From Bacteroidales bacterium (GTDB taxonomy: Bacteria > Bacteroidota > Bacteroidia > Bacteroidales > VadinHA17): a DNA stretch of 33,804 nucleotides. Under the pieces are notes generated by a model. It did no database searches. It was not told where the DNA came from and saw nothing but the letters and a program-made list of their open reading frames with translations. Below are positions 1 to 33,804 of this stretch, piece by piece. Numbering within the stretch: position 1 is the first letter of the stretch; each line of letters opens with the position of its first letter. Location of the stretch: assembly GCA_030596125.1 (NCBI GenBank), contig JAUVKT010000019.1, forward strand, positions 1 to 33,804, read 5' to 3'. Both the position numbers and the translations under genes were made by a program.

Positions 1-1
1 C

Positions 2-1510
2 TTAAGTTTTGATGAGGAGCTAAAAGAAGACATTACCTATACATTTTATTTTCTTGATGCAATTCGTGATCTGAATGAAAATAACCCTATCGAAAATTAT
101 CAATATGTTTTTTCTACAGGCAACAGACTCGATTCTCTTTCTGTAACCGGAAAAATATTTGATGCTGAGTCTCTAAATCCGCTCGAAGATGTATTGGTGT
201 TGCTCTATTCCGACAGCAATGATACGCTTCCTGAAACAACTATGCCAAGGTATATTACAAGAGCCAGAAAAGATGGATCGTTCAGGATAGATAATATCGC
301 AGGAGGTGAATATTCAATTTACGGATTGATTGATATGAATAATAATAAAATATATGATTTGCAGGACGAAGCTTTTTCATTCATTGATTCAACAATTAAC
401 GTTTCTATAACCAATAATTATATTCCACCACGGCCCGATTCACTGTTTACAAGAGCAGATACATTAAAATATGAGCACATTCCCGGAAAAGAATATCTTC
501 TTTTCATATCTACACCGGAGAATGAAAATCAATATTTGTCAACTACCGACAGGTTTTTGCCTTATAAACTCTCAATTATATTTGACCGGCCGGTTGAATA
601 TAATCAGTTCTCAATTAGTTTTCCCGGAATAGACAGCGTTAATTACCTGCTTGAGCAGAATCACGGACTTGACACAATAACAGTTTGGATTAAGGACAGC
701 ACAGTTTATGTAATGCCGGTTATTTCGGCGGAAATGATTTATCCCGAAACTGATTCAACAGGTATTATTACGGAGGTGACAGATACTATTGATTTCAGGT
801 ATTCAGCACCGAAACCAGTAAGGGGAAGAAAGACTGTTAAAGTGGAATCGCTTTCCTATAAACTATATACTGGTTCAAGGCAGGGTTTGCCTCCGGGCAA
901 AAATCCTTACTATACATTTGAAGCTCCGATGATGAATCCCGATACCTCTTTGATAGGTCTGTTTATGATTGTAGATACAAACCGTTTAAGGATGAATTAT
1001 GAAATAATACGGGATTCTGTTAACGATAAACGTTTCGATTTGTATCATACCTTTGAAGAAGACAGCGCATATCTGTTAATAACTGATGTCGGGGCATTTA
1101 CAGATATATTTGGCACTAAAAATGATTCTGCCGGAGTAAGGTTTATTGGCAGAAACAGGGAAACATTTGGAAAAATGATTTTGAGTCTTTCGGATTTTAA
1201 CGGAAAGATAATTCTTCAACTGATGAATCCCGAAGAGGTTGTTATCAGGGAAAACTATCTCACTCTCCCTGATGATTCAGTAGTGGAGTTTCCGTTTCTT
1301 GAAAAAGGTAAATATATACTAAAAATTATATTTGACACAGACGGTAACGGTCAGTGGACCCCGGGAGATTTTAGTGTTAAGCGTCAACCCGAACCGGTCA
1401 CCTATTATAATAAGACTCTGACTATGAAACTTGCCTGGGAACTTAAACAGGACTGGAAAGTTTCAAACACCAGATTCAAGCCGGAAAAGATGAGGAAAAA
1501 AATAAAGTGA
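2..1510 (+). CDS. Ig-like domain surface protein, C-terminal part (5' end outside window)
   Basis: The reading frame is open from base 2, so the gene begins upstream of the window; a TTG at 194 is internal and not a real start. The visible part starts with the end of an SbsA-type Ig-like domain (ITYTFYFLDAIRDLNENNP), followed by a carboxypeptidase-regulatory-like fold (VTGKIFDAESLNPLEDVLVLL, then GGEYSIYGLIDMNNNKIYD). The C-terminus has the pattern GKYILKIIFDTDGNGQW and LAWELKQDW that closes Bacteroidota Ig-like lipoproteins of roughly 550-600 residues. Such proteins are usually outer-membrane lipoproteins of unknown function; the lipobox would be off-window. It ends with TGA 63 nt before a ROK kinase gene on the same strand. 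Family assignment is fairly sure; function is unknown. Confidence 0.8.
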   Translation, partial: LSFDEELKEDITYTFYFLDAIRDLNENNPIENYQYVFSTGNRLDSLSVTGKIFDAESLNPLEDVLVLLYSDSNDTLPETTMPRYITRARKDGSFRIDNIAGGEYSIYGLIDMNNNKIYDLQDEAFSFIDSTINVSITNNYIPPRPDSLFTRADTLKYEHIPGKEYLLFISTPENENQYLSTTDRFLPYKLSIIFDRPVEYNQFSISFPGIDSVNYLLEQNHGLDTITVWIKDSTVYVMPVISAEMIYPETDSTGIITEVTDTIDFRYSAPKPVRGRKTVKVESLSYKLYTGSRQGLPPGKNPYYTFEAPMMNPDTSLIGLFMIVDTNRLRMNYEIIRDSVNDKRFDLYHTFEEDSAYLLITDVGAFTDIFGTKNDSAGVRFIGRNRETFGKMILSLSDFNGKIILQLMNPEEVVIRENYLTLPDDSVVEFPFLEKGKYILKIIFDTDGNGQWTPGDFSVKRQPEPVTYYNKTLTMKLAWELKQDWKVSNTRFKPEKMRKKIK

Positions 1511-1573
1511 TCTTTTGAAAAACCATGCCAAAATGGAGTAATAGATAATAATGAAAACTATAAAATATAGCAA

Positions 1574-2530
1574 ATGGCCATTGAAATAGCAGTCGGAATA
1601 GATATAGGTGGAACAAATACGGTTCTTGGAGTAGTTGACAGGGAAGGGAATGTAATTGAAGAGGGAGCTATCAGAACTACCGACTTTCCTGTTGTTGAAG
1701 ATTTTGTTAAAGCCTTATCAGGGGTAATTAATGATTTGTCGGGTAAGGGAGATTATAATCTTAGAGGGATTGGTATAGGTGCGCCAAATGGAAACTTTCA
1801 TAAGGGAACCATAGAGCTGGCCCCAAACCTGGAATGGAAGGGGATTATTCCGCTTGCCGGAATGGTTGAAAAAAGCATGGGAATACCTGTTTTTCTTACT
1901 AACGATGCCAATGCAGCAGCTCTTGGTGAAATGATGTTCGGGGGCGCCACAGGGATGAAAGATTTTATTGTTCTGACACTTGGGACCGGACTTGGCAGTG
2001 GAATAGTTGTTAATGGGGAAGTTATTTACGGACACACCGGATTTGCAGGTGAATATGGACATATTATTATGTTTCCGGGAGGACGGGATTGTGGCTGTGG
2101 AAGACAGGGATGTCTTGAGACTTATGTCTCGGCAACAGGTATTGTAAGAACAGTTCAATGGTTACTTGGCGAAATGAGAGATGAGAGCAGGCTGAGAGAG
2201 ATCCATACCAGGGACTTAACCTCAAGAATTATAGCCGATGCAGCTACAAATAATGACCCTATTGCACTTGAAGCGTTTGATTATACTGCTGAAATTCTCG
2301 CTTATGCAATTGTAAATGCAATTGTTGTTACAAGCCCCGAAGCGATCTTTCTATTTGGTGGTTTATCAAATGCCGGAAGCCTGCTTTTCGACCCTGTAAG
2401 AAAATACGTGGATGAGTTCATACAACCTGTTTTTAAAGGAACTACTTCTATTTTGCCTTCAGGAATACCTGAGAATAATGCCGCAGTACTGGGGTCTGCA
2501 GCACTGGCCTGGAAAGAATATTCCAAATAA
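1574..2530 (+). CDS. ROK family sugar kinase (glucokinase-like), copy 1
   Basis: Cytoplasmic ATP-dependent sugar kinase, most likely phosphorylating glucose or a related hexose to the 6-phosphate. The phosphate-binding motif DIGGTNT is at residues 10-16, the catalytic Asp lies in LTNDANAAALGE near residue 113, and the ROK zinc motif CGCGRQGCLETY follows a histidine in GEYGHI. At 318 residues it has the usual ROK length and lacks the N-terminal helix-turn-helix of ROK repressors, so it is a kinase rather than a regulator. The ATG at 1574 is chosen because the DIGGTNT strand starts right after it. A second, closely similar ROK gene lies at 5580, and the two bracket the phosphofructokinase and deacetylase genes. 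Exact substrate (glucose, mannose, fructose, N-acetylglucosamine) cannot be read from the sequence. Confidence 0.9.
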   Translation: MAIEIAVGIDIGGTNTVLGVVDREGNVIEEGAIRTTDFPVVEDFVKALSGVINDLSGKGDYNLRGIGIGAPNGNFHKGTIELAPNLEWKGIIPLAGMVEKSMGIPVFLTNDANAAALGEMMFGGATGMKDFIVLTLGTGLGSGIVVNGEVIYGHTGFAGEYGHIIMFPGGRDCGCGRQGCLETYVSATGIVRTVQWLLGEMRDESRLREIHTRDLTSRIIADAATNNDPIALEAFDYTAEILAYAIVNAIVVTSPEAIFLFGGLSNAGSLLFDPVRKYVDEFIQPVFKGTTSILPSGIPENNAAVLGSAALAWKEYSK

Positions 2531-2592
2531 AAACTCTATAATCCCAATATTTAATTACACTTTATCCAACACATTCTCAGTCTTTCTAAAAT

Positions 2593-2637
2593 TGTCATCC
2601 CGAATCCGGTCCGGCAGTTGCCGGAAGGGATCTGTTA
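2593..2637 (+). repeat. Short dispersed palindromic repeat (TGTCATCCCGAATCC type)
   Basis: Begins TGTCATCCCGAATCCGG and ends GGGATCTGTTA with an inner CCGG...CCGG hairpin. A near copy is at 30558-30597 and related ones are at 17096, 17173, 12205 and 28183. It sits in the 230-nt gap between the ROK gene and the CBM9-like gene. Confidence 0.75.
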
Positions 2638-2720
2638 ACCTTACCGGGCTTTATTTCGTTCAACCCTATAAACTCTATCAACTTCATACACCTTACTCAC
2701 TGTTTCTCCAATTTTTTTCG

Positions 2721-2728
2721 TACCTTAG
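2721..2728 (+). promoter_or_regulatory. Possible -7 promoter box
   Basis: TACCTTAG resembles the Bacteroidota -7 consensus TAnnTTTG (7 of 8 positions) and lies 32 nt before the TTG start at 2761. No convincing -33 TTTG is visible, so this is weak. Confidence 0.25.
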
Positions 2729-2760
2729 TTCGGTAAGTTCAGAAATAAAAGATCAAACTT

Positions 2761-3417
2761 TTGTTGAAGAGTATTTTAGTAAGTAGATTAGGTAAATGGG
2801 TTGGTTATCCGGATCTGGCAGAAGTATCTGCCAGGCTGGATAATCTTTTAGATGTACACTTAATAGATACCTTAAATTGGGAAAAGTATTCTTACAGGCC
2901 TGATGTAAAATTCAGGATAGCATACAGTGAAAAGGAGATTTTTATTAAGTATTACATTGCAGAGGATTATGTGAAGGCAGAAAAAACCGAGATCAACCAG
3001 ATGGTGTGTGAGGATTCATGTGTTGAATTTTTTGTTTCACCTGCGGATGATGGGATTTACTATAATTTTGAGTTTAACAGTATAGGAACCTGTTTGCTTG
3101 GGTCAGGAACATCAAGAGAAGATAGTAAACTTGCAAACCGACAAATTGTTGAGAGGGTAAGAAGATTGTCGTCATTGGATTCCAGGGCATTTGGTGAGGA
3201 GAGAGGGATAAGGGAATGGACCCTTACTGTTGCAATACCCGTGGAATTGTTTTTCAGACATAAAATTAAGAACCTGGAGGGACTTACATTCAGGGCAAAC
3301 CTTTATAAATGTGGAGATAAACTGTCGGTTCCGCACTATCTTACATGGAATGAAGTTGGAACCTGTGAGCCGGATTATCATCAGCCGGAATACTTCGGTG
3401 AATTAATGTTTGTTTAG
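2761..3417 (+). CDS. CBM9-like carbohydrate-binding domain protein
   Basis: A 218-residue single-domain protein of the family-9 carbohydrate-binding-like type. Features are FRIAYSEKEIFIKYYIAEDYV, the conserved CEDSCVEFFVSP, YYNFEFNSIGTCL, a strand WTLTVAIPVELF near residues 158-170, and a C-terminal HYLTWNEVG...PDYHQPEYFGELMF. This pattern is common in Bacteroidota proteins of this size, whose molecular role is not settled. No signal peptide is visible, which suggests a cytoplasmic location. The start is a TTG at 2761 (a second TTG follows immediately); no ATG exists before the conserved region, and the N-terminus aligns in length with the family. It ends 17 nt before the phosphofructokinase gene, so they are probably cotranscribed. 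Sugar binding is inferred from the family only. Confidence 0.75.
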   Translation: MLKSILVSRLGKWVGYPDLAEVSARLDNLLDVHLIDTLNWEKYSYRPDVKFRIAYSEKEIFIKYYIAEDYVKAEKTEINQMVCEDSCVEFFVSPADDGIYYNFEFNSIGTCLLGSGTSREDSKLANRQIVERVRRLSSLDSRAFGEERGIREWTLTVAIPVELFFRHKIKNLEGLTFRANLYKCGDKLSVPHYLTWNEVGTCEPDYHQPEYFGELMFV

Positions 3418-3434
3418 GAAATTATTCAACTGCA

Positions 3435-4646
3435 ATGCTAAAAGGAAACGCTATAATAGGGCAGTCGGGAGGACCTACCTCTGTAATTAATTCAAGCCTT
3501 GCCGGTGTTATTGAAGCTGCGGGCAAGTCATCGTTTATCGGTGAAATTTATGGAATGAATTATGGGATAGAAGGTTTTATGGCCGAAAAACTGATAAACC
3601 TTGGTAAGCAGCCGGTGTCAATAATAAAAGGATTAAGGAAAACGCCCTCTTCAACCCTTGGGTCGTCAAGGCATAAAGTTACTGATGATGATCTTGAAAT
3701 CATTTTGTCAGTGCTTAAAAAATATAGTATCAGGTACTTTTTTCTGATAGGTGGTAATGATACAATGGATACCATCAACAGGGTTGAAAACTATTGCAGG
3801 AAGACAGGTTATGATCTTACAGGAGTTGGAATTCCTAAAACCGTTGATAACGATCTGTTTGGAACCGATCACACCCCTGGTTTCCCTTCTGCTGCCAGGT
3901 CAAACATAATAAATGTTATGCAAGCTGGTGTGCTGGCCCGGGATATGCAAAAGGTTGATAAATTTGTTGTGTATCAGACAATTGGACGGGATGCAGGATG
4001 GCTTGCAGCTGCCACCGCCCTGGCAAGAAAAAGAGAGGAAGACGCACCCCACCTTATCTATACCCCTGAATTTATTTTTGACAGGGAAAAGTTTTTAGCT
4101 GATGCAAAGCGATGTATCGATAAATATGGATGGGTTTCAGTAGTTTGCGGTGAGGGATTGAAATACCGGGATGGCACTTCCGTAAGTGCTTCTGAAACAA
4201 AAGATAAATTCAGTAATGTTGAATTCGGGGCAATGGGCGGAGCAAGTGTTGGTCTTAACCTGCATGGTATGATGTATCGCGAATTTAACCTGAGGGGCGA
4301 ATTTCAAATTACCGAATCGCTTATAATGAGTGATTTTGTAAGGGCATCAAAGGTTGATCTTGATGAGGCCTATCGGTGTGGAGAGGAGGCCGTAAAGATA
4401 GCTGAAAAAGGAGAATCCGGTTTTATGGTTACAATAGATCGTTTGTCTGATGATCCCTACACAGTTAAATATGGGAAAGCGCTTTTAAAAGATGTTGCCG
4501 TGAAAGCCAGGCCTATGCCTGCTGAATTTTTTAATTCTGAGGGCAATAATGTTTCTCCCCTGTTTATTGATTATATGAAACCACTTATTGGAGATTTGCC
4601 TGTGTTTGTAGAACTGGAAAAGATATGGGTAAAAAACAGAGATTAG
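3435..4646 (+). CDS. pfp: 6-phosphofructokinase, PPi-dependent type
   Basis: Phosphorylates fructose 6-phosphate to fructose 1,6-bisphosphate, the committed step of glycolysis, in the cytoplasm. The N-terminal loop GQSGGPTSVIN (residues 9-19) and the active-site motif PKTVDND (134-140, catalytic Asp138) are clear. Two residues separate PPi from ATP enzymes. Where ATP-PFK has GGDGS this protein has GGNDT (Asp109 in place of Gly), and Lys135 replaces the second Gly, both as in PPi-dependent enzymes. The Asp that binds Mg in GGDxx is Asn108 here, a variant found in part of the PPi group. At 403 residues the length fits. The next gene starts 3 nt after the stop, so this is a tight operon. PPi use would make the reaction reversible and save ATP; that is inference from the family. 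Confidence 0.9.
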   Translation: MLKGNAIIGQSGGPTSVINSSLAGVIEAAGKSSFIGEIYGMNYGIEGFMAEKLINLGKQPVSIIKGLRKTPSSTLGSSRHKVTDDDLEIILSVLKKYSIRYFFLIGGNDTMDTINRVENYCRKTGYDLTGVGIPKTVDNDLFGTDHTPGFPSAARSNIINVMQAGVLARDMQKVDKFVVYQTIGRDAGWLAAATALARKREEDAPHLIYTPEFIFDREKFLADAKRCIDKYGWVSVVCGEGLKYRDGTSVSASETKDKFSNVEFGAMGGASVGLNLHGMMYREFNLRGEFQITESLIMSDFVRASKVDLDEAYRCGEEAVKIAEKGESGFMVTIDRLSDDPYTVKYGKALLKDVAVKARPMPAEFFNSEGNNVSPLFIDYMKPLIGDLPVFVELEKIWVKNRD

Positions 4647-4649
4647 TAT

Positions 4650-5414
4650 ATGAGTAGAGAATATAATAAGGTTGTACTATCAATTAATGCACATCCGGAT
4701 GATGCTGAAGCCTGGAATGCAGGGGCTCTTAAGTTGTTGAAAGACAAAGGTTATAAGATTGTAATAATCACATTAACCGCTGGACAAATGGGTGGATGTA
4801 GTACAACTATGAAGGAGACAGCCAGGATCAGGGAAGAGGAAGCCAGAAAAGCTGCCTCAGTACTTGATGCAGAATATTTCTGTCTGGGTGGAATTGATGG
4901 ATTTTTATCTGACACAATGGAACTCAGGCTGAAAGTAATATCTCTTATGCGAAAAACGAAAGCCGGAATAGTCTTTACACACCTGGCTAATGATTATCAT
5001 CCCGATCACAGGGTAACGGCAAATATTGTTGAGTCTGCAGCGATGATTTCATCCCTCTACCCGGTACCGGTGGATGAAGAACCTCTTGAGGTAACCCCAC
5101 TGCTTTATCATACATCTCCCCTTAAGCTAAGTGATCCGTTGGGATCGTTAATTACACCTCCCCATTTTTTTGTTGATGTGAGTTCGGTTATCGGGATAAA
5201 AAAAGAGATGCTTGAGTACCATTTATCGCAGCAGGAATTGATGCGCCATATGCATAAGATGGATGATTTTTTTGGTTTTGTCCTTGAAGGAAACCGCAAT
5301 TATGGCACAGAGGCCGGTGTTGAATATGCTGAAGTATACTGGCAGCACATGGGTGGAGGATTCCAGAATGAACAACAGGTGCAGAGAGACCTTGCTTCTT
5401 TTATTGTAAAATAA
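4650..5414 (+). CDS. PIG-L (LmbE-like) family deacetylase
   Basis: Zinc-dependent N-deacetylase of the PIG-L family, which removes acetyl groups from N-acetylglucosamine-type substrates (GlcNAc-PI, GlcNAc-malate, mycothiol precursors). The metal motif HPDDAE is at residues 15-20, and the second metal/catalytic cluster NDYHPDHR is at 114-121 with His117 and His120. There is no signal peptide, so it is cytoplasmic. Length 254 is typical. It starts 3 nt after the phosphofructokinase stop and is almost certainly cotranscribed with it. A bacillithiol-pathway (BshB-like) or amino-sugar catabolic role are both possible; the neighbourhood with sugar kinases favours sugar catabolism, but the substrate cannot be fixed from sequence. 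Confidence 0.88.
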   Translation: MSREYNKVVLSINAHPDDAEAWNAGALKLLKDKGYKIVIITLTAGQMGGCSTTMKETARIREEEARKAASVLDAEYFCLGGIDGFLSDTMELRLKVISLMRKTKAGIVFTHLANDYHPDHRVTANIVESAAMISSLYPVPVDEEPLEVTPLLYHTSPLKLSDPLGSLITPPHFFVDVSSVIGIKKEMLEYHLSQQELMRHMHKMDDFFGFVLEGNRNYGTEAGVEYAEVYWQHMGGGFQNEQQVQRDLASFIVK

Positions 5415-5455
5415 TTATTCAGGTTAGAGAGATGAATTTAACTGATCCGAATATC

Positions 5456-5493
5456 CAACAATTAAACGATTACACAATTCAACGATTAAACCT
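5456..5493 (+). repeat. AACGATTC-type short repeat stretch
   Basis: Degenerate tandem units (caacaattaaacgatt, caattcaacgattaaac) ending in AAACCTCTTT. A clearer version of the same repeat, ending in the same AAACCTCTT, lies at 30621-30664. It lies just upstream of the promoter of the second ROK gene. Confidence 0.55.
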
Positions 5494-5533
5494 CTTTTTA
5501 TTACTCTTGATTTTATTGTAAATGTTATATTTA

Positions 5534-5541
5534 TACCTTTG
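5534..5541 (+). promoter_or_regulatory. Bacteroidota-type -7 promoter box for the second ROK gene
   Basis: TACCTTTG matches the TAnnTTTG consensus at all fixed positions and lies 38 nt upstream of the ATG at 5580. TTG trinucleotides occur at 5507 and 5516 but neither is at the ideal -33 spacing. It suggests the second ROK gene has its own transcript rather than only read-through from the deacetylase gene. Confidence 0.45.
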
Positions 5542-5579
5542 ATCAGGATCAATAAAAAATAAACCAATTATATTTTTCA

Positions 5580-6548
5580 ATGAATAAGAAAATTGTTGTT
5601 GGTATCGATATAGGCGGTACAAATACTGTATTTGGTATTGTTGAAAGGAATGGGAAAATTCTATTTGATGGTAAAATAAGGACCTCTGATTTTGATGAGC
5701 CTGAAGTATTTGTGGCTGCACTTTATGAAAAGATAAATATTTCAATAAAGAAGCTGGGGAATAGTCATGATGTAATGGGATTTGGTATAGGTGCCCCGAT
5801 GGGAAATATAAACAAAGGCACTATTGAATATCCTGCCGACCTTCCCTGGAAAGGTATAATTCCGATTGCCGACATATTTCATAAATACACTGACCTTCCG
5901 GTTATTGTTACAAATGATGCAAATGCTGCAGCCGTGGGAGAAATGGTATATGGCGGCGCCAAAGGAATGAAAAATTTTGTTGTAATTACGCTGGGAACCG
6001 GCCTGGGAAGCGGGTTTGTTGTTGATGGCAAACTGGTTTATGGGGAGGATGGTTTTGCCGGTGAACTGGGCCATACAGCGATAAGGCCGGGACAGAGTAA
6101 CCGTGAATGCGGATGTGGAAGAAAAGGCTGTCTTGAAACATACGTTTCTGCATCAGGAATAAAAAGAACTTTGCTTAAGATAATGGCCGACAGCATCGAA
6201 CCGAGCAACCTTAGAAAGGTTAGTTTCGAGAAACTTGATTCCAAGATGATTCATGAGGCAGCTCTTAAGGGAGATAAAATAGCACTCAAAGCTTTCAAAC
6301 ATACCGGACAAATGCTGGGTTTTAAACTTGCAGATGTAGTAGCTACTACAAACCCCGAAGCTATTTTCCTGTTTGGGGGATTGGCTCTTGCAAAAGACCT
6401 GATATTTGAACCGGCAAAAGAGTACATGGAGGAGCATCTTCTTAATATCTACAATGGAAAAGTAAAACTCCTGCCTTCGAAACTAACCACACAAAACGCT
6501 GCAGTACTTGGTGCAAGTTCGTTGGTCTGGACCAGTAAAGAAGTTTAA
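5580..6548 (+). CDS. ROK family sugar kinase (glucokinase-like), copy 2
   Basis: Paralogue of the ROK gene at 1574, 322 residues. It shows the same kinase signatures: DIGGTNT at residues 9-15, the catalytic region VTNDANAAAVGE, GELGH followed by the zinc motif CGCGRKGCLETY, and no DNA-binding N-terminus. The two proteins agree over their whole length, including ATNPEAIFLFGGL here against VTSPEAIFLFGGL in copy 1, so they come from one duplication or were recruited together. Its expected role is cytoplasmic phosphorylation of glucose or a related hexose. A promoter box at 5534 and a 165-nt gap from the upstream gene suggest separate control. Whether the two copies differ in substrate is not visible; key residues are the same in both. 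Confidence 0.9.
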   Translation: MNKKIVVGIDIGGTNTVFGIVERNGKILFDGKIRTSDFDEPEVFVAALYEKINISIKKLGNSHDVMGFGIGAPMGNINKGTIEYPADLPWKGIIPIADIFHKYTDLPVIVTNDANAAAVGEMVYGGAKGMKNFVVITLGTGLGSGFVVDGKLVYGEDGFAGELGHTAIRPGQSNRECGCGRKGCLETYVSASGIKRTLLKIMADSIEPSNLRKVSFEKLDSKMIHEAALKGDKIALKAFKHTGQMLGFKLADVVATTNPEAIFLFGGLALAKDLIFEPAKEYMEEHLLNIYNGKVKLLPSKLTTQNAAVLGASSLVWTSKEV

Positions 6549-6564
6549 TAAAAATATTTTTTTA

Positions 6565-6951
6565 ATGACTAATTTTAATGAAGTGTTAAACTATATTCTT
6601 GGGGCCTCTTTAATTATTATAGTATTTTCTTTCGGTTATGCATACTTAAAACCCCATCGCCTGCATAAAAAATATCTTGTTTCAACCCTTGCCCTCAAGG
6701 TAAGCTACCTGGTTTATATGTTTGTAATATTGATGATAATTTATTTCTCAAGCCTGGTGAAGGGAGGAATGAGTGAGGTGTTTATGGATATCGAATTTTT
6801 CGCTTTTCTGCTTATACTATTCCTTCCAACAATCGGCATTTTTGCCCGCAAACTTGGTCATTTCAGGAAAAAGCGGGAAAATTTCTACTATTTCTTTACC
6901 ATTATTAATATACTGTCTATTGTTGCCCTCCTGGTCATGTATATCATATAG
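6565..6951 (+). CDS. Small four-helix membrane protein of unknown function
   Basis: A 128-residue protein with four strongly hydrophobic segments (about residues 10-27, 42-62, 74-92 and 106-127) separated by short basic loops such as KPHRLHKK and RKLGHFRKKRE. The ATG at 6565 is chosen because it lies 17 nt after the ROK stop and starts the first helix cleanly; the longer open frame from 6508 would overlap the ROK gene. It is probably an inner-membrane protein. I recognise no family. It follows the ROK gene closely and may be cotranscribed with it. Confidence 0.65.
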   Translation: MTNFNEVLNYILGASLIIIVFSFGYAYLKPHRLHKKYLVSTLALKVSYLVYMFVILMIIYFSSLVKGGMSEVFMDIEFFAFLLILFLPTIGIFARKLGHFRKKRENFYYFFTIINILSIVALLVMYII

Positions 6952-7075
6952 TGACAGATCCTGCCTTTTTGTATATTAATACTGTTATCGAACATTTTGC
7001 TGAAATTTTCGAAAAACCCTCTATGATTAGTGCCTATCTTATCTTAAATTTACATTCAAACCAATAATCCTGATC

Positions 7076-8728
7076 ATGATTAAAGAACGACTTATCGATT
7101 ATATCGAACAGAGTATTCGCCAGAACTGGGATATTGAAGCCCTTTCAGATTACCAGGGAAGTGGGTTTACGTATAAAGAGATTGCTGCAGGCATTCTGCG
7201 ATTACATATGATATTTAATGAGGCCGGAATTAAGGAGGGAGATAAAATATCCCTTATCGGTAAAAACTCTGCCAATTGGTGTACGGCTTACCTTGCGGCA
7301 ATAACGTACGGGGCAGTTATTGTACCTGTTTTGCCGGATTTTAAAATCGATGATCTGATAAATATTGTAAACCATTCCGATTCAAAGTTGTTGATAGTTG
7401 ATGAAAAAATCTGGGGAGGGATCGAGTATAAAAGCATTTCGTCCATCGAAAATGTTTTAATGCTTGAATCATTTGAATATATAACAGGAAAAGACGAAAA
7501 GGTTAAGTCAATGGCTGATGATATTGAAAACAGATTTATTGCCAAATATTCCGACCTGACTCCCGATAACATGAAATTTTCTGATATTGGAAATGATCAA
7601 TTAGCCGTTATAAGTTATACATCCGGCACAACCGGATTTTCAAAAGGAGTAATGATCCCACACAGGAGTCTTGCAGCCAATGTGAGATTTGCGCAGAATA
7701 ATATGCCTCTTAAGCCGGGAGATAAAATTGTCTCTTTCCTTCCTCTGGCACATACTTATGGATGCGCTTTTGAATTCCTGTTCCCGTTTACATACGGTTG
7801 TCATATTACAATACTTACAAAAACCCCGACACCGCAGATAATAATTCAGGCATTCAAGGAGATCAGGCCAAGACTTATCTTGTCGGTGCCTCTAGTAATA
7901 GAGAAAATATACAAAAAGCAGTTGCTTCCTGTAATATCTAAACCAACCATGAAAATACTTCTGGCAATTCCCGGAATAAACAGGATCATATTGAATAAGA
8001 TCAATCAGAAGCTGATTGCTACATTCGGAGGCAACTTTCATGAGATTGTTATCGGGGGTGCTGCCTTAAATACTGATGCTGAAAAATTCTTCAAGCTTTT
8101 GGGCTTCCCGTTTACAATTGGATATGGAATGACCGAATGCGGACCATTGATCAGCTATGCTTCGGCAGCTACAACTAAGCTTGAAGCATCAGGACGACAA
8201 GTTGATACTCTTGAGGTTACAATTGATTCGGGTGATCCTCAAAACGAAGTGGGTGAAATAATCCTCAGGGGTGATAATGTAATGATGGGCTATTACAAAA
8301 ATGATGAAGCAACAGCCGAGGTGATTGACAAGGATGGCTGGATGCATACCGGCGACCTTGGTGTAATAGATAAGGAGGGTAACATATTTATTAAGGGAAG
8401 ATGTAAAAGCATGCTTCTAGGACCCTCAGGAAAGAATATTTATCCTGAAGAGATAGAGTCACTGATTAATAACCAGAACTATATTGCAGAATCGGTGGTG
8501 ATTTCAGAAGAAGACAGACTGGTAGCTCTGGTATATCCTGATTTTGAGCACATGAAAAAAGATAGCATAAAAGAGGAGGACCTGCCAGGCCTTTATGAGC
8601 AGATAAAAAATGATATAAACCAGCGGCTGGCATCGTATATGAATATCACAAAAATAGAGATTCATCCTGAGGAGTTTGTTAAGACACCCAAGCGAAACGT
8701 TAAAAGATTTCTCTACACAAAAGATTAA
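7076..8728 (+). CDS. AMP-binding acyl-CoA synthetase / ligase
   Basis: A member of the ANL superfamily that activates a carboxylic acid, probably a long-chain fatty acid, with ATP to an acyl-adenylate and then loads CoA. The P-loop YTSGTTGFSKG is at residues 181-191. The A5 motif YGMTECGPL lies in the middle-to-late part, and the A7/A8 region GWMHTGDLGVIDKEGNIFIKG follows. The C-terminal swinging domain carries GKNIYPEEIE and ends with KTPKRNVKRFLY. At 550 residues it matches the Bacteroidota long-chain acyl-CoA ligases. No signal peptide; likely cytoplasmic or membrane-associated. ispD starts 13 nt after its stop, so the two are probably cotranscribed. Confidence 0.88.
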   Translation: MIKERLIDYIEQSIRQNWDIEALSDYQGSGFTYKEIAAGILRLHMIFNEAGIKEGDKISLIGKNSANWCTAYLAAITYGAVIVPVLPDFKIDDLINIVNHSDSKLLIVDEKIWGGIEYKSISSIENVLMLESFEYITGKDEKVKSMADDIENRFIAKYSDLTPDNMKFSDIGNDQLAVISYTSGTTGFSKGVMIPHRSLAANVRFAQNNMPLKPGDKIVSFLPLAHTYGCAFEFLFPFTYGCHITILTKTPTPQIIIQAFKEIRPRLILSVPLVIEKIYKKQLLPVISKPTMKILLAIPGINRIILNKINQKLIATFGGNFHEIVIGGAALNTDAEKFFKLLGFPFTIGYGMTECGPLISYASAATTKLEASGRQVDTLEVTIDSGDPQNEVGEIILRGDNVMMGYYKNDEATAEVIDKDGWMHTGDLGVIDKEGNIFIKGRCKSMLLGPSGKNIYPEEIESLINNQNYIAESVVISEEDRLVALVYPDFEHMKKDSIKEEDLPGLYEQIKNDINQRLASYMNITKIEIHPEEFVKTPKRNVKRFLYTKD

Positions 8729-8741
8729 CAGATTGAAAAAA

Positions 8742-9428
8742 ATGCAGAAAGATCTGAAGAAATATGTAATTATTGTTGCAGGGGGAATTGGAAAACGAAT
8801 GGACAGCCCTATTCCGAAACAATTTATCCTGCTTGGAGGATTACCCCTGATAATGTATACAATAAACAGGTTCAGGGAGTATGATAGCGGGATAAAAATT
8901 GTAGTTGTTCTGCCCGAACCGGAGATCGGAAGGTGGAACAGTTTATGCAGGCAATATAGTTTCAAGCCTGAACATATTGTAACAGGGGGAGGAGAAAGGC
9001 GATACTTTTCGGTAAAGAATGGTTTGCAATATGTTAATGAGGAGTCGCTCGTTGCAGTACACGATGGAGTCAGGCCACTGGTAAGTACAGGAACCATCAA
9101 ACGCTGCTTTGACATGGCAGCCCTGAAGGGCAATGCTGTTCCTGTAATTGAACCGTCAGAGTCGGTTCGTGAGGTAGATGTGAAAGGGATTAACAGGCGT
9201 CTTGACAGAGAAAAAATTCGATTAGTGCAAACACCACAGGTCTTCAGGTCTGATCTGTTGCTCAGGGCTTATAATAGCAAATATTCACCATCATATACCG
9301 ACGATGCTACTGTTGTTGAACAGCTTGGTGTGAATATAAACCTTGTTCCGGGGAATAGGGAAAACATTAAGATAACGACACCGAAAGACATGGTGATCGC
9401 TGAGGCGATTATAGGAATAGAAAGGTAA
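8742..9428 (+). CDS. ispD: 2-C-methyl-D-erythritol 4-phosphate cytidylyltransferase
   Basis: Third step of the MEP pathway to isoprenoids: CTP plus MEP gives CDP-ME, in the cytoplasm. The N-terminal nucleotide-binding motif is present as AGGIGKRMDSPIPKQF, followed by the CTP-contact region TGGGERRYFSVKNGL and the conserved VAVHDGVRPLVS. Near the C-terminus are RLVQTPQVFRSDLL and YTDDATVVEQLG. The ATG at 8742 gives 228 residues, the usual IspD length; the longer open frame beginning at 8676 overlaps the acyl-CoA ligase and is rejected. The last bases run into the repeat island at 9430. Confidence 0.93.
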   Translation: MQKDLKKYVIIVAGGIGKRMDSPIPKQFILLGGLPLIMYTINRFREYDSGIKIVVVLPEPEIGRWNSLCRQYSFKPEHIVTGGGERRYFSVKNGLQYVNEESLVAVHDGVRPLVSTGTIKRCFDMAALKGNAVPVIEPSESVREVDVKGINRRLDREKIRLVQTPQVFRSDLLLRAYNSKYSPSYTDDATVVEQLGVNINLVPGNRENIKITTPKDMVIAEAIIGIER

Positions 9429-9489
9429 AAGGCATAGGGCGTAAGGCGTAGGGTGGAGTTGAGCAGGTGATTTGGGAATAACGAACTTT
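9429..9489 (+). repeat. Short GGCGTAAGGCGTAGGG tandem stretch
   Basis: Just after the ispD stop the sequence reads as overlapping copies of a GGCATAGGGCGTA-like unit. It leads directly into the first palindromic element of the repeat island. No coding potential. Confidence 0.4.
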
Positions 9490-9539
9490 CCCCTCCTTTT
9501 CAAAGGAGGGGTGTCCGGCGGTAGCCGGACGGGGTGGTT
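9490..9539 (+). repeat. Palindromic element A of the repeat island (+ orientation, CCGG core)
   Basis: A 50-nt element made of an outer hairpin (CCCCTCC, CAAAGGAGGGG), a 16-nt palindromic core TCCGGCGGTAGCCGGA at 9513-9528 and a tail CGGGGTGGTT. Elements B, C and D nearby share the outer parts. It lies 10 nt before the start of the DUF559 pseudogene. Confidence 0.88.
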
Positions 9540-9549
9540 AGAAATTATT

Positions 9550-9909
9550 ATGGTACAAAAATCCAACATAAAATCTCTTAAGGCTAACAGAAAAGCACTA
9601 AGAAACAAATCTACATCAGCCGAAGCCGAGCTCTGAAAACACCTAAAAGGAAAACAGTTAGAGGGTAATAAATTCCGGCGCCAACATAGCATTAATAAAT
9701 TTATTGTTGATTTCTATTGTTCATCTGAAAGGCTGATAATTGAGCTAGACGGAGATTATCATGGGGATTATATTCAGATTCAGAAAGACGAACAAAGAGA
9801 TAAGGAGTTAAAGAAGCTTGGTTATACTGTGTTAAGGTTTGAGAACAGATTTGTTTTTCAGGATTTGGAATGGGTAAAAAAGGAAATTATTTCGGCGTTT
9901 AGGTCATAA
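9550..9909 (+). pseudogene. DUF559 (Vsr-like) endonuclease domain gene with in-frame TGA
   Basis: The frame reads 28 codons (MVQKSNIKSLKANRKALRNK and on), then TGA at 9634-9636, then 90 more codons to TAA. After the stop the DUF559 signature is intact: KFRRQHSINKFIVDFYC, LIIELDGDYH with the PD-(D/E)xK-type acidic residues (Asp54, Glu65, Asp67), DEQRDKELKKLGYTVLRFEN, and a C-terminal VKKEIIS. The expected residue at the TGA is Trp (family pattern ELLWxxLRxxQLxGxKFRRQ), so one TGG to TGA change explains it. The rest of the window uses TGG for Trp and TGA as a normal stop, so this is a nonsense mutation, not recoding. The gene lies exactly between palindromic elements A and B; its TAA shares two bases with element B. 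Intact relatives are small single-domain nucleases of unclear role. Confidence 0.85.
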
Positions 9910-9957
9910 CCACCCCGTCACGCTTGAGCGTGCCACCCCTCCTTTGAAAAGGAGGGG
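9908..9957 (-). repeat. Palindromic element B of the repeat island (- orientation, CACGC core)
   Basis: The reverse complement has the same first 24 and last 10 nt as element A, but the 16-nt core is GCACGCTCAAGCGTGA instead of TCCGGCGGTAGCCGGA. Both cores are palindromic. It begins within the stop codon of the DUF559 frame. Confidence 0.88.
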
Positions 9958-9992
9958 AAATCAGTTTATGCTTTTATCATTTAGATTCTTAT

Positions 9993-10031
9993 CACCCCGT
10001 CACGCTTGAGCGTGCCACCCCTCCTTTTCGG
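9993..10031 (-). repeat. Truncated palindromic element C (- orientation, CACGC core)
   Basis: Carries CACCCCGTCACGCTTGAGCG and the following CCACCCCTCCTTTTC, then diverges before completing the outer hairpin. It has the same core as element B. Confidence 0.8.
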
Positions 10032-10065
10032 AAAGCAGGAAGGAATTTGGAAATAACAGCACTTT

Positions 10066-10115
10066 CCCCTCCTTTTTAAAGGAGGGGTGTCCGGCGGTAG
10101 CCGGACGGGGTGGTT
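10066..10115 (+). repeat. Palindromic element D (+ orientation, CCGG core)
   Basis: Almost identical to element A, with the outer loop TTTTTAAA in place of TTTTCAAA and the same CCGGCGGTAGCCGG core. It closes the island, about 150 nt before the DUF4197 gene. The stretch 10116-10263 after it is AT-rich and holds no gene; it has two AACCGGTT-like words but no clear promoter. Confidence 0.85.
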
Positions 10116-10263
10116 TGTGCTTTTATTACGGAGAGTTTACGGATGTGGAGGAAATTTAGAATAAAGCATAAATATCACTCCATTTTTTTTAACTTGCATT
10201 ATATAACCAACCGGTTAGCCAATTAATAAAAACCGGTAATTCCATTATCAAAAAAGTAAACCT

Positions 10264-11025
10264 ATGACCATGAAAAAAAAATTATTAGCTCTGTTAATTG
10301 TTGTCACAATAGCATTTGCATCGTGTGCAGAACTTATGAAAACCCTTGAAAGTGTAACAACCGAGATTCCGCTAACCGAAGCTGAAGTGGCTGAAGGATT
10401 AAAAGAGGCCCTTATAACAGGTGCCAGGAATTCTGCCTCAAGACTTGGAGCAGAGAACGGATATTTTGGTGATGAGGTAATAAAAATATTCCTGCCCGAA
10501 GAGGCACATGTTATAGTTGAAAATATCTCCAGGTTGCCGGGAGGAGAAGAGCTTGTTCAGGATGTAATTCTAAGTATTAACCGTGCAGCTGAAGATGCAG
10601 CCAGGGATGTGGCACCTATATTTGTCGGAAGCGTAAGACAGATGACAATAGGTGATGCATTCGGGATATTAAATGGTGAAGATGATGCTGCTACCCAATA
10701 TTTGCACGGGACTACCTATAATGAGCTGTTTAATCTATATAGCCCGAAAATACAGATATCAATTGCAAAGCCACTTATTGGAAACATTTCGGCACAGGAT
10801 TCATGGGATGCCCTTACAGAGAAGTGGAATAAAATAGCAAATACAATTGCCGGAAAGATTGCCGGACTTCAACCTGTTGAAACAGACCTTGCCGATTATT
10901 TAACTCACAAAGCCCTTGACGGAATGTTTATCAAGGTGGCGGAAGAGGAATTCAAAATCAGAAAAGAAGTTAGTGCACGCATATCTCCATTACTACAAAA
11001 GGTATTCGGAAGTCTCGATAATTAA
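10264..11025 (+). CDS. DUF4197 domain lipoprotein
   Basis: A 253-residue protein with a lipoprotein signal peptide (KKKLLALLIVVTIAFASC, lipobox Cys21). The mature part fits DUF4197: GLKEALITGARNSASRLG near residues 45-62, IKIFLPEE, then AAEDAARDVAPIFVGSVRQMTIGDAFGIL, TTYNELFNLYSPKI and LTHKALDGMFIKVAEEE. The family is widespread in Gram-negative bacteria and its function is unknown; the location should be periplasmic, lipid-anchored. The start could be the ATG at 10264 or at 10270; the first reads MTMKKKLL. The first 24 nt resemble the short leader ORFs upstream of 11071, 14595 and 33317 (20 of 24 positions). Confidence 0.85.
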   Translation: MTMKKKLLALLIVVTIAFASCAELMKTLESVTTEIPLTEAEVAEGLKEALITGARNSASRLGAENGYFGDEVIKIFLPEEAHVIVENISRLPGGEELVQDVILSINRAAEDAARDVAPIFVGSVRQMTIGDAFGILNGEDDAATQYLHGTTYNELFNLYSPKIQISIAKPLIGNISAQDSWDALTEKWNKIANTIAGKIAGLQPVETDLADYLTHKALDGMFIKVAEEEFKIRKEVSARISPLLQKVFGSLDN

Positions 11026-11042
11026 TTCATGAGAATACCTGA

Positions 11043-11066
11043 ATGACCATTAAGAATAAATTATAA
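11043..11066 (+). promoter_or_regulatory. Leader micro-ORF MTIKNKL-stop, copy 1
   Basis: ATG ACC ATT AAG AAT AAA TTA TAA, followed by 4 nt (acaa) and the ATG at 11071. The same 8-codon frame with one variable codon precedes the genes at 14595 and 33317 at the same 4-nt distance. An 8-bp inverted repeat, AGGTATTC (11000-11007) and GAATACCT (11033-11040), lies just upstream. It could be a translated leader that couples to the next gene, or a conserved untranslated leader sequence. Confidence 0.6.
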
Positions 11067-11070
11067 ACAA

Positions 11071-12195
11071 ATGAACAGGAGGGTCATATTTAATTATAAA
11101 GGATTGGATGCTGTATTGTCACATAACAGCAACCCTGGGATCGATTCACTATTATCTTCAACAATTCTTGGTACAAAAGGGGGAATGAGATATATGTTAC
11201 GATCCATTACCTCCAGAATAGCAGCTTACAGGAATATATGGTTTGTATCCCTCTATAAGGGTAACAGATTAACAGGGACTATAGGATTATGCTACAGGGA
11301 GATTAGCCAGGGTGACAACAAATTGAATGGAACGTACCTGAGATATCTTGCTGTGATACCCGGGTTTCAGACTTCTGTTGAAAATAAAGGTGAGTCTGGT
11401 AAACGGCACGAAAATATTAGTTCCGAATCAATGAAGGGTAAGATACTGGCATTTTTCAGTAAACCGTATCTGCTCGATTTGCCGGGATGCGAAAAAGGTG
11501 ATAAAAACGTAATGTATGTTTACGTGGAGAGCAAAAACGAAAGATCAAAGAACATAATCCATCAGGTTGATTTTCAATATATTCGTTCATTCCTTACAGT
11601 AGCCTTCAGTCGATTTAGTCCAAAAATTGATAATAGAGTTGAGAAACTTAATAAAGATGACGAGAAAAAGGCCCTCTCTCTCTTACGTGAGTATTATAAG
11701 GATTACTCTTTTTACACCGATGAATTCACACTGTTCGAAAACCGCTATTTCGTAATAAAAATCGACGGCGAGATTGTTGCAGGACTGAGTGTGATACCTA
11801 CTACGTATAAAATTGTAGATATGCCCGGAGTGTGGGGGTGGGTGTTTATGAATATATTGCACCGGCTTCCCTGGTATAGAAGGCTTTTTCAGCCAGGAGA
11901 GTTCAAATTCCTGGTATTCGGATCTATATATGTTAAAGAGGGTCATGAAAAGGATCTTGAAGCACTCATGGAGTCGGTCTGTGCCTCCGAAGGATATAAT
12001 ACGGGTCTTACCTGGGTGGATGATCATAGCCCTCTTTTCGGGATACTGAGGGAAGATATTAATATGGGGGCAATAAACCGGATGTTAAATGCTAAACCAG
12101 GACTGGTGTATGCAAATTTTATTAATCTCGACGAAAAAGAGAAGGAGTTCTTTTATGAAAAACCGGCCTTCATTTCGGGCTTTGATTTTACCTGA
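11071..12195 (+). CDS. Putative tandem GNAT-like acyltransferase
   Basis: A 374-residue protein without signal peptide. Two halves have an acetyltransferase-like look. The first half contains RNIWFVSLYKGNRLTGTIGLCYRE, TYLRYLAVIPGFQ and YVYVESKNERSKNIIHQVDFQYIRSFLTV. The second contains RYFVIKIDGEIVAGLSVIPTTYKIVDMPG and a final LLRE-like stretch SPLFGILREDINMGAINRMLNAKPGLVYANFINL. This fits an acyl-CoA N-acyltransferase fold with two domains, known in several Bacteroidota proteins of no assigned substrate. The classic acetyl-CoA loop is not clearly recognisable, so the call is tentative. It is preceded by a leader micro-ORF and followed by a dispersed repeat at 12205. Confidence 0.5.
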   Translation: MNRRVIFNYKGLDAVLSHNSNPGIDSLLSSTILGTKGGMRYMLRSITSRIAAYRNIWFVSLYKGNRLTGTIGLCYREISQGDNKLNGTYLRYLAVIPGFQTSVENKGESGKRHENISSESMKGKILAFFSKPYLLDLPGCEKGDKNVMYVYVESKNERSKNIIHQVDFQYIRSFLTVAFSRFSPKIDNRVEKLNKDDEKKALSLLREYYKDYSFYTDEFTLFENRYFVIKIDGEIVAGLSVIPTTYKIVDMPGVWGWVFMNILHRLPWYRRLFQPGEFKFLVFGSIYVKEGHEKDLEALMESVCASEGYNTGLTWVDDHSPLFGILREDINMGAINRMLNAKPGLVYANFINLDEKEKEFFYEKPAFISGFDFT

Positions 12196-12204
12196 TTTAT
12201 AATA

Positions 12205-12296
12205 TGTCATTCCGCTGTGCCAGCCGAAGCCTTGGCGTAGGCTGGACAGAGTTATCCGGCGATATCCGGCTGTCGCCGGAGACGAGGAATCCGTTA
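12205..12296 (+). repeat. Long dispersed repeat (TGTCATTCCGCTGTGCC type), + copy
   Basis: Starts TGTCATTCCGCTGTGCCAGC, contains the inverted pair CCAGCC / GGCTGG and further CCGG-rich hairpins, and ends GAGGAATCCGTTA. The reverse-complement copy at 17173-17258 is identical over about the first 51 nt. The two lie in opposite orientation on either side of the beta-helix/GH95 block. It starts 9 nt after the upstream stop codon and may also act as a transcription terminator. Confidence 0.85.
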
Positions 12297-12333
12297 ATTT
12301 ATTAGTTACCCGAAGCTCCATGCGCTGCTAATT

Positions 12334-14481
12334 ATGAAAAAAAGCACAATAAATATTATCCTTTTGCTTGTTGTTATTCCCGGTTATATAATAGCACGGC
12401 TACTCTTTTCCCAGATTAACATTTATCTGTCTCCTTCGGGGAATGATGATAACAGTGGAAATCGATTTAACAAAGTGAAAACCATTTACGGGGCTTTATC
12501 TGTTGCCACGGCTAAACGACAAGATGGGAAGAACAGGGATATTGTTATTTATATTGATGAGGGACGCTATGAGCTCTCCGGGACGATAGAGATTGATGAA
12601 AATCTTGCTACGGCAAACGCCGGATCGGGACGATTAGGACTGATAGCCAGAAAAGGAGCAGACGTAAGGTTTTCGGGAGGCAGGATCATTCCTGCTTCTT
12701 TAATTGAAGATGATAACACCGGTCTTAAGAAGATAGATCTCAAGCGTCTGGAAATTGAGATAGCAGAGCCCAGAGCAGTTGGCTTTAGCAGACCTTACGG
12801 GGAGGCGTGGACAGAATTATTCATTGACGGTCAACCATCTCATCTTGCCAGGTGGCCCGATTCGTCGTCAGTTCAAACAGGTGAAATTATTGATCGCGGT
12901 TCAGTGCCGCGTGATGACGACTACTCCGGTCGTGGTGCAACATTTCGTTACTCTGTAGAACAACCATCACTCTGGTCTGGTCCCACCGATATATGGATCT
13001 CCGGATATTTTATGCATGGCTATGCCGAAGATGCGGTGCGACTTGCGCATATAGATACAGTTAATATGCTTTTTATTACATCGCAACCAACTTTATACGG
13101 CTTTGGATCCGGAAAACCATGGCAAAAATGGTATGCATTTAATATAAAAGAAGAGGTAAATATGCAGAACGAGTATTATCTTGATAAGGAAGGATATATC
13201 CTGTTTCCGGGAGCAGATTCTACATCAGTTATCGAGGTTTCGGTACTGGGTGATCCTATGATGACCATTGAAAATATTTCTAATGTCACTGTTGAAGGAA
13301 TTGTTTTTGAATCATCCAGGGGGATAGGCGTTTATATGGAGAATAGCACAGATTGTATATTAACCAGTTGTACATTCAGAAACCTTGGATCGGTTGCCGT
13401 GTCTATCGGACGGGGTATTCAGCCGTTTAAGAAGCTTAAGCATGAAGGAGAAGGAGTGGCGTCATCCAGAATCCTGGGAAGCTTATCTCAGCATATATAC
13501 AGCAATACAATTTTCGACAGAAAGGCAGGATATAATAATGGCCTGATAAATTGCCATATCTATAATACAGGGGCAGGCGGGGTACATCTTGGAGGAGGCA
13601 ACAGGGTAACACTTGAAAGAGCAGGTAACTTTGTGGTGAATTGTACTATTCATGACTATAACAGGATTGAAAAATCTTACAGGGCGGGTATTGATATCAG
13701 TGGTGTTGGAAACCGGATCTCATACTGCGAAATCTTTGATGCTCCATCAATGGCAATACTTCTTCATGGTAACGAGCATCTCATTGCTTTTAATGATATT
13801 CATGATGTTTGTCTCGATGTTGATGACCAGGGAGCGATATATTATGGGCGCGATCCCTCAGAAAGGGGTATAAAGATTCATTATAACTATTTCCATGAAC
13901 TGGGGAATGAACACCGGACTACTGCTGTTTACCATGACGACGGTGCCTGCGGAGCCGATGTTTTTGGAAATGTATTTTACCGGGCCGGGACCATACCTGT
14001 ACTAATAGGGGGAGGAAGTGATAATAGGTATAAAAACAACATGTTTATAGATTGCCCTCTTGGTATTCATGTCGATAACAGGTTCCAAAACTGGTCTGAT
14101 TCATCGCTCGAAAAAGACGGTATAATCGATCAGCGGCTGAAGGCAGTTAATTATTCACAAGCGCCTTATTCAGAGTATTATCCTGCCCTTGCAAATTATT
14201 GGACAGAGGATCCCTCCCTCCCTAAAAGAAATATCGTTTCAAACAATCTGTTCTGTAATGTTGATCAGATTTTCCGGGGAAACGAAGAATGGCTGGTGAC
14301 AGAAGAGAATTTCACTACAAATACCGATCCGGGTTTTACCAACCCGGGAGTTGATTTTTCTCTTAAAAAAGAGTCTCAGGTTTTTAAAGAGCTGAGCGGA
14401 TTTAAAAATATCCCTTTCGAAAGTATCGGTCCTCAAAAACTGAAAAGGAGCTCTTTTACTTTTCTTGACAGACTGAAATAA
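12334..14481 (+). CDS. Secreted right-handed parallel beta-helix protein (putative glycan-active enzyme)
   Basis: A 715-residue protein with an N-terminal hydrophobic export segment (residues about 5-26). The start of the mature part, IYLSPSGNDDNSGNRFNKVKTIYGALSVA, is the usual opening of DUF1565/beta-helix proteins. The region 310-600 carries regular PbH1 turns (ISNVTVEGIVFESSRGIGVYM, GLINCHIYNTGAGGVHLGGG, IDISGVGNRISYCEIFDAP, IAFNDIHDVCLDVDDQGAIY, IKIHYNYFHELG, DVFGNVFYRAG, NRYKNNMFID). Conserved acidic patches DVDDQGAIYYGRD and AVYHDDGACG could be an active or metal site. Such proteins in polysaccharide loci are lyases, glycosidases or depolymerases, but the family cannot be named. It is probably cotranscribed with the GH95-like gene 113 nt downstream. 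Envelope or extracellular location is inferred. Confidence 0.75.
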   Translation: MKKSTINIILLLVVIPGYIIARLLFSQINIYLSPSGNDDNSGNRFNKVKTIYGALSVATAKRQDGKNRDIVIYIDEGRYELSGTIEIDENLATANAGSGRLGLIARKGADVRFSGGRIIPASLIEDDNTGLKKIDLKRLEIEIAEPRAVGFSRPYGEAWTELFIDGQPSHLARWPDSSSVQTGEIIDRGSVPRDDDYSGRGATFRYSVEQPSLWSGPTDIWISGYFMHGYAEDAVRLAHIDTVNMLFITSQPTLYGFGSGKPWQKWYAFNIKEEVNMQNEYYLDKEGYILFPGADSTSVIEVSVLGDPMMTIENISNVTVEGIVFESSRGIGVYMENSTDCILTSCTFRNLGSVAVSIGRGIQPFKKLKHEGEGVASSRILGSLSQHIYSNTIFDRKAGYNNGLINCHIYNTGAGGVHLGGGNRVTLERAGNFVVNCTIHDYNRIEKSYRAGIDISGVGNRISYCEIFDAPSMAILLHGNEHLIAFNDIHDVCLDVDDQGAIYYGRDPSERGIKIHYNYFHELGNEHRTTAVYHDDGACGADVFGNVFYRAGTIPVLIGGGSDNRYKNNMFIDCPLGIHVDNRFQNWSDSSLEKDGIIDQRLKAVNYSQAPYSEYYPALANYWTEDPSLPKRNIVSNNLFCNVDQIFRGNEEWLVTEENFTTNTDPGFTNPGVDFSLKKESQVFKELSGFKNIPFESIGPQKLKRSSFTFLDRLK

Positions 14482-14566
14482 AAGGCGTATTATTCTTCTT
14501 CTTAATCCTTACGAGTAATTGATTATATAAATTATTGTATATGAACCGAGTCCGGCAAGCGGGCAT

Positions 14567-14590
14567 ATGACCATTAATAATAAATTATGA
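14567..14590 (+). promoter_or_regulatory. Leader micro-ORF MTINNKL-stop, copy 2
   Basis: ATG ACC ATT AAT AAT AAA TTA TGA followed by 4 nt (ctat) and the ATG at 14595. The preceding bases ATGAACCGAG (14541-14550) recur at 33193 before copy 3, there separated from the leader by a longer palindrome. Confidence 0.6.
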
Positions 14591-14594
14591 CTAT

Positions 14595-16904
14595 ATGAAA
14601 CGCATAATCTCGTTGTTACTTTTAGTTCTGATCTTACCCTCCTGTAGAACAGATTTTACGCCTGCCAAAGGTGATCATGATCTTGTTTTTGATAATCTTT
14701 CAATGACATGGGATGAGGCCATCCCATTGGGAAACGGAATGCTTGGAGCACTGGTATGGCAAAAAGAGGGGATGCTTCGAATCTCGCTCGACAGAGTTGA
14801 TCTGTGGGACCTGAGACCAATGAGAAATCTTGATTTCAAACAGTTTACCTACGAATGGGTTTCCGATCAATGGAAGAACGACACTTACCGGAAAGTACAG
14901 GAGCAGATGGATGTTCCTTATGACAAAAGTGTTGCTCCAACTAAGATCCCGGCAGCAGCACTGGAATTTGATATATCATCACTTGGGGATCCATTGGAAG
15001 TCAGATTGTATGTTGAGGATGCTATTTGTGAAATAAGATGGGATAATAATGTTAGTTTAAAAGTATTTGTACATGGAACAGATCAGACCGGTTGGTTCAG
15101 GTTTGAGAATACTGAAAACATGCCATTACCTGTTCTCATTCCTCCTGCCTATGGAAAAAAAGAGACAATGGGTAAAACAAATATCCCATTAGAAGTAGAT
15201 CTGACCCTGCTTGGTTATGAAACCGGGATAGTTAATACCGAAGATGATGAAATATCATACATTCAAAATGGATGGGGTGGATTTGAATATACCGTAAACG
15301 TAAAATGGCAGGATTCGGGGTCAGGACTTGAAGGTTGCTGGAGTATTAGTTCATCATTCCCGGGATGGGAGGAGAGACAAAGCGCAACCAAAGTTGTTAC
15401 TGAGGCAATAAATAATGGGTATGATAAAGCCCTGAAATCCCACCTTGAATGGTGGAAGGAGTATTGGAGCAGATCATCAGTTAAAATCCCTGACCCGGTG
15501 ATTGAAAAACAATACTTTCTTGAGATGTATAAGTTCGGATCAGTAGCCAGGAATAACACCCCTCCGGTTTCGCTTCAGGCTGTCTGGACAGCTGACAATG
15601 GAAGAATACCTCCATGGAAAGGAGATTTTCATCATGACCTGAACACACAACTAAGTTACTGGCCATCATATGTGTCAAACCATACCGACCTGGCAGAGGG
15701 TTTTGTAAACTGGTTGTGGAAATATAAACCCATATTCGAGGAATATACGAAGGCCTACTATGCTTCTGACGGATTAAATGTTCCCGGTGTTACAACTCTT
15801 ATGGGTGAGCCAATGGGTGGATGGATTCAATATTCACTCGGGCCAACAGTTTCTGCCTGGTTAGGTCATCATTTTTATCTTCAGTGGCGATATACTATGG
15901 ATAGAGATTTTTTGTCAGAGAGGGCCTATCCATGGCTGGTTGCTACTGCAAAACATTTTGATAATATTTCAGTAATAGCTGATAATGGTTTAAGAAAGCT
16001 TCCCATCAGCTCAAGTCCTGAGATTAATGGTAACAGTAAAGAGGCCTGGTTTGATAAGACAACGAATTTTGATCTTGCCCTTATCAGGTGGACATATTCA
16101 AAAGCGGCAGAATTGGCTTTTGAGCTGGGATTGGAGGATGAGGCAAAAAAATGGGAATTGCGCCTGAACGAATGGCCCGACCTGGTTGCTGATGAGACAG
16201 GACTTATGCTTGCCCCGGAACATCCTTATTCTGAGTCGCATCGCCATTTTTCACATCTAATGGGATGGCATCCACTCGGGCTAATAGATTACTCGAATGG
16301 GCCTGATGATATAGCCATGATAAATAATACTCTTCAAACACTTAAAAATCATGGTTCAGATTACTGGACAGGTTACTCTTTTAGCTGGCAGGCCAACCTC
16401 TATGCAAGAGCAATGATGGGAAACGAGGCAGCTAACTCATTACGGATTTTTTCTGAAGCATTTTGTCTTCCCAATAGCTTTCATGTTAACGGCGACCAGA
16501 CAGAAAAAGGATACTCGAAATTCAGGTACAGGCCATTTACACTTGAGGGAAATTTTGCTTTTGCATCGGGACTGCAGGAAATGCTGATTCAAAGTCATAC
16601 AGGTGTTGTCAGGCTCTTCCCGGCAATACCGGACGACTGGGAAAATATTTCGTTTGAAAAACTCAGGACAGAAGGGGCATTTTTAATTTCTGCCGGGATG
16701 AAAGACGGCCATATTGGTGTGATATTAATTGAGGCTGAAACAGGGGGTGTAATTAAACTGCTAAATCTTTTTGAAGGAGATTTTACAGTTGATGGGGAAC
16801 TTTATAATTCTCCTGAGTCAGATGTAATAGTGTTAAATTTAGAGAAGGGTCAAGTGATATCCCTGGTACAAGAACCCTCCATTGTACCAAAAGGCGACAA
16901 ATAA
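14595..16904 (+). CDS. GH95-like glycoside hydrolase lipoprotein (alpha-L-fucosidase clan, non-canonical active site)
   Basis: A 769-residue lipoprotein (lipobox LPSC, Cys17) of the GH95/(alpha/alpha)6-barrel type. The N-terminal beta-domain opens with WDEAIPLGNGMLGALVW, LRISLDRVDLWD. The barrel holds LQAVWTADNGRIPPWKGDFHHDLNTQLSYWP (residues 328-357), SSSPE (acid candidate Glu476), SHRHFSHLMGWHPLG and PFTLEGNFAFASGLQEMLIQSH (647-668). In characterised GH95 fucosidases the water is activated through an NxN pair and an Asp in the DGNF motif. Here the pair is Asp348-Leu-Asn350 and the DGNF Asp is Glu651, so specificity or mechanism may differ. It lies 113 nt after the beta-helix gene and 40 nt before a truncated GH29 fucosidase start, so a fucose- or galactose-containing glycan is a reasonable guess. 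Lipid anchoring suggests an envelope location. Confidence 0.75.
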   Translation: MKRIISLLLLVLILPSCRTDFTPAKGDHDLVFDNLSMTWDEAIPLGNGMLGALVWQKEGMLRISLDRVDLWDLRPMRNLDFKQFTYEWVSDQWKNDTYRKVQEQMDVPYDKSVAPTKIPAAALEFDISSLGDPLEVRLYVEDAICEIRWDNNVSLKVFVHGTDQTGWFRFENTENMPLPVLIPPAYGKKETMGKTNIPLEVDLTLLGYETGIVNTEDDEISYIQNGWGGFEYTVNVKWQDSGSGLEGCWSISSSFPGWEERQSATKVVTEAINNGYDKALKSHLEWWKEYWSRSSVKIPDPVIEKQYFLEMYKFGSVARNNTPPVSLQAVWTADNGRIPPWKGDFHHDLNTQLSYWPSYVSNHTDLAEGFVNWLWKYKPIFEEYTKAYYASDGLNVPGVTTLMGEPMGGWIQYSLGPTVSAWLGHHFYLQWRYTMDRDFLSERAYPWLVATAKHFDNISVIADNGLRKLPISSSPEINGNSKEAWFDKTTNFDLALIRWTYSKAAELAFELGLEDEAKKWELRLNEWPDLVADETGLMLAPEHPYSESHRHFSHLMGWHPLGLIDYSNGPDDIAMINNTLQTLKNHGSDYWTGYSFSWQANLYARAMMGNEAANSLRIFSEAFCLPNSFHVNGDQTEKGYSKFRYRPFTLEGNFAFASGLQEMLIQSHTGVVRLFPAIPDDWENISFEKLRTEGAFLISAGMKDGHIGVILIEAETGGVIKLLNLFEGDFTVDGELYNSPESDVIVLNLEKGQVISLVQEPSIVPKGDK

Positions 16905-16944
16905 TGAAACTATTTGATAATAAGCGTAATAAACAAAATTTTCT

Positions 16945-17064
16945 ATGAAAACCAGATGGATAGTAGCCATAATTGCAACTGTGTGTGTTTTTTCACCTGC
17001 AAGGTCACAGGAAACCCCGCAGCAGAAAGCCGAAAGGATGAGTTGGTTTAAAGATTTAAAATAA
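16945..17064 (+). pseudogene. N-terminal remnant of a GH29-type alpha-L-fucosidase
   Basis: A 39-codon frame reading MKTRWIVAIIATVCVFSPAR, then SQETPQQKAERMSWFKDLK and TAA. It has a signal peptide, and the tail QKAERMSWFKDLK is the conserved lead-in of GH29 fucosidases, where KFGIFIHWG normally follows. Everything after that point is missing. It begins 40 nt after the GH95-like stop, so it was probably the next gene of the same operon. The assignment rests on a short stretch, but position and wording both agree. Confidence 0.6.
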
Positions 17065-17095
17065 TGAAAAGGCTACTATTAATATCCTTTCTGAC
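17064..17095 (+). pseudogene. Orphan gene start (signal-peptide fragment) cut by a repeat
   Basis: ATG at 17064 overlaps the preceding TAA and encodes MKRLLLISFLT, a normal signal-peptide beginning, but after about ten codons the sequence becomes the dispersed repeat at 17096. The frame continues through repeats only. It looks like the start of another deleted or interrupted exported protein. Too short to assign. Confidence 0.35.
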
Positions 17096-17136
17096 TGTCA
17101 TTTCGAGTCCGGCGATAGCCGGGAGAGAAATCTCGT
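17096..17136 (+). repeat. Short dispersed palindromic repeat (TGTCATTTCGAG type)
   Basis: Begins TGTCATTTCGAGTCCGG, has an inner GGCGATAGCC hairpin and ends GAGAAATCTCGTC. It belongs to the same loose family as 2593, 28183 and 30558. It joins the broken signal-peptide frame at 17064. Confidence 0.7.
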
Positions 17137-17172
17137 CCGGATTAAGCAATAATTATTTTAATATTTTTAAAT

Positions 17173-17258
17173 CAACAGATTCCTCGTTGTCCTCCGGCTA
17201 TCGCCGTATAACTCTGTCCAGCCTACGCCAAGGCTTCGGCTGGCACAGCGGAATGACA
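17173..17258 (-). repeat. Long dispersed repeat, inverted copy of 12205-12296
   Basis: Read on -, it begins TGTCATTCCGCTGTGCCAGC and follows the 12205 copy exactly for about 51 nt, then varies in the CCGG hairpin part and ends GAGGAATCTGTT. It ends 3 nt before the 3' end of the S9 peptidase gene. Confidence 0.85.
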
Positions 17259-17261
17259 ATA

Positions 17262-19850
17262 CTACAACTCACTTCCCGGGAACATCTTTCCCCAATCATC
17301 TGGTTTTTTCTTTAGCCACTTATCGAACCACGACATGATAGTATTATGCCATTCAATCCTTTTCGAGTAGGTCAGAATATGATGGTTTTCACCTTCTACC
17401 TGTACCATTTCAACAGGTCTTCCAAGGATTTTTAGTCCCACCCACAGTTGTAATGATTCTCCAAGGGGCACATTGGTGTCAGATGATCCGTGCAACAACA
17501 AAAGCGGTGTATTAATCTTATCGGCACTGAAGAGCGGACTCTGATCAACATATATATCTTTTCTGTTCCAGGGGTATGCATCGCCCGTTGCTTCAGATGA
17601 ATAAGCATATCCCCAGTAACCTTCTCCCCAGTAAGAACTTATTGAACTAATTCCTGCATGTGAAATAGCACAGGTAAACATATCTGTGCGTGTGGTCAGA
17701 AGCATAGTCATAAACCCTCCGTAAGAGGCACCAATACATCCAATATGCTCTTCATCCACGTAGGGGTGAGTAGCGAGGAATTGCCTGGTGCCTTCAATGA
17801 TCTCATCAGCAACAGTAATTCCCCAGTTGTTCTGGTGACGGGATGAAAACTCCTGTCCGAAACCTATAGCTCCGCTTGGCTGGGGTACGTATATAAGATA
17901 TCCGTTTGCAGACCATATCTCATGAGGGTAGCGGCCACCAAAACTTTTTTCTATAGGTGATGTTCCTCCATAGTAGTTAACAATAAGAGGATACTTTTTC
18001 GCCGGATTAAAGTCTGCCGGAAAGATAATATAGCCGGTTATCTCCTTACCGTCCGGCATTTTAAACCTCCAGTCTTCATCACTTCCAAATTTAACATCAC
18101 TGTAATTGTCTGTCTCCGGGTTTTCAAAAAGAGTACTCTTTCCTGTTGTAAGGTCGAGCAGCCATCCTTTAGGAAATGCATTATTTCCAGTACCGGTATA
18201 TGCTGCCTTAAGAGATCCGGAGGCGATATCAAACCTACCTACCACATCGGGACCGATAGGTATTTTGGTAAAATTTTTGGTTTTAATATCATAAGAAAAA
18301 ATGCTCCTGTAAACCCTGTCGGTTGCAGATATGTATATCCTGTTATCAGCCGGATGCCAGGTTGCCGACCCGACTGACGGGTCAAAATCTCTGGTTATAG
18401 GATCAACCGATCCTGAAGATATATCATAAATATATAATTGTCCGTCATAATTATTGGCAATGGGGTTATCCCCGATATTCCTTCCGGTTTCACCAAACAG
18501 ATCCGGGCCGCCGGAGACAACTATCTTTTTCCCGTCGGGAGAGAACTGACTTTGTCCTGACCATCTGAAATCACTCCACAACTCCGTGACATTACCTCTG
18601 TTCAGGTCTAACAGGTACATATTCTGCAGGGTGAACGGGCGCTGTGTCGGATTTGGCCGGGAAGTACTGAAAAGAATAGATCTGCCATCCCTGCTGATAT
18701 CGTTCAGGCTAACACCCGGATCGCCGAAAGTCAATCTTTCTGTAATACCTGAAGCGATGTCATATTTGTATAGTGAGTTTATACTTTCGGGGCTGAAGGT
18801 GCGGTTCTCCAGTCTGTCCATATAGAGAAGAGAAGATTTTCCGTTTTTCTTCTTTTTGTCTCTAACATTATAAATGATAAAGCTTCCATCCGGGGCCCAT
18901 TTGAAACCCGACATCTCTTCAATGTTGCTGATCAGCTTATATTCACTTTTGTTATCGAAGTCGTAAACCCAAACGGACGATCCTCTGTTGCCCGATTCGG
19001 TGTAATAAAGTTTATTGCCTGTGGGAGCCCATGAGTATCCGGTTGCTTTTTCCTTTCTGAAACTTTGTAATATTTTTCCTGTTGCACTCTCTTTTATCAC
19101 AGACCATGACTGAGCCTTTTCTGTTTTCTCGTTTATCTCGGAATATATTACATTAATAAGCGATCCGTCTGGAGAAAGATCAAGAGACCTCAGTTTTTTT
19201 CCTTCAAGAAGATGATGTATAGTCATTTTTTCCTGCCGGCCGACTGACACCATCAGATTTTCGGTGCCGGCATCTTTTAACACAGCTTTTATTTTCCAGT
19301 CAGCGTCATTATCTGCAAGGCAAACAGATTTGATTATTATTATATATTTACCTGCTTCAAGCTCTTTGGAACCGGTCCGTTTTACAACCTTCCCGTCTTC
19401 ACCTGTTGTATAGTTTGAACTTACTTTTTCTCCATTGATATACACCTCGAACATCTGAGGTGATTCAACCTCAATTCTGACGTTATTTAGTCCGGATGAT
19501 TCTATATAGGAGGCCAGGTAAACGACATGGTTGCTCTTCTTTCCTGAATACCTGATGTTTAAAAAGCCATCTTCATCCGAAGAGTGTTCTTTCCACAGGT
19601 ACCGTGTAGTACCTCGCCATGGAAAGGCTTCTTCGGCAGCTGGCCTTACAGTTGCCAGGTCGAGATATCTCTGGGTAAGGAGCAGTTTCGTTTTAAATTC
19701 ATTTTCTTCTATGTCGTTTCCTGAAATGAACACGGGTTTATCAACAACAGGTGCTCCGCTAACCAGCCATTTGTTAACAGGCTTATCCTGTGCAGTCAGT
19801 GAAATAGAAAATAGAATTACAGCAGTTAAGAATGCAGAGAGTTTTTTCAT
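17262..19850 (-). CDS. S9 family prolyl oligopeptidase-like peptidase
   Basis: An exported serine peptidase of 862 residues with signal peptide MKKLSAFLTAVILFSISLTAQ. After an N-terminal beta domain (about 20-215) comes a propeller of PD40-like blades (LRSLDLSPDGS, GYSWAPTGNKLYY, GFKWAPDGSFIIY, LNDISRDGRSILF, QSQFSPDGKKIVV, SATWHPADNRIYI). The C-terminal alpha/beta-hydrolase domain has the nucleophile motif GASYGGFM (Ser709), Asp791 in HGSSDTNVP and His823 or His824 in GENHH. It should cleave short peptides, perhaps after proline or as a dipeptidyl peptidase, in the periplasm. It lies 43 nt downstream of the LacI gene on the same strand and may share its transcript, although a peptidase has no obvious part in starch use. 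Confidence 0.88.
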   Translation of the reverse strand: MKKLSAFLTAVILFSISLTAQDKPVNKWLVSGAPVVDKPVFISGNDIEENEFKTKLLLTQRYLDLATVRPAAEEAFPWRGTTRYLWKEHSSDEDGFLNIRYSGKKSNHVVYLASYIESSGLNNVRIEVESPQMFEVYINGEKVSSNYTTGEDGKVVKRTGSKELEAGKYIIIIKSVCLADNDADWKIKAVLKDAGTENLMVSVGRQEKMTIHHLLEGKKLRSLDLSPDGSLINVIYSEINEKTEKAQSWSVIKESATGKILQSFRKEKATGYSWAPTGNKLYYTESGNRGSSVWVYDFDNKSEYKLISNIEEMSGFKWAPDGSFIIYNVRDKKKKNGKSSLLYMDRLENRTFSPESINSLYKYDIASGITERLTFGDPGVSLNDISRDGRSILFSTSRPNPTQRPFTLQNMYLLDLNRGNVTELWSDFRWSGQSQFSPDGKKIVVSGGPDLFGETGRNIGDNPIANNYDGQLYIYDISSGSVDPITRDFDPSVGSATWHPADNRIYISATDRVYRSIFSYDIKTKNFTKIPIGPDVVGRFDIASGSLKAAYTGTGNNAFPKGWLLDLTTGKSTLFENPETDNYSDVKFGSDEDWRFKMPDGKEITGYIIFPADFNPAKKYPLIVNYYGGTSPIEKSFGGRYPHEIWSANGYLIYVPQPSGAIGFGQEFSSRHQNNWGITVADEIIEGTRQFLATHPYVDEEHIGCIGASYGGFMTMLLTTRTDMFTCAISHAGISSISSYWGEGYWGYAYSSEATGDAYPWNRKDIYVDQSPLFSADKINTPLLLLHGSSDTNVPLGESLQLWVGLKILGRPVEMVQVEGENHHILTYSKRIEWHNTIMSWFDKWLKKKPDDWGKMFPGSEL

Positions 19851-19893
19851 ATGTTAAAGGATTATTGGGTGAAAATAGATATTTGTTAGTGAG

Positions 19894-20910
19894 TTATGCT
19901 GTTGGAGATGAAGAATTTCGGACAACCAGATCGGTTTTGATAATCCTGGTCTGGGTTGGTCTGTTTTTATCCTTAATACGTTCAAGGAGTAACCTGGCAG
20001 ATTCCTGTCCCATTTCGTACCCATGTTGATCCACAGAGGTCAGACCCGGATCGGTTAGTTTTGCTATCCGGCCATTTGTAAAACCAACAATTGCAATGTC
20101 GTCAGGAATCTTAAATCCATGTTTTTTGACGATTTTCATTGTTTGTGCAGCAGTAAAATCATTAACACAAAAGAAAGCGTCAATTTTTTGTGAACTGTTC
20201 AGGAGGCTGGGAATAATCCAGTCTGCCTCCTCAATCTCGTCGCATTTAACAATATTCTCTTCATTTACAGGTATCCGGAATTCATTCAGAGCCCTTATGT
20301 AACCTTCAATACGATCTTTTGAGATCTGAAGGGTAGGGGTCGCCGAAAGATGAATAATTTTTTTCCGCCCTTCAAGAATAAGGTGCTTAACGGCCATATA
20401 TGCACCCTCTTCATCGTCCACAATAATTCTGTCGGTATCAATCTCATTACAAATGCGATCGAAAAAAACAAGGGGAACGCCTCTTTTTATTATAGTATGA
20501 AAATGTTCCATATTCCGGGTACGCTTTGAAACAGAGACCAGTATACCGTCGACCCGACTGTCTAAAAGCATCTGAACACTCTTAATCTCATTTTCATATC
20601 TCTCGTTCGACTGGCAGATCATTACATTATATCCCTGCTCGTTGGCATAATCTTCACCACCACTGATCACCCTTGAAAAGAAATAGTGATTTATCTCGGG
20701 GATAATTACACCAATGATTTTAGTGCCTCCCCCCTTAAGACTCAGGGCAATAGGATTGGGAACATAATTCCATTTCTCAGCCAGACTATTTACCCTTTTT
20801 TTTGTTGCGGGGCTGATATCAGGATGATCATTCAAAGCCCGGGATACTGTTGATGGTGATATCTTCAGCTCCTTTGCAATATCCTTAATGGTAACATCCC
20901 CTTTATTCAT
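19894..20910 (-). CDS. LacI family transcriptional regulator
   Basis: A 338-residue repressor-type protein. The N-terminal LacI helix-turn-helix VTIKDIAKELKISPSTVSRAL is followed by the hinge SLAEKWNYVPNPIALSLKGG. The periplasmic-binding-protein-like effector domain runs from about residue 60, with IIGVIIPEINHYFFSRVISGGEDYA, DSRVDGILVSVSKRT, GVPLVFFDR, IDAFFCVNDFTAAQTMKI and IVGFTNGRIAKLTDPGLTSVDQHGYEMG. It is divergent from the GH13 genes starting at 21322, so it most likely controls them, and perhaps the transporter/phosphorylase arm, in response to a maltooligosaccharide or maltose. The ligand is inferred from the neighbours. A LacI-type operator candidate lies at 20997 in the intergenic region. 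Confidence 0.92.
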   Translation of the reverse strand: MNKGDVTIKDIAKELKISPSTVSRALNDHPDISPATKKRVNSLAEKWNYVPNPIALSLKGGGTKIIGVIIPEINHYFFSRVISGGEDYANEQGYNVMICQSNERYENEIKSVQMLLDSRVDGILVSVSKRTRNMEHFHTIIKRGVPLVFFDRICNEIDTDRIIVDDEEGAYMAVKHLILEGRKKIIHLSATPTLQISKDRIEGYIRALNEFRIPVNEENIVKCDEIEEADWIIPSLLNSSQKIDAFFCVNDFTAAQTMKIVKKHGFKIPDDIAIVGFTNGRIAKLTDPGLTSVDQHGYEMGQESARLLLERIKDKNRPTQTRIIKTDLVVRNSSSPTA

Positions 20911-21321
20911 AATCGATCTAAATAATCCCCGTTAGTAAATGTAAGCAAAAAAATCCGAAATCGTTATAAATGGATTATTGCAGGGCAGTATTGTTTCAAA
21001 CGTTTGCGGTATCGATTGCATTGAAATACAGATAATTAGTTGTAACACAGAAAGAAAAGGCTGAAATTTATGATTCTAACTGTAAATATACAATCATTCA
21101 CGGCTTCAACAATCTGTTTTACAAATAGGGTTACACGAAATTGATTTAGTTAATTAGTTAAGGAGAACGGACGATCAGAGGTTATTTCAGCAAATTGCTT
21201 GACATAACCTCTTTTTTAATAGTACTTTTATCTTTCTTCTTTCTGATTAATTTGTGAACCTGAACGCCGGTGTGCCATGCCTCCCTTTAGATTAATCAGG
21301 TTAGGAAATAATTGAACAAAA
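20911..21321. other. Divergent intergenic region, LacI regulator / GH13 genes
   Basis: No gene in these 411 nt. Besides the operator candidate at 20997 there is a weak -7-like box TATCTTTC at 21229-21236 that could serve the GH13 gene, with TTG words upstream at imperfect spacing. The stretch 21040-21180 is AT-rich and I see no structure in it. Confidence 0.5.
20997..21006. promoter_or_regulatory. Candidate LacI-family operator CAAACGTTTG
   Basis: A perfect 10-bp palindrome with central CG, in the context TTTCAAACGTTTGCGG, which resembles the general LacI/CcpA operator form (T, spaced AA, CG centre, C). It lies 87 nt upstream of the lacI-type start codon and 316 nt upstream of the GH13 start at 21322. 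Confidence 0.45.
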
Positions 21322-23160
21322 ATGAATACAATCATTAAAATACTATTTCTTTTCATAGTTTTTACTATCCGGGTAAATGCACAACCTGATCATGTTGAGC
21401 CTCCCTTCTGGTGGGCAGGTATGAATCACCCCGAACTGCAGGTAATGGTTCATGGTGAACAGTTTGCCGGGATGGAAATAGAAATTGATTATCCCGGTGT
21501 TAAGGTTTTGTCTGTTGTGCAAGCCGATAATCCGGATTATCTTTTTATTGATCTTGATATTTCAAATGCGACACCAGGGTCTTTTGAGATCGGTTTTTAT
21601 AGGGATGGAATTAAGAAAGCATCATATAATTATCAGCTAAAAAAGAGGGAAAAAGGATCCTCCGAAAGAGATGGTTTTGATAATTCGGATGTTATGTACC
21701 TGATTATGCCCGACAGGTTTGCAAACGGAAATCCTGATAATGATGAGATTGAAGGAATGAAAGAAGGGCTGAACAGAAAAGAACGGTATGGGAGGCATGG
21801 TGGTGATATTCAAGGTATTGTAGAAAATCTCGGCTATATCAGCGATATGGGTTTTACTGCTGTATGGCTTAACCCGATTATTGAAAATGATATGAAACAA
21901 TGGTCTTATCACGGATATGCAGCTACCGATTTCTACCGTGTTGACCGACGATTCGGGACCAATGAAGAATACCGTAACCTGGGACAGAAGGCAGAAGAGA
22001 TGGGTATCAAGCTTATAATGGATATGATCTTTAACCATTGTGGTTCGATGCACTGGTGGATGGATGATCCTCCTTCAGAAGACTGGATCAATAATAATCA
22101 CGGTTATGTTCAGACCAGTCACAGGCGAACAGTTAATCACGACCCGTATGCTTCCGGATCAGATAAAAAAGATATGATTGAAGGCTGGTTTGTTCCAACA
22201 ATGCCCGACCTGAATCAGCGTAATACTTATATGGCAGATTATCTGATACAAAACAGTATATGGTGGATCGAATATGTTGGTCTGGCAGGGATACGAATGG
22301 ATACATATCCCTATAACGATAAAGAGATGATGGCAGAATGGAACAGAAGAGTGCTGTTGGAATACCCCGGTTTTAACATAGTAGGTGAAGAATGGAGTCT
22401 TAATCCTGTTGTTGTATCCTACTGGCAGAGTGGGCAAACAAACAGGGATGGTTATGATGGTAAAATGCCGGGCGTTATGGATTTTCCGCTGCAGAGTGCT
22501 GTTTCACGCGCACTGTCAGAAAAAGAAGAGTGGGATTCCGGATTAATAACTATATATAAAGCGCTGGCAAATGATATTGTTTATCCCGATCCGTTTAACC
22601 TGGTAATATTTCCTGATAATCATGATATGCCAAGGTTCTATATGCAGGTGGGAATGGACAAGGATCTATACAAACTTGGGATAACATTTTTTCTTACCAC
22701 CAGGGGGATCCCCCAGATATTCTATGGTTCAGAAATACTTATGAGTCACACCGAGGGAGATGATCATGGATATATCAGAAAAGACTTTCCGGGAGGATGG
22801 CCAGGGGATGAAATAAATGGTTTCACCGGTGAAGGGCTGGACAATAATGCACGGGATATGCAGGATTATTTCAGGAAATTGTTAAACTGGAGAAAAGAGA
22901 ATCCTGTTATTCATACCGGCCGTCTGACCCATTTTGTTCCTCAGGAGGGTACATATGTTTACTTCAGACATAACAGTGAAAAGACCATAATGGTTATACT
23001 TAATAAGAATGATAAACCTTACTTTTTAGATACGGAGAGATTTAGTGAAATGACAGGAGATCATATAGCCGGTACAGATATTATTACAGGAGAGAGTTAT
23101 GATCTTACAAATAAGTTGAAGATAAGGGCTAAATCATCATTGGTTCTGGAGATGAAATAG
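21322..23160 (+). CDS. GH13 cyclomaltodextrinase/neopullulanase-type amylase (SusA-like)
   Basis: Hydrolyses alpha-1,4 links in maltodextrins, cyclodextrins or pullulan. A signal peptide (MNTIIKILFLFIVFTIRVNA) is followed by the N-terminal cyclomaltodextrinase domain (about 22-110: PPFWWAGMNHPELQVMVHG). The GH13 barrel follows: VMYLIMPDRFANGNP, GGDIQGIVENLGYISDMGFTAVWLNP, GIKLIMDMIFNHCGSMH, nucleophile GIRMDTYPY (Asp327), acid/base NIVGEEW (Glu356), FPDNHDMPR (Asp435), and a C-terminal beta domain to residue 612. The domain order and length fit the periplasmic SusA neopullulanase group. It is the first gene of the + arm, divergent from the LacI regulator, with the T9SS amylase gene 189 nt downstream. 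Confidence 0.92.
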   Translation: MNTIIKILFLFIVFTIRVNAQPDHVEPPFWWAGMNHPELQVMVHGEQFAGMEIEIDYPGVKVLSVVQADNPDYLFIDLDISNATPGSFEIGFYRDGIKKASYNYQLKKREKGSSERDGFDNSDVMYLIMPDRFANGNPDNDEIEGMKEGLNRKERYGRHGGDIQGIVENLGYISDMGFTAVWLNPIIENDMKQWSYHGYAATDFYRVDRRFGTNEEYRNLGQKAEEMGIKLIMDMIFNHCGSMHWWMDDPPSEDWINNNHGYVQTSHRRTVNHDPYASGSDKKDMIEGWFVPTMPDLNQRNTYMADYLIQNSIWWIEYVGLAGIRMDTYPYNDKEMMAEWNRRVLLEYPGFNIVGEEWSLNPVVVSYWQSGQTNRDGYDGKMPGVMDFPLQSAVSRALSEKEEWDSGLITIYKALANDIVYPDPFNLVIFPDNHDMPRFYMQVGMDKDLYKLGITFFLTTRGIPQIFYGSEILMSHTEGDDHGYIRKDFPGGWPGDEINGFTGEGLDNNARDMQDYFRKLLNWRKENPVIHTGRLTHFVPQEGTYVYFRHNSEKTIMVILNKNDKPYFLDTERFSEMTGDHIAGTDIITGESYDLTNKLKIRAKSSLVLEMK

Positions 23161-23200
23161 AATTATCTAGCCTGATTAATTCATAAGTTTTTCGTCATGA

Positions 23201-23316
23201 GAAGTCAAAGTACACAGAATAAAGGTAAGCGCAGATTTGAGACTCACAGATATAGCCGAAGCTATATTGAGAATCAAAAATCGAGCATTGCCTTTAGTCA
23301 CAGTAATTTTGACTTC
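23201..23316. repeat. 116-nt imperfect palindrome between two GH13 genes
   Basis: The outer arms GAAGTCAAA (23201) and TTTGACTTC (to 23316), inner blocks AAAGGTAA / TTGCCTTT, GATTT / AAATC and CTCA / TGAG, and the central stem TATAGC-CGAA-GCTATA share one centre near 23258. Such a transcript could fold into a long hairpin with a CGAA tetraloop. An open frame crosses it (from 23197) but the signal peptide of the next gene starts later, at 23350. Confidence 0.65.
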
Positions 23317-23349
23317 GCAATAGATCAATTTGTGAATTATTCAGGCTAT

Positions 23350-26130
23350 ATGAGGATTTTCAGGAAGATATTATTTTTTTTGATGATAATTGCTCCGGTT
23401 GCAGGATTATCAGGACAAATAATTGAAACCGATCCGGCTCTTCCTGTTATGGGTGAATCGGTAATTATATATTTTAACAGCGATCAGGAAACAGGGACTC
23501 TGAAGAATTTCGAAGGCGACCTTTATGCCCATACCGGGGTAACTATAGAGGGTGTTGGAAACTGGCAAAATGTTATTGGGAGTTGGGGCAATAATACCAC
23601 ACAGCCAAAGTTAACATACCTTGGCAGTTACAGGTATAAGCTTGAGATTACTCCCGATATTGAAACTTTTTATCCCAATATGGATGGTACCGAAAAGGTT
23701 ACACAACTCTGTTTTGTCTTTAGAAACGCTGCTGCCGATAAACAGACTGCCGACCTGTTTGTGGAGGTGTTTGAAGAGGCTTTGAATGTCACTTTTTTAA
23801 CCCCGGATGAGCCAACACTAATAGTTTCCATTAATGATCAGATAGAGATAAATATTACATCATTATTTGCTGACTCTCTTGAGCTTTTTGTAAATGATGT
23901 TTCAGTAAACAAAGTGATTGGTGTTGATGATATGACTCATACCTTAATTGCTGATATTTATGGTGGAAGCTGGGTTTTAGCGAAAGCTTATAATATGCCT
24001 GATTTTGTCGCAGACTCTTTTTATTTCTATGTAAAGCAAGACCCTGTTATTGAAGCGGTGCCGGCCGGAATTGAAGATGGTGTTAATTATACCGGTACGG
24101 GTTCAGTAACTCTTGTGCTTACAGCCCCCGGGAAAACAGATGCTTTTTTACTGGGTGATTTTAACAACTGGCAGATTGGGGATAACGGTTATATGAAAAA
24201 AGCACCTGATGGTGAGCGATTCTGGATTGAGATAGACGAGCTCACTCCGGACGAAGAATATGCTTTTCAGTATCTTGTTGACGGTTCAATAAGAATTGCT
24301 GATCCCTATTCAGAGAAGGTACTGGATTCATGGAATGATCCATATATAGATGAAGAAACTTATCCCGGATTGAAAGAATACCCCATGGGTGTGCCTGCCG
24401 GATATGTTGGGGTATTACAAACAGAGCCTGTATCCTATCAATGGCACAACACTGAATTTGTTCCTCCTGCCATAGAAGACCTTGTGATTTATGAATTACT
24501 TATCAGGGATTTTATCGGGAAACATAACTATCCTACGCTAACAGACACACTTGATTATCTCAATAATTTAGGTGTTAATGCAATAGAACTCATGCCTGTT
24601 AATGAGTTCGACGGAAATCTTAGCTGGGGTTATAACCCTGCATTCTATTTTGCTCCCGATAAATATTATGGTACAGCCAATATGTTCAGGGAATTTATTG
24701 ACTCCTGTCATTCAAGAGGGATCGCAGTAATTCTTGATATTGTTCTTAACCATTCAACGGGTTCGTCTTCCCTTGCCGCATTGTACTGGGATAAAGAGAC
24801 CAATAATGTCTCTGCCGACAATCCATGGTTTAATGTTGTCCCTACTCACGATTACAATGTTTTTCATGATTTCAACCACGAAAGTGATTACACCAGGGCA
24901 TTTTCCAAAAGAGTTATGGAGTACTGGATAGAAGAGTATAATGTGGATGGTTACCGGTTCGATCTCTCGAAAGGGTTTACGCAGAAAAATACTCTTGGGA
25001 ATGTAGAAGCCTGGGGGGCATATGATGCTTCACGGGTGGCTCTCTGGAAGATGTATGCTAACCATATTTGGTCATTTAACCCCGGTCACTATGTTATACT
25101 TGAGCACTTTGCCGATAACACCGAGGAAAAAGAACTGGCAGAATACGGTATGATGCTGTGGGGAAATCTTAATTATGAATACACAGAAGCATCAATGGGA
25201 TATTCATCAGATATTGATTGGGGATCCTATATAGAACGTGGATGGGCAGTCCCTCATGTAATTACCTATATGGAGAGTCATGATGAGGAGAGAATGCAGT
25301 TTAAAAATACCACTTATGGTGCCTCATCGGGAGATTATAATATCAGGGATCTGTATATTGGACTGGAGCGGGATATACTTGCTGCTGTTTTCTTTTTTAC
25401 AATACCCGGTCCGAAAATGATATGGCAGTTTGAAGAGCTGGGATATGACTACTCAATAAATTATAATGGTCGTACAGGAGAAAAACCAATCAAATGGAAT
25501 TACCTGGAAACCAATCAGCGCAGAAGGGTATATGAATCATTTGCAGCCCTGATCGATCTGAAGATGAATCAGCCCGCCTTCAGATCAAACGATTTTATAA
25601 TTACACAGGAAGGGAAGAAGAAGAGGATTAATATCAACCACGAATCTATGGATGTTGTTGTTCTTGGTAATTTTGATGTAGTGAGCGGACAGATTAGCGC
25701 AGAGTATAGTCAAACAGGATGGTGGTATGAGTTTTTTACCGGCGATTCTGTCGAAATTTCTAATACCGGCGATCTGCTTACTCTTCAGTCCGGCGAATAC
25801 AGGCTTTATACAACCAAAAAACTTGCTAAACCAGATATCATAGTTTCAATAAACGATCTGCTGTATGGGGAGGCAAATAGCTGGTTTAAAATCTACCCCA
25901 ATCCTGTTACAGATTTTGCAACAATCAGTTTTGATGAAAATGTTTCTTTCACCGGCCCGAAACTGAAAATAGAAATATTTACCCTATCGGGGCAAATTGT
26001 TAAATCTATATATGTCAGCCCCATAACCGGGAAAACAGTTGATCTTACCTGTCTGAATGAAGGGATCTATTTTCTCAGGGCAACAAGGAATAATATGGTT
26101 GGTACGCAGCGTTTTGTAAAAGTCAAATAG
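23350..26130 (+). CDS. GH13 alpha-amylase/pullulanase-type enzyme with CBM48-like and T9SS sorting domains
   Basis: A secreted amylase of 926 residues. The ATG at 23350 is chosen because a clean signal peptide starts there (MRIFRKILFFLMIIAPVAGL); the open frame reaches back to 23197 through a palindrome. After N-terminal beta domains comes a CBM48-type segment (about 250-330: VTLVLTAPGKTDAFLLGDFNNW), then the barrel with YELLIRDFIG, NAIELMPVNEF, AVILDIVLNHS, nucleophile VDGYRFDLSKG (Asp538), acid/base VILEHF (Glu585) and YMESHDEER (Asp645). The last 80 residues form a type IX sorting domain (WFKIYPNPVTDFATISF to the final RFVKVK), so the enzyme goes to the cell surface or outside. It would start starch degradation. 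It is in one arm with the SusA-like gene. Confidence 0.9.
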   Translation: MRIFRKILFFLMIIAPVAGLSGQIIETDPALPVMGESVIIYFNSDQETGTLKNFEGDLYAHTGVTIEGVGNWQNVIGSWGNNTTQPKLTYLGSYRYKLEITPDIETFYPNMDGTEKVTQLCFVFRNAAADKQTADLFVEVFEEALNVTFLTPDEPTLIVSINDQIEINITSLFADSLELFVNDVSVNKVIGVDDMTHTLIADIYGGSWVLAKAYNMPDFVADSFYFYVKQDPVIEAVPAGIEDGVNYTGTGSVTLVLTAPGKTDAFLLGDFNNWQIGDNGYMKKAPDGERFWIEIDELTPDEEYAFQYLVDGSIRIADPYSEKVLDSWNDPYIDEETYPGLKEYPMGVPAGYVGVLQTEPVSYQWHNTEFVPPAIEDLVIYELLIRDFIGKHNYPTLTDTLDYLNNLGVNAIELMPVNEFDGNLSWGYNPAFYFAPDKYYGTANMFREFIDSCHSRGIAVILDIVLNHSTGSSSLAALYWDKETNNVSADNPWFNVVPTHDYNVFHDFNHESDYTRAFSKRVMEYWIEEYNVDGYRFDLSKGFTQKNTLGNVEAWGAYDASRVALWKMYANHIWSFNPGHYVILEHFADNTEEKELAEYGMMLWGNLNYEYTEASMGYSSDIDWGSYIERGWAVPHVITYMESHDEERMQFKNTTYGASSGDYNIRDLYIGLERDILAAVFFFTIPGPKMIWQFEELGYDYSINYNGRTGEKPIKWNYLETNQRRRVYESFAALIDLKMNQPAFRSNDFIITQEGKKKRININHESMDVVVLGNFDVVSGQISAEYSQTGWWYEFFTGDSVEISNTGDLLTLQSGEYRLYTTKKLAKPDIIVSINDLLYGEANSWFKIYPNPVTDFATISFDENVSFTGPKLKIEIFTLSGQIVKSIYVSPITGKTVDLTCLNEGIYFLRATRNNMVGTQRFVKVK

Positions 26131-26217
26131 GAGTGGGGGAGGGGGAGAAGAGGAGGGGGAGAAACGGGGAATGGGGGAGAAAAACAGGAGAAGAGGGGAA
26201 GTGAGGGAAGGAGAATG
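26131..26217 (+). repeat. G/A-only low-complexity tract, left flank of the four-helix gene
   Basis: Almost pure purine on + (GAGTGGGGGAGGGGGAGAAG and on). The 19 nt at 26157-26175 (GGGAGAAACGGGGAATGGG) recur in inverted form at 26657-26675 with one change. It starts directly at the stop codon of the T9SS amylase gene. Confidence 0.8.
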
Positions 26218-26224
26218 TTCTAAA

Positions 26225-26599
26225 CTAGAAGGACCATTTGTCAGGTTGATTAGCCATTGTCACGAGCATCTTTAGAATTTGCTCATACCTGCTATCCAGT
26301 TCAGTATGTTTAGATTTTGATATGTACTCATGATCCAGGGAAAAATCAAGCCAGTTCTGAGTTTCGGCTGCTTCACCTTCTGAGTCTGATAATTTAGCTA
26401 CAAAAGCTTTTTCATACCTTCTTTTTCTAAAAGCCTCAGCTATGTTTGCCGGCACCGATCTTGAGCTTTTACGAATTTGTATTGTTAATGCATAAAGTTC
26501 TTCTTTTGGAAAAGATTTTGACAATTCAAATATCTCTATAGCAGTTCTATAAGCAATCTTGTAAACATCAAGATCCCGATGTGATTTAATAATTATCAT
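26225..26599 (-). CDS. Four-helix-bundle protein (S23/IVS, Avd-like family)
   Basis: A 124-residue helical protein. The start at 26599 gives MIIIKSHRDLDVYKIAYRTA; a longer frame to 26683 would run into the pyrimidine tract and is not used. Family marks are HRDLDVYKIAY, FPKEELYALTIQIRKSSRSVPANIAEAF, and LSDSEGEAAETQNWLDFSL. The family was first seen inside intervening sequences of 23S rRNA genes and also includes the Avd accessory protein of diversity-generating retroelements; in Bacteroidota it occurs as many scattered single genes of unknown function. Here no reverse transcriptase or variable repeat is near. Strongly biased tracts flank it on both sides, and it separates the two arms of the starch locus. 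Confidence 0.88.
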   Translation of the reverse strand: MIIIKSHRDLDVYKIAYRTAIEIFELSKSFPKEELYALTIQIRKSSRSVPANIAEAFRKRRYEKAFVAKLSDSEGEAAETQNWLDFSLDHEYISKSKHTELDSRYEQILKMLVTMANQPDKWSF

Positions 26600-26640
26600 A
26601 ATCAATGCAGCGACTATGACAAATATAATAAAATTAATCT

Positions 26641-26773
26641 CTTTTCCACCCCTTCTCCCACTCCCCGTTTCTCCCTCTCCCACTTCCCTTCCCCCACTCT
26701 CCCCCTCTCTCCCTCTCTCTTTCCCTCACTCTCCCACTCTCTCCCTCTCCCACTCCTTCTCCCATTTTCTCCC
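26641..26773 (-). repeat. C/T-only low-complexity tract, right flank of the four-helix gene
   Basis: Nearly pure pyrimidine on +, i.e. GA-rich on -, made of GGGAGAG-like units. It runs up to the stop codon of the GH13 lipoprotein gene. It carries the inverted 19-nt match to the left flank (26657-26675). Serine/proline-rich frames through it are artefacts of base bias. Confidence 0.8.
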
Positions 26774-28153
26774 TCACTTGCTAACAACAAAGTATCCCCA
26801 ACCACTCAAATCTAATGATATGTTTTCATCTAAAGCGACACTCTCACCGGTAAACGGATCAATATACTCACCATACAGAGAACTGTCTGTTACAGTAAAT
26901 GAAACCGGTTTATCCGAAAAATTGATAATTGTTATAACCCGGTTATCATCTTTCTCACGCACATAGGCATATACATCATCTGAACCTTCTGTGGTGAAAG
27001 TTGAAAATGATCCACCCCACAGACCATTATGCAAAGCGATGTTCTCTTTTTTTAGCCTGTTCAGGGTTGTATAGAAGGCTGTCAGTTCGCACTCTTTCCA
27101 ATCGATTGAATCTTTTTCAAAGAACTTAAGTCTTTTATTTAATCCCGCTTCCTGTCCGTTATAAAGCAAAGGCACCCCGGGAATTGTATACATATATACC
27201 GCAAATGCCCGGCCTGCTTCACCCATCCTTTCTTCAATGGTACCGGACCATGAATTTTCATCGTGGTTTGTAATAAAGCGAAGTCTGAATCCGTTTTCAG
27301 GGAATTTATCAATATCTTTTTTCAGTGCATTGTCGAGAACTTTGAAACTCTTTTTCCCCTGTGCAACCTCGTTCATCAGGTGGTGTAGCTCCCATGAGTA
27401 ATTCATATCATATCCCTTTTCGAGAAACTCAACCCTGTCTTCATTTTCGGCAAGAAGCAGAACTGGCTTGGTCTTTTCCATTACGGTACGGGCTTCTACC
27501 CAGAACTCAGCAGGAGTATTGTGAGGGTGATCTACCCTGAAACCATCAACACCGGCATCTTTAACCCAGAAGTAAAGTGCATCCAACATATAATCCTGAA
27601 GCGCTTCAACTTCCCAGTTTAGCTGGATAACATCAGTCCAGTCATAAGGAGAAACAAAGGTGCCCGAAGAGTCTTTATAATACCAGTCGGGATGCTCTGT
27701 CGCCAGGGGGTTATCCCATGCAGAATGATTTGGAACCCAATCTATTATTACGTACATCCCGGCATCATGGATTTTATTAACCAGAGATTTAAAATCATCC
27801 ATTGTTCCAAATTCCGGATTAACCCCTTTAAAATCGGCTATCGAGTAATAACTCCCGAGAGCGCCTTTTCTGTTTATTTCTCCGATTGGGTGTACAGGCA
27901 TAAACCATATTACATCTACACCCAGTTTGTCGAGACGGTCAACATGACCCTCGATCGCTGCAAAGGTACCCTCTTTGGTGAACTGCCTGACATTTAGTTC
28001 GTACAATACAATATCTTTCGACCATTCGGGATGAACCACCCCTTGATCAGATATCAGATTATCACTTTTTTTATCAGTTCCGTTATTACAACTTATTATA
28101 CTAAAAGAGAATAACAGAACAAAGACCAACTGAAACGATAGTTTTTTATACAT
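26774..28153 (-). CDS. GH13 alpha-amylase family lipoprotein
   Basis: A 459-residue amylase with a lipoprotein signal peptide (FVLLFSFSIISC, Cys22). The single-barrel GH13 has WSKDIVLYELNVRQF, VIWFMPVHPIGE, MYVIIDWVPNHSAWDN, nucleophile VDGFRVDHP (Asp208), acid/base LLLAENE (Glu236) and ITNHDENSW (Asp298), ending in a short C-terminal beta domain. No N-terminal accessory domain is present. This type is usual in Bacteroidota maltose/maltodextrin loci and should release maltose or short oligomers at the envelope. It is the third gene of the - arm, 66 nt after the GH65 stop; its own stop TGA lies at the edge of the pyrimidine tract. Confidence 0.9.
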   Translation of the reverse strand: MYKKLSFQLVFVLLFSFSIISCNNGTDKKSDNLISDQGVVHPEWSKDIVLYELNVRQFTKEGTFAAIEGHVDRLDKLGVDVIWFMPVHPIGEINRKGALGSYYSIADFKGVNPEFGTMDDFKSLVNKIHDAGMYVIIDWVPNHSAWDNPLATEHPDWYYKDSSGTFVSPYDWTDVIQLNWEVEALQDYMLDALYFWVKDAGVDGFRVDHPHNTPAEFWVEARTVMEKTKPVLLLAENEDRVEFLEKGYDMNYSWELHHLMNEVAQGKKSFKVLDNALKKDIDKFPENGFRLRFITNHDENSWSGTIEERMGEAGRAFAVYMYTIPGVPLLYNGQEAGLNKRLKFFEKDSIDWKECELTAFYTTLNRLKKENIALHNGLWGGSFSTFTTEGSDDVYAYVREKDDNRVITIINFSDKPVSFTVTDSSLYGEYIDPFTGESVALDENISLDLSGWGYFVVSK

Positions 28154-28182
28154 AACTATATTTTATTTAATTTTATTTAAAT

Positions 28183-28222
28183 TGTAATTTCGATCCCGAG
28201 CACTCGGGAGAGAAATCTATCA
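28183..28222 (+). repeat. Short dispersed palindromic repeat overlapping the GH65 stop codon
   Basis: TGTAATTTCGATCCCGAGCA with a CCCGAG-CACTCGGG hairpin, ending GAGAAATCTATCA. Same loose family as 17096. Its last bases are the TGA (on -) of the GH65 gene, so the present C-terminus may have been set by the insertion. Confidence 0.6.
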
Positions 28223-30532
28223 ATCCTTTCTACCAAACTTCTTCTTCTTCCCCGGATCTATATCTTCACAAACACCATAAACCTCAACAGGTACTATATT
28301 TTGCGAAAGATTTGTAACAGTAGCTCCATCACTGTCAGCAGTAACGTTCACAATGTTATTATGGAACCTGAAATAGAAAGAGTAGGACTTCCATTTTCCC
28401 GGTAACATTGGTTTCAGAATGACTTTTTCTTTTTTTATCCTCATGCCCCCGAATCCTTCAACAATGGAGAGCCATGTTCCTGCCATACTGGTTATATGCA
28501 ACCCTTCATGAACCTCCTTGTTATAATCATCCAGGTCGAGTCTGGCAGTGCGCAGATATAGTTTATATGCCTCATCGATATTTCCGATAGTTGCTGCAAT
28601 TATTGAGTAAATACTTGGCGAGAGGGATGATTCATGCACGGTACGGGGTTCGTAGAAATCATAGTTTCTCCTGATTGTTTCAGGATCATATCTTTCTTCG
28701 AAGTTATAGATTCCCTGTAGCACATCCGCCTGCTTGATAAAACAAGATCTGAGAATTCTGTCCCACGACCAGTTTTGATTAATCGGGCGCTCTTTTGGAT
28801 CAAGCATATCGGTTGTCAGTTGTTCTTTATCAAGATAACCTTCCTGTTGGAGAAATACACCCAGTTCATCATCAACAGGGTAATACATATTATCCACAAT
28901 CTCTCTCCATTTCTCAGCCTCATCATTACTGAAAGAAACCTTTTCAATAATAGATCTGAACTTGTCTTTTGATATGGCTTCAACCTTTACGAGAGACTCT
29001 AATGTATATTGCAGGGTCCATGAGGCCATGGTATTTGTATACCAATTATTATTCACATTATTTTCATATTCGTTAGGTCCGGTCACTCCCAAAATCACAT
29101 AACTGTTTTTAACTGTTGAGAAGTTAACCCGCTGACACCAGAACCGGGAAATACTGATAAGCACCTCAAGTCCGAAGTCAACAAGATAATTTACATCAGT
29201 TGTGTGATTAATATATCTGTAAATAGCAAAGGCTATTGCTCCATTTCTATGTATCTCTTCAAAAGTAATTTCCCATTCATTATGGCACTCTTCTCCATTC
29301 ATCGTAACCATAGGGTAGAGGGCTGCTCCATTTTTGAATCCAAGTTTTTCAGCGTTCTCTATAGCTTTTTGAAGATGGTTATATCTGTATAGAAGAAGAT
29401 TTCTTGCAACACCTGAATCTGCCGTATTAAGGTAAAATGAAAGCACAAAAGCTTCTGTATCCCAGTATGTGCTTCCACCGTATTTTTCGCCTGTAAACCC
29501 TTTCGGACCGATATTCAGACGATGATCACTTCCTGTATAAGTCTGGTACAGGTGGAAAATGTTAAACCTGATGCTCTGTTGAGCCGAAGGGTCACCGTCG
29601 ATAATAATATCACATTCATCCCATTTATCTGACCATTTTTGTTTGTGATCTTTCAGAAGGGATTCAAATCCTGCGGTTAAAGTTTTGTTGACCTTATCAA
29701 CGGCGAGTTCAGCAATTCTGTCAACAGGATGGTTCTCAGATGATAAAATTGAAGCGAATTTACAGATTGTCAGCTTGTTGCCCTTTTTGACATTTGTCGA
29801 ATATATTCGTGATATATATTTATCATTCCTGGTTATATTATGTTCAGGACTAATTACATGATCGTTAATCAGTATTAAATTTTTCATTGCAACTGCCACG
29901 TGGAAGTTAGTCTTACGCGTTATTGAAACGAGGACAGCCTTTTCGCTGTTAATATTTCCCGAGACGCTTTTCCAGAAAATTTCATTATAGTTTGAATCTT
30001 CATTAACTACATCGCCATCTATATAGGGTTCGGTAGTTATATTAACATCTTTGTTCAGGGGGGTTATCGAATACTCTATGGCACCTGTCTCATAATCTGC
30101 CATACTTACAAAACGTTTTGATTGAACAGAAATTTTTATACCTGATTTAAGCTGGCACACAAATTCTCTCTCCAGGGTACCTGACTTCATATCAAGAATG
30201 CGCCTGAATGATTCTACTTTGCAGGTTTCCAGGTCAAGGACCTCATTCCCCACGCTAATATTTATTCCTATCCAGTTAGGTGAGTTCAGAACTTTTGCAA
30301 AGTATTTGGGATACCCGTTTTTCCACCATCCCACTCTTGTTTTATCGGGGTAATAAATTCCTGCAATGTATGATCCCTGCATGCTGTTACCTGAATATTT
30401 CTCCTCGAAATTGGCACGTTGACCCATATGTCCGTTTCCAATAGAGAAAATACTCTCAGAAGCCCTGTTAAACTGCGGGTCAAAACCCTCTTCAATAATC
30501 TTCCACTCGTCTGTTCTTAAATTGGGATTCAT
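28220..30532 (-). CDS. GH65 maltose phosphorylase (or close disaccharide phosphorylase)
   Basis: Cytoplasmic enzyme that splits maltose with phosphate into beta-glucose 1-phosphate and glucose. At 770 residues and without signal peptide it matches the family. The N-terminal beta-sandwich starts with FNRASESIFSIGNGHMGQRANFEE. The (alpha/alpha)6 barrel has TGEKYGGSTYWDTEAF (347-362), GEECHNEWEITFEEIHRNG (413-431) and the catalytic motif GVTGPNEYENNVNNNWYTN, where Glu488 aligns with the known general acid of maltose phosphorylase. KQADVLQGIY marks the phosphate-binding side. It lies between the MFS transporter and the GH13 lipoprotein on -. Related kojibiose or trehalose phosphorylases cannot be excluded, but the starch context favours maltose. 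A partner beta-phosphoglucomutase gene, usual next to it, is not in the window. Confidence 0.88.
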   Translation of the reverse strand: MNPNLRTDEWKIIEEGFDPQFNRASESIFSIGNGHMGQRANFEEKYSGNSMQGSYIAGIYYPDKTRVGWWKNGYPKYFAKVLNSPNWIGINISVGNEVLDLETCKVESFRRILDMKSGTLEREFVCQLKSGIKISVQSKRFVSMADYETGAIEYSITPLNKDVNITTEPYIDGDVVNEDSNYNEIFWKSVSGNINSEKAVLVSITRKTNFHVAVAMKNLILINDHVISPEHNITRNDKYISRIYSTNVKKGNKLTICKFASILSSENHPVDRIAELAVDKVNKTLTAGFESLLKDHKQKWSDKWDECDIIIDGDPSAQQSIRFNIFHLYQTYTGSDHRLNIGPKGFTGEKYGGSTYWDTEAFVLSFYLNTADSGVARNLLLYRYNHLQKAIENAEKLGFKNGAALYPMVTMNGEECHNEWEITFEEIHRNGAIAFAIYRYINHTTDVNYLVDFGLEVLISISRFWCQRVNFSTVKNSYVILGVTGPNEYENNVNNNWYTNTMASWTLQYTLESLVKVEAISKDKFRSIIEKVSFSNDEAEKWREIVDNMYYPVDDELGVFLQQEGYLDKEQLTTDMLDPKERPINQNWSWDRILRSCFIKQADVLQGIYNFEERYDPETIRRNYDFYEPRTVHESSLSPSIYSIIAATIGNIDEAYKLYLRTARLDLDDYNKEVHEGLHITSMAGTWLSIVEGFGGMRIKKEKVILKPMLPGKWKSYSFYFRFHNNIVNVTADSDGATVTNLSQNIVPVEVYGVCEDIDPGKKKKFGRKD

Positions 30533-30557
30533 ATATTATCTGTTACTTATTTTTATT

Positions 30558-30597
30558 TGTCATCCCGAATCCGGCTTTGCCGGAGAGGGATCTGTTA
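30558..30597 (+). repeat. Short dispersed palindromic repeat (TGTCATCCCGAATCC type)
   Basis: TGTCATCCCGAATCCGG, inner CCGGCTTTGCCGG hairpin, end GGGATCTGTTA. Near copy of 2593-2637. It lies in the gap between the transporter and GH65 genes. Confidence 0.75.
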
Positions 30598-30620
30598 CTT
30601 GGATAAAAACTACGTTCTAT

Positions 30621-30664
30621 TAACGATTCAACGATTCAACGATTCAACGATTTAACAATTAAAC
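30621..30664 (+). repeat. Tandem AACGATTC repeat
   Basis: Three to four 8-nt units in tandem (TAACGATTCAACGATTCAAC and on) followed by TTTAACAATTAAACCTC. Shares the end AAACCTCTT with 5456-5493. Confidence 0.7.
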
Positions 30665-30689
30665 CTCTTCTTCACTTTATCAATCTTTA

Positions 30690-32213
30690 TTATTCATCAA
30701 CATCATCAACAAGAAAAACCATCATTGCTGCTATTATCATCGATACTCCACCGGCAACAAGGGCATAAATGGTATGCCCGTTAAAGAGGGTTTTTACCAT
30801 TAATCCAAGTATGCTTGCAGCAACCATTTGCGGTATTACGATAAAGAAATTAAAGATCCCCATATACGTACCCATCTTTTTTTGTGGCAACGAACCGGCC
30901 AGGATTGCGTAAGGCATGGAGAGGATAGATGCCCAGGCGAGCCCGACACCAACCATTGAAACAAGCAGTAGTGAAGGATTATTAAAAATATAGATCGACA
31001 TTAATCCAAGTCCGCCTGCAATCAGGCTTATCATATGTGTTGTTTTACGACTGGTATATTTTGCAAGTACCGGTAGCAGAAAAGCAACCATAAACGCAAA
31101 ACCGTTATACATACCAAACAGAACGCCTACCCAGTTAGCTCCCTTGTTATATAGAACAGATGTTGTATCAGAAGTACCATAAATATGACTGGTTATTGCG
31201 GAGGTGGTATATATCCACATTGCAAAAAGTGCAAACCATGAAAAAAACTGAACAACAGCGAGCTGTCCCATGGTTTTGGGCATATTAAAAAGGTCGGTAA
31301 GTATATTGTTTAGTCCGTTATCCTGCTTTCCGGCAGATTTTAAAAGTGCTGCTATTAATTGTAATACCCCAAACACTGTAATTCCGCCTGTAATAACATA
31401 TAATTCACCTTTGCCCCTGATCCGGTAAACAAGCCACGATAAAAGGATCCCAACTACCAGCCATATTAAACTGTTTCGCAGAAATGCGGGCTGTTTTATC
31501 TCTTTAATTGAATTATCCCCTGTTCTTTCGGCTTTCATCTTTTTTTCATAAGCTTCGAATGCATCCAGCTCCTCAGGAGAATACTCTTTGGTTTTGATAA
31601 CAGTCCACAATACAGCTATCAGAAAAACAAAGCCACCAATATAAAATGACAGTTGTACATTTAAAGGGATTAACTTGCCTGCTGCTGGCTCAGTTGATAC
31701 ATTAAACCAGTTTGTCAACACATAAGGAAGTACTGAGGCGACTACAGCACCAAGACCGATAAAAAAGCTCTGCATTGCAAAACCGGAGGTGCGCTGCTCA
31801 GATGGCAGCATATCTCCCACGAAGGCCCGGAAAGGTTCCATTGAAACATTTATGGAGGCATCCATTATCCATAACATTCCTGCAGCTACCCAAAGGACAG
31901 GGGAGTTAGGCATAATAATAAGTGCGATCGAAGCAAGGATTGCTCCTACAATAAAAAAGGGTCTTCTTCTGCCAAACCTGTTCCAGGTATGGTCACTCAT
32001 GTATCCGATAATAGGCTGAATAATTAATCCGGTTGCGGGAGCTGCCAGCCAGAAAATCGGTATATTCTCAACTTTTGCTCCGAGCGTTTCAAATATTCGG
32101 CTCACGTTTGCATTCTGCAAGGCAAAACCAAATTGTATCCCCAGGAAACCGAAACTCATGTTCCATATCTGCCAGAAACTCAATTTTGGTTTACCCATAT
32201 TATTATCGATCAT
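30690..32213 (-). CDS. MFS sugar transporter (SLC45-like, probable maltose importer)
   Basis: A 507-residue inner-membrane carrier with about 12 hydrophobic helices and a longer charged cytoplasmic loop in the middle (EYSPEELDAFEAYEKKMKAE). The start matches the family (MGKPKLSFWQIWNMSFGFLG; the ATG at 32213 or 32198 both fit). MFS motif A is in GYMSDHTWNRFGRRRPFF (70-87), and NVSMEPFRAFVGDMLP is typical of the SLC45/sucrose-maltose group. It is the first gene of the - arm followed by GH65 and GH13, so proton-linked uptake of maltose or maltodextrin is the best reading. The substrate is inferred from neighbours. Confidence 0.88.
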   Translation of the reverse strand: MIDNNMGKPKLSFWQIWNMSFGFLGIQFGFALQNANVSRIFETLGAKVENIPIFWLAAPATGLIIQPIIGYMSDHTWNRFGRRRPFFIVGAILASIALIIMPNSPVLWVAAGMLWIMDASINVSMEPFRAFVGDMLPSEQRTSGFAMQSFFIGLGAVVASVLPYVLTNWFNVSTEPAAGKLIPLNVQLSFYIGGFVFLIAVLWTVIKTKEYSPEELDAFEAYEKKMKAERTGDNSIKEIKQPAFLRNSLIWLVVGILLSWLVYRIRGKGELYVITGGITVFGVLQLIAALLKSAGKQDNGLNNILTDLFNMPKTMGQLAVVQFFSWFALFAMWIYTTSAITSHIYGTSDTTSVLYNKGANWVGVLFGMYNGFAFMVAFLLPVLAKYTSRKTTHMISLIAGGLGLMSIYIFNNPSLLLVSMVGVGLAWASILSMPYAILAGSLPQKKMGTYMGIFNFFIVIPQMVAASILGLMVKTLFNGHTIYALVAGGVSMIIAAMMVFLVDDVDE

Positions 32214-32574
32214 TATTATAAATTTTGCTGTTGAAACTCCTTCAGGAAAGATAAAAGTACAAAAAAAATCCAGCCTGTTTAGTTATAATCAGTATAGTTA
32301 CGTTCTTTTTAGAGTGCTGTTTCTGTATCATATTATTTCAATCGTTTTCGATGATTCAGAAAAGCAGAAAAAAATACTAAACAGATTGATTCTAAATAAG
32401 AATCCTAAATCTGCAGAATAAAGCGTTCTGACTTTTATTGAGGATTATCAATAAATTGTTTGACAATTACCGTGAATTAGGTTGAAGCATATTAATCTGA
32501 TACACAATAATTAATGAAAAATTACCCGTAATTTTACTATTGAAGAAGAAAGCGAAATTTAACAAAGTGTTATT
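32214..32574. other. Divergent intergenic region, MFS transporter / Cys-rich protein
   Basis: No convincing gene in these 361 AT-rich nt. One inverted word pair ATCGTTTTCGAT is at about 32340. No TAnnTTTG box was found on either strand and the operator palindrome of 20997 is not repeated here. Confidence 0.4.
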
Positions 32575-33033
32575 ATGTATCTTAGGGTAAGTGATATTGT
32601 TAGTAATCTGCAAAAGTTCCATTCCGAACTTGCTGATTTTTATACATCACAGGCAGGAGTTGTCGAGTGTCGTAAAGTAAAAGATTTACTTGAATACTTG
32701 TCCGGAAGCGAACATTTCCAGGAGGGCTATATTTTTAATTATAAAAAGCACACACCTGTTGATGTTCTGAACCTTAGGATAAAATATACACCGCGAATAT
32801 CCAATGCTGTTATTTTCGACTGCAAAATTGGTGAAGGTGTTGAATCCCCGGTAACTGTTTGTGATGTTATGAAAATAGCATTACGATACGATGTTTGCTT
32901 AATAGATTTTTGTAATGCACTTGCTGGTCAGGGAGATAATCCTTGTGCACAAGAGGTGTTTTGCAATTTTTGTAAAGTGACAAAACGGGAAAAGAGAAAT
33001 CTGTTCACCCACAATACACTATTAGCCAGTTAA
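32575..33033 (+). CDS. Cys-rich small protein of unknown function
   Basis: A 152-residue protein without signal peptide. The N-terminal half is helical (VSDIVSNLQKFHSELADFYTSQAG, then VKDLLEYLSGSEHFQEGYIFNYKKH) and recalls ferritin-like helices, with Glu18, Glu46, His47 and Glu50 as possible metal ligands, but the full diiron pattern is not shown. The second half holds seven of the eight cysteines (83, 96, 108, 113, 124, 130, 133), including CNFC. A metal or Fe-S role, or redox sensing, is possible. It is transcribed toward the FNR-like regulator 283 nt downstream. I do not recognise a family with confidence. Confidence 0.6.
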   Translation: MYLRVSDIVSNLQKFHSELADFYTSQAGVVECRKVKDLLEYLSGSEHFQEGYIFNYKKHTPVDVLNLRIKYTPRISNAVIFDCKIGEGVESPVTVCDVMKIALRYDVCLIDFCNALAGQGDNPCAQEVFCNFCKVTKREKRNLFTHNTLLAS

Positions 33034-33192
33034 TAAATCTTTCCTATTATTGTTTTACTGCAAGAGGGATTTCCGCTTGCCTGGTATTTTATTGTTATAT
33101 TCTTAACAGATACTATCATTCGTCATTTGACAAAGTGTTGTAATCTTCTTAACTTGAACAAAAACCAATTTCAGGTTAAAATAATTTGTTGC

Positions 33193-33288
33193 ATGAACCG
33201 AGCATGACAAAATTTCATCTATTATGACACACAGTGGAATAGCTTGTCCCGATTTATCGGGAATTAAATTTTGTCTTGTGAGCTGCAT
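33193..33288. repeat. 96-nt imperfect palindrome upstream of the FNR-like gene
   Basis: The arms ATGAACCGAGCATGACAAAA (from 33193) and the inverted AAATTTTGTC...GAGCTGCAT (to 33288) share one centre at 33240.5. The 10-bp core pair GACAAAATTT (33206) / AAATTTTGTC (33266) is perfect. A second, off-centre hairpin, TCCCGAT-TT-ATCGGGA, lies at 33247-33262. It leads directly into leader micro-ORF copy 3. Confidence 0.65.
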
Positions 33289-33312
33289 ATGACCATTGAA
33301 AATAAATTATAA
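33289..33312 (+). promoter_or_regulatory. Leader micro-ORF MTIENKL-stop, copy 3
   Basis: ATG ACC ATT GAA AAT AAA TTA TAA followed by 4 nt (acag) and the ATG at 33317. Same architecture as at 11043 and 14567; only the fourth codon and the stop codon type differ between copies. Confidence 0.6.
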
Positions 33313-33316
33313 ACAG

Positions 33317-33804
33317 ATGAATAACTCAACAGAGGACGTTAATTGTCATGAATGTAATGCACGGGCTGCATGCTTTAAGAGATTTCTTCCGGATGAGATC
33401 GAATTATTAAACCAGCATAAAACCCGGGTCTTATTCAGGAAAGGTGAGACAGTGTGTAAGGAGGGAGGGTTTTCCTCCAGTGTAAAGTACATTGCTGACG
33501 GACTGGTTCAGGTTTTTATTGAAGGGCCTAATGACCGCAATATTATCGTAAAACTTGTTAATACCGGCGATTTTCTGGGTTTGTCCTCTATTTGTGGAAC
33601 ACAAACCTACTCATACTCAGCAACTGCATTGAAAGACACAATAATTTGCATGCTCCACAGGGAAGCGTATTTAGAGTTGATAAAAAAAAATGGAGATTTT
33701 GCTCTTGAGGTTACCCGGTGGTATTGCAGAAGCTATGATAAAGTTTATAAAAAGCTCGGTAGTATCGGGTTTAAGAATCTTCCGGGACGAGTAGCAGATG
33801 TTCT
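33317..33804 (+). CDS. Crp/Fnr family regulator with FNR-like cysteines (3' end outside window)
   Basis: The first 162 codons are visible. The cyclic-nucleotide-binding-like beta-roll runs from about residue 25 (LLNQHKTRVLFRKGETVCKEGG, VKYIADGLVQVFIEG, IVKLVNTGDFLGLSS) into the dimer helix (DFALEVTRWYCRSYDKVYKKL). The C-terminal helix-turn-helix is beyond the window edge. The N-terminus has Cys10-x2-Cys13-x5-Cys19 and a fourth cysteine at Cys111, 92 residues later; in E. coli FNR the [4Fe-4S] ligands are Cys20, 23, 29 and 122, with the same spacing and 93 residues to the fourth. An oxygen- or NO-sensing Fe-S regulator is therefore likely, by comparison with FNR. It is preceded by the leader micro-ORF and a palindrome. 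Confidence 0.85.
   Translation, partial: MNNSTEDVNCHECNARAACFKRFLPDEIELLNQHKTRVLFRKGETVCKEGGFSSSVKYIADGLVQVFIEGPNDRNIIVKLVNTGDFLGLSSICGTQTYSYSATALKDTIICMLHREAYLELIKKNGDFALEVTRWYCRSYDKVYKKLGSIGFKNLPGRVADV

Follow-up and report, generated by a model that had tools for sequence, protein, structure and literature searches.

DUF559 nuclease genes bounded by triplex-type repeats: a candidate class of selfish elements in bacteria

A decayed nuclease gene and its repeats in a Bacteroidales genome

The window, that is, the whole 33.8-kb stretch of Bacteroidales DNA analyzed here, contains a small frame of the DUF559 (YcjD-type) nuclease family (9550..9909, plus strand, 119 codons) located between ispD (8676..9428, plus strand; IspD, PF01128; an inner ATG is a possible true start) and a gene of the DUF4197 family (10264..11025, plus strand; PF13852), which served as the left and right borders, respectively, for the empty-site comparison described below. 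As stated in a preliminary description of this locus, four copies of a palindromic element surround the nuclease frame. Three of these, A (9490..9539, plus strand), B (9908..9957, minus strand) and D (10066..10115, plus strand), are intact, with a length of 50 bp each, and the fourth, C (9993..10027, minus strand), is decayed: its third arm, second hairpin and purine (R) arm are kept, whereas the outer pyrimidine (Y) arm is mutated and does not pair, and this copy is missed by the strict detector of such units. Repeats A and D are almost the same (98% identity over 55 nt), and A and B are 85% complementary over 54 nt. The tight packing noted previously is also borne out by the coordinates, with the ATG of the nuclease frame at 9550, 10 nt past the end of repeat A, and the stop codon (9907-9909) overlapped by the third arm of repeat B, which starts at 9908. 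The strict detector identified three units in the window, all within one 626-bp stretch, and none in 60 dinucleotide-preserving shuffles of the window. The element pattern has five matches in the whole 2.70-Mb genome, of which three are at this locus, and the only DUF559 match in this genome is the one described here. Just 5' of repeat A, at 9430-9456, there is a stretch of GGCGTAAGGCGTAGGG-like heptamers that recurs on other contigs of this genome (C53, C17, C55, C125 and C81); these heptamers are a second repeat family, unrelated to the units around the nuclease gene.

The framed gene matches PF04480 with an E-value of 3.9e-34 (117 bits, with a cut-off of 20.6), provided that one TGA is read through. 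This TGA is codon 29 (9634-9636), which corresponds to a conserved Trp in the alignment, so the frame is not intact and the nuclease gene of the window is dead, a feature that goes beyond the preliminary description, as do the triplex nature of the repeats and the presence of the same package inside essential genes, both discussed below. The structural model of the read-through frame (pLDDT 87) is closest, in a Foldseek search, to the endonuclease-like N. gonorrhoeae protein 3hrl (E 2.8e-8), followed by 3r3p, the catalytic domain of the homing endonuclease I-Bth0305I (E 3.9e-5 with Foldseek and 5.7e-7 in a profile comparison) and then, mitoribosome chains aside, by the mismatch endonuclease Vsr (1vsr, E 0.014). 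A Pfam scan of the framed gene yielded only DUF559 and a sub-cut-off match to MTES_1575, with neither PF03852 (Vsr) nor a HuH tyrosine transposase among the matches, and the score for the Vsr model TIGR00632 was 16.9 bits against a cut-off of 97.85. Thus, the fold is shared with Vsr, and the difference lies in the missing PF03852 match and in the vsr loci themselves, which are free of units (see below). Previously, YcjD has been assigned to the PD-(D/E)XK superfamily with a Vsr-detecting profile (PMC1189080), and the EDxHD enzymes have been described as one homing endonuclease family (PMC3943268). The DUF559 protein VsrA of Caulobacter is responsible for the SOS response upon loss of a solitary cytosine methylase (PMC12907096), which indicates that members of DUF559 can be genotoxic.

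The location of A immediately before the ATG and of B at the stop codon would also suit a purely regulatory role, in which the units would control the nuclease gene as operators, terminators or attenuators. However, matches to the repeat pattern are found far from DUF559 in many genomes, the in-gene copies described below lie inside other coding frames, and earlier work on the related PIT/BoxC repeats, as reported in PMC4666352, found no promoter or terminator activity. A regulatory role is therefore very hard to credit as the explanation of this arrangement.

Triplex code of the units and their clustering around DUF559

In the plus orientation, a unit comprises a pyrimidine arm, separated by a short loop from its purine complement, and a third arm that follows after a second loop. 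The Y and R arms of repeat A form the hairpin 9490-9511, which is followed by a 19-nt second loop with a small hairpin (TCCGGC..GCCGGA) and by the third arm, GGGGTGGTT. The purine arm ends in AAAGGAGGGG, and the third arm is its mirror image, with T replacing the mirror's A; judged by their letters, these arms match the G.GC and T.AT code of a putative R.RY intrastrand triplex. The mirror third-arm code (G.GC, A/T.AT) is satisfied by A, B and D, and the small extra hairpin in the 19-nt second loop differs among genomes. Within 400 bp of DUF559 genes, we found 232 Y/R hairpins, which are present at 101 of 120 loci. In 209 of these, the third arm shows at least 85% agreement with the mirror code (147 are perfect), compared with 84 for the direct-repeat code. 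Among the 225 hairpins with asymmetric arms, the mirror code fits better in 184 and the direct code in 11, with 30 ties, and 203 reach the 85% level, as against 20 of 225 when the flanks are shuffled. Second loops elsewhere are most commonly 1-5 nt long (mode 3 nt), compared with 19 nt in the window.

Given these mirror-code third arms, the units belong to the class of the BoxC or PIT repeats of Escherichia coli, which were later described as the intrastrand triplex motifs TM_ECO (Holder et al., 2015; PMC4666352). Such repeats of E. coli have been on record since the 1990s. For TM_ECO, triplex formation in vitro has been published, and this motif alone has been counted in 262 proteobacterial genomes; the same paper reports no mobility gene in TM_ECO contexts and names no partner enzyme (PMC4666352). 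The similarity extends to the order of the arms (Y arm, R arm, mirror third arm), to the scattered intergenic copies, some of which form inverted pairs (PMC4666352), and to the BoxC-type unit that adjoins E. coli ycjD, whereas the second loop of the window, with its 19 nt and extra hairpin, exceeds the 1-6 nt that the ITxF search rule allows for loops (PMC4666352). Among the open-access papers searched, judging from their titles, the beginnings of their abstracts and the matching passages, we found none that links DUF559 or ycjD with BoxC, PIT or triplex repeats.

The association of units and nuclease was assessed at 80 DUF559 loci in named genomes of many phyla, picked by protein similarity alone. 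The density of strict units at these loci is 4.79 per kb within 150 bp of DUF559, 1.39 at 150-300 bp and 0.64 at 300-500 bp, and drops to 0.17 at 0.5-1 kb and 0.07-0.09 beyond (0.072 per kb at 4-8 kb), that is, units are enriched approximately 60-fold near the gene and are at background density within about 1 kb. At least one unit lies within 300 bp of DUF559 in 72 of the 80 loci, and 41 have units on both sides. In the window's own phylum, a unit lies no more than 300 bp from DUF559 in 30 of 40 loci, with a density of 4.27 per kb within 150 bp compared with 0.01-0.03 per kb beyond 2 kb; 39 of the 40 loci are hits in frames shorter than 300 aa taken in rank order, with long frames and one contig-end hit passed over, and the remaining one, a 699-aa frame (L089, genome G131), was picked for its already known repeats, so that 29 of 39 loci have a unit, 12 of them on both sides, when it is left out. 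In 30 loci from the phylum search itself, a unit is found near 17 of the 19 standalone DUF559 genes and near 10 of the 11 DUF559 domains in long frames. The latter group had been considered as a negative control and was rejected because it carries units as well; this failure led to the detection of the in-frame insertions described below, and the control was replaced by Vsr (PF03852), for which none of 30 loci from the same 198 genomes of the phylum has a unit within 300 bp and no unit was detected in 96 kb. A lack of enrichment beside the gene, with repeats equally common without it, is the outcome that the preliminary description had set against its own proposal, and neither the steep gradient around DUF559 nor the empty Vsr loci conform to it.

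Of the units nearest to DUF559, 76 of 113 and 33 of 43 are oriented inward, and outward-pointing units occur with the guests of methionine synthase (MetH) and in several cases in leucyl-tRNA synthetase (LeuRS) and RecG, so that inward orientation is a preference rather than a rule. Cassettes without a detected unit number 8 of 80, 10 of 40, 2 of 19 and, among the in-gene cassettes, 3 of 20, in counts made with a strict detector that demands perfect stems of at least 7 bp and passes over some recognizable units, such as those in Pontibacter (L107, L128 and L155). The left and right units of one cassette have a similarity of 0.59, compared with 0.11 between cassettes of the same genome (p 8e-6; 22 cassettes in the 8 genomes with at least two, 10 vs 51 pairs, which are not independent of each other). 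The like units of each cassette point to cognate nuclease-unit pairs and count against a general hotspot, in which DUF559 genes dispersed by some other route would land in, or be carried between, triplex repeats prone to breakage and recombination. Holder et al. (2015; PMC4666352) report that TM_ECO loci are rearranged more often than control sites, which is in line with a hotspot. Nevertheless, Vsr, another small endonuclease family, is not found next to units, each cassette has its own matched pair, and the density of units is already at background within about 1 kb, and accordingly DUF559 appears to be an improbable passenger of such hotspots.

Across genomes, repeats and DUF559 co-occur, in agreement with the link that had been proposed for this locus. 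Among 198 genomes of the phylum, a strong DUF559 match (best E-value of 1e-12 or lower, 84 genomes; another 25, with weaker matches, were scored as lacking it) is present in 17 of the 21 genomes with the window-type pattern and in 67 of the 177 others (p 2.5e-4), where the 21 include probable chance matches in coding sequence in G052, G167 and G179. For a second pattern, of the GGAGAGGG type, the respective numbers in the same genomes are 36 of 55 and 48 of 143 (p 5.8e-5). Abundant repeats with no strong DUF559 detected are found in G022 (20 copies), G162 (15), G001 (12) and G095 (6). One genome of the phylum, G148, encompasses 10 DUF559 matches.

The preliminary description went on to compare the locus to a REP-like cassette. 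The linkage of repeats and nuclease implied by this comparison stands, as the 72 of 80 loci attest; the repeats themselves, however, are triplex motifs, and there is no RAYT in the cassette. The similarity to the REP/RAYT systems (REPtrons) consists in the layout, in which one small gene for a DNA-processing enzyme lies between palindromic units that also occur as scattered solo copies elsewhere in the genome (see PMC3733652). In contrast, the cassette encodes a nuclease with the Vsr fold instead of a HuH tyrosine transposase, and its units are triplex motifs that lack a GTAG foot; the only GTAG sequences are those within the inner loop of A and D. The sequence CGTC..GCCA in the inner hairpin of B prompted a comparison with the CGTC-tagged REPs, palindromes that likewise have no known transposase and whose hosts include Bacteroidetes and alpha-proteobacteria (Di Nocera et al., 2013; PMC3733652). 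This link was rejected: a simple pattern for a CGTC..CCA-type element (CGTC foot, stem starting with AT, CCA tail) gave no match within 400 bp of DUF559 in any of the 80 loci.

Empty sites and in-frame guests

The gap between ispD and the DUF4197 gene is 835 bp long in the window, compared with approximately 67-238 bp, without units, in G228, G214, G227, G198 and G203; these are the five loci with both neighbors among nine that were compared, the loci without the left neighbor (L171-L174) being left uncounted. Two genomes of the same family contain an intact cassette elsewhere. In G222, it consists of a 127-aa frame with two identical units and a third one, and in G227, of a 119-aa frame with approximately 70% DNA identity to that of the window and a unit that overlaps the stop codon, like repeat B. 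Thus, G227 lacks the cassette between ispD and the DUF4197 gene and has an intact copy at another site, so that the empty site and a copy are present in one genome. In the comparisons of filled and empty sites, the empty sites are approximately 64-84% identical, with borders in variable linkers or spacers, and at the sites compared we found neither a clean target duplication nor an exact junction. The stretch in the window is probably a decayed copy of a minimal selfish element whose own nuclease gene is dead.

Among 150 listed DUF559 matches, 31 are located in open frames of at least 250 aa, including 24 in frames of at least 600 aa. We examined 20 of the latter, of which 17 have a unit within 300 bp and 9 have units on both sides; the far flanks contain 8 units in 120 kb. 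The 20 hosts are LeuRS (6 cases, at two sites), HsdR (3), MetH (2), RecG (2), Type ISP (2), other methylases (2), a UvrD-like helicase, a weak PglX-like protein and an unnamed protein (one each). In MetH, the guest occupies the linker before the B12 domain in G035, G074, G269 and G273; the same linker is short in 11 of 12 other loci and is longer, and free of units, in G132. The translation of the MetH linker of L253 suggested a scar of a unit, and this candidate was rejected because the detector finds no unit there. The LeuRS guest of G103 is located in a loop of the editing domain which, among 14 relatives, is short in 11, slightly longer in one, and holds another repeat-like insert in one and a decayed DUF559-like insert in one. 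The DUF559-like insert (L313, G274) has seemingly lost the conserved catalytic residues and, judging from its residues, looks like a retired or domesticated guest domain. In L305 (G277), the same loop contains a different in-frame repeat-like peptide, MTSEMLKLVQHDETERHSELNSESN, so that other repeats may also find a tolerated landing site there. A further observation comes from Pseudanabaena, where DUF559 and several triplex-like units are included in frame in a 1142-aa protein-coding frame (L104, 6390-9818) that resembles a methylase on visual inspection.

In a FastTree phylogeny of 143 sequences, the four MetH guests form one clade (support 99), as do two RecG guests (90) and two HsdR guests (99; the tree labels cover two of the three HsdR guests, the third, L238, being unlabeled), whereas the LeuRS guests of one site are not grouped with support in the same tree (46 and 23). 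The nucleases residing in MetH differ by dN of 0.21-0.30, with dS of 1.2-1.4 in two pairs and saturated in four, a pattern of substitutions that appears compatible with purifying selection. A scan of the 20 in-gene host proteins with Pfam or NCBIfam listed no intein families. The guests share with the EDxHD homing endonuclease I-Bth0305I the catalytic fold and the occupation of a single position in a host gene across several genomes, with that position empty in others; they differ from it in that, in the scanned hosts, they are not accompanied by an intein and are flanked by triplex repeats, and in that the 119-aa frame has no extra DNA-binding domain. Rickettsia palindromic elements (RPE) are repeats inserted in frame in protein-coding genes, like the guests described here; to our knowledge, RPEs carry no nuclease gene, unlike the DUF559 cassettes. 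By these tests, the system resembles REP/RAYT in layout and a homing endonuclease in its enzyme and site behavior, and belongs to neither.

E. coli ycjD, BoxC repeats and the proposed mode of spread

A stretch that consists of ycjD, the DUF559 gene of E. coli, and the adjoining BoxC-type unit is present in 3,364 of 5,426 E. coli genomes. In evenly spaced rows of this set (the plasmid row H160 was dropped), the median number of unit places per chromosome is 20 (13-29) in 37 genomes with ycjD and 8 (1-21) in 22 genomes without it (p 1e-8), a comparison in which phylogroup is a confounder. The exceptions among the genomes without ycjD include an O157:H7 row with 12 places and another row with 21. 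Strains 55989 and IHE3034 belong to phylogroups B1 and B2, respectively. Holder et al. (2015; PMC4666352) counted 29 TM_ECO in the former strain and a single one in the latter. The sapF-ycjD-fabI region was considered as an empty-site pair and rejected because strains without ycjD carry other genes there, which have been identified as the eef efflux operon (PMC12817139); in many strains, ycjD stands at the place of the eefRABCD operon between sapF and fabI. In the recA-recX spacer, H240 (L263) has a variable stretch of approximately 190 bp, with one BoxC unit, one decayed unit and other sequence, as opposed to 17 bp. The approximately 190-bp stretch is absent from a derivative of K-12 MG1655, from an O157:H7 strain and from another strain (L268-L270), and no target duplication was seen at this site; given that MG1655 itself lacks the stretch, the presence of ycjD does not decide this case. 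Between alx and sstT, the ST131 strain EC958 (L271) has one hybrid hairpin, H240 (L256), which has ycjD, has an inverted pair of BoxC units, and the sequence of strain STEC719 at this site is a different one; ycjD is absent from a second ST131 strain, 5392.

Some of these observations would also be expected if the DUF559 nuclease served in repair, either by resolving hairpins or triplexes where forks have stalled or by restoring damaged units through conversion, with the gene and its substrates co-inherited as a block. The Vsr-like fold of the nuclease model and the SOS response caused by VsrA in the Caulobacter methylase mutant (PMC12907096) are in line with such a function, and so are the smaller number of units in the sampled genomes without ycjD and the alx-sstT pair, reduced to one hybrid hairpin in EC958 and kept in full by H240, with ycjD missing in ST131 strain 5392. 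However, a general repair enzyme needs neither to be framed by its substrate nor to occupy many unrelated sites, let alone to be inserted in frame in LeuRS and MetH. As the whole explanation, repair appears unlikely, although the roles of a guardian and of a mover are not mutually exclusive.

We consider it quite probable that the nuclease and its cognate triplex ends constitute one selfish element that is spread or maintained through break repair. Under this scenario, a small Vsr-fold (EDxHD-type) nuclease of the DUF559/YcjD family would be bounded by its own three-armed units, which could fold as a hairpin and as an R.RY triplex. The nuclease would recognize these units, perhaps when they are folded out as single strands during replication, and would cut at the units or at a target that lacks them, and the host break repair machinery would then copy the cassette or a lone unit into the gap. 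Scattered cassettes, solo and paired units, and in-frame insertions in loops of essential proteins would be the outcome. The comparisons above show that units and nuclease are associated, that the units follow the triplex code and are matched within each cassette, and that cassettes are inserted at scattered sites and in frame in genes. From the anatomy of the cassettes and the relationship to homing endonucleases, we infer the cutting, the recognition of the units by the nuclease and the route of copying; counted against this mechanism is that a hydrolytic nuclease alone cannot join DNA. The suggestion in the preliminary description that the nuclease moves, fixes or binds the repeats has the same inferred standing, and this hedged interpretation is supported by the present analysis.

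A broader proposal, for which we see the case as evenly balanced, is that DUF559 genes with triplex units represent a separate pan-bacterial class of mobile elements that would use triplex-capable DNA as an end or target signal, reside between genes or as splicing-free in-frame guests in essential enzymes, and move by nuclease-primed copying. The BoxC/PIT/TM repeats, including those of K-12, would then be non-autonomous offspring of such elements, and E. coli YcjD would be the autonomous partner. If true, this would be, as far as we know, the first selfish element with triplex-capable repeats as its ends. The findings provide a candidate partner for a repeat family without a known agent of spread, and given that this partner is present in K-12, the question can be tested there. 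They also suggest a role for the common DUF559 family, which is of unknown function and is represented in 84 of the 198 genomes, and imply that DUF559 domains in LeuRS, MetH and RecG are to be read as guests rather than as functional fusions.
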